Below the pieces are notes generated by a model. That model was not told the origin of the DNA. It saw only the letters and a program-made list of their open reading frames with translations, and ran no database searches. 64,000 nucleotides of DNA from Aminobacterium sp. MB27-C1 (GTDB lineage Bacteria; Synergistota; Synergistia; Synergistales; Aminobacteriaceae), in the NCBI RefSeq assembly GCF_030908405.1, contig NZ_CP133089.1:1178001-1242000 (forward strand), read 5' to 3'. This document shows positions 1 to 64,000 of the stretch, piece by piece; the first letter of the stretch is position 1; the number at the start of each line of letters is the position of its first letter. The position numbers were made by a program, and so were the translations under genes.

Positions 1-2
1 TC

Positions 3-1073
3 TCGGGACTCACGTGGGGCAACGTCATCATGTTGGGGGTGGCCTTTGTTATGCTCTATCTGGCCATCGTGAAGGGGTTTGAACCCCTCTTGCTGGTCCC
101 CATCGGATTCGGCTGCCTGCTGGTGAACCTTCCCCTCTCGGGAATCATGGACGACGGAGGCTTTTTGCGGTATATCTTTTTCGGAACGGAACATGAGATC
201 TATCCGGTCATTATCTTTATGGGGATAGGGGCCTTGACGGACTTTGCGCCCCTTCTGGCCAATCCCATCACCTTCCTGCTCGGAGCAGCCGCACAGCTGG
301 GCGTATTCATCGCCCTCTTCGGAGCGCTGCTCATGGGCTTCAACGTGAAGGAGGCGGCATCCATCGCCATCATTGGCGGAGCGGACGGCCCGACGAGCAT
401 CTACCTGACGGTGAAGCTGGCTCCCCAGATTCTGGGAGCGGTGGCCGTTGCGGCGTACAGCTACATGTCGCTGGTGCCGCTCATCCAGCCGCCGGTAATC
501 AAGCTCTTCACCAGCAAGGCTGACCGGGCTATCCGTATGGATCAGCTTCGACCAGTCTCCAAGCTGGAGCGGGTGCTCTTTCCCATCGTGTGTACTGTCT
601 CTGCGGGATTGCTTCTCCCGTCATCGGTGCCTCTGATCGGTATCCTCATGTTCGGAAACCTGTTGCGTGAATGCGGCGTGACAGAACGACTGAGCCAGGC
701 GGCACAGAACGAGATTCTCAACGCCACCACCATCTTCCTGGGCTTGTCAGTAGGTGCAACCATGAGCGCAGAATACTTCCTCACCTGGGGAACGATCAAG
801 ATCATTGTTCTGGGACTCGTTGCCTTCATCTGCAGCACAGCTGGCGGCGTTTTGCTGGGGCAGGTCATGAAAGTGGTAAGCGGCGGGAAGATCAACCCCA
901 TGATCGGAGCGGCTGGAGTCTCTGCCGTTCCCATGGCGGCACGAGTGGTACAGCGAATGTGTCAGAAAGAGAATCCTGGCAACTTCCTGCTTATGCACGC
1001 TATGGGACCCAACGTGGCTGGTGTTATCGGCACTGCCGTCGCTGCGTCCGTTATGCTTACCCTCTTGAGCTAA
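3..1073 (+). CDS. oadB: Na+-translocating decarboxylase beta subunit (5' partial)
   Basis: Polytopic membrane subunit of the biotin-dependent Na+ pumps (oxaloacetate, methylmalonyl-CoA or glutaconyl-CoA decarboxylase). In the family it decarboxylates carboxybiotin and exports Na+. The family motifs TDFAPLLANP and GGADGPTSIY are visible, followed by many hydrophobic helices. The ATG at 30 is internal: the frame is open to the left edge and the residues before it (GLTWGNVI) fit the family, so about 20 residues are missing. The gene is near 60% G+C in lines counted by eye, far above its neighbours, which suggests transfer. The substrate cannot be told from this subunit alone. Confidence 0.9.
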   Translation, partial: SGLTWGNVIMLGVAFVMLYLAIVKGFEPLLLVPIGFGCLLVNLPLSGIMDDGGFLRYIFFGTEHEIYPVIIFMGIGALTDFAPLLANPITFLLGAAAQLGVFIALFGALLMGFNVKEAASIAIIGGADGPTSIYLTVKLAPQILGAVAVAAYSYMSLVPLIQPPVIKLFTSKADRAIRMDQLRPVSKLERVLFPIVCTVSAGLLLPSSVPLIGILMFGNLLRECGVTERLSQAAQNEILNATTIFLGLSVGATMSAEYFLTWGTIKIIVLGLVAFICSTAGGVLLGQVMKVVSGGKINPMIGAAGVSAVPMAARVVQRMCQKENPGNFLLMHAMGPNVAGVIGTAVAASVMLTLLS

Positions 1074-1108
1074 AAATGTTTTATTCTGAAAAAGGAAGGG
1101 TATAAAAT

Positions 1109-2301
<1,193 letters not shown>

Positions 2302-2315
2302 TATAGAGTGCCGCT

Positions 2316-3203
2316 GTGATTCGACTTCTTTTTATTTGTATTCTGATGTTGGGATGGGGAGTTGGAATGACTCCTCTCTCAATGAAGTTATCTAACAGAT
2401 ACAGAATAATAGATACTCCTGGCGGAAGAAAACACCATTTAGGGATTATTCCTCGCGGTGCTGGTATAGTATTGTGGATGGGATATCTACTATGGGGTCT
2501 CCTCGGAGCACCTGATAGTTTGTTCCTTAAGCTTTCTTCCACAGGAGCAACTATTGTTTTCCTTTGTGGATACTGGGATGATATTAAATCTTTAAATCCA
2601 ACAATCAGACTGTTTTTGCATTTTTTTGCAGCAAGCATCGTATTGTTGCCTTTAGATATATATTTTCCCTATAGAATATTACTTATTATTTGGATCGCCG
2701 GTGTAACAAGCGCTTATAATATAATTGATGGTTTGAACGGACTTTGTCTCTTTATGTTTGTTATTGCGGCATTGATAGCTTCTCAAATTGGTATTCCAGA
2801 TATGTGGTGGCCTATAGCAGCGACAGCAATCGGAGTATTACATTGGAATTTTCCCCGAGCCAGAACCTTTCTTGGGGATGGAGGCAGTACTCTTTTAGGC
2901 TATATTTTTGCTTCTCAGCTTCTTTATACTTTTTACCAGCAAGGGAGCTACGCACACTTTAACGCTGCAGAACTTATAGTTTTGCTACTTTTATGGGGAG
3001 GGGTTCCTGTTTTGGATACCCTTACATCGATTCTTCGTCGTCTAATTCGTCGAAGTTCACCTTTTTTGCCAGATAGAGGGCATTTACATTATCAACTGCT
3101 TGATCGTGGTTTTTCGCCAATTTCGACCCTCTGTATTATGGCTCTTCTTCAAGGAGCCTTGCTTATGCTGGGATTGTTCTGTTTCACTCAGTTTGCCCAG
3201 TAA
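2316..3203 (+). CDS. WecA/TagO-like UDP-GlcNAc:undecaprenyl-phosphate GlcNAc-1-P transferase
   Basis: Integral membrane sugar-1-phosphate transferase of the MraY/WecA superfamily, which loads GlcNAc-1-P on undecaprenyl phosphate to start a surface polymer. Visible motifs in order are DTPGGRKHH, the Asp pair in GYWDDIKSL, NIIDGLNGL, GDGGSTLLGY and the His motif HLHYQLLDRG, separated by hydrophobic helices. The 295-residue length is slightly short for the family. Start is GTG 2316, 14 bases after the fusion gene, with no strong ribosome site. The adjacent wecB and the HLH motif favour WecA over MraY. The exact sugar substrate is inferred. Confidence 0.85.
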   Translation: MIRLLFICILMLGWGVGMTPLSMKLSNRYRIIDTPGGRKHHLGIIPRGAGIVLWMGYLLWGLLGAPDSLFLKLSSTGATIVFLCGYWDDIKSLNPTIRLFLHFFAASIVLLPLDIYFPYRILLIIWIAGVTSAYNIIDGLNGLCLFMFVIAALIASQIGIPDMWWPIAATAIGVLHWNFPRARTFLGDGGSTLLGYIFASQLLYTFYQQGSYAHFNAAELIVLLLLWGGVPVLDTLTSILRRLIRRSSPFLPDRGHLHYQLLDRGFSPISTLCIMALLQGALLMLGLFCFTQFAQ

Positions 3204-3219
3204 AAACAAGGAGGAAAAA

Positions 3220-4350
3220 ATGAAACGTACAATCATATGTGTAATAGGAACCCGACCGGAAGCTATAAAAATGGCTCCAGTCATTTTAGCTTTGAAGGAA
3301 AATCCCGCTTTCAGAACATTTGTTCTTGCCACAGGTCAGCATACTGATATGCTCGACCAAGCTCTTTCTTTCTTCGACATTAAAGCTGATGTCAATCTAC
3401 ATATTATGAAAGACCGACAAACATTAGATCATATTACTTCTCGAGTACTCGTCGGAACAGGGGAAATTTATGATAAGGAAAAACCGGATCTCGTTTTGGT
3501 ACATGGAGATACAACGACAACTTTAGGGGCTTCTATGTCTGCTTTTTATCGAAAAATCCCCGTTGGGCATGTTGAAGCCGGATTGCGAAGTGGAAATTTA
3601 GACCAACCATTTCCAGAAGAAGCAAATCGAATACTTACTGATCGACTAACTACTCTTTTCTTTGCCCCTACTAATAATGCGAAGGACAATTTACTGTCAG
3701 AAAAAGTAGCAGAAACTCAGATTTTTGTTACAGGAAATACTGTAATAGACGCTTTGGCATGGACCGTCAATGAAAAACGGGGAAACTCTCCTGAAAGGAT
3801 GTATTCCATACCTTCTCAGGCACCTCTTATCCTCATGACTGCACATCGTCGTGAATCATGGGGGAAGCCCTTAGAAAACATATGCGAGGCGGTACAGGTA
3901 CTTTTAGAAAAACTTCCTGATGTATATTTTCTGATTCCTCTTCATAAAAATCCAACAGTAAGAGAGGTTATCAAAAAATTCTTAGGGAATATGGATCGCG
4001 TTATTTTTACAGAACCCCTTGATTACCCTGATTTTGTTCAGGCTATGAAACGAAGCTATCTTATTCTTAGTGACAGTGGTGGAGTGCAAGAAGAAGCTTC
4101 TTATCTCAAAAAACCTGTACTTATCATGAGAAATATATCAGAACGTCCAGAAGCAATAGACCATGGAACTGGAATTCTTGTAGGTACGGATAAGGAACGA
4201 ATAGTAAAAGAAACACTCCGTCTTTTTTCGAATGGGACAGAATATGATAATCTTATAAAAAGAAGTGAAAGCCCATTTGGAGACGGAACCGCTGCAAAAA
4301 AAATAGAATGCTATGTAAGTAATTTTTTTAACCAAACGTCTGCTTTTTAA
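3220..4350 (+). CDS. wecB: UDP-N-acetylglucosamine 2-epimerase (non-hydrolysing)
   Basis: Cytoplasmic enzyme that interconverts UDP-GlcNAc and UDP-ManNAc for surface polysaccharides. It has 376 residues, normal for the family. Family segments include GTRPEAIKMAP at the N-terminus, HVEAGLRSG, PFPEEANR, TAHRRES and the nucleotide-binding SDSGGVQEEA. ATG 3220 follows an AAGGAGG site; the frame is open upstream but overlaps the wecA-like gene and lacks a site there. With the preceding transferase it forms a surface-glycan pair, and both share UDP-GlcNAc with the following murA. Confidence 0.93.
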   Translation: MKRTIICVIGTRPEAIKMAPVILALKENPAFRTFVLATGQHTDMLDQALSFFDIKADVNLHIMKDRQTLDHITSRVLVGTGEIYDKEKPDLVLVHGDTTTTLGASMSAFYRKIPVGHVEAGLRSGNLDQPFPEEANRILTDRLTTLFFAPTNNAKDNLLSEKVAETQIFVTGNTVIDALAWTVNEKRGNSPERMYSIPSQAPLILMTAHRRESWGKPLENICEAVQVLLEKLPDVYFLIPLHKNPTVREVIKKFLGNMDRVIFTEPLDYPDFVQAMKRSYLILSDSGGVQEEASYLKKPVLIMRNISERPEAIDHGTGILVGTDKERIVKETLRLFSNGTEYDNLIKRSESPFGDGTAAKKIECYVSNFFNQTSAF

Positions 4351-4380
4351 AATGAACTTAGGAAATCAGGAGTGATCATC

Positions 4381-5688
4381 GTGGATTATAAAATGAAAAT
4401 TTCAGGTGGAATTCCTCTTAAGGGGGAAATATCTGCACAAGGAGCCAAAAATGCTGCTTTACCTATTATGGCTGCCTCTCTCCTTCTGAAAGGAGGCACC
4501 CTTCATATTCACAAAGCACCCCGGCTACATGATGTTCTTACAATGGCCGACCTTTTGCGAAATTTAGGTGCTGAAATCCAGTATGAAAAAGATGAAATGT
4601 TTATTGCCGTTCCCGAAGATCTCTCTTGGGAAACACCTACAAATCTCGTACGCAAAATGAGAGCATCCTCTCTCGTTTTAGGGCCGCTGCTTGCTCGTTG
4701 CGGTCGTGCTGTTCTTCCCTTACCTGGAGGATGTTCCATTGGTAGTAGACCGATAGACCTTCACTTGAAGGGATTGTCCCGAATGGGGGCCTCTATTGAC
4801 TTGATTCACGGAGCTGTACACGCAACTGCCAATGGCCTGAAAGGATGCCGTATTTATCTTGATTTCCCATCTGTAGGAGCCACAGAAAATTTAATAATGG
4901 CTGCTGTTTTCGCAGAAGGAGAAACTATACTTGAAAACACAGCTCGCGAACCGGAGATTACTAATTTGGTTCAAACTTTAAAAAGGATGGGTGCCCAAAT
5001 AGAAGAGGATGGAACAGGCGTAGTTCGTATTAAGGGAGTAGATGAACTACAAAACTCTGAAACCACAGTCATTCCTGACAGGATTGAAACATGCACATAT
5101 ATTTTAGCCGGAATTATAACCGGGGGAGAAATAAAAATTAACGATATCATCCCGCAACACATAGATTCTCTCATAGCTAAATTAGAAGAGGGAGGAGCGT
5201 CTTTTACAGTAAGAGAAGACTCTGTTCTTGTGCATCCAATTGAAAGGCTTAAGGGCGTTTCATTGAAAACCATGCCATATCCTGGATTCCCTACAGACTT
5301 GCAGCCACAGATTATGGCTACACTAGCCTTAGCTGATGGAGCCAGTGTTATTCAAGAAGGAGTTTTCCAAGCTCGATTTTTACATGTTAACGAACTTAAC
5401 AGGATGGGTGCAAAAATTGAACTCCAAGGAAACACTGCTGTTGTGACTGGCGTCGATCATCTTGTTGGAGCTGATGTCAATGCCACAGATCTGCGAGCTG
5501 GTGCAGCCCTTATATTAGCAGGATTAGCAGCTCAAGACGAAACGTGTGTCTATCACATAGGTCATGTCTGGCGTGGTTACGAAGAGATGGATACAAAACT
5601 CCAGCAACTTGGTGGGCGAGTAGAAGTTATTCCAACAGAACAACTAGGGCCTAAAGTTAATGGTGCCGTTAGGAAGGAGGAGTCCTAA
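4381..5688 (+). CDS. murA: UDP-N-acetylglucosamine 1-carboxyvinyltransferase
   Basis: First committed step of peptidoglycan synthesis: enolpyruvyl transfer from PEP to UDP-GlcNAc in the cytoplasm. The 435 residues show QGAKNAALP with the substrate Lys-Asn pair, the active-site cysteine C118 in GGCSIGSRPIDLH (the fosfomycin-sensitive Cys form) and DLRAGAAL near the C-terminus. Two GTG codons are possible. The one at 4381 sits 8 bases after an AGGAG site, whereas the one at 4372 overlaps it, so 4381 was chosen. It shares UDP-GlcNAc with the upstream wec genes. Confidence 0.93.
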   Translation: MDYKMKISGGIPLKGEISAQGAKNAALPIMAASLLLKGGTLHIHKAPRLHDVLTMADLLRNLGAEIQYEKDEMFIAVPEDLSWETPTNLVRKMRASSLVLGPLLARCGRAVLPLPGGCSIGSRPIDLHLKGLSRMGASIDLIHGAVHATANGLKGCRIYLDFPSVGATENLIMAAVFAEGETILENTAREPEITNLVQTLKRMGAQIEEDGTGVVRIKGVDELQNSETTVIPDRIETCTYILAGIITGGEIKINDIIPQHIDSLIAKLEEGGASFTVREDSVLVHPIERLKGVSLKTMPYPGFPTDLQPQIMATLALADGASVIQEGVFQARFLHVNELNRMGAKIELQGNTAVVTGVDHLVGADVNATDLRAGAALILAGLAAQDETCVYHIGHVWRGYEEMDTKLQQLGGRVEVIPTEQLGPKVNGAVRKEES

Positions 5689-5691
5689 GGC

Positions 5692-6714
5692 GTGGAGGAT
5701 TTCGTATCTGGAAAATGGGGAATTTCCCCGACCGTACGGGAGGCTATTATAAAAACCCTGGACGCAACTAATAGCGAGGAAAAGGGGAAAAAAGTCTCTC
5801 TTAAAAAGACTCTTTCAGAGCTGTTGGGTGTTTCTCCACAAGAAATAGTATTAAGTTACGGGATGAAAGGGATTCTTCATCCCGTTTTACGTATGCTAGA
5901 AAATAAGGGCGCTACAGAAGCATATTTCTTATGCCCTTACGAAAAAAATGGCATTATTTCAGAATGTTTCAAAGAACGCGGGTTTAATATCATTGAAATT
6001 TCTTACGGGAAAGCTCTAGAGCAAAACTTAAATATTTTTTCCGAATCATGTCCTGGAACTGGAAAAATTGTTGTCGTGAGTAATCCTAATTGCTTTACAG
6101 GACATACTTTATCTCAAAGTGAGCTTCGGGAATTATTTTTTTGTTTAGAGAGGGCCGGAGCATTTCTTATCTGCGATGAACGTAGCGCAGACATGGTTCC
6201 TTCTTTATTGTTCTCAGGAGGCAGTGGAGTATTCCATCAAACAGGGAAAGCTCTGATCTTACGTAATTTCTCTGCATTTTATGGTCTGAAAAATCTAGAC
6301 ATCTCATATGGATTACTTTCTCGTCCTCTTGCTAAGCAATTTAGTTATTACGCTGATGTTTCCACTATTAGCATGCTTGCTGAAGAAGCTACTGTAGCAG
6401 CTCTCAGAGAGAAAGAGTGGTATGGGAAACTCAGAGAAAATATAAATGCATCTAAAAGTCGGTTGATAGAGGGGTTGCGTGAATTAGGTCTTGAAACACG
6501 AGGGAGTGACACCGATGTCATTACATTCCAGACACCTCACGCAGAGCTTATTTACTATTTGCTTCTTGAAGAAGGCATACGCATTACAAACGGCTCAGAT
6601 TTTGGCATTCCCGATCATTTGAAGATATCGGTGTGCCAACCTCATCAAAACGAATTATTTTTATCGGCATTAAATAAGGTGATGAAGAAAATTGGATTCG
6701 ACTATCAGGGATAA
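5692..6714 (+). CDS. HisC/CobD-like aminotransferase-fold protein lacking the PLP lysine
   Basis: A 340-residue protein with the fold signature of class I/II aminotransferases of the HisC/CobD type. The N131-P132-N133 motif and D162, which normally contacts the PLP ring nitrogen, are present. The segment that should read S-K-x-F-G-L-x-G-L-R reads RNFSAFYGLKNLD: A195 replaces the Schiff-base lysine and D203 replaces the phosphate-binding arginine. K311 replaces the substrate-carboxylate arginine. The frame is intact. It is therefore probably a pseudoenzyme or has a new role. GTG 5692 lies 3 bases after murA and follows AGGAAGGAGG; its 3' end overlaps the next gene by 23 bases. Confidence 0.8.
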   Translation: MEDFVSGKWGISPTVREAIIKTLDATNSEEKGKKVSLKKTLSELLGVSPQEIVLSYGMKGILHPVLRMLENKGATEAYFLCPYEKNGIISECFKERGFNIIEISYGKALEQNLNIFSESCPGTGKIVVVSNPNCFTGHTLSQSELRELFFCLERAGAFLICDERSADMVPSLLFSGGSGVFHQTGKALILRNFSAFYGLKNLDISYGLLSRPLAKQFSYYADVSTISMLAEEATVAALREKEWYGKLRENINASKSRLIEGLRELGLETRGSDTDVITFQTPHAELIYYLLLEEGIRITNGSDFGIPDHLKISVCQPHQNELFLSALNKVMKKIGFDYQG

Positions 6715-7546
6715 AAAAAGTGCCTTAATTAAATCTATTCGTGTTATTGCTTTTGTAGGACCTGCCGGAACAGGAAAAAGTCAGCGGGCCCAATTTGTGG
6801 CGAAGAGCAATAACGTTGATTACATTATTGACGATGGCCTTGTTATTTCAAAAGGACGAATTATGACGGGAAAAAGCGCAAAATCAGAAAAGAATCTTGT
6901 TAGAGCCATTCGTCGTGCACTTTTCGAATTTCCTGATCATCGCAAAGAGGTTCTTTCCTTTTTAGAAAGTCATGCTCCCTGTAAGGTTATGATCATTGCA
7001 ACCTCATCAGCTATGGCGCTAAAAATTATACGAGCCTTAACGCTTTCACAACCTGAAAAATTTATAAAAATAACTGATGTTGCAACAGAAGAGGATATCA
7101 AAAATGCCCGAAAAGAACGTCTCACAAAAGGACAACACGTTATTCCGGTTTCTCGTGCACAGATACGACGAAATTTTGCGGGGAAACTTGTAGGCCATCT
7201 CAGAGACCTCTTTAAAACAGTGGATAAGGAAGAGGGCGAACGAACAATCGTGCGTCCTCCATTTAATTTTTACGGTGAACTAAGTATTGATGCTCAAGCA
7301 ATTATTGATATAGTTAAATATTTGACGGAACGTACTGCGCAAGTACATACTGTTCAAGAAATTAAAGTTCGCCCTGTTGATGAATCTCTCGAAATAACAG
7401 TTATCGTTAAATTAACGTTAGGAAAAAACTCTTTCCTCAATATTGGCGAAAAAATATGTTGGAAAAGTGCTCGGGCAATCCGATACTTTACTGGTATGGA
7501 TATAAAACAAGTGAACGTATTGATAAACGGAGTGTATCAAGAATGA
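6692..7546 (+). CDS. P-loop NTPase fused to an Asp23/Gls24-like domain
   Basis: A 284-residue protein with an N-terminal nucleotide-binding loop GPAGTGKS (residues 23-30) and a C-terminal part from about 190 that resembles the Asp23/Gls24 (DUF322) fold, ending in VNVLINGVY. No convincing Walker B was found. The central part is basic, with many Arg and Lys. Start is TTG 6692, 7 bases after an AAGGTGATG site inside the end of the pseudo-aminotransferase gene. Its stop overlaps the glycosylase start as ATGA, so translation of the three genes is probably linked. Asp23-type domains are tied to the envelope in Firmicutes; the function here is unknown. Confidence 0.72.
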   Translation: MDSTIRDKKSALIKSIRVIAFVGPAGTGKSQRAQFVAKSNNVDYIIDDGLVISKGRIMTGKSAKSEKNLVRAIRRALFEFPDHRKEVLSFLESHAPCKVMIIATSSAMALKIIRALTLSQPEKFIKITDVATEEDIKNARKERLTKGQHVIPVSRAQIRRNFAGKLVGHLRDLFKTVDKEEGERTIVRPPFNFYGELSIDAQAIIDIVKYLTERTAQVHTVQEIKVRPVDESLEITVIVKLTLGKNSFLNIGEKICWKSARAIRYFTGMDIKQVNVLINGVYQE

Positions 7547-8187
7547 CAGAAAAAGAATGTTACATACCAACTGAAGAGGAAATTAGACAACATCAAGAAA
7601 GTGCCTGGCAAGAATTATTACACCAAGTAGCTTCTTGTTCTAAATGCGGCTTACATCAGGCAAGAACAAATGCTGTTCTTGGAGAAGGATCTGTTCATAC
7701 ATCTCTTATGTTTGTTGGAGAAGGGCCAGGAGCCGACGAAGATACGCAAGGTCGCCCCTTTGTTGGCAAAGCAGGACAGTTGCTCACAAAAATATTGAAA
7801 GCTGCAAACATTTCGCGGAAAGACGTATACATCACAAATGTAGTGAAATGTCGTCCACCACAGAATAGAGTTCCCTCCATAGAGGAAATGATGACATGTA
7901 ATACATATTTAGAAGCACAAATAGCGCTTATACGTCCATCTATTATAGTAAGTCTTGGGAATACCCCAACAAAGTGGTTTCTCAAAACTACAGATGGAAT
8001 AACATCTCTTAGAGGAAGATGGTTTACATGGCGCGGCATACATTTAATGCCAATGTTCCACCCAAGCTATCTCCTGAGAAATGATTCAAGAAAAAAAGGA
8101 AGTCCTAAAGACTTGACGTGGCAAGATATACGCACTGTAAAGGAAAAGCTTGATCTCATCACTTCCTCTCAGGGAGGTACAATCTAG
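7543..8187 (+). CDS. Uracil-DNA glycosylase, family 4 (Fe-S)
   Basis: Removes uracil from DNA to start base-excision repair. The 214 residues show the family-4 motifs GEGPGADEDTQGRPFVG and MFHPSYLLR. Four cysteines fit the [4Fe-4S] ligand pattern: CSKC near the N-terminus, then VKCRPP and MTCN. ATG 7543 overlaps the upstream TGA (ATGA). A longer frame begins at 7456, but that part lies within the P-loop gene and is not conserved-looking. Some relatives are annotated as phage polymerase-like, but the motif set is that of the thermophile-type UDG. Confidence 0.9.
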   Translation: MTEKECYIPTEEEIRQHQESAWQELLHQVASCSKCGLHQARTNAVLGEGSVHTSLMFVGEGPGADEDTQGRPFVGKAGQLLTKILKAANISRKDVYITNVVKCRPPQNRVPSIEEMMTCNTYLEAQIALIRPSIIVSLGNTPTKWFLKTTDGITSLRGRWFTWRGIHLMPMFHPSYLLRNDSRKKGSPKDLTWQDIRTVKEKLDLITSSQGGTI

Positions 8188-8188
8188 G

Positions 8189-8875
8189 ATGTCGCTTCAG
8201 CATGTAGCTATTATTATGGATGGCAATGGCAGATGGGCTCAAAAACGTCATCTTCCGCGACTATTAGGTCATAGGGCAGGAGTAAAAGCTGTTGAAAAAA
8301 CTGTGAGGGCTGCTGCTAATTTGGGCATTCCTTATATTTCTTTGTATGCTTTCTCTACAGAAAATTGGAGAAGGCCTCAAACAGAAGTAAAGGGGCTTAT
8401 GTCTCTCTTCCGTTATTATATTCGCAAAAAGATTCTAGAACTTGTTCAAGAAAATGTTCGTCTGCGTTTTGCTGGCAGAATTCAGGATCTACCTCAAGAT
8501 ATACAAGAAATTATTCACGAAGCAGAAGAAAAGACTAAAGATTTTCAACGTCTTCAACTTATTGTTTGCCTAAACTATGGTGGAAGACAGGAACTAATAG
8601 ATGCCGTTCAAGAAATAACACGAGAGGGCTACACAGGAGAAATAACAGAAGAAACTATACGGTCTCACCTTTATTTGCCCGATATACCAGATCCTGACCT
8701 CATTATACGAACGAGCGGTGAATGTCGTCTCAGCAATTTTTGGCTATGGCAGGGCTGTTATAGTGAACTTTATTTTTCTCCCCTATATTGGCCAGATTTC
8801 AACGAAGAAGCTCTGAAAGAAGCATTACTTTCCTATGAAAAGAGGGATCGCCGTTATGGTGGCATTAAACGATAA
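8189..8875 (+). CDS. uppS: Undecaprenyl (polyprenyl) diphosphate synthase
   Basis: Cis-prenyltransferase that elongates FPP with IPP to the C55 carrier lipid used by the wall and O-glycan enzymes. The 228 residues include the IIMDGNGRWAQ motif with the catalytic Asp, HRAG, YAFSTENWRRP and the C-terminal LIIRTSGECRLSNF and SELYF motifs. ATG 8189 lies one base after the glycosylase stop and follows AGGGAGGT. It begins an envelope-lipid run with cdsA, dxr, rseP and ispG, an order common in bacteria. Confidence 0.95.
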   Translation: MSLQHVAIIMDGNGRWAQKRHLPRLLGHRAGVKAVEKTVRAAANLGIPYISLYAFSTENWRRPQTEVKGLMSLFRYYIRKKILELVQENVRLRFAGRIQDLPQDIQEIIHEAEEKTKDFQRLQLIVCLNYGGRQELIDAVQEITREGYTGEITEETIRSHLYLPDIPDPDLIIRTSGECRLSNFWLWQGCYSELYFSPLYWPDFNEEALKEALLSYEKRDRRYGGIKR

Positions 8876-9680
8876 AGCTAAAGAACTTGTCTTACGTTCT
8901 TTAAGCGGAATTGTTCTAGCATCTATTCTTCTCTCATCTATTTTCGTAGGAGGACGTCTTTGGTTTCTAGTCGCTTCAACACTTGCCTTACTCTCGCTAT
9001 GGGAGTTTTACCAACTCCTATCGAAGAAGTTTCGAGTATCTAAGGGGATAGGAATATTATCTGGAGCTCTCGTGCTCATTGCATCCACAGAACGTATTCG
9101 CCCCGTATCCGTACTAATTGTGCTAACTCTTTGCGCGTTTATTCTTCTTTTCATTGAAATATTACGCCGTCAATTCTCCCATTCAAGCTATGCTATTTGG
9201 AATCTGGGAGGAACTTTATCAGGTCTTGTCTACATTATCTTCCCTTGGAGTTATATGATCCTTTTACGATTTCACCCCTTAGGGAAGCTTTTGCTTTTCA
9301 CCCTGTTTATATGCACATGGAGCTGCGATGTAGCAGCTTATCTTGTAGGAACACGTTGGGGAAAAAATAAATTTTGTGAAGCGGTAAGCCCTAAGAAAAC
9401 CTGGGAAGGTTTTGTTGGAGGGGCAGGCGCTAGTATTCTCTTTTCTGTACTTATCGCCTACTACGCAGCAATGCCTCCTTTACCTTTTCTTTATATAGGA
9501 ATTATCTGCGGTTTAGCTGGACAACTTGGTGATTTGGCAGAATCTTTAATAAAGAGAGAAGTCGAAGTCAAAGACAGTGGGCGGCTTATCCCTGGACATG
9601 GGGGAGTTCTTGACCGATTTGACAGTATTCTAATTAGTGGTACTTTGACATTTTTCCTGTTTGGAGTGATTCTCCTTTGA
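8856..9680 (+). CDS. cdsA: Phosphatidate cytidylyltransferase
   Basis: Membrane enzyme that makes CDP-diacylglycerol from CTP and phosphatidic acid. The 274 residues have about seven or eight hydrophobic segments and the C-terminal CDS signature SPKKTWEGFVGG, then QLGDLAESLIKR, KDSGRLIPGHGG and DRFDS. Starts at ATG 8835 and 8856 are both in frame. The second was chosen because AGAGGGA lies about 9 bases before it. The gene overlaps the end of uppS by 20 bases and the start of dxr by 4. Confidence 0.92.
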   Translation: MVALNDKAKELVLRSLSGIVLASILLSSIFVGGRLWFLVASTLALLSLWEFYQLLSKKFRVSKGIGILSGALVLIASTERIRPVSVLIVLTLCAFILLFIEILRRQFSHSSYAIWNLGGTLSGLVYIIFPWSYMILLRFHPLGKLLLFTLFICTWSCDVAAYLVGTRWGKNKFCEAVSPKKTWEGFVGGAGASILFSVLIAYYAAMPPLPFLYIGIICGLAGQLGDLAESLIKREVEVKDSGRLIPGHGGVLDRFDSILISGTLTFFLFGVILL

Positions 9681-10843
9681 CAAACAATCTTTCTCGACTA
9701 GCTATTATTGGAGCTACTGGAAGTGTTGGAAAATCTGTTCTTGACATATGCAGAACCTATCCTGAAAAATTTAAAGTTGCTTTTCTCGTAGCTCATCAAA
9801 ATATTAAAAAAATGAGTTCGCTTATTAACGAATTCCATCCGGTTGGAGTCGCTTTAACAGATCATGAAGCTGCCCGTTCTTTGCGGGAACTCCATCCTGA
9901 TCTGCCTATTTATGAGTCAGAAGAAGATCTTGAATATATTGTTACTCACCCAGATGTTGATCACGTCGTTTTTGCCTCATCTGGAACAGACGCCATTAGA
10001 AGTTTGCAAAAAGCACTCGATGCAGACAAAAATGTTTCTCTTGCCAATAAAGAAAGTATCGTTGTTGCCGCACCATGGGTTATGCCTCTCGTAAAACGGA
10101 GAGACCAGCTTCGTCCTCTTGATAGCGAGCATAATGCTATATGGCAATGTCTCATCGGAGAAAATGTGCGAAATGTCAAAGAGATATTTCTAACAGCCTC
10201 TGGAGGCCCATTCAGAACATATACACGAGAAAAGCTTTCGTATGTCACTCCTGAGATGGCTTTATCTCATCCCGTATGGAATATGGGCTATAAAGTCACT
10301 GTTGACAGCGCAACTCTTATGAATAAAGGCATAGAAATAATAGAAGCTATGTATCTTTTCAACCTGGACAACACGCAAGTTCATGCAATAATTTGTCCAG
10401 GCTCTATCGTGCATGGCATTGTACATTTTTCAGATGGAACTGTAAAAATGGTCGCATCAACACCTGATATGCGCATGGCTGCTGCAACAGCTCTTGCCTA
10501 TCCAGAACGTCTGCCCACAATGCCACTTGTCGCACCCTTAGCATTTGACCCCCTTTCTATCAGTTTTTATTCTCCAGACGAAAGTCTTTTTCCAAGTCTT
10601 GCACTTGCCAAAGAAGTCGCCTGTAAGAAAGGTCCTTTCCCAGCTATTCTTGTGGGAGCTGATGAAATTGCCGTCGATGCTTTCATGAAAAAGAAAATAA
10701 ATTTTACGCAAATTCCCGTAGTGATAGAGAAAGTTCTATCGAGTTATAATGGGAAAGCGCCTGAAACGCTTGAGGAGAGTCTGCAGATTCTCCAATGGGG
10801 GAAAGTAACCGCACAGTCAATAGTACGGACATTGGAGAAATAG
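9677..10843 (+). CDS. dxr: 1-deoxy-D-xylulose 5-phosphate reductoisomerase
   Basis: Second step of the MEP isoprenoid pathway: NADPH- and metal-dependent conversion of DXP to MEP. The 388 residues show the NADPH motif GATGSVGKSVLDI, LANKESIV, the metal-site segment DSEHNAIWQ, TASGGPFR and HPVWNMGYKVTVDSATLMNK. The usual HPQSIxHS motif is CPGSIVHG, a His-to-Cys change at a position not thought to bind metal. Start is TTG 9677, which overlaps the cdsA stop (TTGA) and follows GGAGTGAT by about 6 bases. The pathway continues with ispG here and dxs/ispA near 30-32 kb. Confidence 0.93.
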   Translation: MTNNLSRLAIIGATGSVGKSVLDICRTYPEKFKVAFLVAHQNIKKMSSLINEFHPVGVALTDHEAARSLRELHPDLPIYESEEDLEYIVTHPDVDHVVFASSGTDAIRSLQKALDADKNVSLANKESIVVAAPWVMPLVKRRDQLRPLDSEHNAIWQCLIGENVRNVKEIFLTASGGPFRTYTREKLSYVTPEMALSHPVWNMGYKVTVDSATLMNKGIEIIEAMYLFNLDNTQVHAIICPGSIVHGIVHFSDGTVKMVASTPDMRMAAATALAYPERLPTMPLVAPLAFDPLSISFYSPDESLFPSLALAKEVACKKGPFPAILVGADEIAVDAFMKKKINFTQIPVVIEKVLSSYNGKAPETLEESLQILQWGKVTAQSIVRTLEK

Positions 10844-10862
10844 AGTAAGGAGAGAATACTTC

Positions 10863-11900
10863 ATGATTAGTTTGTTATCGTTCATTTTAGTCATAGGAAT
10901 TTGTGTTGTTTCCCATGAATACGGACACTATAAAACAGCAAAAGCCTGCGGAGTACATGTTCATGAGTTTGCTTTCGGAATGGGTCCTGTTATATGGCAG
11001 AAGAAGGGTAAAGACGAAACCTTATGGTCAGTTCGAGCTTTTCCCATTGGCGGATTTGTTCGCCTTGCAGGAATGGATGAAGAACAGCCTGGCGAGAAAG
11101 TAGATGAGGGAAAAGGTTTTAACGACAAAAAACCATGGCAACGTTTTCTCATTCTTCTTAATGGACCGTTGGTTAATATTTTATTAGCTATGATCCTTAC
11201 TGCTCTTTTCCTCTCCGGCCACGGCGTTCTTGATATGAGTGCTCCAGTCGTAGGAGAAATAATGCCCAACTTGCCCGCCCAAGAAATCGGGCTGGAATCT
11301 GGCGATATAATCAGGTCTATTAATGGAGTTACTGTTTCAGATTGGCCAGATATGGCAAAAACCATCAGGGATAGTTCAAAAGAAGGTCCGCTAACTCTTG
11401 AGATAGAAAGAAAGGGCGAAGTTTTTCAAAAAAGAGTAGAGATATCTTTTGACCCTAAATATGGCGCTCCGCTTCTTGGAATACGTCCACCTATTGTTCG
11501 ATACGGCTTTTTCTCTGCTTTGAGAAATGCCTTCTCTTATACTATCAATATGAGCATAGAAATGATTCGAGGTATAGTCAGATGGGCTTTGCATACTCAG
11601 GATGTAGAAGTCTCTGGCCCCATAGGAATAGCAACTATGGCAGGACAAGCAGCAAGACAAGGAATATGGGCCTTTCTATCATTCCTGGCTCTTATTAACC
11701 TTAACCTTGGTCTCATAAACTTGTTTCCGTTCCCGGCACTTGATGGAGGACGCCTTGTTTTTATCCTTGGCGAAATGATAACGAGAAAGCGTCTTCCTGA
11801 ACGGATAGAAAATTATATTCATTTTGCGGGTTTTGTACTTCTCATTACATTGATTCTTTTCATAACATGGAAAGATATTAGTCGAATCTTTAGTTTGTAA
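10863..11900 (+). CDS. rseP: Site-2-type membrane metalloprotease RseP
   Basis: Intramembrane zinc protease that cleaves membrane-anchored regulators or signal-peptide remnants. The HExxH motif is VVSHEYGHYK in the first transmembrane segment. A single PDZ domain follows (about residues 130-190), and the third zinc ligand lies in NLFPFPALDGG. The 345-residue length fits the one-PDZ form rather than the two-PDZ E. coli form. ATG 10863 follows TAAGGAGAG. It lies between dxr and ispG, as in many bacteria. The substrate is unknown. Confidence 0.92.
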   Translation: MISLLSFILVIGICVVSHEYGHYKTAKACGVHVHEFAFGMGPVIWQKKGKDETLWSVRAFPIGGFVRLAGMDEEQPGEKVDEGKGFNDKKPWQRFLILLNGPLVNILLAMILTALFLSGHGVLDMSAPVVGEIMPNLPAQEIGLESGDIIRSINGVTVSDWPDMAKTIRDSSKEGPLTLEIERKGEVFQKRVEISFDPKYGAPLLGIRPPIVRYGFFSALRNAFSYTINMSIEMIRGIVRWALHTQDVEVSGPIGIATMAGQAARQGIWAFLSFLALINLNLGLINLFPFPALDGGRLVFILGEMITRKRLPERIENYIHFAGFVLLITLILFITWKDISRIFSL

Positions 11901-11915
11901 TATAGAGGGATAGCA

Positions 11916-12986
11916 ATGACAGAAAGAAATGTAACTATAAAGAAACTTGTGATTGGCCATAAAGCACCTATACGGATAGAAAGTATGCTTAAAGAACCTC
12001 TATCAAGTTATGATCGTGTTCTAGAACAATGTCAAGCCTTGCAAAAGGCAGGTTGCGAGCTCGTAAGGGTGGCCTTTCCACACAAAGATTTGAAGACCGA
12101 ACTTTCTCGCTTAAATAGTGATATTGATATACCACTTATGGCTGATATACACTTTGATCCCGATTTAGCTATTGAAGCAATGGATGCTGGGTGCCCAGCT
12201 ATTCGTATTAATCCTGGAAATATGCCGCTTCACAAGTTGCAAAAACTTATTCATATAGCGTCTGAACGTTCTGTCGTTATACGAATAGGAGCCAATAGCG
12301 GCTCTATTAATGGAAGGCAACTTGCGCAATCTCATGGTGATAAAGCCTGTGCTCTTGTTTTAGCTGTAGAGGAACAACTTCAATTATTGCTAAAAGAAAA
12401 CTTTAATCGTATTATTCTTTCTGCTAAATCGACAAGCGTAAAAGAAACGGTGAGAGCCAACAAAATATTAAGTGAACGATATCCAGATTTTCCTCTTCAC
12501 ATTGGAATTACTGAAGCTGGCCCTGGGCTCACCGGGCTTGTTCGCAGCGCTTCGGGAATTGCGCTTATGCTTGCTCAAGGGATTGGAGATACGCTCAGAG
12601 TCAGTCTTACCTCTGATCCAGTCAAGGAAGTTGAAGCGGGATACGAAATTCTACGTTCTCTTGAACTCAGGGAACATGGATTTCATCTTATCTCCTGTCC
12701 TACATGTGGCCGGCGACGAATAGATGTGGCGTCAATAGTAGAACGTATAAAACCGTATTTGAAAGATGTACCCGATGGACTAACTGTAGCTGTTATGGGC
12801 TGCGAAGTTAATGGCCCACGAGAAGCTAAGAATGCAGATATCGGTTTTGCAGGCTCCCCTGCAGGCATGGTGGTTTTTACGAAAGGCCATATTATAGGAG
12901 AATGTTCTATCGATGAAATCCCAGAAAAAATAGCCTTACTTGTCGATATGCTTCGAAAAGAAAGAAACTCAAATAATAAGGAATAA
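11916..12986 (+). CDS. ispG: 4-hydroxy-3-methylbut-2-enyl diphosphate synthase (GcpE)
   Basis: Fe-S enzyme of the MEP pathway that converts MEcPP to HMBPP. The 356 residues begin with the TIM-barrel part ([20 protein letters not shown]) and end with the [4Fe-4S] part, whose cysteines are in SCPTCGRR and [13 protein letters not shown] terminal [10 protein letters not shown] segment also fits. ATG 11916 lies 15 bases after rseP. The length matches the short bacterial form with no inserted domain. Confidence 0.94.
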
Positions 12987-13003
12987 AGAGAGGAGAGACA
13001 GGC

Positions 13004-13954
13004 ATGCCTATAAGTCTCAAGGGAAGACATTTTTTGACATTGAAAGATTTTACAGAACAAGAAATTTACTACCTTCTCGACTTGGCGGCTCAGTTGAAAG
13101 CCAAAAAAAGAGCCGGACTTCGAGGGAATTTGCTTCAAGGGAAAAACATTGCCTTGTTATTTGAAAAAGCCTCAACTCGTACTCGCTGTGCTTTTACAGT
13201 GGCATGTATTGACGAGGGGGGTCATGCTGAATATCTCGGGAAAAATGATATTCATTTTGGAGGGAAGGAAGATGTAAAGGACACAGCTAGAGTCCTCGGA
13301 AGAATGTTTGATGGCATTGAATTTCGTGGATTCAAGCAGGCAACAGTAGACGAACTGGCCGCCTACGCCGGTGTACCCGTATGGAACGGTCTTACTGATA
13401 CATACCATCCAACCCAAATTTTAGCGGACTTCTTGACTCTCCAAGAAAATTTTGGAGCCCATTTAGAGGGAATTCGACTTGTTTATGCTGGAGATGGGCG
13501 CAACAACATGGCTAACTCATTGATGATAGGCTCGGCAAAACTGGGTCTCCATTTTGTAATTGCAGCCCCTTCATCTCTATTTCCTGACAAAGGATTATAC
13601 GAAGAATGTCTCGCTATGGCAGACAAAACAGGAGGAACAATTACTCTTGAGGAAGATCCTATAAAAGCAGTAAAAGGCGCTCATGCCATTTATACTGATG
13701 TTTGGGCATCAATGGGTGAGGAAGCCCAGATGCAAGAGAGAGAAGCCCTTTTACGCCCATATCAAGTCAACTTCAAACTTATGAAAGCAACCGGAAATGA
13801 TAAGACGATTTTCCTACACTGCCTTCCTGCGTATAAAGGGAAAGAGGTTACGGAAGATCTTTTTGAATCACGGGCTTCAAAGGTATTTGATGAGGCAGAA
13901 AACCGTCTTCATACAATCAAAGCCGTAATGGTGGCCACAATAGGAAATCTCTAG
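13004..13954 (+). CDS. argF: Ornithine carbamoyltransferase
   Basis: Transfers the carbamoyl group between carbamoyl phosphate and ornithine, working towards arginine or in reverse in citrulline catabolism. The 316 residues show the carbamoyl-phosphate motif STRTRCAF, the HPTQ motif ([11 protein letters not shown]), the ornithine motif FLHCLPAY and the C-terminal [11 protein letters not shown]. No carbamate kinase or arginine deiminase gene lies nearby, so the direction is open. ATG 13004 follows a GAGAGGAGA site. It is unrelated in function to the upstream ispG and is probably a rider at the end of that unit. Confidence 0.9.
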
Positions 13955-13965
13955 TAAAAATATAC

Positions 13966-13994
13966 TTGCCTCATAAACCTTGAGGGGGTATTAT
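13966..13994 (+). promoter_or_regulatory. Candidate sigma-70 promoter for the zinc-ribbon gene
   Basis: TTGCCT (13966-13971) and TATTAT (13989-13994) are separated by exactly 17 bases, about 30 bases before the small gene's start codon. The match is good but was found by eye only. Confidence 0.5.
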
Positions 13995-14025
13995 AGACTG
14001 AAATAAATAGCAGGGGGGATAACTT

Positions 14026-14205
14026 TTGACACAATCGAAACGAACCTTTCGATGTGCTTCCTGTGGAGAAATTTTTGAACAGGAAGGAAATGGATCCTCC
14101 ATAAAATGTCCTAAATGCCGAAGTAAAATTCTGATTCTCCTTGAAGGAGAGTCTCTAGGTAAAAAAGGATGCGGAGGTTCTTGCGGTTCCTGCTCATCGG
14201 GTTGA
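14026..14205 (+). CDS. Small zinc-ribbon protein (59 residues)
   Basis: A short gene with a clear ribosome site (AGGGGGG) before TTG 14026 and a strong terminator just after the stop. The protein has a CxxC...CxxC zinc ribbon (CASC at 10-13, CPKC at 28-31) like the FmdB/Zn-ribbon family, then a tail rich in Gly, Cys and Ser (GCGGSCGSCSSG) with three more cysteines. The tail could hold a metal or cluster. It has its own candidate promoter and terminator, so it is probably a real single-gene unit. The function is unknown. Confidence 0.7.
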   Translation: MTQSKRTFRCASCGEIFEQEGNGSSIKCPKCRSKILILLEGESLGKKGCGGSCGSCSSG

Positions 14206-14218
14206 GGAGTTTAATGTT

Positions 14219-14246
14219 AAGGGCGGCAGTTTGCCGCCCTTTTATA
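14219..14246 (+). terminator. Strong hairpin between the zinc-ribbon gene and nikR
   Basis: AAGGGCGGCA pairs with TGCCGCCCTT (14219-14242) around a short loop, followed by a T-rich run on the plus strand. It ends the zinc-ribbon unit. The convergent nikR stops at 14249, so the hairpin may serve both directions. Confidence 0.85.
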
Positions 14247-14248
14247 TT

Positions 14249-14656
14249 TTATATTGTAGTTGTAACAACTGGATCTGCTGTGTTGATTCCTTTAATAGAT
14301 GAAACAGCTTTTACGAGCTTACGTATTTTTTCAGCAGACCCTCTTAAAACAATAGCTTCAAGGCAATGGTCATGGTCAAGATGTACATGACTTGTACAAA
14401 CAATCACATCGCCAAAATCATGTTGAACTTGAGTCAGTTCTGCAGAAGTGTCATGGGAATGGTGATCATAAAGAATCGTCAGTGTTCCAAAAACAGATCC
14501 CGATCCTTCTTCCCAACGATTTCTGGAAATAGACTGTCTGATAAGCTGTCGTATTGCACCTGAGCGGTTAGGTATTCCTGATCTCTTTATCCAGTGATCA
14601 AATTCCTCTAGCAAGGATTCCGGTACTGCAACTCCGAATCGAACGAGTTTTTCCAA
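14249..14656 (-). CDS. nikR: Nickel-responsive ribbon-helix-helix regulator NikR
   Basis: Nickel-sensing repressor. The 135 residues have an N-terminal ribbon-helix-helix (about 1-45) and a C-terminal ACT-like nickel domain. The four Ni ligands are readable: the His in TQVQHDFGD, the two His in SHVHLDHDH and the Cys after DHDHC. The start is TTG 14656, about 10 bases after a GAGGAGG site on the minus strand; no ATG fits. There is no nickel transporter or hydrogenase next to it. A TATAAT at 14691-14696 (minus) is a possible -10 element. Confidence 0.92.
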   Translation of the reverse strand: MEKLVRFGVAVPESLLEEFDHWIKRSGIPNRSGAIRQLIRQSISRNRWEEGSGSVFGTLTILYDHHSHDTSAELTQVQHDFGDVIVCTSHVHLDHDHCLEAIVLRGSAEKIRKLVKAVSSIKGINTADPVVTTTI

Positions 14657-14733
14657 CGCAAGACAGCCTCCTCTCTCTAATAGTTACTTCATTATAAATG
14701 ATTTTAATACATTCCCCCGTTTATTTAATTGGA

Positions 14734-14752
14734 TGTTATTCTAAACCTAACA
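14734..14752. promoter_or_regulatory. Weak inverted repeat between nikR and nadE
   Basis: TGTTA and TAACA are separated by 9 bases in the divergent nikR/nadE spacer. A regulator such as NikR could bind here, but the arms are short and this could be chance in A+T-rich DNA. Confidence 0.2.
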
Positions 14753-14815
14753 AATTTTGCAGTTGAAACATGATTTCGTGATAGAATTGATAATCTCGGC
14801 GAAATTTCAGCTATA

Positions 14816-14824
14816 TGCTAGAAT
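14816..14824 (+). promoter_or_regulatory. Candidate extended -10 element for nadE
   Basis: TG-C-TAGAAT fits an extended -10 box, about 40 bases before nadE. The matching -35 is weak; a TTGATA at 14788-14793 is spaced too far for this box. Confidence 0.35.
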
Positions 14825-14864
14825 AAGTGAGACAAAACGGAGAAGGAAGGAAAGGGAATCTATC

Positions 14865-15611
14865 ATGCAAATATACGTTCGCTCTCCGAAAAAAATAGTA
14901 GCGACTATAGAAAAATGGTTAGCAGATAAGGTTTCATCAGCAGGTGCCCACGGATGTGTGGTCGGGTTAAGCGGCGGTATTGATTCTGCCCTTGTAGCCG
15001 TATTACTGCGAAGAACCTTTGGAAGCAATATGCTGGGAGTGATGATGCCCTGCCATAGTTTGCCTGAGGATCAACAAGATGCGGAAAAACTTATAGATGT
15101 TTTTTCTATTCCTTCTACCTTAGTAGATCTTTCCGCAACGTACGATTCTCTCGTTAAGGGGCTGGAAGAATCTTCTGTGCCTCTTCGACACATCGCACTG
15201 GCAAACATAAAACCCAGGTTACGAATGACAACACTCTATGCTATTGCACAATCCAAAGGATATCTTGTATGCGGAACAAGCAATAAGGCTGAAATTATTG
15301 CCGGTTATTTCACCAAACATGGTGATTCCGGAGCAGACATCTGGCCCTTAGGTGATCTTTTAAAAGAAGAAGTACGCGAGACATCTGCCTATTTAAGGGT
15401 ACCAGAAGACATCATCCAAAAGCCGCCATCGGCAGGCCTTTGGAAAGGACAAACTGATGAGAATGAAATGGGACTTACATATGACGATATTGATAAATAT
15501 ATAGCGACAGGAAACGTCAAGGAAAGTGTTAGGCAACGAATTGAAGAGAGATATCGTCAATCTGTGCATAAACGGGAATTACCACCTGTCTGCATAATAC
15601 CGAAAGATTAA
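14865..15611 (+). CDS. nadE: NH3-dependent NAD+ synthetase
   Basis: Final step of NAD synthesis: amidates nicotinic acid adenine dinucleotide with ammonia and ATP. The 248 residues have the N-type ATP pyrophosphatase loop GLSGGIDSALV and CGTSNKAE, then WPLGDLLKEEV and PPSAGLWKGQTDE. There is no N-terminal nitrilase (glutaminase) domain, so free ammonia is the nitrogen donor, as suits an amino-acid fermenter. ATG 14865 lies after GGAAGGAAAGGGA. The frame is open upstream, but that part covers the promoter region. nadD and nadK occur later in the window. Confidence 0.92.
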   Translation: MQIYVRSPKKIVATIEKWLADKVSSAGAHGCVVGLSGGIDSALVAVLLRRTFGSNMLGVMMPCHSLPEDQQDAEKLIDVFSIPSTLVDLSATYDSLVKGLEESSVPLRHIALANIKPRLRMTTLYAIAQSKGYLVCGTSNKAEIIAGYFTKHGDSGADIWPLGDLLKEEVRETSAYLRVPEDIIQKPPSAGLWKGQTDENEMGLTYDDIDKYIATGNVKESVRQRIEERYRQSVHKRELPPVCIIPKD

Positions 15612-15643
15612 TGGAACGATTTTTATAGAAGAGGTGATTGTTC

Positions 15644-16393
15644 GTGTCAGGACATTCAAAGTGGGCGAACATAAAGCATAGAAAGGCAGCCCAAGATGCA
15701 AAGAGAGGAAATCTATTTCAGAAACTAGTACGAGCGATTATTGTTGCAGCCAAAGAAGGTGGCGGCGATCCAGGAATGAACGTTCGTCTTAAAACAGCAA
15801 TAGATAGAGCTAAAGCTGCAAGTGTTCCCAATGAGAATATCACTAGAGCAATAAAGAGAGGAACTGGAGAAATTGAAGGAGCCATGTACGAGGAAATTAC
15901 ATATGAAGGTTATGGCTCTAACGGTGTAGCACTTATGATAGAAGCACTCACTGACAATAGAAACAGAACAGCAGCAGATATGCGAGCTATACTTACCCGT
16001 GGTGGTGGTGCCCTTGGTGAATCCGGCTGTGTTGCCTGGATGTTTGAACGAAAAGGTGTCATTGAAGTAAAGGGTGAGAATATAGACGAAGAAACAATCA
16101 TGCTTGCCTGTCTTGATGCAGGAGCAGAAGACTTTGAAGCAACAGATGAGGGATACACTATATTTACAACTCCTTCAGCCTTAACTGACGTCCAGAAAGC
16201 ATTGGAAGATGCCGGATACGCTGTCGAACGCGCAGAGGCTGAAATGATCCCCAATAACACAGTTGCTATAGAAACAATAGAGCAGGCACAAAAAATCTTG
16301 AGATTGCTTGAGACTCTTGAAGATCATGATGATATCCAGAATGTCTATGCCAACTTTGATATTCCGGACGAAATTATGGCCCAAGTTGAATAA
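15644..16393 (+). CDS. yebC: YebC/TACO1 family protein
   Basis: Conserved YebC/TACO1 protein, described as a transcriptional regulator and more recently tied to translation of difficult peptides. The 249 residues start with the canonical SGHSKWANIKHRKAAQD and include GSNGVALMIEALTDNRNRT and GGALGESGCVAWMF. The start is GTG 15644, 7 bases after GAGGTG; a TTG six bases upstream is less likely because family members begin at SGHSKW. Its location directly before ruvC is the usual one. Confidence 0.93.
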   Translation: MSGHSKWANIKHRKAAQDAKRGNLFQKLVRAIIVAAKEGGGDPGMNVRLKTAIDRAKAASVPNENITRAIKRGTGEIEGAMYEEITYEGYGSNGVALMIEALTDNRNRTAADMRAILTRGGGALGESGCVAWMFERKGVIEVKGENIDEETIMLACLDAGAEDFEATDEGYTIFTTPSALTDVQKALEDAGYAVERAEAEMIPNNTVAIETIEQAQKILRLLETLEDHDDIQNVYANFDIPDEIMAQVE

Positions 16394-16910
16394 AAAGCAA
16401 ATTATAACTTGTATTGGAATAGATCCAGGGTTAGGCCGTTTAGGATTTGCCCTTGTCCGGAAGGATGGACATTGTTTTTCTGCAGAAGATTATGGATGCA
16501 TTGAAACTCCACCCAAAACAGACGTGCCTTTGCGGCTTGAGATGATTTACAACAAACTTGGGGAGCGGATTCAAAACTGCTCCCCAGATTTTATGTCAGT
16601 AGAGAAACTTTTCTTCGGACGTAATATAACAACTGCTGAATACGTTTGGCAAGCTCGGGGCATTATTCTTTTACTGGCTTCTCAATATAAATTACCTGTG
16701 TATGAACCTAAACCTTCACAAATAAAAGTAGCTGTTTGCGGCTCTGGATCTGCCGACAAAAAACAAGTTCAAAAGATGGTGCAACGGCTATTAAATTTAA
16801 AAGAGATTCCACAACCAGATGATGCAGCTGATGCCATTGCTATAGCTTTAACAGGTATCGCACTTCATTCTTTTAGTAGAAAAACGAAAGCAGGTGGTTT
16901 TTCTTGCTAA
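16386..16910 (+). CDS. ruvC: Holliday junction resolvase RuvC
   Basis: Endonuclease that cuts the Holliday junction within the RuvABC complex. The four acidic active-site positions are readable: Asp in CIGIDPGLGR, Glu in SVEKLFFG, and the two Asp in PDDAADAIAIAL. The best start is TTG 16386, giving 174 residues, the usual size. It overlaps the end of yebC by 8 bases, and no ATG in frame gives a sensible N-terminus. The ribosome site is weak, so coupling to yebC is likely. Confidence 0.9.
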   Translation: MNKKQIITCIGIDPGLGRLGFALVRKDGHCFSAEDYGCIETPPKTDVPLRLEMIYNKLGERIQNCSPDFMSVEKLFFGRNITTAEYVWQARGIILLLASQYKLPVYEPKPSQIKVAVCGSGSADKKQVQKMVQRLLNLKEIPQPDDAADAIAIALTGIALHSFSRKTKAGGFSC

Positions 16911-17515
16911 GAAGTGTTGAGGGAAAAATTCTTCAGATAACACAAGAGAACGTTATACTTGATGTAAATGGCTTTGGTTTAGATATTCTCTGTTCAGGAA
17001 GTGCGCTTCGGCTATGCGAAGAGTGTGAAAGTGTACGATTGACAACATATTTACAAGTATCAGAAAGCGGAATAACTCTTTTTGGCTTCTCAAGCGAGCT
17101 GGAACGAGACGTCTTTTTAAAATTAATAACTGTAAAAGGAGTTGGGGGTAGAGTAGGGTTGGCTATACTTCGCACATTATCTCCATCTCAGGTTGTTCGT
17201 TCGATCGTCGCTTCTGATATTGATACTTTTCTTCAGGTTCCAGGAGTAGGGAAAAAGACTGCCGAACGCTTGTGTTTCGAGTTGAAACGCCACTTATCAG
17301 AAGAGATGATTGCAGAATTTGCAGAGGAAGAAGAGATTATACCTACAATGCTCGCTAAGAATACGGTTGCAGCTGCTCTTCGTTCTCTGGGATTTACTCA
17401 AAACGAAGTTTACACTGTTATGAATCGTCTTAAAAGAGAGATGGGCGCTGAGTTTGAAACAGCAAAGGAAGAAGTACTGCTTAAACAAGCTCTTCGTGAA
17501 CTAAAAAGAAACTGA
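16904..17515 (+). CDS. ruvA: Holliday junction DNA helicase subunit RuvA
   Basis: Junction-binding subunit that positions RuvB motors. The 203 residues have the N-terminal OB fold (LRSVEGKIL...), helix-hairpin-helix motifs ([17 protein letters not shown] and [15 protein letters not shown]) and a C-terminal three-helix domain that contacts RuvB ([14 protein letters not shown]). The start is TTG 16904, overlapping the ruvC stop by 7 bases. Confidence 0.95.
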
Positions 17516-17525
17516 GGTGAAAAAC

Positions 17526-18584
17526 GTGTCGGAAGAAAAGGCTAGCTTTTTCGACCTTCAGAATAAAACCTTCGAAGAAGAAATAACACTCCGCCCTTCA
17601 ACATTGCAAGATTTTGTTGGGCAACAACAACTTAAAGATAAACTTTCAATATTTGTACAAGCTGCTCGTCAAAGAAAAGAAGCGCTTGATCATATTCTTT
17701 TTTACGGCCCTCCCGGTCTTGGTAAGACAACTCTTGCCGGGATTATTGCTCATGAAATGGGTGGTCAGCTTCGTGTAACCACTGGTCCTGCGCTAGAAAA
17801 AGCAGGAGATCTTGCTGCTATTTTGTCAAATCTCGAACCTTACGACGTTCTTTTTATTGATGAAATTCACCGCTTACCTGCAAATGTCGAAGAGATTCTT
17901 TATCCGAGTATGGAAGATTTTAGTCTGCATATTATTGTGGGAAAAGGCCCGCTTGCCAACAATATCTGTCTCAGCCTTCCTCCCTTTACCCTTGTTGGGG
18001 CAACGACGCGCCTTGGCCTCTTGACATCCCCTCTTCGTGCACGATTCGGAATAGTAGAACAGCTCAAGCTTTATGAGGAAAAAGAGATTTCAGATATAGT
18101 CCAAAGGGGCGCCCATGTTCTTGGAGTCAAAATAGAAGAAGAGGCTGCATACGAAATAGCACGTCGTTCTCGAGGTACACCACGTGTGGCTATACGTTTA
18201 CTTAAAAGGGTTCGGGATGTTGCTGAAGTTCGTCAATCATCCTCAATAACCTCATCGATTGCATCGATTGCTCTTAACATGCTTGGGCTCGACTCTTTGG
18301 GGCTAGATGATGGTGACCGCAGAATTTTACATGTGATTGTAGAACTTTTTGATGGAGGACCAGTAGGACTTTCAACGATTGCGGCAGCATTAAACGAAGA
18401 AGGACAAACCATAGAAGACATATACGAACCATATCTTATTCAAAAAGGTCTCATAGAAAGAACACCTCGAGGTAGAAAGGCAACTAAAAATGGATATTTA
18501 TATCTTGGAAAGAACCCTCCAGAGGATATTACTAAGCAATTAGAATTCTACCAAGAGGAGGAATCAGACTCATGCAAGGAATAG
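17526..18584 (+). CDS. ruvB: Holliday junction branch migration ATPase RuvB
   Basis: AAA+ hexameric motor that drives branch migration with RuvA. The 352 residues contain Walker [10 protein letters not shown], Walker [10 protein letters not shown], sensor 1 GATTRLGLL with the arginine-finger region SPLRARFG, and the C-terminal winged helix ([13 protein letters not shown]). GTG 17526 lies 6 bases after GAGGTG and gives a normal N-terminus. A GTG at 17517 overlaps that site, so it was rejected. Confidence 0.95.
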
Positions 18585-18796
18585 GAAAAGGTCTTATTTT
18601 CACGGGGATAATTCTCATTATTGCGGGAAGCCTCTTCCTTGTTTTTTCAAAGTTAAATATCCCCTTTGGGAAATTGCCTGGAGACATTACGTATACGCGA
18701 AAAAATGTTACAGTTTTTGCACCTATCACCACAATGATTATTGTGAGTATCGTGTTAACTGTAGTTTTGAACATTATTGGACGTTGGATGAAATAA
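18572..18796 (+). CDS. DUF2905 small membrane protein
   Basis: A 74-residue protein with two hydrophobic helices flanking the conserved [18 protein letters not shown] segment, typical of DUF2905. It overlaps the end of ruvB by 13 bases, with AAGAGGAGG just before its ATG. Members of this family sit beside ruvB and queA in many bacteria. Function is not known. Confidence 0.85.
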
Positions 18797-18841
18797 TAAA
18801 TTCAAAAAAAGAAATCGAGAGAAGGAGGAACGTACGTTCTT

Positions 18842-20221
18842 ATGAAAAAAATCTGTAGATCTCTCATCCTTGCTGCTATATTCGTTCTTTCTTTTGCAAT
18901 CGGCGACTCTTTCATTGCAGAAGCTGCGGCACAAACTGTTCGAATAGGAGTTGGTATTGGAGTATCACAAGCCACTATTTCTTCTTCTTCAGCCTTAATC
19001 CTTAAAGATGGTCAGGGGAAGAGATTCAAAGCTAATAAGGCTATTTCTTTGCGATATGCAGGGAAGAATAGAATCTCGATAGGAAAACATACTCTCAAAT
19101 TACCATTAGAAATAACCTCAAAAGGCCTTTTAAACTTTAAGAAGGTCCAATACAGGGGGGCTATTCGCGCTGTTGACAACGGGAATTCTGTCAACATTAT
19201 TAACGTTGTCAATATAGAGGACTATGTGCGTGGGGTTTTAAAAATGGAAACGAACCCTGCATGGCATTTGGAAGCGCTGAAAGCTCAGGCAGTTATTTCC
19301 CGAACGTATGCTCTCAAGAATTTGGGCAAGTATGGAAAGAAGGGGTTCGATCTTACGGCCACGCCAGATTGCCAGGTTTATCGAGGTGTTAATGCAGAAA
19401 CTTCGCGAACAGATAGAGCTGTTAAAGAGACAGCTGGTGTCGTTGTCGCATACGGTTCCCAGCTTGCTCTTACTCCCTTCCATTCAGATAGTGGAGGAGC
19501 GACAGCCAATGTTTCTGAAGTATGGAGTAGTTCCATACCATACTTATGCGGAGTAAAAGAAGCTATTCCGTATACATCTCCCTATTCGTCATGGAATCTT
19601 ACGCTCTCCGCTCAACAAGTGCGGGCAGCCCTTAGTAAATTAGGAATAAATGTTGGAAACGTTCTTAATGTAGGAGTGGGCTCAAGAGATGCCTTTGGAC
19701 GCCCTGTAACGCTTTTAGTTCAAGGGAGCCAGGGAACACGGGAAATAAAAACTCATCAATTCAGGATGGCTGTTGGTCCTTCTGTGTTGCGAAGCACATT
19801 CTTTACGATCAATGGCGAAACTAGACCTGTTGTTCAACAACCACAACGCAATAATCTGGGAGATGCGAATGCTCCACTATCTTCAGAAGAAGAGCAAACA
19901 TTGATTACACTTACTCAACAAGGAGCTTTTTCAGCCGATGAAATGATCGATATGCTGATGCATCCTGAAAAGAAAAAAACATATCTCTTTAAAGCTCTCA
20001 AAAAAGCTATCCCTCAAAAGAACACGTCAACAGTCACAAACCGTCCTATGCAGAGGAAAGCTAACAAATCATCTGCTGGAGTTTTTGTCTTTTCAGGGAA
20101 GGGATGGGGACACGGTGTGGGGCTGTCTCAATGGGGAGCCAAAAACCTTGCTGATCAAGGATGGAAATATGCTAAAATACTGCAGCATTATTATCCAGGT
20201 ACAACTCTAACTCGAAAATAA
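18842..20221 (+). CDS. SpoIID/LytB domain protein, exported
   Basis: Exported protein with a signal peptide (residues 1 to about 29, ending EAAA) and a SpoIID domain, a lytic transglycosylase that acts on denuded peptidoglycan in spore formers. Readable parts are the catalytic region GVLKMETNPAWHLEALKAQA, the motif FHSDSGGATANVSEVW and the C-terminal WGHGVGLSQWGA. An insertion of about 80 residues, rich in Gln, Lys and Ser, splits the usual end of the domain (about 330-410). With no sporulation genes here, the target is probably the vegetative wall. It lies in the ruvB-queA cluster, as in related bacteria. Confidence 0.85.
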   Translation: MKKICRSLILAAIFVLSFAIGDSFIAEAAAQTVRIGVGIGVSQATISSSSALILKDGQGKRFKANKAISLRYAGKNRISIGKHTLKLPLEITSKGLLNFKKVQYRGAIRAVDNGNSVNIINVVNIEDYVRGVLKMETNPAWHLEALKAQAVISRTYALKNLGKYGKKGFDLTATPDCQVYRGVNAETSRTDRAVKETAGVVVAYGSQLALTPFHSDSGGATANVSEVWSSSIPYLCGVKEAIPYTSPYSSWNLTLSAQQVRAALSKLGINVGNVLNVGVGSRDAFGRPVTLLVQGSQGTREIKTHQFRMAVGPSVLRSTFFTINGETRPVVQQPQRNNLGDANAPLSSEEEQTLITLTQQGAFSADEMIDMLMHPEKKKTYLFKALKKAIPQKNTSTVTNRPMQRKANKSSAGVFVFSGKGWGHGVGLSQWGAKNLADQGWKYAKILQHYYPGTTLTRK

Positions 20222-20238
20222 GAAGGCGATGACGTTTT

Positions 20239-21288
20239 ATGGCTCCGAATCTTTATGATATAGAATCTTATGCATACGATCTTCCTGAAGAACGTATAGC
20301 TCAAAATCCTGTTTCACCAAGGAATCATTCAAAACTTTTAGTGCTCGATAAAGAGACAGGAAAAATGACACACTCACACTTTTATGAACTCAATAAGTTT
20401 TTAAAAGAAGGGGATGTCATTATTTTAAATGATACTCGCGTTATCCCAGCTCGGCTTCACGGAATAAAAGAAAAGGGAAGTGCGCATGTAGAAATATTAT
20501 TGCTCAAACCGCTTGATAAGAACTGGAAGCGTTGGGAAGCGTTGCTTCGGCCAGGCAGAAGATTAAAACCAGGTAGCACGGTGTTTGTTAATGATACTAC
20601 AGTTGTCAGCATACAAGACATATTAAGAGATGGCATCAGAATAGTTGAATTTCCAGCTAATTGCGATGTACTTTCTTTATTGGAACATGTTGGAGAAGTT
20701 CCCTTTCCTCCATATATAAAAGAAACAAACGCTACTGCTTCCGATTATCAGACGGTATTTGCCAAACGCAACGGATCGTGTGCTGCTCCTACTGCCAGCT
20801 TGCATTTTACAGAAGAACAGCTTCGTGAATTGTCCAAAGATTATGGCATATCTTTTGCTTGGGTTACACTTCATGTAGGACTCGGGACTTTTCGTCCAGT
20901 TCAGGTAGAAGATATACGCAAACATATTATTCACGAGGAATATTGCGAAATTCCTAAAGAAACAGCTGATTTTATTCGAAAAGCAAAAAGAGAAGGACGG
21001 CGAATTCTTGCCTCTGGAACAACAGTGGCAAGAACGTTAGAGAGTATGGCGACTCATGACGAAAGCGTCATTCATGAGGGGAAGAAAAATACATCTCTCT
21101 TTATCTACCCTGGCTATAACTTTTCGGTTATTGACGGGCTTATTACTAATTTTCACCTTCCTCGAAGTACGCTGCTTATGCTTGTAGCAGCGTTAGCAGG
21201 ATATGACAACGTAATGGAAGCTTACAAAACAGCTGTTAAAATGAATTATAGATTCTTTTCTTTTGGGGACGCCATGCTGATTCAATAA
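20239..21288 (+). CDS. queA: S-adenosylmethionine:tRNA ribosyltransferase-isomerase
   Basis: Penultimate step of queuosine synthesis in tRNA wobble position 34: it adds the ribosyl part of SAM to preQ1. The 349 residues include YDLPEERIAQ, LNDTRVIPARL, the motif EVPFPPYI, CAAPTASLHFT, VTLHVGLGTFRPV and the C-terminal YRFFSFGDAMLI. ATG 20239 fits the family N-terminus. It occurs directly after the spoIID-like gene; tgt is not in the window. Confidence 0.95.
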   Translation: MAPNLYDIESYAYDLPEERIAQNPVSPRNHSKLLVLDKETGKMTHSHFYELNKFLKEGDVIILNDTRVIPARLHGIKEKGSAHVEILLLKPLDKNWKRWEALLRPGRRLKPGSTVFVNDTTVVSIQDILRDGIRIVEFPANCDVLSLLEHVGEVPFPPYIKETNATASDYQTVFAKRNGSCAAPTASLHFTEEQLRELSKDYGISFAWVTLHVGLGTFRPVQVEDIRKHIIHEEYCEIPKETADFIRKAKREGRRILASGTTVARTLESMATHDESVIHEGKKNTSLFIYPGYNFSVIDGLITNFHLPRSTLLMLVAALAGYDNVMEAYKTAVKMNYRFFSFGDAMLIQ

Positions 21289-21311
21289 AAGTTAAGGAGG
21301 GTGATGGTATT

Positions 21312-22622
21312 ATGTGGAAATGGGCTTGTCTCGTTCCTCATCCACCTATTATTGTTCCAGAAGTAGGGCGCGGCAAAGAAAAAGAAGCTATACGAACTAT
21401 TCAGGGAATGACTTCTCTAACACAACAGCTTGAGGAGAAAAAACCAGACGTTCTATTTATACTTTCTCCACATGCACCATACTCACGGGGCCTTTTGTTC
21501 GTAGAGTCTTCAGAGTACAAAGGAGACCTCTCACTTTTTGGGGTACCTGAAGTATCGTTGCATGCTAAAGGAAATCATGAAAAATTTGAGGCTATTTACA
21601 ACTTTTTAAAAGAAATAGTACCTGTAGAAGTTATGAAAAAAGCAACGGGCTCATTAGATCATGCCTCTATCGTTCCTTTGTATTTCTTTCATAAACAATG
21701 GGGGAATCTACCCGATATTATTCTTGCTAATCCTATTGGATTAACATTGGAAGAGGCTAGCAAGATGGGAAAAGAACTTCGCCAATTTCAAGACACCCTT
21801 CAGTGGGGACTTATTGCAAGTGGCGATCTCTCTCATAGAGTAATACCTGGAGCACCTGCAGGATATTCCCCTTTAGGAGCCTTTTTCGATGAACAAGTCG
21901 TCAGAGCCTTAAAAACCTCTGACGCTCAACTTCTTTTAAATTTACCTGAAAGCACTATAGAAGAAGCAGGGGAGTGTGGACTTCGTTCTGTCTTGATTTA
22001 TCTCGGTCTTGCTGAACCACATTCAAAAATGATTTCTTATGAAGCTCCATTTGGAGTAGGGTACGCTGTAGCTATTGCTACGCCTCAAAAAAAAGAGTAT
22101 CCGTTGTTTGCGCGTAACGTTATTGAAGAATATATACAGAACGATAGACAACCAGCGCAACGAGAAATTGAATTATGGTCTCCTTTAGAAGCTTTACATA
22201 AAAAGGGAGCCTGTTTTGTCTCTTTGAAAACAAAGGACGGCCATCTTAGAGGCTGTATCGGAACAATTCTACCTGTACATCAGACACTTAGTGAAGAGTT
22301 AGTTGCAAATGCTATAGCTGCTGCGACGGAAGACCCCCGTTTTCTCCCTGTGCAACCAGATGAACTAAAAAATATAGTTGTCTCTGTCGACATTCTTTCA
22401 GAGCCTGAGGAAGTACATTCGATAGACGAACTTGACGTAAAAATCTACGGAATTATAGTCTCTAATGGAGTAAGAAAAGGTGTGTTGCTTCCCGATCTTG
22501 ATGGTGTGGATACTGTAGAGCGGCAGATTCACATAGCTTTACAAAAAGCCGGAATATCTTCTCATGGTAATATCACTATATACCGTTTTACTGTTGACCG
22601 TTATCTTGAGAGAGGAGAATAA
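21312..22622 (+). CDS. AmmeMemoRadiSam protein A: LigB/Memo-like domain fused to AMMECR1
   Basis: A 436-residue fusion. The N-terminal part (about 1-265) resembles the class III extradiol dioxygenase/Memo fold, with metal-type His in PHPPII, SPHAPYSRG and SGDLSHRV. The C-terminal part (about 275-436) is AMMECR1, with the family motif LRGCIGTI. The partner gene follows after two bases. This trio of domains defines the AmmeMemoRadiSam system, whose chemistry in bacteria remains unsettled. ATG 21312 follows AAGGAGGGTG. Confidence 0.88.
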   Translation: MWKWACLVPHPPIIVPEVGRGKEKEAIRTIQGMTSLTQQLEEKKPDVLFILSPHAPYSRGLLFVESSEYKGDLSLFGVPEVSLHAKGNHEKFEAIYNFLKEIVPVEVMKKATGSLDHASIVPLYFFHKQWGNLPDIILANPIGLTLEEASKMGKELRQFQDTLQWGLIASGDLSHRVIPGAPAGYSPLGAFFDEQVVRALKTSDAQLLLNLPESTIEEAGECGLRSVLIYLGLAEPHSKMISYEAPFGVGYAVAIATPQKKEYPLFARNVIEEYIQNDRQPAQREIELWSPLEALHKKGACFVSLKTKDGHLRGCIGTILPVHQTLSEELVANAIAAATEDPRFLPVQPDELKNIVVSVDILSEPEEVHSIDELDVKIYGIIVSNGVRKGVLLPDLDGVDTVERQIHIALQKAGISSHGNITIYRFTVDRYLERGE

Positions 22623-22624
22623 TT

Positions 22625-23617
22625 ATGGCTTATAGAGCATCATGGTGGCACCGTAACAACTCTTCTGTTACGTGCGATCTTTGCTTTCATCACTGTACTC
22701 TCGAAGAAGGGCAAAAAGGCATTTGCGGGGTACGAATGCATCAGAAAGATGCAGGCCTTGTCTCTTTGAATTACGGCCTTGTATCATCTATAGCCATAGA
22801 TCCAGTAGAAAAGAAGCCTCTTTATCATTGGAATCCTGGAACATCAATCCTTTCTCTAGGGAGCATAGGTTGCAATATGTATTGTCCCTTTTGTCAGAAT
22901 TGGCAAATATCCACATGTTCCAAATCTATACCCCTAACCTATATCTCTCCTTCTGAAATAGTAGATATTGCCAGAAGAAAGCATCTACAAGCTGTTTCCT
23001 TTACATATAATGAACCTTTTGTCTGGTACGAATATATTCTCGACAGTGCGCACGCATTGAAAAAAGAAGGATTTTCAGTAGTTCTTGTTTCAAATGGAAT
23101 GGTTAGCGAAGAGCCATTAAACGAGCTACTTCCTTACATAGATGCAGCCAATATTGACGTAAAAGCTTTTGACGCTCCGACATATTCTTTACTCGGTGGT
23201 GATTTGACTACTGTTAAAAATACTGTTGAATCTATGGTTAAAGCCCATGTGCATGTAGAGCTTACAAGCCTTATTGTTCCTGGCATTCATAAGGATGTTC
23301 AGTGGCTAGACCCTCTCTCAGAGTGGGCTTCATCTCTATCTCCCAATATAGTTTTGCATATCTCAAGATATTTTCCCTGCTACAAATGGCATGAAGCTCC
23401 GACACCTCTTGATCTTTTAGAAGAGGCTCAGGAACGGGCCAAGAAACATTTGTCCTTTGTCTATCTTGGCAATGTTCAATCTTCAGCTATAACTTTTTGT
23501 CCCCTTTGTGGATCGATGATCATGGAACGTCGAGGATACAACACCCTTCTTTTCGGTCTTGATAAAAAAGGTAACTGTGCCCATTGCGGAAATCATATAG
23601 TCACTCTTACAGAATAA
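22625..23617 (+). CDS. amrS: AmmeMemoRadiSam system radical SAM enzyme
   Basis: A radical SAM enzyme whose 330 residues carry the CxxxCxxC cluster site GCNMYCPFCQNW. A Cys-rich N-terminal segment (CDLCFHHC, GICGVR) precedes it, and a C-terminal pair of CxxC motifs (CPLC, CAHC) suggests a zinc or auxiliary cluster. It lies two bases after the fused AMMECR1 gene, so the two proteins are expected to be co-translated. A pyruvate-formate-lyase activase-like label is common but not supported by any substrate gene here. The substrate is unknown. Confidence 0.88.
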   Translation: MAYRASWWHRNNSSVTCDLCFHHCTLEEGQKGICGVRMHQKDAGLVSLNYGLVSSIAIDPVEKKPLYHWNPGTSILSLGSIGCNMYCPFCQNWQISTCSKSIPLTYISPSEIVDIARRKHLQAVSFTYNEPFVWYEYILDSAHALKKEGFSVVLVSNGMVSEEPLNELLPYIDAANIDVKAFDAPTYSLLGGDLTTVKNTVESMVKAHVHVELTSLIVPGIHKDVQWLDPLSEWASSLSPNIVLHISRYFPCYKWHEAPTPLDLLEEAQERAKKHLSFVYLGNVQSSAITFCPLCGSMIMERRGYNTLLFGLDKKGNCAHCGNHIVTLTE

Positions 23618-23632
23618 AAGGAGAGTTCAAAC

Positions 23633-24643
23633 ATGCGTAAAATCTTTGATGCCCTGTTCTTTCTAATTGTCGTAACGTTTCTTCTTTTTATATGCACCCG
23701 ATCTCCTCAGTGGTGGGATAAGGAATTTCCTTTAGGAGAAGGGGAAGCAATTTCAATACTCGTCCTTCCCAATCAGACTGCACAAGAAATTGCACGACAT
23801 TTTGAAAAAGAAGGGGTCGTGGAGAATGCCAAAGAACTCTCTAAATGGATGACCACACTTGGTATTGACCGAAAAATAAAAACGGGCATTTATATGATAC
23901 GAAAAGGTTCGCCTTGGGAAGTCGCCAAACAATTGGGAGAAGCGACCCCCTTTCATGAAAAAGTAACACTCATACCAGGATCAGATATCTTTTCGTTAGC
24001 GGAACAATTTGAAAAGATTACGACAAAGGATATAGCCAATCTTCTTTTACAAGATAACATTTTTGATAGTACTCTAGAAAAATATCTCCCCGCAGATGCA
24101 GAGACACGGGTTGCCCTATTACTACCAGACACATACTATGTTGCAGAAAAGACTCCTACAGCCTTAATTAAATCAGGAAGTTCACTTTGGTGGAGTCATT
24201 TCGGTAAAGTAGTAAGGGGAAAAAAGTTCAACGATAAAGATATCACTTCATTAGCTATAATAGCTTCACTTATTGAGAGAGAAGCTAAACAAGATGATGA
24301 ACGTGCGATAATAGCTGGAGTGATATATAACAGATTAGAGAAAAAAATGCCCCTCCAAATCGACGCTAGCATTGTCTACGCCTGGAAAAGGAAGGGAGAG
24401 ACGTTACAACGCGTGCTATACAAGCATCTTGAATTAGAATCACCATATAATACCTATAAGAACTTGGGGTTGCCTCCTACAGCAATTTGTGTGCCTTCTG
24501 CCGCCTCATGGGAAGCTGCATTTACCCCTGAAAAAAATGAATATCTATATTATGTCGTTGAAAAGGATGGGCGACATGCCTTTGCTAAAACCTATAAAGA
24601 GCATCTTGCAAATATTAGACGTATTAAGAGAAAACGGCGGTGA
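23633..24643 (+). CDS. mltG: Endolytic murein transglycosylase MltG
   Basis: Membrane-anchored lytic transglycosylase that cuts nascent glycan strands and limits their length. A single N-terminal helix (about 1-25) anchors it, then the YceG domain follows with catalytic Glu in SLIEREAKQDDE and the conserved LQIDASIVYA, LESPYNTYKNLGLPP and AFTPEKNEYLYYV. The 336 residues fit the family. GTG 24640 of the next gene overlaps its stop. Confidence 0.93.
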   Translation: MRKIFDALFFLIVVTFLLFICTRSPQWWDKEFPLGEGEAISILVLPNQTAQEIARHFEKEGVVENAKELSKWMTTLGIDRKIKTGIYMIRKGSPWEVAKQLGEATPFHEKVTLIPGSDIFSLAEQFEKITTKDIANLLLQDNIFDSTLEKYLPADAETRVALLLPDTYYVAEKTPTALIKSGSSLWWSHFGKVVRGKKFNDKDITSLAIIASLIEREAKQDDERAIIAGVIYNRLEKKMPLQIDASIVYAWKRKGETLQRVLYKHLELESPYNTYKNLGLPPTAICVPSAASWEAAFTPEKNEYLYYVVEKDGRHAFAKTYKEHLANIRRIKRKRR

Positions 24644-24915
24644 AACAAGTGATTGATCCTAAAGATATGACACAATTCGTTCTTTCTACTGAACCAGCTT
24701 CTATTGTTCTCATAAGCTGGATTGTTTCTGAATATGACGGTATAGGATTTATTCGAACGGATGATCCGCAAAAGGGGATCATCTCTCTCTTTTCTCCTCA
24801 AGAACGAACAAAGGAAGCGCATTTGCTCGTGAAAAAACTTTCTGAAGAAGGAATTCCTGTTAAGATAGAAGAAATAGTCGAATACGAGAAAAGAGAGGAA
24901 GATCAAGAGGAATGA
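24640..24915 (+). CDS. DUF4911 domain protein
   Basis: A 91-residue soluble protein of alpha/beta pattern that fits DUF4911, a short family that, from memory, occurs in Synergistota and a few relatives. It overlaps mltG by 4 bases and tldD by 4 bases (GTGA and ATGA junctions), which argues that it is translated. A later in-frame GTG at 24649 is an alternative start. The C-terminal 15 residues are mostly acidic. Function is unknown. Confidence 0.7.
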   Translation: MKQVIDPKDMTQFVLSTEPASIVLISWIVSEYDGIGFIRTDDPQKGIISLFSPQERTKEAHLLVKKLSEEGIPVKIEEIVEYEKREEDQEE

Positions 24916-26294
24916 TCATCACCCCATTAAAGGAAGCATTCGAAACACTATATCGTTCAAAAATAGATTACTCGGACATATATTTTGAATCTTCTTCAAG
25001 TCACAGTTGTTCTTTTGAAGATGGTGTAATAGAAGAAACTAGCTCTTCCCTTCGCGAAGGAGTAGGTGCGCGAATTTTTTTTGATGATTTAACTTCCTTT
25101 TCACACACACCAGGAGTTACAATAAAAGACGGACTTGATGCTCTTCAAAAGGCCGCCCAAAACATGGGGATTCGCTTTACATTACCGTCACCTGAAGAAG
25201 AATACGAGAAGAGAGTTATTGAGCAATCATCACTACTAAAACCGGAAAATCCAGATTTTTTTCATGATATTGATCAAAAAATACGTGGGAAAAGTGCCTT
25301 AGTTACACAAGTTTCTATGAATTACAGTTTTTCTAAACGTCAAATTGCTATTGTAACGGAAGGTGGAATTCTTCAAAAAGAAGAAAGATGGTATACAAGT
25401 TTTAGCGTGGAAGTAGTCGTTGAAAAGAATGAACAAATACAGACGGGATATGAAAGTGCGGCTCAAGCTACGCCAACTTTAGAGTTCTGGCAGCAAAATG
25501 ACCCTTACATTCTGTCACAAAGAGCACTTGATGAAGCTCTTCTAATGCTAGATGCCCCAGATTGTCCTGCTGGAACAATGCCTGTTCTGCTTTCTGGAGA
25601 AGCTGGAGGGACTCTGGTTCACGAAGCATGCGGGCACAGCCTAGAAGCAGATATTATACAAAAAGATTACTCCGTTTTTCGGGGGAAAATTGGTGAGTAT
25701 GTAGCCAGCCCTCTTGTTACAATGGTTGACGATGGAACTATTATAGGCTTGTTTGGAAGCTATTCTGTTGATGATGAAGGTGTTCCATCTCAACGAACAG
25801 TTTTAATAGATAAAGGTATTTTAAAAATGTATCTCACAGATAAACTTTCAGCTTTAAAAGAGAATTTACCTCTTACTGGAAACGGAAGACGAAGTTCATA
25901 CAGACAGCCACCAATCCCTCGTATGAGTAACACATTTATTGTGGCTGGAGAAAGCAATTTTGAAGAAATGTTGCAGAAAATAAACTATGGTCTTTATGTG
26001 AAAAAGATGGGCGGAGGAGAAGTTAACCCTACTTCTGGAGATTTTGTCTTTCAGGTTAACGAAGGCTATCTCATTAAAAGCGGTCAAATACTTCACCCTG
26101 TAAAAGGAGCCCTTCTTACTGGTAATGGGCCGGAAGCTCTTATGGATATTATTGCCGTTGGAAATAATTTACATTTTCTTCCTGGTACATGCGGTAAGGC
26201 AGGGCAAGCGGTGCCAGTAACAGATGGGCAACCATCTCTTTTAATTAAAAAGTTAACAGTTGGAGGCAACACGACGAACCATGACGCTCTTTAA
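24912..26294 (+). CDS. tldD: TldD/PmbA-family metalloprotease
   Basis: Zinc protease subunit of the TldD/TldE type, which degrades or matures small peptides. The 460 residues carry the HExxxH motif in VHEACGHSLEAD and the C-terminal GGGEVNPTSGDF and GTCGKAGQAVPV segments, which mark TldD rather than PmbA. The partner TldE (PmbA) is not in the window. ATG 24912 overlaps the DUF4911 stop. The end overlaps the ftsK start by 14 bases. Confidence 0.88.
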   Translation: MIITPLKEAFETLYRSKIDYSDIYFESSSSHSCSFEDGVIEETSSSLREGVGARIFFDDLTSFSHTPGVTIKDGLDALQKAAQNMGIRFTLPSPEEEYEKRVIEQSSLLKPENPDFFHDIDQKIRGKSALVTQVSMNYSFSKRQIAIVTEGGILQKEERWYTSFSVEVVVEKNEQIQTGYESAAQATPTLEFWQQNDPYILSQRALDEALLMLDAPDCPAGTMPVLLSGEAGGTLVHEACGHSLEADIIQKDYSVFRGKIGEYVASPLVTMVDDGTIIGLFGSYSVDDEGVPSQRTVLIDKGILKMYLTDKLSALKENLPLTGNGRRSSYRQPPIPRMSNTFIVAGESNFEEMLQKINYGLYVKKMGGGEVNPTSGDFVFQVNEGYLIKSGQILHPVKGALLTGNGPEALMDIIAVGNNLHFLPGTCGKAGQAVPVTDGQPSLLIKKLTVGGNTTNHDAL

Positions 26295-28650
26295 AAAGAA
26301 AAAAAAACGCGGACGTCCAAAGCAAAAAACTGATGAAATCCGACGGATCAAGGAAGAAAGAATCCGCCGGCTACATACGTTTATTCGCCTGATATTCTTT
26401 TTCTTGCTCGTTGGTGATATTTATGTAATGGCATCTCTTTTTTCTTTCTGGACTGGAGAATTCGGTCAATATATACGACAAACACTTATGACTAGAACGG
26501 GTGGGGCAATTCTTATTCTTCTCATCTTCGGAGCCTATGTTTGTCTTTCTGTTCTGCTTCGAAAAAAGATACATCAGCTAGCATCTCAAACATTAGCAAC
26601 GCTTTTCCTTTTTATCTCAGGGGCTCTCTTGTTAGGGCTTTTAAATAAATATGGGAGCGCCCAACAATGGGCTATTCTTAACCCCGGCTTTTTTGGACAT
26701 AATTTGACTCAATTCTTTTTAGTCAACGGCGGTTTCTTTGGAACCCTTCTGTTTTGTTTCGCCTCTCTTTTTACTTCTACAGTACTCTATGGCTTCATAA
26801 AGACAAAGATGGTGTTGGCTTTTGGAGCCTTCTTTATGAGAGAAATAAAGAAACTCTTCTTTCATGAAAAAACAGACAAATCTGTAACAGAAGAACAGCC
26901 TTCAGAACTTATGTTGAACAACGAAGAAACAGTTGTAGCGGATCAAATGCCTTTGGCGGAACAAACGCCTTTGGCAGATCCTACGTTTCTAACTGCCACT
27001 ACAGACCCAATAGATGATGAAGAAAAAGAGGAACTAGAATTTGATGATTTAGAGATAAATACTTCTGAGGCAGAAGAAGACACAATCCAAGAAAGCGAAG
27101 TCGCTGAGCCTGCTTCCCAGGCACGCCTGATCGTCAAAGAAGAAGATTCTGCACCTGTAGAAGGAGAAGCTCTTCCAGAGATTAGTATGGAAAATGGAGA
27201 AGGAAAAGAGCCTCCTGTTGCAGAAGGGAAATTTCCTCCTCCTATTGATCTTTTTGGAGCTCCAGAACCTCATGTACAGGATGGCGGCGAACAAAAGGCC
27301 AAAGAGCAGGCAGAAGCTATTATTTCTACCTTAGCTGATTTTGACGTGCAGGCAGAGTTGGCTGAAATTGTAATTGGCCCCACAGTCATTCAATTTCAGA
27401 TCCAGCTAGCTCCTGGTATTAAAGTCAGTAAAATAGCAGGATTAGCTAATGACCTTGCTGTCGCATTAGCAGTTCCTGCATTGCGAGTGGAAGCACCAAT
27501 TCCGGGCAAAACATATGTAGGAGTGGAAATACCTAACCCCAAAAGAAAAGGAGTAACACTGCGTCGAATTCTCGAATCTCAAGCTTTTGGACAAGCTGAC
27601 TTTAATCTTCCCTTACCTATGGGGGTACGAGTAGACTCAAGACCTCTCATTATTGGTTTGGAAGATTTGCCTCACCTTCTTGTCGCCGGAACAACAGGCT
27701 CAGGAAAGAGTGTATTTGTTAATAGTTGCATAGCTGGACTCTGTTATTGCAGGAAACCAGAGGATTTGAGATTCCTCATGATTGACCCCAAACGAGTAGA
27801 ATTAAGTATATATGAACACTTACCACACATGTTAGCTAAACCTGTAACATCGCCTAAAAAGGCTATCCACGCTTTAGCATGGGCAGTACGTGAAATGGAG
27901 CAGCGATATGATATTTTTGCTAAGGCGCGAGTACGAAATCTGGCAGGATATAATGGGAAAGTTTTACCTAAAGATAAACTTCCTCATATCGTTATAGTTG
28001 TAGATGAATTGGCAGACCTGATGTTTACTGCTCAAAAGGATGTAGAAGATTACATCTGCCGCCTTGCGCAAATGGCTCGTGCCACTGGAATTCATCTTTT
28101 ACTCGCAACACAACGTCCTTCTGTTAACGTCGTTACGGGACTAATCAAAGCTAATATTCCTGCTCGTGTTGCTTTTACACTGCCATCACAGGCAGATTCT
28201 AGAACAATAATTGACGTCTCAGGAGCAGAAAAGCTCTTAGGAAAAGGCGATATGCTGTTTGTCAGTCCCCGATATCCGCGACCTGTGCGCTTGCAATCGC
28301 CCTTTATTGAAGATGCGAAATCACTCGACTTGATCAACTATATGAGAAATCTTTTCGGCGATCCCGAATATATAAAGATAGAGGAGCAGGGAGATAACGG
28401 CGGCAATGGAGTAGATTCAGCTTTTACGGACGATCCATTACTTGAAGAAGCAATGCAAATTATTCTCGATACAGGAATTGCTTCGGCCAGTCGTCTTCAA
28501 AGACAGCTTCGCATAGGATTCACTCGCGCAGCTCGACTTATAGATACGATGGAACAGCTTGGCATCGTGGGGCCACCTGATGGGTCAAAACCGCGCGAAA
28601 TACTTGTAGATGAACAACGAGCGAAGGAGATTATGGATGAGAACCTCTAA
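26281..28650 (+). CDS. ftsK: DNA translocase FtsK/SpoIIIE
   Basis: Septal DNA pump that clears chromosomes from the closing septum. The 789 residues have a basic N-terminus with an AT-hook-like RGRPK, about four membrane helices (about 40-200), an acidic linker, the motor domain with Walker A GTTGSGKSV and Walker B VIVVDELADLM, and a C-terminal winged helix gamma domain (about 720-789). The linker carries a short repeat (QMPLAE/QTPLAD). ATG 26281 gives the expected N-terminus, though the GGAGG is 13 bases away; a TTG at 26260 is possible. Confidence 0.93.
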   Translation: MTLFKKKKKRGRPKQKTDEIRRIKEERIRRLHTFIRLIFFFLLVGDIYVMASLFSFWTGEFGQYIRQTLMTRTGGAILILLIFGAYVCLSVLLRKKIHQLASQTLATLFLFISGALLLGLLNKYGSAQQWAILNPGFFGHNLTQFFLVNGGFFGTLLFCFASLFTSTVLYGFIKTKMVLAFGAFFMREIKKLFFHEKTDKSVTEEQPSELMLNNEETVVADQMPLAEQTPLADPTFLTATTDPIDDEEKEELEFDDLEINTSEAEEDTIQESEVAEPASQARLIVKEEDSAPVEGEALPEISMENGEGKEPPVAEGKFPPPIDLFGAPEPHVQDGGEQKAKEQAEAIISTLADFDVQAELAEIVIGPTVIQFQIQLAPGIKVSKIAGLANDLAVALAVPALRVEAPIPGKTYVGVEIPNPKRKGVTLRRILESQAFGQADFNLPLPMGVRVDSRPLIIGLEDLPHLLVAGTTGSGKSVFVNSCIAGLCYCRKPEDLRFLMIDPKRVELSIYEHLPHMLAKPVTSPKKAIHALAWAVREMEQRYDIFAKARVRNLAGYNGKVLPKDKLPHIVIVVDELADLMFTAQKDVEDYICRLAQMARATGIHLLLATQRPSVNVVTGLIKANIPARVAFTLPSQADSRTIIDVSGAEKLLGKGDMLFVSPRYPRPVRLQSPFIEDAKSLDLINYMRNLFGDPEYIKIEEQGDNGGNGVDSAFTDDPLLEEAMQIILDTGIASASRLQRQLRIGFTRAARLIDTMEQLGIVGPPDGSKPREILVDEQRAKEIMDENL

Positions 28651-29371
28651 TTCAGATGTTTTATCTTTTCACTTAGGTCGCTGGCAGTTGACTGCTAACA
28701 ACCTTTGGGGAAATCCGTCAATTCTCTTGATTGCAGGGGGCCAAGCACCTTCAGTTGAATGGCTTGCTCAAATATCTCCACTATTCCAAGAAATATGGTG
28801 CGCCGACTCTGGCATTGAAATATGCAAGAAGGCGCAGATTATTCCTCATCGTCTTATAGGAGATAGTGATAGCAGTTCCCTGGAAGGTAGAGCATGGGCA
28901 GAAGAAAATGGGGTTCGTATTGAGACATACCCTGTTGATAAAGATTACACGGATTTACAACTTACACTCAAAAGAATAGGAGAAACATACCCTGATGCCA
29001 AAGTTGTTATTACAGGTTGTTGGGGTGGGCGTCTAGATCACACATGGAGCAATATTTATTCTGCTCTTTGGGCGCAAGAATGGAACGTTCATGTAGTGAG
29101 TCTTTGCGACCATAAAGAAGCGCTCTTTTTGTTGAACGGCCCAGATAAAGCAACGTTCCATTTTGAATTGCCATATCCGAACGTTGTTTCTTTATTTGCT
29201 CTGGATGAAAAAGCAGAAGGTGTGTTTATTCGAGGAACTCATTGGGAGTTACAAAATGTTTTACTAAAAATAACTCGCCCTTACGCCATTAGCAACAGAC
29301 TTAAAAAAGACTATCTGCAAGTTGACGTAGACAAAGGAAGACTCGCAGTGTATCTTTACTGGGCAGAATAA
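28637..29371 (+). CDS. thiN: Thiamine pyrophosphokinase
   Basis: Converts thiamine and ATP to thiamine diphosphate, the cofactor of Dxs and of keto-acid oxidoreductases. The 244 residues show GDSDSSS, DKDYTDLQLTL and GCWGGRLDHTWSN, which are the ATP and thiamine motifs of the family. ATG 28637 lies after an AAGGAG site and overlaps the ftsK end by 14 bases. No other thiamine gene or TPP riboswitch was seen, so this may be a salvage step. Confidence 0.9.
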   Translation: MRTSNSDVLSFHLGRWQLTANNLWGNPSILLIAGGQAPSVEWLAQISPLFQEIWCADSGIEICKKAQIIPHRLIGDSDSSSLEGRAWAEENGVRIETYPVDKDYTDLQLTLKRIGETYPDAKVVITGCWGGRLDHTWSNIYSALWAQEWNVHVVSLCDHKEALFLLNGPDKATFHFELPYPNVVSLFALDEKAEGVFIRGTHWELQNVLLKITRPYAISNRLKKDYLQVDVDKGRLAVYLYWAE

Positions 29372-29400
29372 AAAAAGCGGGCTGAATTACACAGCCCGCT
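29372..29400 (-). terminator. Terminator of rpmB
   Basis: AGCGGGCTG (29376-29384) pairs with CAGCCCGCT (29392-29400) over a 7-base loop. Read on the minus strand the stem is followed by seven T residues. It overlaps the last codons of rpmB and also lies just after thiN on the plus strand. Confidence 0.8.
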
Positions 29401-29581
29401 TGACTTTGCCAGATTTAAGGCACTTTGTACAAATTTTCATACGTCGCGTCTCGCCTGCGCCCAAGTCAACCTTCACATTCTGCAGATTGACAAGCCAACG
29501 TCTTCTTGTATGACGATTGGAATGGCTGACTGCGTTTCCTGTAACAGGACCGCGGCCGCAACATTCACAAACTCTAGCCAT
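29387..29581 (-). CDS. rpmB: Ribosomal protein L28 (zinc-binding form)
   Basis: Large-subunit protein of 64 residues. The CxxC pairs CECCGRG at the N-terminus and CTKC near the end mark the zinc-binding (C+) form. The family core SNRHTRRRW and the ending KVKRAV are present. ATG at 29579-29581 follows a GGAGGAGGCGG site. A longer frame upstream lacks one. It is the only minus-strand gene between nikR and the feo cluster, with its own promoter and terminator. Confidence 0.93.
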
Positions 29582-29625
29582 TGATTTTCCGCCTCCTCCG
29601 AAGGAAATAGTGTTCGAACAGGTGG

Positions 29626-29655
29626 ATTTTATCACAGGTTAGGTGAATAGAGCAA
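29626..29655 (-). promoter_or_regulatory. Candidate promoter of rpmB
   Basis: On the minus strand TTGCTC (29650-29655) and TAAAAT (29626-29631) are 18 bases apart, and a TG one base before the -10 makes it an extended element. The expected transcript start is about 38 bases before the start codon. Confidence 0.45.
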
Positions 29656-29685
29656 TTGTTCTATGTAAAAAAAGGGGGAGCAATT

Positions 29686-29910
29686 ATGAATTTTAGTCAG
29701 AAACTGGAAGAAATTCAAAAAATCGTTCATACTCTTGAAAAGGATGAGCTGCCTCTTGAAGACGCTTTAGAGCTCTTTGAGCATGGAGTTGCTTTAGTCA
29801 AAGAGTGCCAAAAGTACTTAACAGAGGCGGAACAAAAAATAGTTCTTTTAACCCAATCGGGGAAAGAAGAACCTTTAAGCATTGAAAATGTGGAGAACGA
29901 AAATGAATGA
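29686..29910 (+). CDS. xseB: Exodeoxyribonuclease VII small subunit
   Basis: Helical-hairpin subunit of ExoVII, a single-strand exonuclease. The 74 residues match the family: FSQKLEEIQKIVHTLE and LPLEDALELFEHGVALVKEC. ATG 29686 lies 5 bases after GGGGGAG. The large subunit xseA is not in this window. The end overlaps ispA by 8 bases. Confidence 0.9.
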   Translation: MNFSQKLEEIQKIVHTLEKDELPLEDALELFEHGVALVKECQKYLTEAEQKIVLLTQSGKEEPLSIENVENENE

Positions 29911-30802
29911 TTTTGTGAAAAACGAACTTGAAAAAAATCGACTATATTTTGAAGAACAGCTCCGCTCCTTCTGTAGCTGCAAGCCTGACGCTATTCCTGA
30001 ACGTCTTTGGCAATCAATGACGTATTCTCTCCTTGCGGGGGGAAAAAGGCTTCGCCCCGTACTCTGTCTACAAGCAGCAGAATCGGTAGGAGGAATAAGG
30101 GAAAAAGTTCTTTCCATGGCTATAGCCCTTGAGATGGTGCATACCGCATCATTAATTCATGATGACCTCCCTGCTATGGATAATGACTCTCTTCGAAGAG
30201 GCAAACCAACTAACCATATTATTTTCGGCGATGCCTTGGCAATACTTGCTGGTGACGCTCTTTTGGCGTGGGCTTTTCAATATCCTCTTAGCAAACTCTC
30301 AGAAGAAGGATTTCTTTCTTCTTCCATAATCCATGCACTCTCTGTTTTTGCTGAAGCTATAGGACCTTTCGGAATATGCGGAGGCCAGGTACTCGACACT
30401 GACCCCGAAAGTTTTGAACCATCCCCATTGTTCGTAAAAAAAATAGCACTCCAAAAAACTGCGATACTTATAAAATCAGCAGTTGTCACAGGAGCTATTT
30501 TAGGAGGCGCATCTTCCAAACAAATTTCTGCCTTTGAAAATTATGGCAACCATTTGGGTTTGGCGTTCCAGATTGTTGACGATATACTAGATGTAACATC
30601 AACGGCAGAAGAATTAGGGAAAACCCCTGGGAAAGATGCAAAACAAGAAAAAACAACTTTTGTCACACAGTTTGGTATTGAAGAATCACGAAAAATGGCA
30701 CTTCAAGAAAGTGAAGAGGCTGCGGCCGTTATTTCTTCAATAGGAAAAAATACTGAGTTTTTTCAAGAACTTGCTCTTTCCCTTGCGGAACGAAGCCGGT
30801 GA
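29903..30802 (+). CDS. ispA: Polyprenyl (farnesyl/geranylgeranyl) diphosphate synthase
   Basis: Trans-prenyltransferase that makes FPP or GGPP for UppS. The 299 residues show the first Asp-rich motif in LIHDDLPAMDNDSLRRG and the second, FQIVDDILDVT, plus GGKRLRP. ATG 29903 overlaps the xseB end by 8 bases; upstream in-frame ATG codons at 29882 would overlap it further. It occurs just before dxs, the classic ispA-dxs order. Confidence 0.92.
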   Translation: MNDFVKNELEKNRLYFEEQLRSFCSCKPDAIPERLWQSMTYSLLAGGKRLRPVLCLQAAESVGGIREKVLSMAIALEMVHTASLIHDDLPAMDNDSLRRGKPTNHIIFGDALAILAGDALLAWAFQYPLSKLSEEGFLSSSIIHALSVFAEAIGPFGICGGQVLDTDPESFEPSPLFVKKIALQKTAILIKSAVVTGAILGGASSKQISAFENYGNHLGLAFQIVDDILDVTSTAEELGKTPGKDAKQEKTTFVTQFGIEESRKMALQESEEAAAVISSIGKNTEFFQELALSLAERSR

Positions 30803-30830
30803 TCTGAAAAAGGAGGCTCTCTCTGCAAGA

Positions 30831-32702
30831 ATGATGCATATTTTAGATAGAGTAAACGATTATCATGACCTTAAAGATATGTCCTCTGGGGCATTAGATA
30901 TTCTTTGCCAAGACTTACGGGAAGAAATTATAAATGTTGTTTCTAAAAACGGGGGGCACCTCGCTTCTTCTCTTGGCACAGTTGAACTTATAGTTGCATT
31001 ACTTCGACAGTTTAACCCTCTAGACGATAAAATAGTTTTTGATGTTGGTCATCAAACATATGCATATAAAATTCTTACCGGCAGAAAAAACACATTTCAC
31101 ACATTACGTGAGTGGAGAGGGATAAGCGGCTTCCCCAAAAGAGAAGAAAGCCCTTGTGACCATTTCGACGTAGGACATAGTAGTACTTCTTTATCTGCTG
31201 CTCTAGGGTACGCTAAGGCTCGAGATATACAGAATCAAGGCCATCATGTCGTTGCCGTTATAGGAGATGGCGCCCTGCTAAACGGGTTGGCCTTTGAAGC
31301 GTTAAACTACACAAAAGATGCTCATACAAAAGTTATATATGTACTTAATGACAATAAAATGTCAATTAGTCATCGAGTAGGGGGATTTGCCTCTCATTTA
31401 GCCAAGTTAAGCTCAAGCCCTGCATATAATAATCTTAAAAAATATATTAAGGAATCGTGCGCTTCGATTCCTCAAGGGCAATCAATAGAAAACGTATTAT
31501 CTAAGTTAAAAGATCAAATAAAATCTCTAGTCAAACCTGAAAACATTTTTGACGAACTCGATATTAATTACTGGGGTCCCTTCGATGGACACAATATTCA
31601 CGAAATGGAAACCGTTTTTGAAATGGCCAAAAGATACCATAAATCTGTTCTCATCCATGTAGTAACCCAAAAAGGGAAAGGGTTGCAATGTGCAGAGGAA
31701 CATCCAGACACATATCACGGCGTTCCTGTGAACGGATTCGGTAATAAATCGTCTGGAACAAGTTGGAGTGCGTCTGCTACTGAGACACTTTGTGCTATGG
31801 CTGAAAAAGATTCTCGCATAGTCTGTCTTACAGCTGCCATGAAAAATGGTACGCGACTTGAAGATTTTGCATCTCGTTTTCCTGATCGTTTCTTTGATGT
31901 AGGAATAGCTGAGGAACATATGCTCACCATGGCTGCAGGCATGGCAGCAGGTGGTCTTCGTCCTGTAGTTTTTATATATTCGACATTTTTGCAACGTGCC
32001 ATGGATCAACTGGTACATGACGTCGCCTTACAAAAACTTCCAGTAGTATTAGCTGTTGATAGAGGCGGATTGGTAGGGGAGGATGGAGAAACACATCAGG
32101 GACTTTTCGATATTACGTGGTGTAGATCAATCCCTAACATGCAAATGTTTATACCTCGAGACAGAGTAGACTTGGAAAGAATGTTCGAATATGGATTATC
32201 GCAAGATACTCCAGTTATTATCAGATATCCAAGAGGAACAGCGCCAGAAGAAATCAATCGTCAGGAAGATATGAAAAGCATCGTTCCTCCGTTCCGAAGT
32301 GAACTTCTTGTAGAGGGAAGAGAATGGACTCTTATCGGAATGGGGTCAACAGTGGGGTTATGTTTTGAATGCCGTCAAAAAGCAATTGAGGAAGGACTCC
32401 CCACTCCTGCTATATTAGACTTACGAAGTATAAAACCTCTGGATTGGCCTGTTATCGATTCCCATCTTATGAATGATACGTTTGTTGTCATTTTGGAAGA
32501 AGGGTATAAAAACGGAGGCATAGGTGAAGCAATTTCTTCACGAGCTGCAGAACACGGATATAAAGCAAAAGTAGCTCCTATAGGAATACCTGATATATAT
32601 GTGCCACATGGAACAGTACATTTACAAAGAGAATTTTGTGGCCTTACAGCGCAAAGAGTGGTGAACTGGTATAAAGAAAATGCAAAAAGAACGAGTCGAT
32701 AA
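30831..32702 (+). CDS. dxs: 1-deoxy-D-xylulose-5-phosphate synthase
   Basis: Thiamine diphosphate enzyme that condenses pyruvate with glyceraldehyde-3-P, the first step of the MEP pathway. The 623 residues include FDVGHQTYAYKILTGR, the ThDP motif GDGALLNGLAFEALN, PFDGHN and the transketolase-like DVGIAEEHML with RYPRG further on. The start ATG 30831 lies 13 bases after GGAGG, a wide gap; the ATG at 30834 is equivalent. It follows ispA after 28 bases. Confidence 0.94.
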   Translation: MMHILDRVNDYHDLKDMSSGALDILCQDLREEIINVVSKNGGHLASSLGTVELIVALLRQFNPLDDKIVFDVGHQTYAYKILTGRKNTFHTLREWRGISGFPKREESPCDHFDVGHSSTSLSAALGYAKARDIQNQGHHVVAVIGDGALLNGLAFEALNYTKDAHTKVIYVLNDNKMSISHRVGGFASHLAKLSSSPAYNNLKKYIKESCASIPQGQSIENVLSKLKDQIKSLVKPENIFDELDINYWGPFDGHNIHEMETVFEMAKRYHKSVLIHVVTQKGKGLQCAEEHPDTYHGVPVNGFGNKSSGTSWSASATETLCAMAEKDSRIVCLTAAMKNGTRLEDFASRFPDRFFDVGIAEEHMLTMAAGMAAGGLRPVVFIYSTFLQRAMDQLVHDVALQKLPVVLAVDRGGLVGEDGETHQGLFDITWCRSIPNMQMFIPRDRVDLERMFEYGLSQDTPVIIRYPRGTAPEEINRQEDMKSIVPPFRSELLVEGREWTLIGMGSTVGLCFECRQKAIEEGLPTPAILDLRSIKPLDWPVIDSHLMNDTFVVILEEGYKNGGIGEAISSRAAEHGYKAKVAPIGIPDIYVPHGTVHLQREFCGLTAQRVVNWYKENAKRTSR

Positions 32703-33483
32703 ACTTATAGTTGAAAGAAAACTCGCCTCAACTCGAGCAAAAGCACAAGCTCTCATTCTTGAAGGGCGAGTCTTTTCTTCTCACGAAAGGATTGAGAAAG
32801 CTGGAACGCTGCTTCCTGTAGACGCTCCATTAGAAATAAAGATTAAAGAAACGGAATGGGTCAGTAGAGGTGCTTATAAACTCTTGCGAGCACTTGAGGT
32901 TTTTCCTGAAAATCCTCTTAATAAAGTCTGCATGGATCTTGGTGCATCGACAGGGGGTTTTACAGACGTGCTTCTCTCTCGTGGGGCGCGTAAAGTATAC
33001 GCTGTTGATGTTGGATACGGACAGTTGGCATGGAAATTGCGCAATGATTCCAGAGTTATTGTTATGGAACGCACCAACGCTCGATATTTAGAGACAAAAG
33101 ACTTTGAAGAGCCATTAGATATCATTACTATAGACGCTTCTTTTATTTCTTTAAAACTGCTTTTGCCTGTTGTAGAGAAACTTTTAGCAAAAGAAGGAAG
33201 TATAATATGTTTAGTGAAACCACAGTTTGAAGCAGGTAAAGAGCGCCTTGGTAAAGGTGGAATTGTGCGAAAAGCAGAAATACATCAGGAGATACTTGAG
33301 GAAGTTGCAGCTTTTATTGAGACAGAAACACAGCTTTATCTTATTGACGCAACATGGTCTTCTATAAAAGGACCTAAAGGGAATATAGAATTTTTGTTCT
33401 ATCTCAGAAAAACAAGAGAAAATAATAGAGATATTAACTTTGAAAGTCTTGTAACAGAAAGCCATCACATTTTAAACGAATAA
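32680..33483 (+). CDS. tlyA: TlyA-family rRNA 2'-O-methyltransferase/hemolysin
   Basis: S4 domain (about 5-60, RVDKLIVERKLASTRAKAQ) followed by an FtsJ-type methyltransferase (about 60-245). The SAM motif is LGASTGGFTDVLL, and KPQFEAG and GIVRKAEIH occur further on. Members methylate 16S and 23S rRNA and affect capreomycin sensitivity. The 267 residues are normal. ATG 32680 lies inside the dxs end, overlapping by 23 bases, so the two are coupled. Confidence 0.9.
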   Translation: MQKERVDKLIVERKLASTRAKAQALILEGRVFSSHERIEKAGTLLPVDAPLEIKIKETEWVSRGAYKLLRALEVFPENPLNKVCMDLGASTGGFTDVLLSRGARKVYAVDVGYGQLAWKLRNDSRVIVMERTNARYLETKDFEEPLDIITIDASFISLKLLLPVVEKLLAKEGSIICLVKPQFEAGKERLGKGGIVRKAEIHQEILEEVAAFIETETQLYLIDATWSSIKGPKGNIEFLFYLRKTRENNRDINFESLVTESHHILNE

Positions 33484-33515
33484 AAGGAAAGGTATAGAAA
33501 GGGAAGGGACACCAT

Positions 33516-34397
33516 ATGGATAAGAAAATAGGTATGCTCGTCAACACCCAAAAAAAAGGTGCCCTTGACATGGCCAGAAAACTCCTTAAATGGGGGAAAA
33601 AAAATGGCGTGACTTTTCTTTTTCCCCCTCACGAAGGCTCTATTCTTGGGGTGGAAGCCACACCTGACAACGAATGGAAAAGTAGTATTACTATGGCCGT
33701 TGTTATCGGTGGTGATGGCACCTTTTTGCGTGCAAGCAGATATGTCTTAAATCACTCTATTGCCCTATATGGCATTAACCTTGGGCATCTTGGTTTTTTA
33801 GCTTCTGGGAAACCTGAAGAAGCAGAATCAGACCTTGAACAAATTTTTCGGGGAGATTATTCCCTTCAGCAACATCGGATTCTTGAAGGAATTATATGGA
33901 GAGAAGGGCGGCGTAAGCATACCCTTTATGCGCTTAATGACCTCGTTCTGACAAAAGGAGCCTTCGCTCGAGTCATTTCAATAGAGATCCGTATTGGCAA
34001 CCATTACTTTAACATGTTACCTGCAGATGGAGTTATAGTTTCCACACCAACAGGATCTACTGCATATGCACTCTCAGCTGGAGGTCCTATTGTTCCGCCT
34101 CATGTTCCTTGTATGGTATTAGCTCCTATCTGCGCACACACTCTCTATGCCCGTCCTGTAATCGTGGGGGAAAACGACATCATAAATCTCATCCCCAAGG
34201 GGAGTCACCGAGATCTGATGTTGACCCAAGATGGACAATTAGGATATGAAATATTACCTGGAGATCGTATTGAACTTTCTCTCTCAAAAGATAAATTCGT
34301 TAATGTTATAGTCTTGCCTCAAAGAACATACTTTGACCTTCTTCACGAAAAACTACAGTGGGGACAGGGAATAGTACGAAATGAAGACAAGGAGTGA
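33516..34397 (+). CDS. nadK: NAD+ kinase
   Basis: Phosphorylates NAD+ to NADP+ in the cytoplasm. The 293 residues contain GGDGTFLRASR, GINLGHLGFLA, the catalytic PTGSTAYALSAGGPIV segment and TQDGQ near the end. ATG 33516 follows AGGGAAGGGA. Together with nadE and nadD it is the third NAD(P) gene in the window, all in separate transcription runs. Confidence 0.93.
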   Translation: MDKKIGMLVNTQKKGALDMARKLLKWGKKNGVTFLFPPHEGSILGVEATPDNEWKSSITMAVVIGGDGTFLRASRYVLNHSIALYGINLGHLGFLASGKPEEAESDLEQIFRGDYSLQQHRILEGIIWREGRRKHTLYALNDLVLTKGAFARVISIEIRIGNHYFNMLPADGVIVSTPTGSTAYALSAGGPIVPPHVPCMVLAPICAHTLYARPVIVGENDIINLIPKGSHRDLMLTQDGQLGYEILPGDRIELSLSKDKFVNVIVLPQRTYFDLLHEKLQWGQGIVRNEDKE

Positions 34398-34402
34398 GTT
34401 TG

Positions 34403-36106
34403 GTGCTCGAAGAGCTTTCGTTACGAAATATAGGGGGGCTTGAAACTGCCCGTTTACGTTTAACTGGCCGTTTTATTGCGATTACTGGCGAAAGCGGTGC
34501 TGGGAAAAGCAGCATAGTACGAGGGCTAGAGTTTGCCAGCGGGAAACGAGCACAAACTGAACTAATCAGGGCAGGAGAAGAAGAAGCAGAAGTTCAGGCA
34601 TTGTTCATTTGTTCTGATTCTCTCTCTTTTCCAGAAGAAGTTGTTCCGGAAGAGGGGAATTTATTTATAAAGCGAGTTTTTTCTCGCAATGGGCGGGGAA
34701 AAACATATATCCAGGGGAAGCTATATCCTCTCTCTTTTTTTAATAGTATTACAGGGCCTCTTTTGCGTATACAAAGTCAATTCGCACAACTTGAACTTCT
34801 TGATTCAGAAAGGCAGAGAGATATTCTTGACAGCTGTGGGGGAGAAGGGATCGCCACTATTAAATGCAATTTACAATCTCTTTTTTCTCTGGCCGTATCT
34901 AAAGAAAAAGAACTTAGAAATATCGAAAGAAAACAAAAAGATATTATCAACCGCTATCAAAATGCAGATAAGATTCTTCAGGTCTTCAAAAATCTCGCAC
35001 CAGAATCCCAAAGTGAAGAACTTTGGGAAAATCGTCTTGAAGAAATTTCTAAAAGCATTGAAGAACGCTCTAAGTTAGAACAAATTCTTGCCCGTGTAAC
35101 AGGGGGAAAAACAGGTGAGGGGTTAGCAGACGCCATCGAAACATTATGTTTGGACTTAGCTCAAATCATATCTACTGAAAGTCAAGATGGACGCGCCTAT
35201 CAAGATCTTGGAAATGACGCCCTTATTTACTTACAAAAACTTTCACAAAAATTGGCAGATCATCTTTCCAAATTGCCGCTGGAAGATCTTATTGACGAAC
35301 GTGAAAAAATAGAAAATAAGCTGGGTACGTTACGTAAGTTGAAAAGGATCGCACAAGTAACAACCCTTGAAGAACTTATCATATATTGTAAAGAAGCCGA
35401 TGCTAATCTTACATGGCTGAAAGCAAGTTATGCAGACTATGAAAAAGTTGCACAAGAAGCAAAAACGTTGAGAAAAGAAGCAAGCAGATTGGCATTGGAA
35501 TTACGTAAAAAGAGAGAATTGACAGCTTCTCAGCTCGAAAAAACAGTTAATGCATCACTTAAAGAGATGGCTATGGAAGATATTTCATTTTCTATAAAAC
35601 TAACTGATCTTGGAAAAATGAAAAGCTCCGGCGCCGATGATGTTTCCTTTCTTATGGCAAGTGGGACAATGCCCCCAGCACCAGTTATGAAAATTGCATC
35701 AGGTGGAGAATTAAGTAGATTGCTTCTAGCATTGCAACTTGCACTTCCTGAAGACCAGCTACCGGAAACTCTTGTTTTTGATGAGGTTGAGGCTGGACTG
35801 GGAGGAAAGGCAGCAGTACTAGCAGGATATCAGCTCAAAGAACTCTCATGTAAGTGCCGAGTAATTCTTATTACTCATGAAGCTACTATAGCTGCACTAG
35901 CTGATCAACATTTTGTCGTCACTCGTCATGAAAATCAAAGTTATATAAAAGAAATAAACGGCAAGGATCGAATATTGGAAATCGCTCGAATGCTTTCTGG
36001 AAATGCATATCTTCCTGAAGCACAAGATCATGCACGAAAACTTATAGAACAAGAGTTGACTTCTGATTCGAACAACCGTACAATGCTTAAGCTTATGTAT
36101 AAATAA
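34403..36106 (+). CDS. recN: DNA repair ATPase RecN
   Basis: SMC-like ATPase that holds broken DNA ends. The 567 residues have Walker A GESGAGKSSIV near the N-terminus, a long coiled coil (about 150-380), the signature ASGGELSRLLLAL and Walker B VFDEVEAGLGG. The start was moved to GTG 34403, 8 bases after AAGGAG, so the protein begins LEELSLRN like the family; GTG 34394 overlaps the ribosome site. It overlaps the preceding nadK only if the earlier start is used. Confidence 0.93.
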   Translation: MLEELSLRNIGGLETARLRLTGRFIAITGESGAGKSSIVRGLEFASGKRAQTELIRAGEEEAEVQALFICSDSLSFPEEVVPEEGNLFIKRVFSRNGRGKTYIQGKLYPLSFFNSITGPLLRIQSQFAQLELLDSERQRDILDSCGGEGIATIKCNLQSLFSLAVSKEKELRNIERKQKDIINRYQNADKILQVFKNLAPESQSEELWENRLEEISKSIEERSKLEQILARVTGGKTGEGLADAIETLCLDLAQIISTESQDGRAYQDLGNDALIYLQKLSQKLADHLSKLPLEDLIDEREKIENKLGTLRKLKRIAQVTTLEELIIYCKEADANLTWLKASYADYEKVAQEAKTLRKEASRLALELRKKRELTASQLEKTVNASLKEMAMEDISFSIKLTDLGKMKSSGADDVSFLMASGTMPPAPVMKIASGGELSRLLLALQLALPEDQLPETLVFDEVEAGLGGKAAVLAGYQLKELSCKCRVILITHEATIAALADQHFVVTRHENQSYIKEINGKDRILEIARMLSGNAYLPEAQDHARKLIEQELTSDSNNRTMLKLMYK

Positions 36107-36115
36107 CGCTTGGGT

Positions 36116-36151
36116 TGGGTTTTAAAGCGAAAGCTACCTAATGAAAACCCA
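36116..36151 (+). promoter_or_regulatory. Hairpin in the rplU leader
   Basis: TGGGTTTT (36116-36123) pairs perfectly with AAAACCCA (36144-36151) in the 66 bases before rplU. No T run follows. The place and size suggest an L21-type leader, in which the protein controls its own operon. This is an inference without covariation data. Confidence 0.4.
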
Positions 36152-36172
36152 GCGGGAGGAGGAAGTTTCTTT

Positions 36173-36484
36173 ATGTACGCTATTGTTGAAACAGGTGGAA
36201 AGCAGTACAGAGTAGAGCCTGGCGATGTAGTGCGAGTTGAGACCCTTCATATTGATGAAGGCGAATCTGTCGTTTTTGACAAAATTCTTATGGTATCGAA
36301 CGACAGCGATGTTCAGGTAGGAACCCCTTATGTAGACGGTGCAGCTGTAAACGCTACTGTTGTACGTCATGGACGAGCTCCAAAAATTCTTGTTTTTAAA
36401 TATAAAAGCAAGAAGAATTACAGGAGAATGCGGGGACATCGTCAGAATTTCACTGAAATCAAGATTGATTCCATCAACGCCTAG
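36173..36484 (+). CDS. rplU: Ribosomal protein L21
   Basis: Large-subunit protein of 103 residues beginning [14 protein letters not shown], with the family ending [20 protein letters not shown] 36173 lies about 8 bases after GGAGGAGGAAG. It heads the L21-Prp-L27-ObgE order common to bacteria with a Prp protease. Confidence 0.95.
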
Positions 36485-36497
36485 TTTTTGGCGTTGA
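36474..36497 (+). promoter_or_regulatory. Hairpin across the rplU stop codon
   Basis: TCAACGCC (36474-36481) pairs with GGCGTTGA (36490-36497) around an 8-base loop that holds the TAG stop. The following bases are not T-rich, so it is more likely an RNA end or processing site between rplU and prp than a terminator. Confidence 0.35.
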
Positions 36498-36509
36498 GAT
36501 TTCCCCGCG

Positions 36510-36836
36510 ATGATTACCGTCACTGTAATAAGAGAAAAGGGGGAAATCGTTTCAGTTGAAGCGAGTGGCCATTCTGGATATGCAGAAGCGGGAAAAGACA
36601 TTGTATGCGCAGGAGTATCTGCGCTCATTCAAGCTTTGGCTACCGGCGTAAGTGACGTTGCTCATATTGAAAGTGCATCGTTATCAGTTGACCCTGAAAG
36701 TACAACTATGAAGATCGGGTGGCCAAGATCTCATTCAAAAGAGATTAGAATATTAACAGAAACAATTGTTTTTTCTCTTAAAGCAATCGCAGAAAGTTAT
36801 GGTGTTTATGTAAATTTTGTGGAGGTGCAAAAATAA
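36510..36836 (+). CDS. prp: Ribosomal-processing cysteine protease Prp
   Basis: Removes the N-terminal extension of L27 in bacteria that have one. The 108 residues hold the catalytic pair in [20 protein letters not shown]: His at about 22 and Cys at about 34. It lies between rplU and rpmA, and its end overlaps the rpmA start by one base. The target extension is present in the rpmA product next door. Confidence 0.93.
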
Positions 36837-37117
36837 TGCGCATCAGTTTCTTTGATTTGCAGTTCTTTGCTCATAAAAAGGGACAGGGAAGTACAACCAA
36901 CGGCCGAGACAGCAAAAGCAAACGCCTTGGTATTAAAAAGTATGCGGGTGAAGTAGTAAAATGCGGCAACATTATCGTTCGTCAGCGTGGAACAAAAGTA
37001 CATCCTGGAGTGAATGTCGGACGAGGAAAAGATGATACTCTTTTTGCCCTTTCTGCCGGAGTTGTAAAGTACACTACAAAAGGTGATAGGAAATTCGTTT
37101 CAATAGAAAACATGTAA
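36836..37117 (+). CDS. rpmA: Ribosomal protein L27 with N-terminal Prp-cleavable extension
   Basis: Large-subunit protein of 93 residues near the peptidyl-transferase site. It begins [16 protein letters not shown]: the LQFFA-HKKG motif is the known Prp site, with cleavage before A-H-K-K. The L27 core [15 protein letters not shown] and the basic ending are normal. ATG 36836 overlaps the prp end by one base. The mature chain has about 82 residues. Confidence 0.95.
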
Positions 37118-37160
37118 TTTTCATTACTAACAACTTTGTTGGCAACGTTATAGTGTATAA

Positions 37161-37196
37161 AAAAACAAGGGCCCTGATAGTAAGGCCCTTGTTTTT
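37161..37196 (+). terminator. Terminator of the rplU-prp-rpmA unit
   Basis: AAAAACAAGGGCC (37161-37173) pairs with GGCCCTTGTTTTT (37184-37196) over a 10-base loop and ends in five T. It lies 43 bases after rpmA and just before obgE, which has its own start signal. Confidence 0.85.
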
Positions 37197-37223
37197 CATT
37201 AATACCCCGGATGGTGGTACATT

Positions 37224-38540
37224 ATGAAATTTGTAGATTTAGTTCGTATAAAAGTTAAAGCTGGTCGAGGAGGCAATGGATGTCTAAGCTTCCGCCGTGA
37301 AAAATTTGTTCCCAAAGGTGGCCCTGATGGAGCTAATGGAGGAGACGGAGGCAACGTTATTTTTCAGGCCGTAGATGGTATTCATACGTTGACAGATTTT
37401 GAATTTGAAAAAAAATTCTCTGCAGAACATGGCGAGCCTGGTCAGGGACAAAAAAAAGTCGGGAAAACCGGTAAAGACCTTATTGTAAATGTTCCGTGTG
37501 GCACTATAGTCTATGATGAAGAGACAGGAGAACCATTAGCTGACCTTGTTGAGGCTGGTGATCAGGTTGTTGTTGCTCAAGGTGGACGAGGCGGCCGTGG
37601 AAACATGCACTTTGCATCGGCAGTTCGCCGTGTTCCACGCTTCGCTGAAAAAGGAGAAGAAGGAGAAGAGCGCAACTTAAGGCTAGAGCTTAAGCTTATA
37701 GCAGACGTGGGACTTGTAGGTTTCCCAAATGCAGGGAAATCAAGCCTATTGGCAGCTATCTCTAACGCTCGTCCCAAAATAGCAGGATACCCCTTTACGA
37801 CTCTTTCCCCCAATCTAGGAATTCTTGCTGTAGATGATGAAAGAATTGTTGTAGCTGATGTTCCAGGGCTTATTGAAGGAGCTCACGACAACAAAGGCTT
37901 AGGAATATATTTCCTTCGTCATATTGAACGCACGCGTGTGCTTGTTCATGTTTTAGACCTTAGTTCAGGTACCTCCGATGAAGTTCTTCGTCAATGGGAA
38001 GTTATCTGCAATGAATTCAAAGAATATAAAGAAGATCTTCTGGAACGTCCCTATATGGTTGTGGGTAACAAAGTAGACCTTGAAAAAGGGCAAAAAAACG
38101 CCCCTGTGGTAGAATCTTTCATGAAAAGCAAGGGAATTCCTTATTACACAACAAGTGCCCTTTCTGGAGAAGGAATTACGGTTTTCATGAATGCCCTTGT
38201 CGAATTATGTCGTGAAAATCCGAGACCTCACAGCGAAACGAGGCTCTTCGAAACGATAGAACCGGAAAAAGAAATCAAAACGCCGTTCAGGAAAAAAGTC
38301 GAAAAAGCAACCATAATCAAGATGGAAGACGGAAGTGGTTACAGAGTTGTTCACGCAAACCTTGAACGAATATTAAAACGTTACGATTTTGAACAGGAAG
38401 ACGCACTCTTCCATTTCGCCCGGTTACTGAAAAAGTACCGCATAGAAGAACTTCTGGAACAAGAGGGTGCTCAAGAAGGGGATACGGTTATCATAGGCGA
38501 TATTGAATTCGAATATGAACCGGAACAAGTCCAAGAGTAA
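37224..38540 (+). CDS. obgE: GTPase ObgE/CgtA
   Basis: Essential GTPase that takes part in 50S ribosome assembly and stress control. The 438 residues have the glycine-rich Obg fold (about 1-158, many GG repeats such as GGPDGANGGDGGN), the G domain (about 160-330: GFPNAGKSS, DVPGLIEGAH, NKVD), and a C-terminal OCT domain (about 350-425). ATG 37224 follows a weak GGATGGTGG site. It stands 27 bases after a terminator. Confidence 0.95.
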   Translation: MKFVDLVRIKVKAGRGGNGCLSFRREKFVPKGGPDGANGGDGGNVIFQAVDGIHTLTDFEFEKKFSAEHGEPGQGQKKVGKTGKDLIVNVPCGTIVYDEETGEPLADLVEAGDQVVVAQGGRGGRGNMHFASAVRRVPRFAEKGEEGEERNLRLELKLIADVGLVGFPNAGKSSLLAAISNARPKIAGYPFTTLSPNLGILAVDDERIVVADVPGLIEGAHDNKGLGIYFLRHIERTRVLVHVLDLSSGTSDEVLRQWEVICNEFKEYKEDLLERPYMVVGNKVDLEKGQKNAPVVESFMKSKGIPYYTTSALSGEGITVFMNALVELCRENPRPHSETRLFETIEPEKEIKTPFRKKVEKATIIKMEDGSGYRVVHANLERILKRYDFEQEDALFHFARLLKKYRIEELLEQEGAQEGDTVIIGDIEFEYEPEQVQE

Positions 38541-38557
38541 AGCGGAGGATTAACGGC

Positions 38558-39208
38558 GTGACTTTTGGCAGACATATAATCCGAACAAAAAAGATAGGCA
38601 TAATGGGTGGGACATTCGACCCCATCCATTATGGCCATTTATTAGCTGCTGAAGAAAGTTTTTTCGCACTTGACCTCGACGAAGTCATTTTCGTTCCGAC
38701 GGGAGATCCCCCTCACAAAAGAATGAAACGTGTTTCCTCAGCTGAGGATCGCTATACGATGACTCTTCTTGCAACACTTGATAACGCACATTTTAAGGTT
38801 TCGAGAATTGAAATCGATCGTAAGGAATCAAGTCATACGGTAGATACCTTAAGAGAAATGGGCCATTGGTATGCCCCAGATAGTGTTCAGTTTTTCTTTA
38901 TTACTGGACTTGATGCTGTTTTAAACCTTACTACATGGAAAGAATATAAAGTTCTTCCAACGCTTTGCCAAATAGTGGCTATAAACCGACCTGGATACAA
39001 CCAATCAGGGAAGCTGGAACGTATCACTGAATTGTTACCAGAGGAATTTAACGGGCATGTCGTTCCTTTGGAAATACCGCTTCTGTCTATTTCCAGTACG
39101 GATATTCGGCAACGAATAGAAAACGGTAAAAATATCCGTTATCTCGTTCCAGAACTTGTGGAACGCTATATTTACAAAAAAGGGTTATATAAAAGGATTG
39201 GGCGGTGA
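38558..39208 (+). CDS. nadD: Nicotinate-nucleotide adenylyltransferase
   Basis: Adenylates nicotinate mononucleotide in NAD synthesis. The 216 residues include the HxGH-type motif GGTFDPIHYGHLL, PTGDPPHK and the C-terminal ISSTDIRQRI. GTG 38558 follows GGAGG by about 9 bases. A short hydrophilic N-terminal extension precedes the fold. It feeds NadE of this window. Confidence 0.93.
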   Translation: MTFGRHIIRTKKIGIMGGTFDPIHYGHLLAAEESFFALDLDEVIFVPTGDPPHKRMKRVSSAEDRYTMTLLATLDNAHFKVSRIEIDRKESSHTVDTLREMGHWYAPDSVQFFFITGLDAVLNLTTWKEYKVLPTLCQIVAINRPGYNQSGKLERITELLPEEFNGHVVPLEIPLLSISSTDIRQRIENGKNIRYLVPELVERYIYKKGLYKRIGR

Positions 39209-40494
39209 GGACAATGAAGATCACCAAAATTGCGATTATAACTGTATTAGCCATTCTATCTATTGGAGCTGGCATATTCTTTCGGCTGCAAAATATAGTA
39301 GCCCCAGAGCCTGAACATATAAAAGAAAGTATCTCGTATGACCAGGAGACAGGAAACATAAACATTCTCGTTGTCGGGATTGATGATGTTGAAGGAGGCC
39401 ATCGTTCTGACACATTAGGTCTCGCTGCAATAGATATTGATAACAAAACAGTGCGCTTTATGTCGCTTCCAAGAGATACGCGAGTACAAATACCCGGACA
39501 TGGCTGGCAGAAATTGAATCATGCCTACGCATATGGCGGAGTAAATCTGTTACAGCAAACAGTTATAAACTATCTGGGACTCCCTATAAACTACTACGTT
39601 CTTGTCAACTACGAAAGCTTCCCTAAAATTGTAGATATGATAGGTGGAGTAGACATAAACGTAGAGAAGAAATTGCACTATAACGATAAGGCGGGAAAAT
39701 TATTCATTAACATACCTAAAGGTCTTCAACACATGGACGGAAAGACCGCGTTAGAATACGTCCGCTTCAGAAACGATGCTCTTGGAGACATTGGGCGAAT
39801 AAACCGTCAACAGCAGTTTCTCAAAGCTGTTTTAGGGAAAATTCAATCGCCTGAAATGTTACCCAAACTCCCAGACTTTGCAAAAGAAATTCTAGGCCTA
39901 GTCAACACAAATATGAGCATGACACAAGCAGTTCAACTTACATCATATATGCGAGATATTTCCCATGAGAATCTGGCATTTTTTACCTTGCCTGGGAAAG
40001 CTGCCTACATTTCTAATATTAGCTATTGGTTGGGAGATCTATCTGCAACATCTACATTGCTTACAGGTCCGTTACCCGGTAAAGATGCTCTAAAAGAATC
40101 ATCTGAAGCAACAGAAGCTTCTGCAACCTCAGTCACAACAGCAAGTGACGAAAACATTGTTAGCCTTATAAAAAAGATTAACATGCCTATCGCTATTCTC
40201 AATGGAGATGGGCAGGCCGGACTTAGCAAATCGGCTTCGTCGCTATTTCAAAAAGCAGGAATTGATGTCGCCTATGTTGGCAACGCAAAACATTACGATT
40301 ATCATTATTCCAATATAATGTATCCTATTAAAAAGGGACAGCAGGCGCAGGAAAATGCTTCTGTGCTCAGTGAAATTTGTGGAATTTCCAACAAGCTTGT
40401 TCAAGGAGATGAAACAATCGTCTATGTAACACTTATACTCGGACACGACAAGGATACAGTATTAAATAATTTAAAGTCAGTCGACAATAAATAA
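39205..40494 (+). CDS. LytR-CpsA-Psr (LCP) family protein with LytR_C domain
   Basis: Membrane-anchored phosphotransferase that, in the family, attaches glycopolymers from undecaprenyl carriers to peptidoglycan. An N-terminal helix (about 5-25) leads to the LCP domain (about 50-270: RSDTLGLAAID, SLPRDTRVQ, HAYAYGG, EYVRFRND). A LytR_C-type C-terminal domain (about 310-429) follows a Ser/Thr/Ala linker. GTG 39205 overlaps nadD by 4 bases; ATG 39214 is a close alternative. The WecA/WecB-like pair at 2-4 kb may supply its substrate. Confidence 0.88.
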   Translation: MRTMKITKIAIITVLAILSIGAGIFFRLQNIVAPEPEHIKESISYDQETGNINILVVGIDDVEGGHRSDTLGLAAIDIDNKTVRFMSLPRDTRVQIPGHGWQKLNHAYAYGGVNLLQQTVINYLGLPINYYVLVNYESFPKIVDMIGGVDINVEKKLHYNDKAGKLFINIPKGLQHMDGKTALEYVRFRNDALGDIGRINRQQQFLKAVLGKIQSPEMLPKLPDFAKEILGLVNTNMSMTQAVQLTSYMRDISHENLAFFTLPGKAAYISNISYWLGDLSATSTLLTGPLPGKDALKESSEATEASATSVTTASDENIVSLIKKINMPIAILNGDGQAGLSKSASSLFQKAGIDVAYVGNAKHYDYHYSNIMYPIKKGQQAQENASVLSEICGISNKLVQGDETIVYVTLILGHDKDTVLNNLKSVDNK

Positions 40495-40527
40495 AAAAGA
40501 AACGATCAGGGAGGGATTAGTAGCAGA

Positions 40528-40887
40528 ATGAGCGAAAAGAATGAACTCATGAATCAGTATATGTTCGTCCTGGATGCTTTGGCCGATAAGAGAGGACTGG
40601 ATATTACATTAATGGATCTAGAGGAAAAAGCCACAATTGCTGATACGTTCATTATCGTAACAGCAAACTCTGATATTCACATGGGGACATTGCGTAATGC
40701 CGCAGAAGAAGCCCTTGATAAAAAAGGAATGTCATCAATTATAGAAGGCCGGAATAGCACTCAGTGGTGCCTTATAGATGCAGGAAACCTCGTAATACAT
40801 ATCTTCAGCCGTAAGGGACGGGAATTTTACCATTTAGAAAAGGTATGGGGAGATTGTCCTTCATATTCCTACGAATATTTGGATTAG
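40528..40887 (+). CDS. rsfS: Ribosomal silencing factor RsfS
   Basis: Binds L14 and blocks joining of the subunits under starvation. The 119 residues show the family core: ADTFIIVTANSDIHMGTLRN, GRNSTQWCLIDAGNLVIHIF, then REFYHLEKVWGDCP. ATG 40528 follows GGGAGGGATT by about 10 bases. It is the last gene of the long plus-strand half, followed by a terminator. Confidence 0.94.
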   Translation: MSEKNELMNQYMFVLDALADKRGLDITLMDLEEKATIADTFIIVTANSDIHMGTLRNAAEEALDKKGMSSIIEGRNSTQWCLIDAGNLVIHIFSRKGREFYHLEKVWGDCPSYSYEYLD

Positions 40888-40915
40888 TAAATTCTATTTA
40901 TTTTAAACCAACTAG

Positions 40916-40960
40916 AAAAGACCCAAGAGCAATATCAATATATCTTGGGTCTTTTCTTTT
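40916..40960 (+). terminator. Terminator after rsfS
   Basis: AAAAGACCCAAGA (40916-40928) pairs with TCTTGGGTCTTTT (40943-40955) over a 14-base A+T-rich loop and is followed by more T. It ends the obgE-nadD-lcp-rsfS unit. Confidence 0.85.
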
Positions 40961-41244
40961 GTTCATACAAGAATATAGGAGAATCTACGTCCTTATTAAA
41001 GAGAAGCTACGGGAGCAAAATAAGAGAGAAGTTGTTTTTACATGGTGTCATATAATGTATCTTATGTTGCGTAAAACATGAAGAATATAAGAATCTACGC
41101 CTTAACTTAGGTTTTCTCTTTTTTCTCGAATTACCTCGAATTTATTCGTAATTATGTCTCTTTTATCTTGCATTTTTTATTCTTCGGGCTAATACACAAT
41201 TTACATACACTGATACACAACACTAAGCTCGTAAATAAAGAACG
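40961..41244. other. Gene-free A+T-rich spacer between the two halves
   Basis: No gene with a ribosome site was seen here on either strand. A 78-codon frame crosses the rsfS end and its terminator, and is probably chance. The spacer holds an imperfect direct repeat (40969-40995 and 41081-41104). It separates the plus-strand block from the convergent minus-strand block. Confidence 0.6.
40969..41104 (+). repeat. Imperfect direct repeat pair in the spacer
   Basis: AAGAATATA-AGAATCTACG-CCTTA occurs at 40969-40995 and 41081-41104. The first copy has two extra G and one extra T; all other bases agree. The copies start 112 bases apart. Origin is unknown. Confidence 0.6.
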
Positions 41245-41281
41245 TAAAGCAGGATATATCTGATATATATATCCTGCTTTA
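41245..41281. terminator. Bidirectional hairpin at the end of the feo cluster
   Basis: A 15-bp stem, TAAAGCAGGATATAT (41245-41259) with its complement at 41267-41281, closes a 7-base loop. It lies 61 bases after the DUF4198 stop on the minus strand. Neither side has a long T run, so it may act through its own A-T base. Confidence 0.7.
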
Positions 41282-41295
41282 CAATATTACACACA

Positions 41296-41319
41296 ACACA
41301 TAACACATAACACATAACA
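41296..41319. repeat. Short tandem repeat, ACACATA x3
   Basis: Three perfect ACACATA units (41296-41316) and the start of a fourth lie between the hairpin and the DUF4198 stop codon. It may be slippage-prone. Confidence 0.8.
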
Positions 41320-41342
41320 TACTTTATCTTTTTACTGAAGTT

Positions 41343-42152
41343 TTATTTCATATCCCGCGCTTGAACCCAAATAATAGCATCTTGACTCAATTCTTTATCT
41401 TGATATGTAGTTTTTGGCCCAACGCCTAGCGCAGCAAATCCCCACCATCCGGAACGAGGAATCCCAAAGGTAAAGCATCCTTTTTCATCTGCTTTAATTG
41501 TCATAGTTACAAATGCATCCTGAGGAGCTTCTACATGAGCCTCTTTTGCAAATTTATTTTCATTCATAATTGGCTCATGGTTCAAATACTCTACCTCTAT
41601 CTCTGCATAAGGGACTGATTTTCCTTCACTTTTTACAATGCCTCTGAATACATTCCCAGTCCAAAGGGCATAAGGCTTATCAAGTGGAACAATTTCAGCA
41701 GGAAGACCCATTTCACTATCCCAATCAGTAGGAATACCTGCAACGTTTACTATAACTTTAGTCATTTGTTGAATATAGGCATCTTCCTGAGCCTCAAAGT
41801 ATGGTGATGGAACGAAACAAAAAACATAATCCCCCATGCCTTTTAAACGATATTTTAAATTATAAGCTTTTCCACTATTAGTAAGACTTGTCCAGATAAT
41901 AGGGTTAATCTCTTTGATAAGATCTGTTTTATTGCCTTTATGAACTACGTACAACGATTCAGGCTGCCCCATTGTCATAGTATGTCCTGCCTCAAAGGGA
42001 TGGGTGAAAACAAGCTTAAAATCTAAGTTTCCTCCCTTGTTAAGAGCACTTTCTGGCGTATATAACATCTGAAAATGGGCAGAAGCCGGAAGGGCAAAAA
42101 GACAAACCATAAGTGACGTCAACAAAACTTTTGTTGCTCTTTTCAATATCAT
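41343..42152 (-). CDS. DUF4198 exported metal-transport-type protein (NikK/CbiK-like)
   Basis: A 269-residue exported protein of the DUF4198 family, known as the extracytoplasmic component of Co/Ni transport systems. The signal peptide (about 1-25) ends in PASA, so the mature chain would start with His (HFQMLYTPE). His and Met follow at HPFEAGHTMTM, a plausible metal site. ATG 42152 follows AAGGAG; the frame is open upstream but has no site. It is 113 bases from the small exported protein and probably in the same transcript as feoB. A nickel or iron role is inferred from family and context. Confidence 0.8.
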   Translation of the reverse strand: MILKRATKVLLTSLMVCLFALPASAHFQMLYTPESALNKGGNLDFKLVFTHPFEAGHTMTMGQPESLYVVHKGNKTDLIKEINPIIWTSLTNSGKAYNLKYRLKGMGDYVFCFVPSPYFEAQEDAYIQQMTKVIVNVAGIPTDWDSEMGLPAEIVPLDKPYALWTGNVFRGIVKSEGKSVPYAEIEVEYLNHEPIMNENKFAKEAHVEAPQDAFVTMTIKADEKGCFTFGIPRSGWWGFAALGVGPKTTYQDKELSQDAIIWVQARDMK

Positions 42153-42265
42153 TCCATTCCTCTCCTTACTATTTATTGCTCGCCCTCCTCCCACGAAACG
42201 AGGAAATCCTCATTCTGCAGGTTGGAAGTTTCGATATTGTAATTGTAGTATTTTTGTTACTCTCG

Positions 42266-42589
42266 TTACTCTTTAATGTCTTCACCTTTTATTTCTACAA
42301 CATGACCAGGACCTGCATTAAAGATAACAATAAATGGGACCTCTGGTTTTTCAAAAGTAAACTCGCTGAGTTCATCCATTTTTCCTTCAACGAGAACTTT
42401 ATCATTGGTATCCTTCACAGCCATTTCGACCCCAGATGCAGATGATCCGTCAGAAAAACCACCTTCACATGTAATAGTTCCATCTCCATTGAGGTAACAA
42501 TAACATAGAGGGGTATGTGCAAAGGCTACTGATCCGAGAACAAAAACACTTACTGCTAAAAGCACGCCTAATACTAATTTCCGTTTCAT
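42266..42589 (-). CDS. Small exported Cys/His protein (NikL-like)
   Basis: A 107-residue protein with a signal peptide ending VAFA, so the mature chain should begin HTPLCYCY. Three cysteines (CYCY and ITCEGG) and the N-terminal His look suited to metal binding; the rest (about 45-107) has a beta-sandwich pattern. From memory it resembles the small NikL-type component of nickel transporters, but no search was run. Its ATG overlaps the feoB stop (ATGA), so it is translated with FeoB. No transmembrane helix other than the signal is seen. Confidence 0.75.
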   Translation of the reverse strand: MKRKLVLGVLLAVSVFVLGSVAFAHTPLCYCYLNGDGTITCEGGFSDGSSASGVEMAVKDTNDKVLVEGKMDELSEFTFEKPEVPFIVIFNAGPGHVVEIKGEDIKE

Positions 42590-45108
42590 AGGTTGGCCAC
42601 CTCCTTTCCTTTTAAAGTTTTTTCGTCTATATCTGTCTCAACGACAGATCCTTTTACTTTGCCCAACAAAAATGCAGTAACTAATGCAATTGCATAAAAG
42701 ACAAACATCCCTTGTGTTCCAGACAACCCAAGCCAGGTTCCACCGCTATAAACTAAAGTCGCTAATGTCATTCCAAGAAGGATAGGATATCCTAAGGCTA
42801 TAAATGCCCATTTCCAGCCTCCAGCTTCTATCTTAACCATAATTAATGTTGCAATGCACGGAGGATACATGGCCATAAAAATCATTAAAGCTAGGGCGTG
42901 AAGGGGGGTAAATCCCTTTTCCTGTTCTTTCATACGCTGCGCGAGAGTCTGTCCATCTTCTTTCTGTTGGTAGAGAACACCTAACGTTGCCACACTACTC
43001 TCTTTCGCCGCCAACGAACTTAAAAGAGCTACATTAACTTTCCAGTTAAATCCTGCAAATCGAGTTACAGGTTCTAAAAACTTTCCGGCCATACCAAGGA
43101 AACTTCCATGTAATGTCTCGTCACGCAAATCCATAAGCAACAATGCTCTCTCTCGCTTCATAACCTTAAAAGCTTTGTTTAAGGCTCTGCCATCTTTACC
43201 TTTTGCATTGAGTAAGGGATAAACATCACTGTACCGTTCTGCAAATCGCTGTTCAAATTTTTCTCTTCTCTCGTCAGAAGCCTTAAAGAGAGCTCGTTTT
43301 TGATTTTTGTAACGTTCCTCAATAACAAGATAACGAGTTATATCTTTATCTCTCTTAAATTGAGAAGCAAAAGGAGTATTTTGGATTTTACTTGTAAAAA
43401 CATTTTTTATCTGTTCTGCTCTTTTCTGGTAAGTGTTTATTCGTTCTTCACCAACAGAGGGATAATTTGTAAGGAAAAAAACAGCAACAGCAACAATCAT
43501 GATAATCGTGAGAACCTTCCTTACAAAAAGCCACGTTCTTTCTATAGAACGCATAAGAACACCGCGGATAGTCGGAATATGATATGGGGGCATCTCCAGA
43601 ACGAAGGGAGAACTTGGTCTATTCTTTAAAAGCGTCAATGTCAATATTTTGGCAACGGAAAGAGCCAATATAATTGTTATTGTCGAGATAAAAAACATTG
43701 CTAACGCTTTTTCTTTAGCAAAATAGATGCTAATCAGAAGCGTATATAAAGGAACTTTAGCTAAACAATTCATCAGAGGAACAATAAGGATTGTGGCTAA
43801 ACGAGCCTTTTCATCGGCAATAACACGTGTTGCCATTACTCCAGGAACAGCACAGCCTCCAACAAATACTCCCCCCAAGATAAGAGGTAACGTAGACTGC
43901 CCATGCAATCCAAAACGTCTGAAAAGCTTATCGAGAATAAAGGCCATTCTCGGCATATATCCTACGTCTTCAAGAATCGCTATCAATGCGAAAAGAATTA
44001 AAAATATAGGAATATAAATGAGCACAGAATTAATACTTGTGATGACATTCAACACAAGAGATCTAATTAATGGCTCCCTTAAGAATGTTCCTATGGGAAG
44101 AAACTTTTCTATAGCATTACGGAATCCTTCCAACAAGGGCACCATATAGTTAGTCAATTCATACCCTCCAACAATGGAGAGCTCGTATAGAAGATAAATA
44201 ATGCCAGCCAAAATAAGAGGCCCCCAAATTCGGCTGCAAACCAATCTGTCAATACGATCAGTTAACGTTACAGAAACTTCTTTTGTTTTTACAACACATC
44301 GCTTCTCTATTTTTTGAGCAGCAAGATGGCGTCTGAATGCAATAAATCCTCGAGGTGTGTCATCATATTTCCTCTCAAACTCAGAGCAAATTTTGCTAAC
44401 ATAATTTCTTACATCTTCTGGATTTTTAAAGTTGCTTGAAACTAACTTTTGCGCTACTTCATCTTCCTCAAATAGCTTTATTGACAACCATCGAAGAGGG
44501 ACCTTACTCTCTTCAATTTGTGATTGCAGTAATTTCGCAGACAAATCAGTAATATATGATTCCAAGTCTCCATAATCCACAATATGTAAATGTTCATGAT
44601 CCAAATTTGAATCAAAAGCTTTAATAACGCCATCTTTTAGTTCATTTTTTCCCCGCCCCTTACTACCTACTGTTGTAATAACTGGAAGATGCAAGGTTTT
44701 TGAAAGGGCGTCAGCATCAACTTTGAGTCCTCTTTTTTCAGCGACATCCACCATGTTAAGAGCAATTAAAAGAGGGGCCCCCAGTTCCAACAATTGAAAA
44801 GTAAGGTAAAGATGCCGTTTTAAATTTGAAGCATCCATAACATTTACGACTAAAGACGGTGACTGATCAATTATAAAATCTCTCGTTATACGCTCTTCTT
44901 CAGAATATGAAGAGAGGCTATAAGTACCGGGCAAGTCTGTAAGTGAAATCTTTTTCTCTTGCCATGAAAATGCTCCCGTTTTTATAGATACAGTTGCACC
45001 TGGGTAATTAGCAACAAACTGCCTTCCACCTGTAAGCATGTTAAAAATTGTTGATTTTCCACTATTCGGCTGGCCTGCTAAAGCAACATGCATCTTTTCA
45101 TGACCCAT
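42586..45108 (-). CDS. feoB: FeoB-type ferrous iron (metal) transporter with an internal insertion
   Basis: G-protein-coupled membrane transporter of 840 residues. The GTPase part has GQPNSGKST, NYPGATV, LTDLPGTYSL, NMVDV. The two gating motifs are variant: GGCAVPGVMATR and PLMNCLAKVPLY, where the common forms are GxGCNVPA and SCGARLP. About 117 charged, helical residues are inserted between LTNYP and SFLGMAGKF, making it 80-150 residues longer than usual. It overlaps feoA by one base and the small exported gene by 4. Iron is likely, but the motif changes and NikK/NikL-like neighbours leave other metals open. Confidence 0.9.
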   Translation of the reverse strand: MGHEKMHVALAGQPNSGKSTIFNMLTGGRQFVANYPGATVSIKTGAFSWQEKKISLTDLPGTYSLSSYSEEERITRDFIIDQSPSLVVNVMDASNLKRHLYLTFQLLELGAPLLIALNMVDVAEKRGLKVDADALSKTLHLPVITTVGSKGRGKNELKDGVIKAFDSNLDHEHLHIVDYGDLESYITDLSAKLLQSQIEESKVPLRWLSIKLFEEDEVAQKLVSSNFKNPEDVRNYVSKICSEFERKYDDTPRGFIAFRRHLAAQKIEKRCVVKTKEVSVTLTDRIDRLVCSRIWGPLILAGIIYLLYELSIVGGYELTNYMVPLLEGFRNAIEKFLPIGTFLREPLIRSLVLNVITSINSVLIYIPIFLILFALIAILEDVGYMPRMAFILDKLFRRFGLHGQSTLPLILGGVFVGGCAVPGVMATRVIADEKARLATILIVPLMNCLAKVPLYTLLISIYFAKEKALAMFFISTITIILALSVAKILTLTLLKNRPSSPFVLEMPPYHIPTIRGVLMRSIERTWLFVRKVLTIIMIVAVAVFFLTNYPSVGEERINTYQKRAEQIKNVFTSKIQNTPFASQFKRDKDITRYLVIEERYKNQKRALFKASDERREKFEQRFAERYSDVYPLLNAKGKDGRALNKAFKVMKRERALLLMDLRDETLHGSFLGMAGKFLEPVTRFAGFNWKVNVALLSSLAAKESSVATLGVLYQQKEDGQTLAQRMKEQEKGFTPLHALALMIFMAMYPPCIATLIMVKIEAGGWKWAFIALGYPILLGMTLATLVYSGGTWLGLSGTQGMFVFYAIALVTAFLLGKVKGSVVETDIDEKTLKGKEVANL

Positions 45109-45332
45109 TATTTCTCTACCTCCACAAACCTTGCCTCATCATGCCGAATAGTTACGTGATGTCCATCTACTTTTATCTCCACAGGATCAACAAGAGGAGC
45201 ATTACGGATAACAAAAACTTCAACACCAGGAAAAAAGCCAAGATCCATTAATCGCTGTCCTATTACACCACGAGCTCTGTTTTTATGAATTACTCCATGC
45301 TCGCCAGGCTTCATCTCATCCAATGTAATCAT
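45108..45332 (-). CDS. feoA: FeoA SH3-like protein
   Basis: A 74-residue SH3-like cytoplasmic partner of FeoB. The start MITLDEMKPGEHG and segments QRLMDLGFFPGVEVFVI and IRHDEARFVEVEK match FeoA. The frame runs further upstream, but the ATG at 45332 overlaps the flavodoxin stop (ATGA) and gives the family N-terminus. The stop overlaps feoB by one base. Confidence 0.92.
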   Translation of the reverse strand: MITLDEMKPGEHGVIHKNRARGVIGQRLMDLGFFPGVEVFVIRNAPLVDPVEIKVDGHHVTIRHDEARFVEVEK

Positions 45333-45841
45333 GCCACCAAGACCTGATACAAATGCTCTACCCACTCTTGAATTCTCTTTTCTGTAAGATCGGGTTGATT
45401 ATCTTCATCTATTGCCAAGCCTACAAATTCACCTTGTATAGCAGCCTTAGAAACATTAAAGCCATAACTCTCAACAGAACATCCAGAAGAAAGAATAGCT
45501 ACCCCTTTCTTAGAAAGTCTTTCGTATATTGTTCCCATACCATCAACAAAAGTATCAGAAAAGCCACACTGATCACCAAGTCCGAATAGAGCCACTGGGG
45601 TATTTTTAAAATCAAAAGTATCTATTTCATCAATAAAACTAAGCCAATCATCTTGAAGGTCTCCATATCCCCATGTAGGAGTGCCTAAAATAAGAAAATC
45701 GTATTCTTCCATATCTTCCTTTCTGGCTTCAGCCACATTTTTCAAGACGACATCATCTTTTCTCTTAAGCAAAGAAGCTATCTGTTCCGCCACTTCTTCT
45801 GTATGCCCAGTGGAAGTTCCATAAAAAATGCCTATTTGCAT
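45329..45841 (-). CDS. Flavodoxin (long-chain)
   Basis: FMN electron carrier that replaces ferredoxin under low iron. The 170 residues show the phosphate loop GTSTGHTEEVA, the flavin-side TPTWGYGDLQ and the long-chain loop FGLGDQCGFSDTF. It overlaps feoA by 4 bases and follows the DUF2023 gene after 12 bases. A flavodoxin in a Feo operon agrees with iron limitation as the signal; it could also reduce Fe(III) for FeoB. Confidence 0.92.
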   Translation of the reverse strand: MQIGIFYGTSTGHTEEVAEQIASLLKRKDDVVLKNVAEARKEDMEEYDFLILGTPTWGYGDLQDDWLSFIDEIDTFDFKNTPVALFGLGDQCGFSDTFVDGMGTIYERLSKKGVAILSSGCSVESYGFNVSKAAIQGEFVGLAIDEDNQPDLTEKRIQEWVEHLYQVLVA

Positions 45842-45853
45842 AACCTACTCCTC

Positions 45854-46234
45854 CTAACCTATAAGCTCGTCTCGATCTTCTTTTAACTGTAAATACCTTT
45901 TACATTGAAGAACTCTATCGTATCCAAGCATCGTTCCTAAAATAAAATCCTCTTCGTCTGTGTAATCACGCAACGAAACTTTATTGATCTTACACACGAC
46001 ATCGATACATACTTGGTGACCAAAAAACACATTAATTTTATGGTCATTTACGGGGTATATAACGTATGGGATATTCTGATTCTGAAGACGGCGCACTATC
46101 TCTTGTTCATACCCTCTTGACGTTGTATGAAGAATAAGAGCCCGCAAGCCTTTTACATATTCATAGAGATGATGAGCAAAAATTTCATCTACCTGATAAC
46201 ACTGTGGCAAACATGTAATGTTTGGAAGAGGCAA
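45854..46234 (-). CDS. DUF2023 family protein
   Basis: A 126-residue protein that fits DUF2023, a family commonly found next to flavodoxin and Feo genes. It is cytoplasmic, with no signal or helix, mostly alpha/beta; Cys residues occur at C-L-P-Q-C, VCIDVVCK and QCKRYL. The start is TTG 46234, 9 bases after AAGGAG; no ATG lies nearby. It is the first gene of the cluster, 35 bases from the expected transcript start. Function is unknown. Confidence 0.75.
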   Translation of the reverse strand: MPLPNITCLPQCYQVDEIFAHHLYEYVKGLRALILHTTSRGYEQEIVRRLQNQNIPYVIYPVNDHKINVFFGHQVCIDVVCKINKVSLRDYTDEEDFILGTMLGYDRVLQCKRYLQLKEDRDELIG

Positions 46235-46250
46235 CTAAAACATCTCCTTA

Positions 46251-46305
46251 ATGTTTTATATATCAAACAATGGGGATTATACTTTAATATGTTTTATATG
46301 TCAAA
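46251..46305 (-). repeat. Pair of 17-bp direct repeats flanking the feo promoter
   Basis: TTTGACATATAAAACAT (46289-46305) and TTTGATATATAAAACAT (46251-46267) differ at one base. The starts are 38 bases apart. The first covers the -35, the second lies just after the transcript start, which is where a repressor operator would be expected. Confidence 0.75.
46276..46304 (-). promoter_or_regulatory. Consensus promoter of the feo cluster
   Basis: TTGACA (46299-46304) and TATAAT (46276-46281) are both perfect and 17 bases apart on the minus strand. The predicted start is near 46269, leaving a 35-base leader to the DUF2023 TTG codon. The flanking direct repeats suggest repression of an otherwise strong promoter. 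Confidence 0.85.
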
Positions 46306-46330
46306 CTTATAAAGGGGATGGGGATAATAA

Positions 46331-46364
46331 AAGAAGCTCGGGGTTTCCCCTGAGCTTCTTCCCT
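46331..46364 (-). terminator. Terminator after tpiA
   Basis: AAGAAGCTC-GGGG pairs with CCCC-TGAGCTTCTT over a 3-base loop with one bulge. Read on the minus strand it is followed by TTTTATTAT. It closes the gapA-pgk-tpiA unit just ahead of the feo promoter. Confidence 0.85.
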
Positions 46365-46394
46365 GATTGCTGATCTTATTTTATGAGCTTTATT

Positions 46395-47207
46395 TTAACC
46401 TCTATGAAGGGATTGATGAATAATATCTAGCATTGATGAAGCAGAAAGAGATGCTCCACCAATAAGGGCTCCATCAATATCTGGCTGATCTAAAAGATTA
46501 GCCACATTTGCTGCTTTGACACTCCCACCATAAAGAATATGAATATCCCTATGGCATTCCATTTCATCGTCAATTCCACTTATTTCTGCAAGTAACTCTC
46601 TTGCAAAAAGACAAGCTTCTTCAGCATTTTCCGGACTTGCCGTTCTTCCTGTTCCAATAGCCCAAACAGGTTCATAGGCCCAAATTGTTTTTTTAATTTC
46701 TTCGGGAGATAGACCTTCGGCTGCACTCTGAATCTGTCGTCTGAATACATCAAAAGTCATATCTTTTTCTCTCTCTTTAAGGGTTTCCCCGAAACAAAGC
46801 ACAGGACATAGATTATGACCAAGAGCTGCTTTTAATTTTTTATGAACAATCTCATCTGTTTCTCCCATGATGTGTCGCCGTTCACTATGACCAATAATGA
46901 CATGGCTGCACCCTACTTCCTTAAGCATGGGGAAAGAAATCTCACCAGTAAAGGCACCCTTTTCTTCATAGAAGGCATTTTGTCCGCCTAAGCATATCCC
47001 ATCGTTCTCTCCTTGTGTAAGAACACTTGCACCTGTTTGCAACAAGGTGAATGGAGGGAAAATACAAATCTCAAGAAAATTTCTATGTATTTGATCACAA
47101 ATAACAGCATCCTCACAAATTTTCTCAGAGAGTTCCGTAAAAAACTTTTTCGTTTCTATGATCGTATTATTCATTTTCCAGTTGCCATAAAGATATATTT
47201 TCTTCAC
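46395..47207 (-). CDS. tpiA: Triosephosphate isomerase
   Basis: Interconverts DHAP and glyceraldehyde-3-P. The 270 residues start with YGNWKMNNT and hold the catalytic His in IGHSERR, the catalytic Glu in YEPVWAIGTGRTAS and the phosphate loop LYGGSVKAAN. It is somewhat longer than the usual 250 residues. It is the last of the glycolytic trio, and a hairpin at 47234 separates it from pgk, so its level may differ. Confidence 0.95.
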   Translation of the reverse strand: MKKIYLYGNWKMNNTIIETKKFFTELSEKICEDAVICDQIHRNFLEICIFPPFTLLQTGASVLTQGENDGICLGGQNAFYEEKGAFTGEISFPMLKEVGCSHVIIGHSERRHIMGETDEIVHKKLKAALGHNLCPVLCFGETLKEREKDMTFDVFRRQIQSAAEGLSPEEIKKTIWAYEPVWAIGTGRTASPENAEEACLFARELLAEISGIDDEMECHRDIHILYGGSVKAANVANLLDQPDIDGALIGGASLSASSMLDIIHQSLHRG

Positions 47208-47226
47208 AGAAAAATGTTCCTCCTTT

Positions 47227-47258
47227 CAAAAAAAGACGGGAGCTTACGCATCCCGTCT
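47227..47258 (-). terminator. Hairpin between pgk and tpiA
   Basis: AGACGGGA (47251-47258, minus) pairs with TCCCGTCT (47234-47241) over a 9-base loop and is followed by seven T on the minus strand. It looks like a partial terminator inside the glycolytic unit. Confidence 0.8.
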
Positions 47259-47287
47259 CTATAAAACTATAGTGTCACAACTTTTCT

Positions 47288-48478
47288 CTATTTTATTAAA
47301 AGTAGCTCAATGCCTGGTAATACTTTTCCTTCACAAAACTCTAAGCTAGCTCCACCGCCAGTAGATACATGCGTAACCTTCTCTGCAAAACCTAATTTTT
47401 TAACGGCAGACGCCGTATCTCCTCCACCTACTACGGTAATTCCGCCATTTTCTGTACACTTTTCAACCGCTTTTGCCACAAGGCGGGTCCCCTCTGCCAA
47501 AGTCGGATTTTCAAAAACACCCATAGGACCATTCCAAAGAACAGTTTTGGCTTTTTCAATATAGCTAGCAAAAAGAGCAGCTGTTTTTGTTCCTATATCT
47601 AACCCCATATCTGCAAAAGAAATATCGTCTACCGAAACTTCTTTTCGCGGAAGTTCACTCTCTAAAGACTCCGCCACCGCTGTGTCAACTGGCAAAACGA
47701 TGTCGACTCCCATCTCTTTTGCTTTTGTGAGCATTTGCTGTGCAAAATCAGCCTTATCTTCTTCGTATAAGGATTTACCAATCCCCTTGCCTTGAACAGC
47801 CAAGAAAGTATATGCCATTCCTCCACCAATAAGAATTGCGGAAGCTTTTTCAAGAAGATGGTCGATAACTCCTATTTTGTCAGAAACTTTTGCTCCTCCC
47901 AAAATGAGGACAAAAGGTTTTTCAGGAGTTTCGCTCACTGTACTGAGCATCTCTATTTCACGAGTTATCAAATTGCCCGCAAATGAAGGAAGATACTCCA
48001 TTACCCCTCTTGTTGAAGCATGTGCTCTATGCGATGCGCTAAAAGCATCCATAACAAAGACATCAAAGGGGGCAGCAAGCTCTTTTGCAAAATCGAGATT
48101 GTTCTTTTCCTCTTCTGGATAAAATCTAATATTTTCCAAAAGTACGACACTGCCTTTAGGAGCAGAATCAATAGCTTTCTGCACATTTTCTCCGATGGAA
48201 TCATTAACGAAGATAACGGGACAATTCAATATCTCTTTTACATTCTTTACTATATGCATAAGAGACAGGCTTTCAACTTTTTTGCCTTTAGGACGTCCTA
48301 AATGAGAGACAAGCGTTACTTTTGCTCCCCACTCAAAAAGCTGTCGAATTGTGTTCACGTGTGCCCTGATTCGTGTTGTGTCAGAAACTACTCCCTCTTT
48401 TAAGGGAACATTGAAGTCAACACGAAGAAGAACATTTTTCCCCTCAACATCCTGACGAGAAAATTCTCGCAACTTCAT
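47288..48478 (-). CDS. pgk: Phosphoglycerate kinase
   Basis: Makes ATP from 1,3-bisphosphoglycerate. The 396 residues include the substrate motif LLRVDFNVPL, SHLGRPKG, HRAHAST, LGGAKVSDKIGV and the nucleotide-binding WNGPMGVFE with VGGGDTASAV near the end. It lies 3 bases after gapA. Confidence 0.96.
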   Translation of the reverse strand: MKLREFSRQDVEGKNVLLRVDFNVPLKEGVVSDTTRIRAHVNTIRQLFEWGAKVTLVSHLGRPKGKKVESLSLMHIVKNVKEILNCPVIFVNDSIGENVQKAIDSAPKGSVVLLENIRFYPEEEKNNLDFAKELAAPFDVFVMDAFSASHRAHASTRGVMEYLPSFAGNLITREIEMLSTVSETPEKPFVLILGGAKVSDKIGVIDHLLEKASAILIGGGMAYTFLAVQGKGIGKSLYEEDKADFAQQMLTKAKEMGVDIVLPVDTAVAESLESELPRKEVSVDDISFADMGLDIGTKTAALFASYIEKAKTVLWNGPMGVFENPTLAEGTRLVAKAVEKCTENGGITVVGGGDTASAVKKLGFAEKVTHVSTGGGASLEFCEGKVLPGIELLLIK

Positions 48479-48481
48479 TTT

Positions 48482-49501
48482 TTACAGCCCTTTCTTAATC
48501 ATATAATTGACAAGGTCAATACAACGGCACGTATATCCCCACTCGTTATCATACCAAGCTAAAATTTTAACCATATTGCCTATAGACATTGTATGGCGAG
48601 CTGCAAAAATAGAAGAGTGTTCATCTCCGATAAAATCTGAGGAAACAAGGTCATCTTCTTCGTAAACAACGTATTTTTTCATATCACTTGTTGCGCGTTT
48701 TTTAACGGCTTCATTGATTTCCTGAGCTGAAGCTTCTTTCTTAAGCTCAGCAACAAGGTCAACAACTGATACATCAGGTGTCGGCACTCGCAAAGCAATG
48801 CCATTCAATTTCCCCTTGAGTTCGGGAATAACCAACCCTATAGCCTTTGCTGCACCTGTTGATGTAGGAACCATAGAAAGAGCTGCTGCACGTCCTCGAT
48901 GTAATTTTTTATGTGAAGAATCCATAAGCTTCTGATCGTTTGTATAAGAATGAGTTGTTGTCATAAGGCCACGTTCTATACCAAACTCTTCGTTCAATAT
49001 TCTGGCCACTGGAGCAAGGCAGTTTGTTGTGCATGATGCGTTAGAAACGACATGATCTTTTGCGGGGTTATATTGTTCTTCATTAACACCCATAACAAAT
49101 GTTGGAATTCCATCGCCACTGCCAGGAGCTGTTATAACAACTTTTTTCGCTCCTGCTTTTATATGATTCTGAGCGCCTTCAAGATCTTTGTAAACTCCAG
49201 AAGACTCGATAACAATATCTACGCCAAGATCTCCCCAATTAAAATCTGCAGGATCTTTAATTGCTAAAACCTTAACTGTGTCACCGTTAACAATAAGGTT
49301 ATCTCCATCAACCTCGACTTCGCCAGGAAAACGACGATGGATAGAATCATATTTGAACATATAGGCTCGTTGCTCGGGTGTAGTACGGCTATTTGTTGCA
49401 ACTATTTCAAAAAGACCCTCCTTGTCATATTGATACATCGCCCGCAAGGCGAGTCTCCCTATACGGCCAAATCCATTAATTGCTACTCGAACCTTTTTCA
49501 T
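48482..49501 (-). CDS. gapA: Glyceraldehyde-3-phosphate dehydrogenase
   Basis: NAD-dependent glycolytic enzyme. The 339 residues show the Rossmann motif NGFGRIGRLALRA, the catalytic-Cys loop SNASCTTNCLAPVA and WYDNEWGYTCR. It heads gapA-pgk-tpiA and follows whiA after about 60 bases, the usual clostridial-type order. ATG 49501 is preceded by an AAAGGGTG site. Confidence 0.96.
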   Translation of the reverse strand: MKKVRVAINGFGRIGRLALRAMYQYDKEGLFEIVATNSRTTPEQRAYMFKYDSIHRRFPGEVEVDGDNLIVNGDTVKVLAIKDPADFNWGDLGVDIVIESSGVYKDLEGAQNHIKAGAKKVVITAPGSGDGIPTFVMGVNEEQYNPAKDHVVSNASCTTNCLAPVARILNEEFGIERGLMTTTHSYTNDQKLMDSSHKKLHRGRAAALSMVPTSTGAAKAIGLVIPELKGKLNGIALRVPTPDVSVVDLVAELKKEASAQEINEAVKKRATSDMKKYVVYEEDDLVSSDFIGDEHSSIFAARHTMSIGNMVKILAWYDNEWGYTCRCIDLVNYMIKKGL

Positions 49502-49560
49502 CTTACAGCACCCTTTCTATACATTCATTGTATTTAAATGTTATATTCCACTTTACAGTA

Positions 49561-50454
49561 TTATATACCGTGCGGTAATTGTTCAGCCATTGTCTTCAAT
49601 TTTTGCCAACGATATTTAACAGTACTTTTACTGACTGGTTTAGATAACATCTGACCCAATTCAGTCAATGTTGCGCTAGGATATTGCATGCGAACTTCAA
49701 TAAGCTCTCTCAATGTTTCAGGCAACGTATTTAAAATTCTTTCATTCTGGAAAACCTTTGCTATTTCAAGTTGCCATTCCGCAGCTTCCAATGTCTTCCG
49801 AATATTTGATGCGTCACAATTCACGAGTCTATTTGCTTTATCGCGCATTGCCCGAACGATAGCCTTTTCTTCCAATTTCAGAGAGGTATCAAACAACTTA
49901 TAGTGACTTAAAAGTGTTACGATCTTTTCCTGATCGCGTAAAAGTAGCTCATACTGACCATCTACAATACGTTTTCCTACAGGGAATTGATTATTTTTCA
50001 ATATGGACAAAACCAATTCCATTATTTTATAAAACCTGAAACGAAAAGCTAAGTAATAACCTGTCTTAGGAACATACAAAGAGCCACAATTGCCCCAAAC
50101 ACCTCTCATCCATTGCCAATCGCTCTTTTTCCTTGCATTTTCTCCCCAAAAGATAACTTCTTTCATAATAGGCTGAGGAATCCGAAGTGTTACGCTTCCA
50201 CGAAAATTAGCAGGGACATTAAGCATCGATGATAAATCAAGTCTTTTTCCCCAACGTGATGACGCCCAAATTCTTCTAAGCCGCCTAAAGACCCAAAGTC
50301 TTCGTCCAGAAAGAACAAACCTGCCCTGCGACATAGTTTCGGGATACACCGTCAAAAGCCCCCAAAGGATTCCTGCCGTCTCAGAATCTATATCAGTACT
50401 AGACAATGGAGAGAAAACCCATTCATCCCACATTATTTCACTCAAGGTTTTCAT
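49561..50454 (-). CDS. whiA: WhiA-like DNA-binding regulator
   Basis: A 297-residue relative of WhiA, which in Gram-positives is needed for sporulation or division control. The LAGLIDADG-like N-terminal part is divergent. The C-terminal helix-turn-helix is recognizable: NRLVNCDASNIRKT, LRELIEVRMQYPSATLTELG and VSKSTVKYR. It lies 7 bases after yvcK and is followed by gapA, giving the rapZ-yvcK-whiA cluster. No sporulation genes are present, so a division or metabolic role is likely. Confidence 0.88.
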   Translation of the reverse strand: MKTLSEIMWDEWVFSPLSSTDIDSETAGILWGLLTVYPETMSQGRFVLSGRRLWVFRRLRRIWASSRWGKRLDLSSMLNVPANFRGSVTLRIPQPIMKEVIFWGENARKKSDWQWMRGVWGNCGSLYVPKTGYYLAFRFRFYKIMELVLSILKNNQFPVGKRIVDGQYELLLRDQEKIVTLLSHYKLFDTSLKLEEKAIVRAMRDKANRLVNCDASNIRKTLEAAEWQLEIAKVFQNERILNTLPETLRELIEVRMQYPSATLTELGQMLSKPVSKSTVKYRWQKLKTMAEQLPHGI

Positions 50455-50461
50455 AGCATTA

Positions 50462-51583
50462 TTACACTTCTTTCATATCTCTACATATTCGCATCAGCGT
50501 CTCGGAGAGCGCCTGACTATCATGACGTACAACCGATCCCTCGTAGACCTTTACGTAATTGCTTTCTATTATCTGGCAGTTTTTTTCAAGCAGTATCTCT
50601 CTTTGAGAATCATCCAAATATAACGGGATAGCCCCTTCTTTCAAATATGCCTCTAAAAAAGGTGCAGGAATGGAACCATTGTTAACAACGATAAAATTAG
50701 GAGCGATTCCAAGTATCTTTTCGATCCATTCCACATGTTCCACTACGTTCATACCATCGGTTTCTCCAGGCTGAGACATTAAATTAGCAACATACACTCT
50801 GGGCAAAGGCGATTCTTGTATTTTCTGTGCTATTTTGGGAAGCAACAGATTCGGTAAAACACTTGTGAAAAGACTACCTGGCCCTAAAACGATAAGATCC
50901 CCTTCATCAATAGCTCTAATTACATCAGGTAATGGCTGGGGATCGGAGGGTTCAAGCCATATTCGTTTAACCTTTTGACCACATCTGCACGATGATATTT
51001 CTAATTCTCCTCGAAGAAGTTGACCCTCTTCTATCTCTGCAACAAGGGAGACCGCTTCTGTGGTTACAGGTAAAACTCTGCCTCTGATAGCAAGAAGATG
51101 GTTCATTTCCTCGACAGCAAGACGAAAATCTCCCGATATTTCAGTTACAGCAAGCAAGATAAGGTTTCCAAGGCTATGACCGGAAAGATCGCCCCGATCA
51201 AAGCGGAAATCAAGTATATTCCGAAGGGCATTATCGTTTTCAGCTAAAGCGACAATACAGTTTCGAACATCACCAGGAGGGAGAACTCCCCATTCTTGGC
51301 GTAAGCGCCCAGAACTCCCGCCTTCATCAGTTACAGTAACTACTGCTGTGATATTACGAGTAAAAGATTTTAATCCTTTAAGAAGAGTAGAAAGACCAGT
51401 TCCTCCTCCTAAAGCAACAATATGAGGTCCCATAGAAAGTCGATACTCTACTACCCTCGCCATAACATCAGTTTTGACAGGGGATGAGCGTAGAAACCCT
51501 GGCCATCTATCCTTCCAAGAAAGAACAAAAATCGTTAAAAAAGCAGTAAGTAATCCTAAAAAATATGCTACGCGCCAATCCAT
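50462..51583 (-). CDS. yvcK: YvcK/CofD-like gluconeogenesis factor
   Basis: Nucleotide-sugar binding protein needed for growth on gluconeogenic sources and for cell shape in Bacillus. The 373 residues have an N-terminal hydrophobic segment (about 5-24), which is not usual in the shorter members, then VALGGGTGLSTLLKGLK, TVTDEGGSSGRLR, PPGDVRNCIVAL, and VLGPGSLFTSVLPNLL. Its end overlaps nothing; its start overlaps rapZ by one base. UDP-GlcNAc binding is known for the family. Confidence 0.9.
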   Translation of the reverse strand: MDWRVAYFLGLLTAFLTIFVLSWKDRWPGFLRSSPVKTDVMARVVEYRLSMGPHIVALGGGTGLSTLLKGLKSFTRNITAVVTVTDEGGSSGRLRQEWGVLPPGDVRNCIVALAENDNALRNILDFRFDRGDLSGHSLGNLILLAVTEISGDFRLAVEEMNHLLAIRGRVLPVTTEAVSLVAEIEEGQLLRGELEISSCRCGQKVKRIWLEPSDPQPLPDVIRAIDEGDLIVLGPGSLFTSVLPNLLLPKIAQKIQESPLPRVYVANLMSQPGETDGMNVVEHVEWIEKILGIAPNFIVVNNGSIPAPFLEAYLKEGAIPLYLDDSQREILLEKNCQIIESNYVKVYEGSVVRHDSQALSETLMRICRDMKEV

Positions 51584-52473
51584 TACTCTCGCACCTGACT
51601 CCGATTTATATCTCTATGACGAATTGTGCATCGTACATTCTGTTCCTTAAAATGCTTTGCGAGCCATTCGACCGTCGCCACTGAACGATGTTGCCCTCCA
51701 GTACAGCCCACGGCTATATGAAACGGTGATTTTCCCGAAGCCAAATAAACGGGAATAAGAAAATCAAAAAACTCGTAACAACGAGTTAAAAAAAGCTGTG
51801 TTTCATCTGAAGATAAAATATAGCTTTGTACATTTAAATCTTTACCGTTGAGCGGACGCAGATGGGGGACATAGTGTGGATTGACTAAAAAGCGAACGTC
51901 CAATACAAAATCACTATCTTGGGGAATTCCGTATTTAAATCCAAAAGAAGAAAAAACGACAGAAGATGATGCTTCAGTCCGAATAAATTCAGAAATAAGC
52001 CGTTCTTTAAGCTCTCGGATAGAGAGTCCAGATGTGTCAAGAACTACATCAGCATACTCTCTGACAGGGGCCAACAAAATACGTTCACGTTGAATTCCTT
52101 CTAATATAGGGATATGATCCCCCAATGGGTGACGACGACGTGTCGTTTCGAAACGGCGAACAAGGCTCTCATTCGATGAATCCAAAAAAAGCACCTGAAC
52201 TAAGGAGATAGATCTCTTTAAAGCATCCACAATAGAAAATAGATCGTTCAAAAGACGTTCTCCACGAATATCCACGACAGCAACTAGTCCTTCTTGCACT
52301 GCTCCACGATGTTGCGACAACAACCCCATAAGCTGAGGAAGCAATGCCGGAGGAATATTATCAATCGCAAAAAAACCCTGATCTTCAAGAATATTTAAGG
52401 CCGTAGATTTTCCAGCCCCAGACATTCCCGTAATAATAAGACAGCGCTGAACGCTATTATTTTTTATGTCCAC
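51583..52473 (-). CDS. rapZ: RapZ-type nucleotide-binding adaptor (YvcJ)
   Basis: GTP/ATP-binding protein; in E. coli it controls GlmS by guiding RNase E, and in Bacillus it is YvcJ. The 296 residues have GMSGAGKSTALN, the Walker B-like region VAVVDIRG and a C-terminal RapZ domain with DVRFLVNPHYVPHLRPLNG and GCTGGQHRSVATVEWLA. GTG 52473 follows GGGAG by 7 bases. The frame is open 12 residues further, but that part lies inside the mogA-like gene. Confidence 0.92.
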   Translation of the reverse strand: MDIKNNSVQRCLIITGMSGAGKSTALNILEDQGFFAIDNIPPALLPQLMGLLSQHRGAVQEGLVAVVDIRGERLLNDLFSIVDALKRSISLVQVLFLDSSNESLVRRFETTRRRHPLGDHIPILEGIQRERILLAPVREYADVVLDTSGLSIRELKERLISEFIRTEASSSVVFSSFGFKYGIPQDSDFVLDVRFLVNPHYVPHLRPLNGKDLNVQSYILSSDETQLFLTRCYEFFDFLIPVYLASGKSPFHIAVGCTGGQHRSVATVEWLAKHFKEQNVRCTIRHRDINRSQVRE

Positions 52474-53278
52474 ATTCTTTCTCCCAATCCCGAAGAATTT
52501 CAACCCCATGCCGTATTACAGGCGCCACAGCTTCGAAACACTCTTCTGCCCCCGTTTGGCTTCCTGGTACAGCTATGATCAAGCTTTTCTTTCTCGTAAC
52601 AGCCAGTCCCCGAGAAAGGATAGAACGAGGAGTGTAATAGACAGTGCGACTTCTCATAAATTCACCTATCCCTGGAATTATCTTATCAGCAATAGATTCC
52701 AGAGCTTCTGGAGTAACATCTCGACTAGAAAGACCTGTTCCGCCAGTGACAAGAATGACATGCAAATCTGCTTCGTCCACCCATTTACACAACAATTTTT
52801 CAATTTCACTCTGCTCGTCAGGGAGTATATATTGTTTCTCAACAATCCCCCCAATACGAGAGACCGCCTTTGCCAAAGCCGGACCGGCAGTATCTTCTCG
52901 CAACCCCTGGCTGGCCTTATCGCTTACTGTCAAAATTCCAACATGAAGTGGTTTCCACATTTGGATATCTGAAGAGACAGAGATAAAGCCTCCCTGCTGA
53001 ACAGAAAGCTTCCATAGAGAAGGAGCCTCTTCTGCATCTACACGCAAAATAACGTCACTTTCCGAGAAAGCAAGAATGTTACCCACTTCCAAATCCTGGT
53101 CAAGAGAAGCCCTCAGGACAAAGGCCGCTCCTTGAATCTCAGGAAGCAATCCAGGCTTTGTTATGAGAATATCTGACATATTTCCATTTATTGAAGATGA
53201 GCCGTCAGCACGCATATTGACATAGCATATCCCGTACTCTCTATGATCATCTTTGTTAAGAATTCCAAGAAGTTTCAT
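52457..53278 (-). CDS. MogA/MoaB-type molybdopterin protein with unknown N-terminal domain
   Basis: A 273-residue protein whose C-terminal part (about 110-270) is the MogA/MoaB fold that adenylates molybdopterin: [29 protein letters not shown] and [12 protein letters not shown] are readable. Residues 1-105 are a separate domain with a beta-rich pattern that was not recognised; MOSC-MogA fusions are known but no MOSC motif was seen. Its start overlaps the moaC end by 4 bases. It ends 17 bases inside the rapZ start. Confidence 0.85.
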
Positions 53279-53766
53279 TCATGTTCCCCCTCTGGCGAGT
53301 GATAATCGCCACTTTTGCCTCCACTTTTTCGAAGCAATCGAATATTATGTATTATCATGCCTTTATCAATACCCTTACACATATCGTAAACAGTTAGAGC
53401 TGCCACCATCACTCCCGTCAATGCTTCCATCTCTACTCCCGTTACTTCTTTTGCAGCAACAACGGATGTTATCTTTACTTGACTTTCTTCAGCGATCAGT
53501 TCGCAATGAACATCCACCTTGTTAAGACTTATATTATGGCAAAGAGGAATAAGATCTGACGTTTTCTTAACAGCCATAATACCAGCAATTTCTGCTATTT
53601 TCAGTACGTCTCCCTTTTCTGTCGTTCCAGCAATAAGAGCATCTCGTATCGTAGAAGGTAAAAGAACGACTCCCTCTGCACGTGCTTCCCTCAATGTGAC
53701 TTTTTTACCTCCCACGTCAACCATGCGAGGATGACCAAATTCATCAAGATGAGAAAAAGTCTTCAT
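53275..53766 (-). CDS. moaC: Cyclic pyranopterin monophosphate synthase MoaC
   Basis: Second step of cofactor synthesis, cyclizing the MoaA product. The 163 residues include [35 protein letters not shown]-like ([13 protein letters not shown]), [20 protein letters not shown] and [12 protein letters not shown]. It lies between moaA and the mogA-like gene, which it overlaps by 4 bases. Confidence 0.95.
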
Positions 53767-53772
53767 TGTCCA

Positions 53773-54750
53773 TTACCCTCCAATCCTAAACATATGCTCT
53801 TTTCCAGATTCTATATCAAGCCAACGACGAGGTTTTTGCCGAATGGCTTTAATAATACCTTGTCGTGTCTTCTCTTCATCTCTGGAACGCAACGCATCCC
53901 GTATTTCAACTCCTTTGCCACTAAAAAGGCACGGCAAAACTTCTCCTTCCGATGTAATGCGAAGACGGTTACAAGAAGCACAAAAATGATGAGACACGGC
54001 AGCAATAATACCTAAACGTTGTCCGGTAGCTTCATTGATTAAATATCGGGCAGGCCCTGCGTTAATAGCTTCTTCTGACGCTTCCTCTCTCCAAAGTTCA
54101 GATTCCGGAAGAGATTGTATAATATCATCTGCTGATATAAAACGTTCCTTGCTCCATACCCCACCATCAAGAGGCATAAACTCTATAAGGCGAAGTAAAA
54201 GGTCTTCTTTTAATGCAAAAGCCAGAAGCTCTGGAATCTCATGATCATTTATCCCTCGCATTAAAACAGTATTGAGTTTAACCTTAGTTTTAGAACGTCC
54301 AGCTACAGATTGTATTCCTTGTATTACCTCGCTAAGACTTCCAGTACATGTTATCATCTTGAATCGTTCGGGATTTAACGTATCAAGACTAATATTGATA
54401 CTCTCCAGATTTAAAGAAAGTAAATCTTCTGCTAAAGGAGCTAATAATGATCCATTGGTTGTCAAAGAGAGTGTCATTGATGGGAACATCTCTCTTACTT
54501 TTTTAAGGAAAAGGGTAAAATCTTTTCTAACTAGAGGCTCCCCCCCAGTAAATCTGATTTTTTGAGCTCCCATATCTTTCAAAACATGGCATAAGAAGAG
54601 TAAGTCTTCGTATCGAAGAATACGCCCATGGTCTATCCATAATACTCCATCTTTAGGCATGCAATATTGACACCTGAAATTGCAACGATCCGTCACAGAA
54701 ATTCGAATATAATGTAAGATCCTTCCAAAGGGATCTTTTAAGAGTTCCAT
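53773..54750 (-). CDS. moaA: GTP 3',8-cyclase MoaA
   Basis: Radical SAM enzyme that starts molybdopterin synthesis from GTP. The 325 residues show the cluster motif DRCNFRCQYCMP, FTGGEPLVRKDF, a C-terminal second cluster (FCASCNRLRI, LPCLFS) and the needed terminal Gly-Gly. ATG 54750 lies 6 bases after GGGAGG. The longer upstream frame overlaps moeA. It overlaps the MoeA-PBP gene by 13 bases. Confidence 0.95.
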   Translation of the reverse strand: MELLKDPFGRILHYIRISVTDRCNFRCQYCMPKDGVLWIDHGRILRYEDLLFLCHVLKDMGAQKIRFTGGEPLVRKDFTLFLKKVREMFPSMTLSLTTNGSLLAPLAEDLLSLNLESINISLDTLNPERFKMITCTGSLSEVIQGIQSVAGRSKTKVKLNTVLMRGINDHEIPELLAFALKEDLLLRLIEFMPLDGGVWSKERFISADDIIQSLPESELWREEASEEAINAGPARYLINEATGQRLGIIAAVSHHFCASCNRLRITSEGEVLPCLFSGKGVEIRDALRSRDEEKTRQGIIKAIRQKPRRWLDIESGKEHMFRIGG

Positions 54751-56642
54751 CGATAGCCTCCCAGCTCTTCTACCTGCAGTTTCCATTGGGAATCATTTAG
54801 AGCATCGAGGAGAGCCAAGAGACAAGGGTGATTTTCATATTCCGCAGGATAGACTAATTCATACGGTTCTTCTGTTATGGGGATAAAATCAAGGTTCAAA
54901 GCATCAGCAGCAGCTTTTATCCCTAAAGCCACATCAGCAACTCCAGCTGTAATACGATTTGCAGCATCAAAATGAGTCGTTGCTTGAATAGTATATCCAT
55001 TAATTTCCTTCGTTTTCATTCCATTCTCCCTCAAGAGGGCATCGAGAAGGACGCGAGTTCCTGCACCTGGCTGACGATTAATAAAACGTGCCTGTTTTTC
55101 TGCAATATCTTTGATATCAAAAATTTCAAGTGGATTCCCCTTCTTCACAAGTAACCCCTGTTGTCGGAAAAAGAGCAAACGTCGTATCCACGTTTTCCCC
55201 TGAGAGAGTTTTTCTATATATGAATCATTATATGTTCCATTTTCAGGATCAAGAAGGTGACATGCAGCAATATGACATTCCCCTCTCGATAAAGCGGAGA
55301 GCCCTCCGAGACTACCAACAGAACGATATACAAGTTCTCCCCCTCGTCTTCGAATATATGAACCCAACCGTTCGAAAGCTGGGTCGTTAGATCCTTGAAA
55401 GAGAAGACGACGATTCCAATCTATTTTGCGAGTTAACCAAACTACTAGTTCAGTTCCAATTGGACACTCTGCCACAGACCGAGATAATAAAACAAAACCA
55501 TCAGCTTCAGACATAGCCCACATTGTACTCGATCCAGAAGAAAGAGGAAAAAATTTTTTCTTTCCATGCAAAGATACAGCCTTGACCCGAAGCCATTCGT
55601 TACGACCTGGAACAGATGAGCATGGCGCAAGGAGTTCCATTATCTCTTCTTTTGCGTTTAGGGCTTCTTTAAGCACTATGTTTTCATCAAAATCGCCCTC
55701 TGATAAGAGCTTAAGAAGAGGATAAACAAGAGACCAAGCAACCACTGCAGTTGACATGGGAAATCCTGGCAAATCAATAATAGGTGTCCCCTTCACATTT
55801 GCAGCCATTGCCGGTCTGCCAGGTTTCATTAGTAACCAATGGAAAAGCATCTTTCCTTCTTCAGATAAAATTTGAGACGTGTAATCTTTCTTTCCTTTTG
55901 CCGATCCTGCACCAATAAGAATGAGATCGTACTTTTCAACGTTTTGAAGAACAGTGTCACGAATAAATTTCGGATCGTCAGGTAGAGGTTCCACAATATC
56001 AAGAGGAAACCCCCAACGATAAAAATACCCTTTCAGCATTGTTGAATTGCTTTCGACAACTTTACCTGAGACAGCACCCTTTCTGAGCCAATCTACACCA
56101 GAGACAATCTCATCTCCAGTAGGAATAAAAAGAGTTTTAGGCACATCCCATACGGGAACAGACGAATACCCGGCAGCAAGAAAAAGCGCTGCTAACGGCG
56201 GAGAGATATAATCTCCCTCTCGAGCAATAATCTGTCCAGAAGCCACATCTTCTCCAACGGGACGTATGTTATCTCCAGTTGAGAGCGTTTTGTAGACTAC
56301 TAGATTTTTATCTTCTAATGACGAATCTTCAATCATGAGAACTCCATCATATTGAAGAGGAACTTCCGCACCCGTATTAACCCATTCGTACTCACTCTGT
56401 GCGAGATGAACGGGCGTAGCTATACTCGCGGTAGCGGTTTTTTTCGTGGCCAGGGCATAACCATCCACAGCAGAAGCACTGAAATGAGGAACGTTTCTTC
56501 TTGAACAAATATCTTCGGCTAATATGTAATTCGTACAAACATCGACAGATAAGTCTCGCTTTCTCTTTATTCGAGAAAAAGTTTCTTTTAGAATCGACCA
56601 TGCTTCTTCCATGGGGATGTGCTCTTTCCAATCCTTTACCAT
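54738..56642 (-). CDS. MoeA fused to a periplasmic-binding-like domain
   Basis: A 634-residue protein. Residues 1-400 are MoeA (metal insertion): FSASAVDGYALAT, GEDVASGQII, IPTGDEIV and LLMKPGRPA with LPGFPMS are readable. Residues about 405-634 are a PBP-like ligand-binding domain (RRGGELVYRSVGSLGGLSAL, HLLDPENGTYND, QPGAGTRVLLDALL, GVADVALGIKAAA). This fusion occurs in archaea and some anaerobes; the PBP domain may sense molybdate or tungstate, but that is untested. Its ATG overlaps the other moeA stop by 7 bases. Confidence 0.88.
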   Translation of the reverse strand: MVKDWKEHIPMEEAWSILKETFSRIKRKRDLSVDVCTNYILAEDICSRRNVPHFSASAVDGYALATKKTATASIATPVHLAQSEYEWVNTGAEVPLQYDGVLMIEDSSLEDKNLVVYKTLSTGDNIRPVGEDVASGQIIAREGDYISPPLAALFLAAGYSSVPVWDVPKTLFIPTGDEIVSGVDWLRKGAVSGKVVESNSTMLKGYFYRWGFPLDIVEPLPDDPKFIRDTVLQNVEKYDLILIGAGSAKGKKDYTSQILSEEGKMLFHWLLMKPGRPAMAANVKGTPIIDLPGFPMSTAVVAWSLVYPLLKLLSEGDFDENIVLKEALNAKEEIMELLAPCSSVPGRNEWLRVKAVSLHGKKKFFPLSSGSSTMWAMSEADGFVLLSRSVAECPIGTELVVWLTRKIDWNRRLLFQGSNDPAFERLGSYIRRRGGELVYRSVGSLGGLSALSRGECHIAACHLLDPENGTYNDSYIEKLSQGKTWIRRLLFFRQQGLLVKKGNPLEIFDIKDIAEKQARFINRQPGAGTRVLLDALLRENGMKTKEINGYTIQATTHFDAANRITAGVADVALGIKAAADALNLDFIPITEEPYELVYPAEYENHPCLLALLDALNDSQWKLQVEELGGYRWNS

Positions 56643-57862
56643 GGTATAAATTCCACCTTCTCTCCTCGCCGTACTGTTTCTACACTTTCATCTAATCGTA
56701 TAAGTCCGCTGGATTCCTTTAAGATTCCAACATAGCCAGATTTTGCAGATAAAGGAGCTACTGAAGAATTAGTAAGAATAGCCGGATAAAACTTTTCGAT
56801 GCCGGTAGAACCTATAATATCGGTTGTCGTTTCTAAAAGAAATGAGCTTTGCTGTATCTGAGTACCTATAAGTCGATTCAGAAGGGGAAGAAGTAAGACC
56901 TTTGCTGCAACCATACAAGAAAGGGGATGGCCAGGAAGCCCCATAACCAGTTTCCTCTCTTGAAGCGACCCAGCTATCAAGACTGGTTTGCCAGGGCTCA
57001 TCCGCACGCCACGCACAATTAGTCCTGGGTCAGGGAGTGTTTCTAATATTTCCGAACAATAATCTCTGACACTTACAGAAGAACCTCCGCTAACAAGAAG
57101 GACATCAAATGAATTTAGGGCTTCATGGATAGCCTTTTCAAGGTCGCCTTTTTTATCTTTTATTATTCCTAATCGCGAAACATGAAAACCCTGAACGGAG
57201 AGTAACCCCCATAATGCCCAACTGTTAACATCTCTAATGCACCCTGGAGGGAGATTGGGTGAAGAAATATCTACAATTTCGTCACCTGTACTTAAAATGC
57301 CTATTCTAAGTTCAAGACAAGGTACTGATATTTGCCCCATAGTCGCCAATATACCCAAATTTTTAAAGGATACGAGGTCTCCACAAGACAAAACCTTTTC
57401 TCCCGTCCGTAGTTCTTCTCCCTTAAAAATCACATGTTCTCCTTGCTGTGCTGCCTTGCGTACTTCTACCCATGGTCCGCTCTCTGCCGTATATTCAAGC
57501 ATAACAACGCTATCAGCTCCCTCAGGAAGAATTCCACCTGTGTGAATAATCATTGCCTCGCCAGCATGAAGGGGCCGAAACGGAAGTTGCCCCATAGGAA
57601 TTTCTCCCACAAGCTTTAAATAAACGGGAGAGGAAGAAGAAGCGCCTGAAATATCTTCGCTTTGTACAGCGTAACCATCTCTTAAACTTCGCGTATACGG
57701 AGGAGAGACAACAGTGGAAAAAATATCTTTGGCTACGATATTTCCCAAAGAGGTTTGAACGTCTTTGTAGCTAAAAGAAAGGTCCCACGGAAAACGTAGG
57801 ACCTCTGAAACTCTACTAATACTCTCGAAGCGATTCGATAGATCTGTTACAAAACCTGACAT
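56636..57862 (-). CDS. moeA: Molybdopterin molybdenumtransferase MoeA (second copy)
   Basis: Inserts metal into adenylated molybdopterin. The 408 residues have TRSLRDGYAVQ, HTGGILPEGADSVVMLEY, GILSTGDEIV, LVSGGSSVSVRD, MSPGKPVLIAG and GLPGHPLSCMVA. It is the single-domain paralog of the following MoeA-PBP. Two MoeA forms are common in tungsten-using anaerobes, so one could be for tungsten. It follows the SPOR gene after about 29 bases. Confidence 0.9.
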   Translation of the reverse strand: MSGFVTDLSNRFESISRVSEVLRFPWDLSFSYKDVQTSLGNIVAKDIFSTVVSPPYTRSLRDGYAVQSEDISGASSSSPVYLKLVGEIPMGQLPFRPLHAGEAMIIHTGGILPEGADSVVMLEYTAESGPWVEVRKAAQQGEHVIFKGEELRTGEKVLSCGDLVSFKNLGILATMGQISVPCLELRIGILSTGDEIVDISSPNLPPGCIRDVNSWALWGLLSVQGFHVSRLGIIKDKKGDLEKAIHEALNSFDVLLVSGGSSVSVRDYCSEILETLPDPGLIVRGVRMSPGKPVLIAGSLQERKLVMGLPGHPLSCMVAAKVLLLPLLNRLIGTQIQQSSFLLETTTDIIGSTGIEKFYPAILTNSSVAPLSAKSGYVGILKESSGLIRLDESVETVRRGEKVEFIPW

Positions 57863-57891
57863 ATCGTCACTCCTTTAATTACTTCATTAAA

Positions 57892-58500
57892 TTATTGCAA
57901 ACGCACGACCAAGATAGGGTACCCTGCTTGTTTTAATTGAGCTGCACACTTATCGGCTTCATTCCGCTGATTACCTGCCGATACCGTAACTCTATAATAC
58001 GTACTATTCTTTACAACAGCTTTGGATACAAAAGCATTATACCCTTCTTTAGATACTTTTGTTTTCAAACGATTTGCCGCATCTGAACTTTTGAAAGAAC
58101 CAATCTGAACGCCCCAGTTGCTATTACCTGTTGGTGGTGCAACCTTTTCTGTCTGCTCCGTTGTAGTAGCCACTATACTTGTAGCTGCTGTAGTTGTCTT
58201 TGCCGTTCCTTCAGAATTAGGCTGAGCCGTAACGGGAGCTGCTACCTGCTCTGGCACAGCAGGTGCTGGAGAAGAAGCGACAGGCGCAGCTGCAACTGGC
58301 ACGCTCTCCTGCGAAGGCGCCGGACTTTCTTGAACAACAACTGGCTTATGCGGTTCCCGTGCCGGCTCAGATAAAAAGAAAAATTTTACCCCTACAATTA
58401 AAAGCCCAACTGCTATGAGACCAATTATAGGAAGCATTAAATCTCCAAAGGGCAACATAGGCTTTTTATCTCTCTGTCTGCGATTCTCTCGTGCTGACAT
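57892..58500 (-). CDS. SPOR-domain membrane protein
   Basis: A 202-residue membrane-anchored protein with a basic cytoplasmic N-terminus, one helix (about 20-45), a Pro/Ala/Val/Thr-rich linker (about 50-125) and a C-terminal SPOR domain (about 128-202: WGVQIGSFKSSDAANRLK, YYRVTVSAG, GYPILVVRL). SPOR domains bind denuded glycan at the septum. Its place after ftsZ fits a divisome role. ATG 58500 follows AGGAGG. Confidence 0.88.
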   Translation of the reverse strand: MSARENRRQRDKKPMLPFGDLMLPIIGLIAVGLLIVGVKFFFLSEPAREPHKPVVVQESPAPSQESVPVAAAPVASSPAPAVPEQVAAPVTAQPNSEGTAKTTTAATSIVATTTEQTEKVAPPTGNSNWGVQIGSFKSSDAANRLKTKVSKEGYNAFVSKAVVKNSTYYRVTVSAGNQRNEADKCAAQLKQAGYPILVVRLQ

Positions 58501-58533
58501 GAAAAAACCTCCTAATATTTAAATCTCAATAAG

Positions 58534-58575
58534 AAAACGAGCAAGAGCCATCAGAAAGAGACCCCCGCCCGTTTT
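58534..58575 (-). terminator. Possible terminator after ftsZ
   Basis: AAAACGGGC (minus, 58567-58575) can pair with GCTCGTTTT (58534-58542) with one G-U pair across a 24-base loop, followed by a T-rich run. The large loop makes it uncertain. The rest of the 123-base spacer shows nothing else clear. Confidence 0.35.
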
Positions 58576-58623
58576 GTATAGTTCCGCAATTCTAATGAAC
58601 TCACATATCCCTTTTGACGAGGG

Positions 58624-59787
58624 CTATTTTGACGACCGTTGAGACCTCCTAATGATAGAAGGGATATCGTATGTATTCTTAGGGACACCGCTCATTGTAA
58701 AAAGATCTTCCTCGGGAGCAGAAACTACCTCTGCTTCTTCTAAAACAACATTTGTTGACCGAGAAACTGTTTTGTTAGCGGTCACGCTTTTGACAGATTT
58801 AGGTACGCTTTTTTGTCCTTTTCCCGAAGAAAAACCTGTAGCGATAACCGTTATTCTCAGACGATCTTCCATCGTATCATCAATTGTATGCCCCCAAATT
58901 ACGGTGGCATCTTCGTCAGCTTTTCCTTTTATAACTTCTGCAGCTTGCTGAATTTCATGAATTCCAATATCGCTTCCGCCAGTTATATTAAAGAGAATAC
59001 CTTTGGCTCCATCCATAGGAGTCGACATAAGAGGGCTATTAATAGCTGCTTTTGCTGCCATTTCTGCTCTACTATCTCCGTGTCCTTCTCCTATCCCCAT
59101 AATAGCAGAGCCCGCATTTTTCATAACTGTCCTTACGTCTGCGAAGTCCACGTTTATAAGACTGGGTTTTAAGATAAGGTCTGTTACACCTTGTACTGCC
59201 TGACGCAAAACTTCATCAGCCAATTTAAAGGCCTCGGTCAACCCTGTCTTTTTGTCAGCTATTTCAAGAAGTCTATCGTTTTCAACAACCAGCAATGCAT
59301 CTACTTTTTCTTTTAAGAAACTTACACCCTGTTCTGCATGACTTTTTCGTTTTCGTCCTTCAAAGGAAAATGGATTGGTCACAACAGCAACAACAAGAGC
59401 TCCTGTTTCTTTAGCTACTTCCGCTATAACAGGGGTAGCTCCCGTACCTGTTCCACCACCCATTCCAGCTGTAAGGAAGACCATATCGGCACCTGTTACA
59501 AGTTGACGAATTTCTTCAATAGATTCTTTCGCAGCACCTGAACCTACATCTGGATCTGCACCTGCACCTAATCCACGAGTAAGTTCTCTACCTAAAATAA
59601 CTCTAGTTTTAGTCTCAGAAAGGCCCAATGCAGCCATATCCGTATTTGCAGCGATAAATTCGACCCCATCTATTCCACTTCGTATAATATGATTTAATGC
59701 ATTTCCACCGCCACCGCCAACTCCGATAACTTTAATGTTTTCTCTATTAGGCCGTGTCGCATTGTCTATCTGAAATACATGCTCCAT
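58624..59787 (-). CDS. ftsZ: Cell division protein FtsZ
   Basis: Tubulin-like GTPase that forms the division ring. The 387 residues contain [13 protein letters not shown], the tubulin signature [11 protein letters not shown], the GTP-site FAFADV-like NVDFADV and a C-terminal tail DIPSIIRRS that binds FtsA. A variable linker of about 50 residues lies before the tail. It lies 22 bases after ftsA. Confidence 0.97.
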
Positions 59788-59809
59788 TCCGTATCCACCC
59801 CGCTATAAG

Positions 59810-61123
59810 TCAGAAAAGTTCTTTCATCGATTTCTTCACCATCTCGAGGAAATGGCGAAAGCCTTCTCCGTTCGCGCTTTTTGTGTTTCTCTGGTGTCCT
59901 CCTCTTTGAGCCGCCACGTAAGCGGATACACCTCCCGATCGAAGAACCTCAATTGGCGCTTCGATATACCTATAAGGATTACGCTCTTTATTTATAATAT
60001 ACCTAATGATTCCTGATGAAGTTGTGTACTCGCAATCATTACGTCCAGGAGGCATCTGAAAACTATCAAGAGGTTCAGCGATACGAACTGGAAGATTGAG
60101 CACCTCTGTCGTAAAAATCTCAATTCCTCCTGTTTTAGCAACACCGCCAGAAAGGACAATACCTGCCGGGAACATATGAACACTCTGATCTGCCAAACTT
60201 TTTGAAACGTGTTCTGTAAAAAGTTCCTCTAAACGACACAAAATAACATCTATTGCATCGGGAACATTGAGAACTTTTGTCCTTCCTCGCGTTTCCACTT
60301 CTATAGCGTCTTCATTTTCGTCAGAAAGAAGAGAAATCTGCTGTTTTATCATTTCTGCTTTACTAATAGGTATCTTTAAAACATAGGCTAAATCATTCGT
60401 AATATGATCTCCACCTATAGGTATAACCGCCAACCGGACAGGACGCCCATCGGCAAAGAGCGCAACTCCCGTCGTTCCTCCACCGATACAAAGAGAAACA
60501 GCCCCAGTTCGTGTCTCTTCATCAGTAAGCGAACCAAGAGCGCTTGCTAATGATTTAATAACGAGACCATTGACAGTAATTCCCGCACTTTCGACACAAT
60601 TAATTATATTCTGTAATACTGATGTGGGAACGATTACAGACTGTAACTCTATCTCTAAGCGTATTCCCGTCATACCAAGAGGATCATCAATGCCGCTGTT
60701 TCCGTCAAGGGAATATTTTACTGGAATCGTATGGAGTGTCACTCTATTGGAAGGAACTGCGAGCTCACTTTGTGCAGCTTCAATAACCCGTTCTATGTCT
60801 TGGACGCCAACTTGTCGAGGAACACGACCTAAAGAAACCATTCCTCGTGATGTAACACTTGTTGCGTCTATACCACTGAAAGCTACAGTAGCTTCATCTA
60901 TTTCGAAACCAACCATTTTTTCAGCATCCTGAACGGCCATACGAACGGCCTGCACCGCTTGTTCCAGATTTACAATAAGTCCCTTGCGAATACCCAAAGA
61001 AGGAGCATAACCAACACCTATAATCTGGGCATCCTGGAAACGGGAATCCCTTTCCGCGACAACAACAGATATCTTACTCGTACCTAGATCCAGCCCCACT
61101 ATTATTTCTGGCTCTGTGTACAT
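59810..61123 (-). CDS. ftsA: Cell division protein FtsA
   Basis: Actin-like protein that tethers FtsZ to the membrane. The 437 residues show the phosphate-1 motif VGLDLGTSKISVVV, the phosphate-2/adenosine motif CIGGGTTGVALF, GIVLSGGVAKTGG and a C-terminal amphipathic helix FLEMVKKSMKELF. ATG 61123 was chosen after a GGGAG-type site; a TTG at 61147 is the longer alternative. It lies 35 bases after ftsQ. Confidence 0.95.
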   Translation of the reverse strand: MYTEPEIIVGLDLGTSKISVVVAERDSRFQDAQIIGVGYAPSLGIRKGLIVNLEQAVQAVRMAVQDAEKMVGFEIDEATVAFSGIDATSVTSRGMVSLGRVPRQVGVQDIERVIEAAQSELAVPSNRVTLHTIPVKYSLDGNSGIDDPLGMTGIRLEIELQSVIVPTSVLQNIINCVESAGITVNGLVIKSLASALGSLTDEETRTGAVSLCIGGGTTGVALFADGRPVRLAVIPIGGDHITNDLAYVLKIPISKAEMIKQQISLLSDENEDAIEVETRGRTKVLNVPDAIDVILCRLEELFTEHVSKSLADQSVHMFPAGIVLSGGVAKTGGIEIFTTEVLNLPVRIAEPLDSFQMPPGRNDCEYTTSSGIIRYIINKERNPYRYIEAPIEVLRSGGVSAYVAAQRGGHQRNTKSANGEGFRHFLEMVKKSMKELF

Positions 61124-61158
61124 TTTATTCCCGCTCCCTTCGTACAATCAATCAGCTT

Positions 61159-61938
61159 TTATAATGTTCGAACTACTATCTTATCTCCATAGGTTGTATC
61201 TATCTCTACCATCTCATTTCCTTCTGGTAAATCTTTCATTACTTTAGGCAACGCTCTAGAAATGATAGGCCACCGCTGTGTATCTTCATCAAGAAGAATG
61301 CTTACTAAACGTTTCTTCCATTTTACTTCAATTACAAAGCTGTAGCTACCCGCTTTTCTACCAAACTTAACTTTATTAATAGGCGCGCCCCAGCTATTTT
61401 TTTCTATTTCATCAACCCACTGTTTCAAAGAATCGAGAGGAAGAGCACTTCGAAAAACAGAGCGTCCCTTTTCTTCTATGCCATCAATAGGAATTGGAAA
61501 GTTTTCATTTAAATGCCATACAGGAACACCTGCTTGGACAAGATCGCCATAAATGAAGTTGCTCGCTACACTTTTACCATCCCATATACGACCATCTTCT
61601 GATAAATACCAATGGGTTCCCTTCTGAACAAGCACAATCCAAACATTAAGTGGACGTGCTGAAACGTATATCTCTTTCAATGAATGTATATTAATATTAA
61701 AATATACAGGAATCTCTCGTTCTATCTTTTCTATAACCTCATCCCTCGAAAAAAAGACAACAGGGAAAAAACGCAAATTATCAGAATTAAAATGGCTCCA
61801 AAAAACCTGTTCTGAATAAGGATCAGGAAGCTCCAACTTGATATGTTTCGCTGAGAGCAGCAAGAAATTAGTTTCTATGCAATAAACTATTCCCATTATA
61901 AGAGATAGGAGTAAAAGCAGCCGCTTCACTCGTAACAC
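61159..61938 (-). CDS. ftsQ: FtsQ/DivIB-like division protein
   Basis: A 259-residue membrane protein with one N-terminal helix (about 5-25) and an extracytoplasmic part. A POTRA-like stretch (about 60-110, with SRDEVIEKIEREIPVYFNINI) and a beta domain fit FtsQ. Sequence match is weak, and the call leans on position between murB and ftsA. Start GTG 61938 lies 9 bases after murB. Confidence 0.75.
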   Translation of the reverse strand: MLRVKRLLLLLSLIMGIVYCIETNFLLLSAKHIKLELPDPYSEQVFWSHFNSDNLRFFPVVFFSRDEVIEKIEREIPVYFNINIHSLKEIYVSARPLNVWIVLVQKGTHWYLSEDGRIWDGKSVASNFIYGDLVQAGVPVWHLNENFPIPIDGIEEKGRSVFRSALPLDSLKQWVDEIEKNSWGAPINKVKFGRKAGSYSFVIEVKWKKRLVSILLDEDTQRWPIISRALPKVMKDLPEGNEMVEIDTTYGDKIVVRTL

Positions 61939-61947
61939 CCTTGCCCA

Positions 61948-62859
61948 CTACTCCAAGCTCGAAAAAAGCTGAACTTCGAGCTCTAAAAGATAACCCGTTT
62001 CCTCAAAAACTATTTTACGGCACTTTTCAATCAAGGCCAATACGTCTGTTGCCGTAGCGTCCCCTGTATTAAGTATGAAGTTAGCATGGGCCTCAGAGAC
62101 CACTGCTCCACCAACCTTTAGCCCTTTGCACCCACATTGATCCAAAAGTTTTCCGGCACTTGTTCCTTCTGGGTTCTTAAAAATACACCCTGCACTTTTA
62201 TAGCCATGCGGTTGGGCACTTCGCATTTTTAAAAATTCGTCTGTTCTAGCCCTGATAATAGTCAGGGGAACAGCTTCCATAATAAGGCAACAAGAAGCTA
62301 TAGTGTAATGGAGCTCCTTAAACTGAGAATAACGATATCCCCAAGAAATATCATTTTTATCTAAGCGTCTGATCTGATGGTGCTCATCAACAACCTCAAC
62401 CCACTGCAAAAGATCTGAGATTGCCTCTCCCTGTGCACCGGCATTGCCAATCAAAGCCCCTCCTAATGTACCTGGTATACCCACGGCAAACTCTAAACCC
62501 GCAAAGCCATATTTCAATCCAAAGTTAACAAGTTGCGCAAGAGGAACCCCTGCTTCTACTGTTATTAACGCTTTATCTGTTTCTCTTATCACTGAGAAAG
62601 ACGAAAGATACTTTGTACAAACAACTACTCCTCCTATTATTCCATCATGGATAATAAGATTGCTGCCCCCTCCTATAATACGAACAGGGCTCTCTTCTTT
62701 TAAGGATGAAAGCGTTACAAGATCGCGTACACAAGAAGGCCAGACGCAAACTTCCGCTATTCCCCCCACTCCCAATGTCGTTAAGGATGAAAGGGGAAAG
62801 CTACTTTTGACCTGTCCTGCTACTTCCTTTTCTAAAAACGTAACGCCCCTTTGATTCAT
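61948..62859 (-). CDS. murB: UDP-N-acetylenolpyruvoylglucosamine reductase
   Basis: FAD enzyme that forms UDP-MurNAc. The 303 residues contain TLGVGGIAEV, GGGSNLIIHDGIIGG, GIPGTLGGALIGNAGAQGE, GYRYSQFK, the catalytic Ser region SAGCIFKNP and KGLKVGGAVVSEAHANF, consistent with the type II (Tyr-loop-lacking) form. It lies 2 bases after murC. It completes the MurA product made early in the window. Confidence 0.95.
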   Translation of the reverse strand: MNQRGVTFLEKEVAGQVKSSFPLSSLTTLGVGGIAEVCVWPSCVRDLVTLSSLKEESPVRIIGGGSNLIIHDGIIGGVVVCTKYLSSFSVIRETDKALITVEAGVPLAQLVNFGLKYGFAGLEFAVGIPGTLGGALIGNAGAQGEAISDLLQWVEVVDEHHQIRRLDKNDISWGYRYSQFKELHYTIASCCLIMEAVPLTIIRARTDEFLKMRSAQPHGYKSAGCIFKNPEGTSAGKLLDQCGCKGLKVGGAVVSEAHANFILNTGDATATDVLALIEKCRKIVFEETGYLLELEVQLFSSLE

Positions 62860-62861
62860 TT

Positions 62862-64000
62862 TTAAACCACTCGCTTCTCAAGTTCCTCTAGCAACATTTC
62901 TCCTACTGCTGGAACATCTCCAGCTCCAACAGTTACGACAACATCTCCTTCATGTGTTGATTCTTTCAATAAAGCCACTGCATCATACATATCCGAACAG
63001 AGAACACAGTTTTTATATTCTCTAAGTTGTAATTCCGAATAAATAAGATTAGAATCTACGCCTTCAAGAGGTTCCTCATCTGCAGGATAGACAGGAAGTA
63101 AAAAGAGTCTGTCTGTTTGAGAAAGGACTTCTGCAAATTGCTTATACATTGCAGCTGTTCGAGTAAAGCGGTGGGGTTGAAAAACGATATTAAGTCGTCT
63201 ATCTGGAAACATCTGCGACAAGGCATTGAGAGTTGCAGCCACTTCACGAGGATGATGCCCATAATCATCGTAAACATCAAGTCCATTAGCAGAACCTATA
63301 TATTGCAAACGACGTTTAGCACCTCTAAACGTTTTTAATGTCTTTTTTATCATCGGGAATGGAACTTCAAGACGATCTGCGACAACACAAGCAGCCAAGG
63401 CATTCATAATATTGTGATCTCCCGATACAGATAACTCTACCTCATCGACAAATTTACCATTTTTGGTAACAGAAAAAGAAACGCCACCACCTGGAACATG
63501 TTCTACGTTATATGCACCCCAATCCCAAGCGTTGCCCCATCCATATGTTATCACGTCATTTTTAAGATGGTTTTGGTCCAAAATTCGTGACAACCCAACA
63601 TCCTCTCCACAGAGGACAACAACACCATCATCTTTAGGGTTGACTAAAAATCTACCAAAGGCCTCTATTACACTCTCAAAGGTAGGATAGTGATTGACAT
63701 GATCCCAATCGGCATTTGTTAAAACCGCTATATTAGGGTGAAAACCTTCAAAAGATCCATCACTTTCATCAAGCTCTGCTACCATATAAGGGCCTTCTCC
63801 CAGTTTCGCATTTACCCCAATGTCACAAAGCTCTCCTCCAATAGCCAACGTCGGGCTTAACCCTGACTGTTCTAATATAAGAGCAATCATGGAAGAAGTA
63901 GTTGTTTTTCCATGGGTCCCTGCTATTCCTATTCCATACTGAGCATCAAAAATCCAACTCAGAACTTCGCCTCTTTTAGCTGTACGAATTCCTCTATTTC
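62862..64000 (-). CDS. murC: UDP-N-acetylmuramate-L-alanine ligase (5' partial)
   Basis: Adds L-Ala to UDP-MurNAc. The 378 visible residues include the ATP loop GTHGKTTTSSM, which lies just upstream of an internal ATG at 63890, then ELDESDGSFEGF, LTNADWDHVNHY, DDYGHHPREVAATL and FQPHRFTRT. The frame remains open to the right edge, where residues RGIRTAKRGEVLSW fit MurC, so the start is outside. It heads the division block on the minus strand. Confidence 0.95.
   Translation of the reverse strand, partial: NRGIRTAKRGEVLSWIFDAQYGIGIAGTHGKTTTSSMIALILEQSGLSPTLAIGGELCDIGVNAKLGEGPYMVAELDESDGSFEGFHPNIAVLTNADWDHVNHYPTFESVIEAFGRFLVNPKDDGVVVLCGEDVGLSRILDQNHLKNDVITYGWGNAWDWGAYNVEHVPGGGVSFSVTKNGKFVDEVELSVSGDHNIMNALAACVVADRLEVPFPMIKKTLKTFRGAKRRLQYIGSANGLDVYDDYGHHPREVAATLNALSQMFPDRRLNIVFQPHRFTRTAAMYKQFAEVLSQTDRLFLLPVYPADEEPLEGVDSNLIYSELQLREYKNCVLCSDMYDAVALLKESTHEGDVVVTVGAGDVPAVGEMLLEELEKRVV

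Follow-up and report, generated by a model that had tools for sequence, protein, structure and literature searches.

Does the Feo system of Aminobacterium sp. MB27-C1 work with metal-capturing partners outside the membrane? Bacteria import ferrous iron mainly through Feo; in this genome the Feo genes feoA and feoB are followed by two genes for exported proteins that are homologous to NikL and NikK of an ECF-type Ni/Co importer. The initial annotation of this DNA proposed that the two proteins may capture metal outside and hand it to FeoB. We analysed the locus within a stretch of 64,000 nucleotides, hereafter the window, and compared it with loci of other genomes. In the following, L denotes the NikL-like exported protein, K the DUF4198/NikK-like exported protein, and Feo-KL the proposed Feo variant.

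Organisation and transcription signals of the cluster

The cluster occupies positions 41343-46234 on the minus strand of the window, with its genes in the order DUF2023, flavodoxin, feoA, feoB, L and K. Its features are as follows:

46251..46305, minus strand: promoter and repeat pair, with TTGACA at 46304-46299 and TATAAT at 46281-46276 (12/12 sigma-70-type match)
46289-46305 and 46251-46267, minus strand: two copies of TTTGAYATATAAAACAT, a candidate operator; no further exact match in the 2.43-Mb genome
45854..46234, minus strand: DUF2023 gene, the first of the operon, TTG start (PF09633, 1e-39)
45329..45841, minus strand: flavodoxin FldA (TIGR01752, 1.5e-58, above cut-off; Flavodoxin_1, 1.4e-27)
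45108..45332, minus strand: feoA, likely start ATG 45332 (PF04023, 1.2e-18)
42586..45108, minus strand: feoB, 840 aa (FeoB_N, 8.9e-61, and two Gate domains; TIGR00437, 487.9 bits)
43114..43479, minus strand: FeoB aa 544-665, containing the clade-specific basic insertion (insertion HMM and alignment; pI 9.9)
42266..42589, minus strand: L, 107 aa (NF058648, 1.8e-13, 50.8 bits)
41343..42152, minus strand: K, 269 aa (PF10670, 2e-55)
41243..41283, minus strand: Rho-independent terminator at the operon end (17-bp stem; fold z -5.3)

All six genes that the initial annotation had described as linked on one strand were recovered, and the start-stop overlaps that it had reported at flavodoxin/feoA, feoA/feoB and feoB/L were confirmed. 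The DUF2023 and flavodoxin genes are separated by a 12-nt gap; the flavodoxin stop and the feoA start at ATG 45332 form an ATGA overlap, the GTG 45365 of the listed ORF lying further upstream; base 45108 is common to feoA and feoB; and feoB and L overlap by 4 nt (42586-42589). The likely start of K is ATG 42152, not GTG 42194, which leaves a gap of 113 nt between L and K, in which we looked for a terminator or a promoter-like site and found none. Since a 12-of-12 TTGACA-17-TATAAT promoter (46304-46276) lies 5' of DUF2023, the sole strong terminator lies 3' of K and the L-K gap is bare, the genes from DUF2023 to K are likely one transcription unit. Separate transcription of the DUF4198 gene, which would have spoken against the proposal, thus left no sign in the sequence.

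A wider regulon of TTTGAYATATAAAACAT was not seen in the 2.43-Mb genome, where matches with two mismatches were near the control level, and an Rfam search of positions 40500-47500 detected no RNA element. Classical Fur boxes (p<0.05) were found upstream in just 8 of 65 loci, a weak signal without clear enrichment, and were therefore left out as evidence. In another genome of the same genus (G030), the promoter region and feoAB-L-K are kept, the flavodoxin gene is lost and DUF2023 is degraded; neither of these two genes is thus essential to the module. Ahead of feoA in that genome (locus L036, about 4400-4720), traces of DUF2023 and of the beginning of the flavodoxin gene are left.

The exported proteins K and L and the nickel operon of the same genome

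The initial annotation had predicted that the mature forms of both exported proteins begin with His. The predicted mature N-terminus is His25 in L (nt 42517-42515) and His26 in K (nt 42077-42075), so that the mature N-termini would be HTP and HFQ, after an A-x-A type site. The boundary Ala and the His are invariant in the alignments of K and L relatives, in line with this prediction, and no other cleavage site is indicated there. Each protein carries a second conserved His, namely His96 in the GPGH motif of L (nt 42304-42302) and His51 in the FTHP motif of K (nt 42002-42000), and K and L of the Nik type from the same phylum have equivalent His pairs. Judged from alignment, mature K and L would have the conserved N-terminal His of histidine-brace type metalloproteins. 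For DUF4198, published work supports an exported metal-binding fold with an N-terminal His: IsDUF4198 (9GCB) binds Ni through its N-terminal His and His18 with a Kd of 18 nM (PMC12537917). By analogy, a small metal site would be expected to form from the N-terminal His and the second His in each of L and K.

Structure prediction and homology search, which had been recommended as a check, identified K as a DUF4198 fold and L as a NikL homologue with an Ig-like model. K belongs to DUF4198 (PF10670), scoring 188.6 bits against a gathering threshold of 34. L scored 50.8 bits with the NikL model NF058648, under the curated cut-off of 100, and is thus a NikL homologue but not an equivalog; moreover, it is without a C-terminal TM. 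The model of L (pLDDT 91.9) is a generic Ig-like beta sandwich, and its fold search returned generic Ig-like domains and nothing at E <= 0.001. CopC ranked sixth in this search and was non-significant. The model of K (pLDDT 79.8 overall, about 60 in the N-terminal part) matched the Zcp metal complexes at E 3.5e-12 and the DUF4198 Ni protein 9gcb at E 1.6e-4. Sequence searches of the PDB with K and L singly gave no match, and a search with the K alignment profile gave just Zcp entries plus chance hits. A second DUF4198 protein is encoded after K in several operons (locus L034, 11738-12562; genomes G021, G022, G024, G038, G044 and G114-G118), and that of locus L083 has a predicted mature N-terminal His (GHSLFIQ).

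The absence of NikMNQO noted by the initial annotation holds for the cluster but not for the genome. Neither NikM, NikQ nor NikO is encoded in the feo cluster, which is hence not a NikKMLQO system, and a partnership of K and L with NikMQO within the cluster was rejected for the same reason. A complete nikK-M-L-Q-O operon is present at 2.190 Mb, about 1 Mb from the feo cluster. In the tree, the Feo-type K and the Nik-type K are split by a branch with 100/99 support.

Linkage of K and L to one FeoB clade

The genomic survey of FeoB-NikL-DUF4198 linkage that had been suggested was carried out at two levels. Among 188 Synergistota genomes, the short-type L adjoins feoB and K in nearly every carrier. 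A scan based on the L sequence only, with one genome per species, yielded 298 relatives, and the best 80 loci were examined: FeoB lay within 4 kb in 73 of these 80, K within 1 kb in 69, and both in 65. The linked L loci span Synergistota, Desulfobacterota, Alpha- and Gammaproteobacteria, Nitrospirota and Omnitrophota, so that the absence of linkage elsewhere, which would have counted against the proposal, is contradicted in several phyla. The 73 FeoB-linked loci fall into three arrangements: 52 are co-directional with FeoB upstream (feoAB-L-K), 16 are divergent, and 5 read L-K-feoAB. Retention of the pairing through three arrangements points to function and not to mere shared ancestry.

Other genes were observed around these loci. 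Near K, about 12-15 loci have a conserved block that encodes an ABC ATPase, a DUF4857 protein and a membrane protein of about 226 aa matching no Pfam family; the block is downstream of K in L057, L063, L068, L069, L078, L088, L114 and others. In about 9 loci (L042, L045, L051, L066, L099 and others) the gene after K encodes a porin-like outer-membrane protein (weak Porin_O_P match), and in several proteobacterial loci (L089, L094, L100, L115 and others) a FeoB-associated Cys-rich membrane protein (PF12669, just under cut-off) follows feoB. In two Geobacter MAGs (L062 and L086) feoB and L are separated by a gene that resembles a TonB-dependent receptor, as judged by eye in L062, which hints at a step at the outer membrane. 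A Halodesulfovibrio genome harbours a second insertion-type FeoB with a diverged L beside it.

The window FeoB is a complete member of its family, containing the FeoB_N GTPase, FeoB_Cyto, two Gate domains and FeoB_C, and scoring 487.9 with TIGR00437 against a cut-off of 315.65. All sampled FeoBs linked to K/L, that of the window included, have in common a homologous insertion of 116-130 residues before Gate 2; in the window FeoB a hydrophobic helix (about aa 524-554) precedes the insertion. It matches no Pfam family and is absent from the other FeoBs of the same genomes. An HMM of the insertion scored at least 45 bits in 93 FeoBs, and 0 bits in 34 of the other 35 FeoB ORFs, the remaining one reaching 15.1; because the HMM was built from the linked FeoBs, only the absence of the insertion elsewhere is an independent result. 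The linked FeoB of genome G114 has an internal stop, and its insertion was scored only in a read-through search. With the insertion columns masked, a tree placed 36 linked FeoBs on one side and 29 unlinked FeoBs on the other side of a branch with an SH-aLRT of 100; many of the unlinked FeoBs came from the linked FeoBs' own genomes, and the tree came from a fast search in which two rows were very long. The clade also has its own motifs, with VGGCAVPG at Gate 1 instead of GFGCxVP and GQPNxGKST in the G1 loop instead of GNPNSGKTT; after the PCxAT of Gate 2 it has mostly Gln for Glu, and the window FeoB keeps Glu.

The insertion is basic, with a median pI of 9.9 (charge +10.5), and L (pI 4.4, -9) and K (pI 5.4, -7) are acidic, which suggests that the insertion docks K and L electrostatically. 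It holds no conserved His or Cys and is therefore unlikely to be a metal relay itself. Such docking would place the insertion outside. By the positive-inside rule basic segments favour the cytoplasmic side, so that charge alone points to the cytoplasm, against an outward placement. The hydropathy of the window FeoB shows three TM-like stretches after the insertion, and an outside location fits if a 48-residue hydrophobic stretch forms two TMs; the weakly hydrophobic Gate helices make this TM count uncertain. A published model has both FeoB termini in the cytoplasm. Judged from this predicted topology, the insertion may face outward, which is the weakest step of the docking proposal.

The insertion and L also occur together at the level of whole genomes. 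In Synergistota, 22 genomes have both the insertion and a short L, 1 has the insertion only, none has L only and 165 have neither; in a second phylum, that of delta-proteobacterium NaphS2, the corresponding numbers among 247 genomes are 18, 2, 1 and 226, some of the genomes counted having also given rows to the insertion profile. Thus 22/23 and 18/20 of the insertion-bearing genomes, respectively, have L (Fisher p 9e-28 and 4e-24, with genome relatedness ignored). The L of genome G014 is diverged (E 4e-11) and was counted because it adjoins FeoB and K. The exceptions are mostly explained: K and L are gone from G023, whose insertion-type FeoB has lost the greater part of its GTPase domain; in G205 and G360 the contig breaks off within FeoB; and G204 has K and a FeoB of the K/L-linked clade but no L. 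A DtxR-type regulator follows directly after the GTPase-poor FeoB of G023 (L193/L224, C8 about 535 kb).

Chance adjacency of K/L and FeoB was ruled out by the linkage and co-occurrence counts. Some L/K pairs do occur without FeoB (L084 and L102), and a second L copy without FeoB adjoins a DUF4857/ABC-type ORF in G035 (C5; locus L035, 10053-10394). K and L might be co-regulated with Feo yet work on their own as metal buffers of the periplasm, or with other partners; orphan NikK/NikL with no assigned function were already noted by Zhang et al. in 2009 (PMC2667541), and the ABC transporter with a DUF4857 protein is often found downstream. An independent buffer would not be expected to occur almost one-to-one with a single FeoB clade and the insertion peculiar to it, and we hold this explanation to be very improbable. 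Taken together, the linkage, the single FeoB clade, its private insertion and the co-occurrence strongly support a functional pairing of FeoB with K and L, as far as genome comparison can tell.

Proposed function and comparison with known systems

Which metal would K and L handle? The operon contains feoAB and the DUF2023-fldA pair, which is induced by iron starvation about 160-fold in Prevotella intermedia and 326- to 598-fold in Bacteroides thetaiotaomicron (PMC10434189), and the genome has a separate nikKMLQO for nickel; for these reasons iron is favoured, and Fe(II) is most likely the metal captured by K and L. The homology of K does not by itself indicate iron, since IsDUF4198 was solved with Ni. 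It might be argued that the clade now transports Ni, Co, Mn or Zn instead of iron, with K and L retained from a nickel system, given their homology to NikK/NikL, the Ni bound by a DUF4198 protein, the altered Gate 1 motif and mostly Gln after Gate 2 in the clade, and the assignment of some FeoBs to manganese (FeoB1 of P. gingivalis). Against such a shift stand the genome's own nikKMLQO, the iron-starvation gene pair within the operon and the Glu retained at the Gate 2 position of the window FeoB, and we regard it as quite unlikely.

We consider it fairly probable that Feo-KL is a Feo variant whose K and L capture metal on the outer side, most likely Fe(II), and hand it over to FeoB at the insertion. 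FeoA and FeoB would constitute the inner-membrane importer. L and K would be exported, and signal cleavage would expose an N-terminal His on each, which together with the second conserved His may form a metal site like that solved in the DUF4198 protein. Outside the inner membrane, K and L would then pick up a divalent metal, which is most likely Fe(II), and pass it on to FeoB by docking on the clade-specific basic insertion of about 110 residues. DUF2023 and the flavodoxin would be the iron-sparing arm of the same iron-starvation operon. The chances are slightly in favour of a wider reading, in which a widespread FeoB subfamily has gained an outward docking domain and a two-protein capture module related to the ECF nickel importer, whose extracytoplasmic N-terminal-His carriers deliver Fe(II) to FeoB; this would be a so far undescribed periplasmic branch of Feo.

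The linkage and co-occurrence data would also fit if K and L worked with this FeoB clade without delivering metal, by gating or stabilising FeoB or by releasing iron from a complex or holding it. FeoABI shows that a FeoB partner can alter the substrate range (PMC9047314), and DUF4198 genes also lie beside flavinylated or PepSY redox proteins tied to iron reduction. The paired metal-site His, kept as in NikK/NikL, favours a metal-binding role, and we judge a role without delivery to be unlikely.

The pairing had been thought undescribed, and we found no description of it in the open-access literature covered by the search. In that literature DUF4198 and FeoB appeared together only in one Caulobacter study, which draws no connection between them, and a 2022 study of how Feo evolved refers to neither DUF4198 nor any periplasmic component. 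According to a paper of 2025, Feo differs from other Fe(II) systems in having no periplasmic protein (PMC11920956). Our results suggest that some Feo systems own a dedicated metal-capture module outside the membrane. If this is true, the view that Feo works without partners in the periplasm (PMC11920956) would need revision, as a large subfamily of FeoB would have exported partners that look obligate, the orphan NikK/NikL would gain a function, and one metal-capture module would be common to two unrelated transporters. As the module is also present in genera such as Photobacterium and Pseudovibrio, the Feo-KL model is directly testable.

Compared with known systems, the window system is like canonical FeoABC in FeoA, the FeoB GTPase, the helical domain, the two Gate domains and the FeoB_C core, but differs in its distinct FeoB clade, altered Gate 1, insertion and two exported partners. 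With NikKMLQO it shares homologous K and L, both exported, with a predicted mature N-terminal His and the same second His; unlike that importer, it has no M, Q or O, its L is about 107 aa without a C-terminal TM, and its K is separate in the tree. The predicted fold of K matches both IsDUF4198 (9GCB), solved with Ni at an N-terminal His site, and Zcp (9MHI-9MHO), solved as Zn/Cu/Co complexes, with identities of 14-19%; no report of either protein in a Feo operon was found in the literature examined. The DUF4198-DUF2271/PepSY clusters of Caulobacter and Alteromonas are iron-responsive like the window cluster (PMC11870441, PMC8238504), but redox partners take the place of FeoB and L. FeoABI of Stenotrophomonas maltophilia, compared here by description, likewise has an extra membrane-side FeoB partner that alters substrate use, FeoI being proposed to extend FeoB to ferric citrate (PMC9047314); FeoI is a single-TM inner-membrane protein, unlike the exported K and L.
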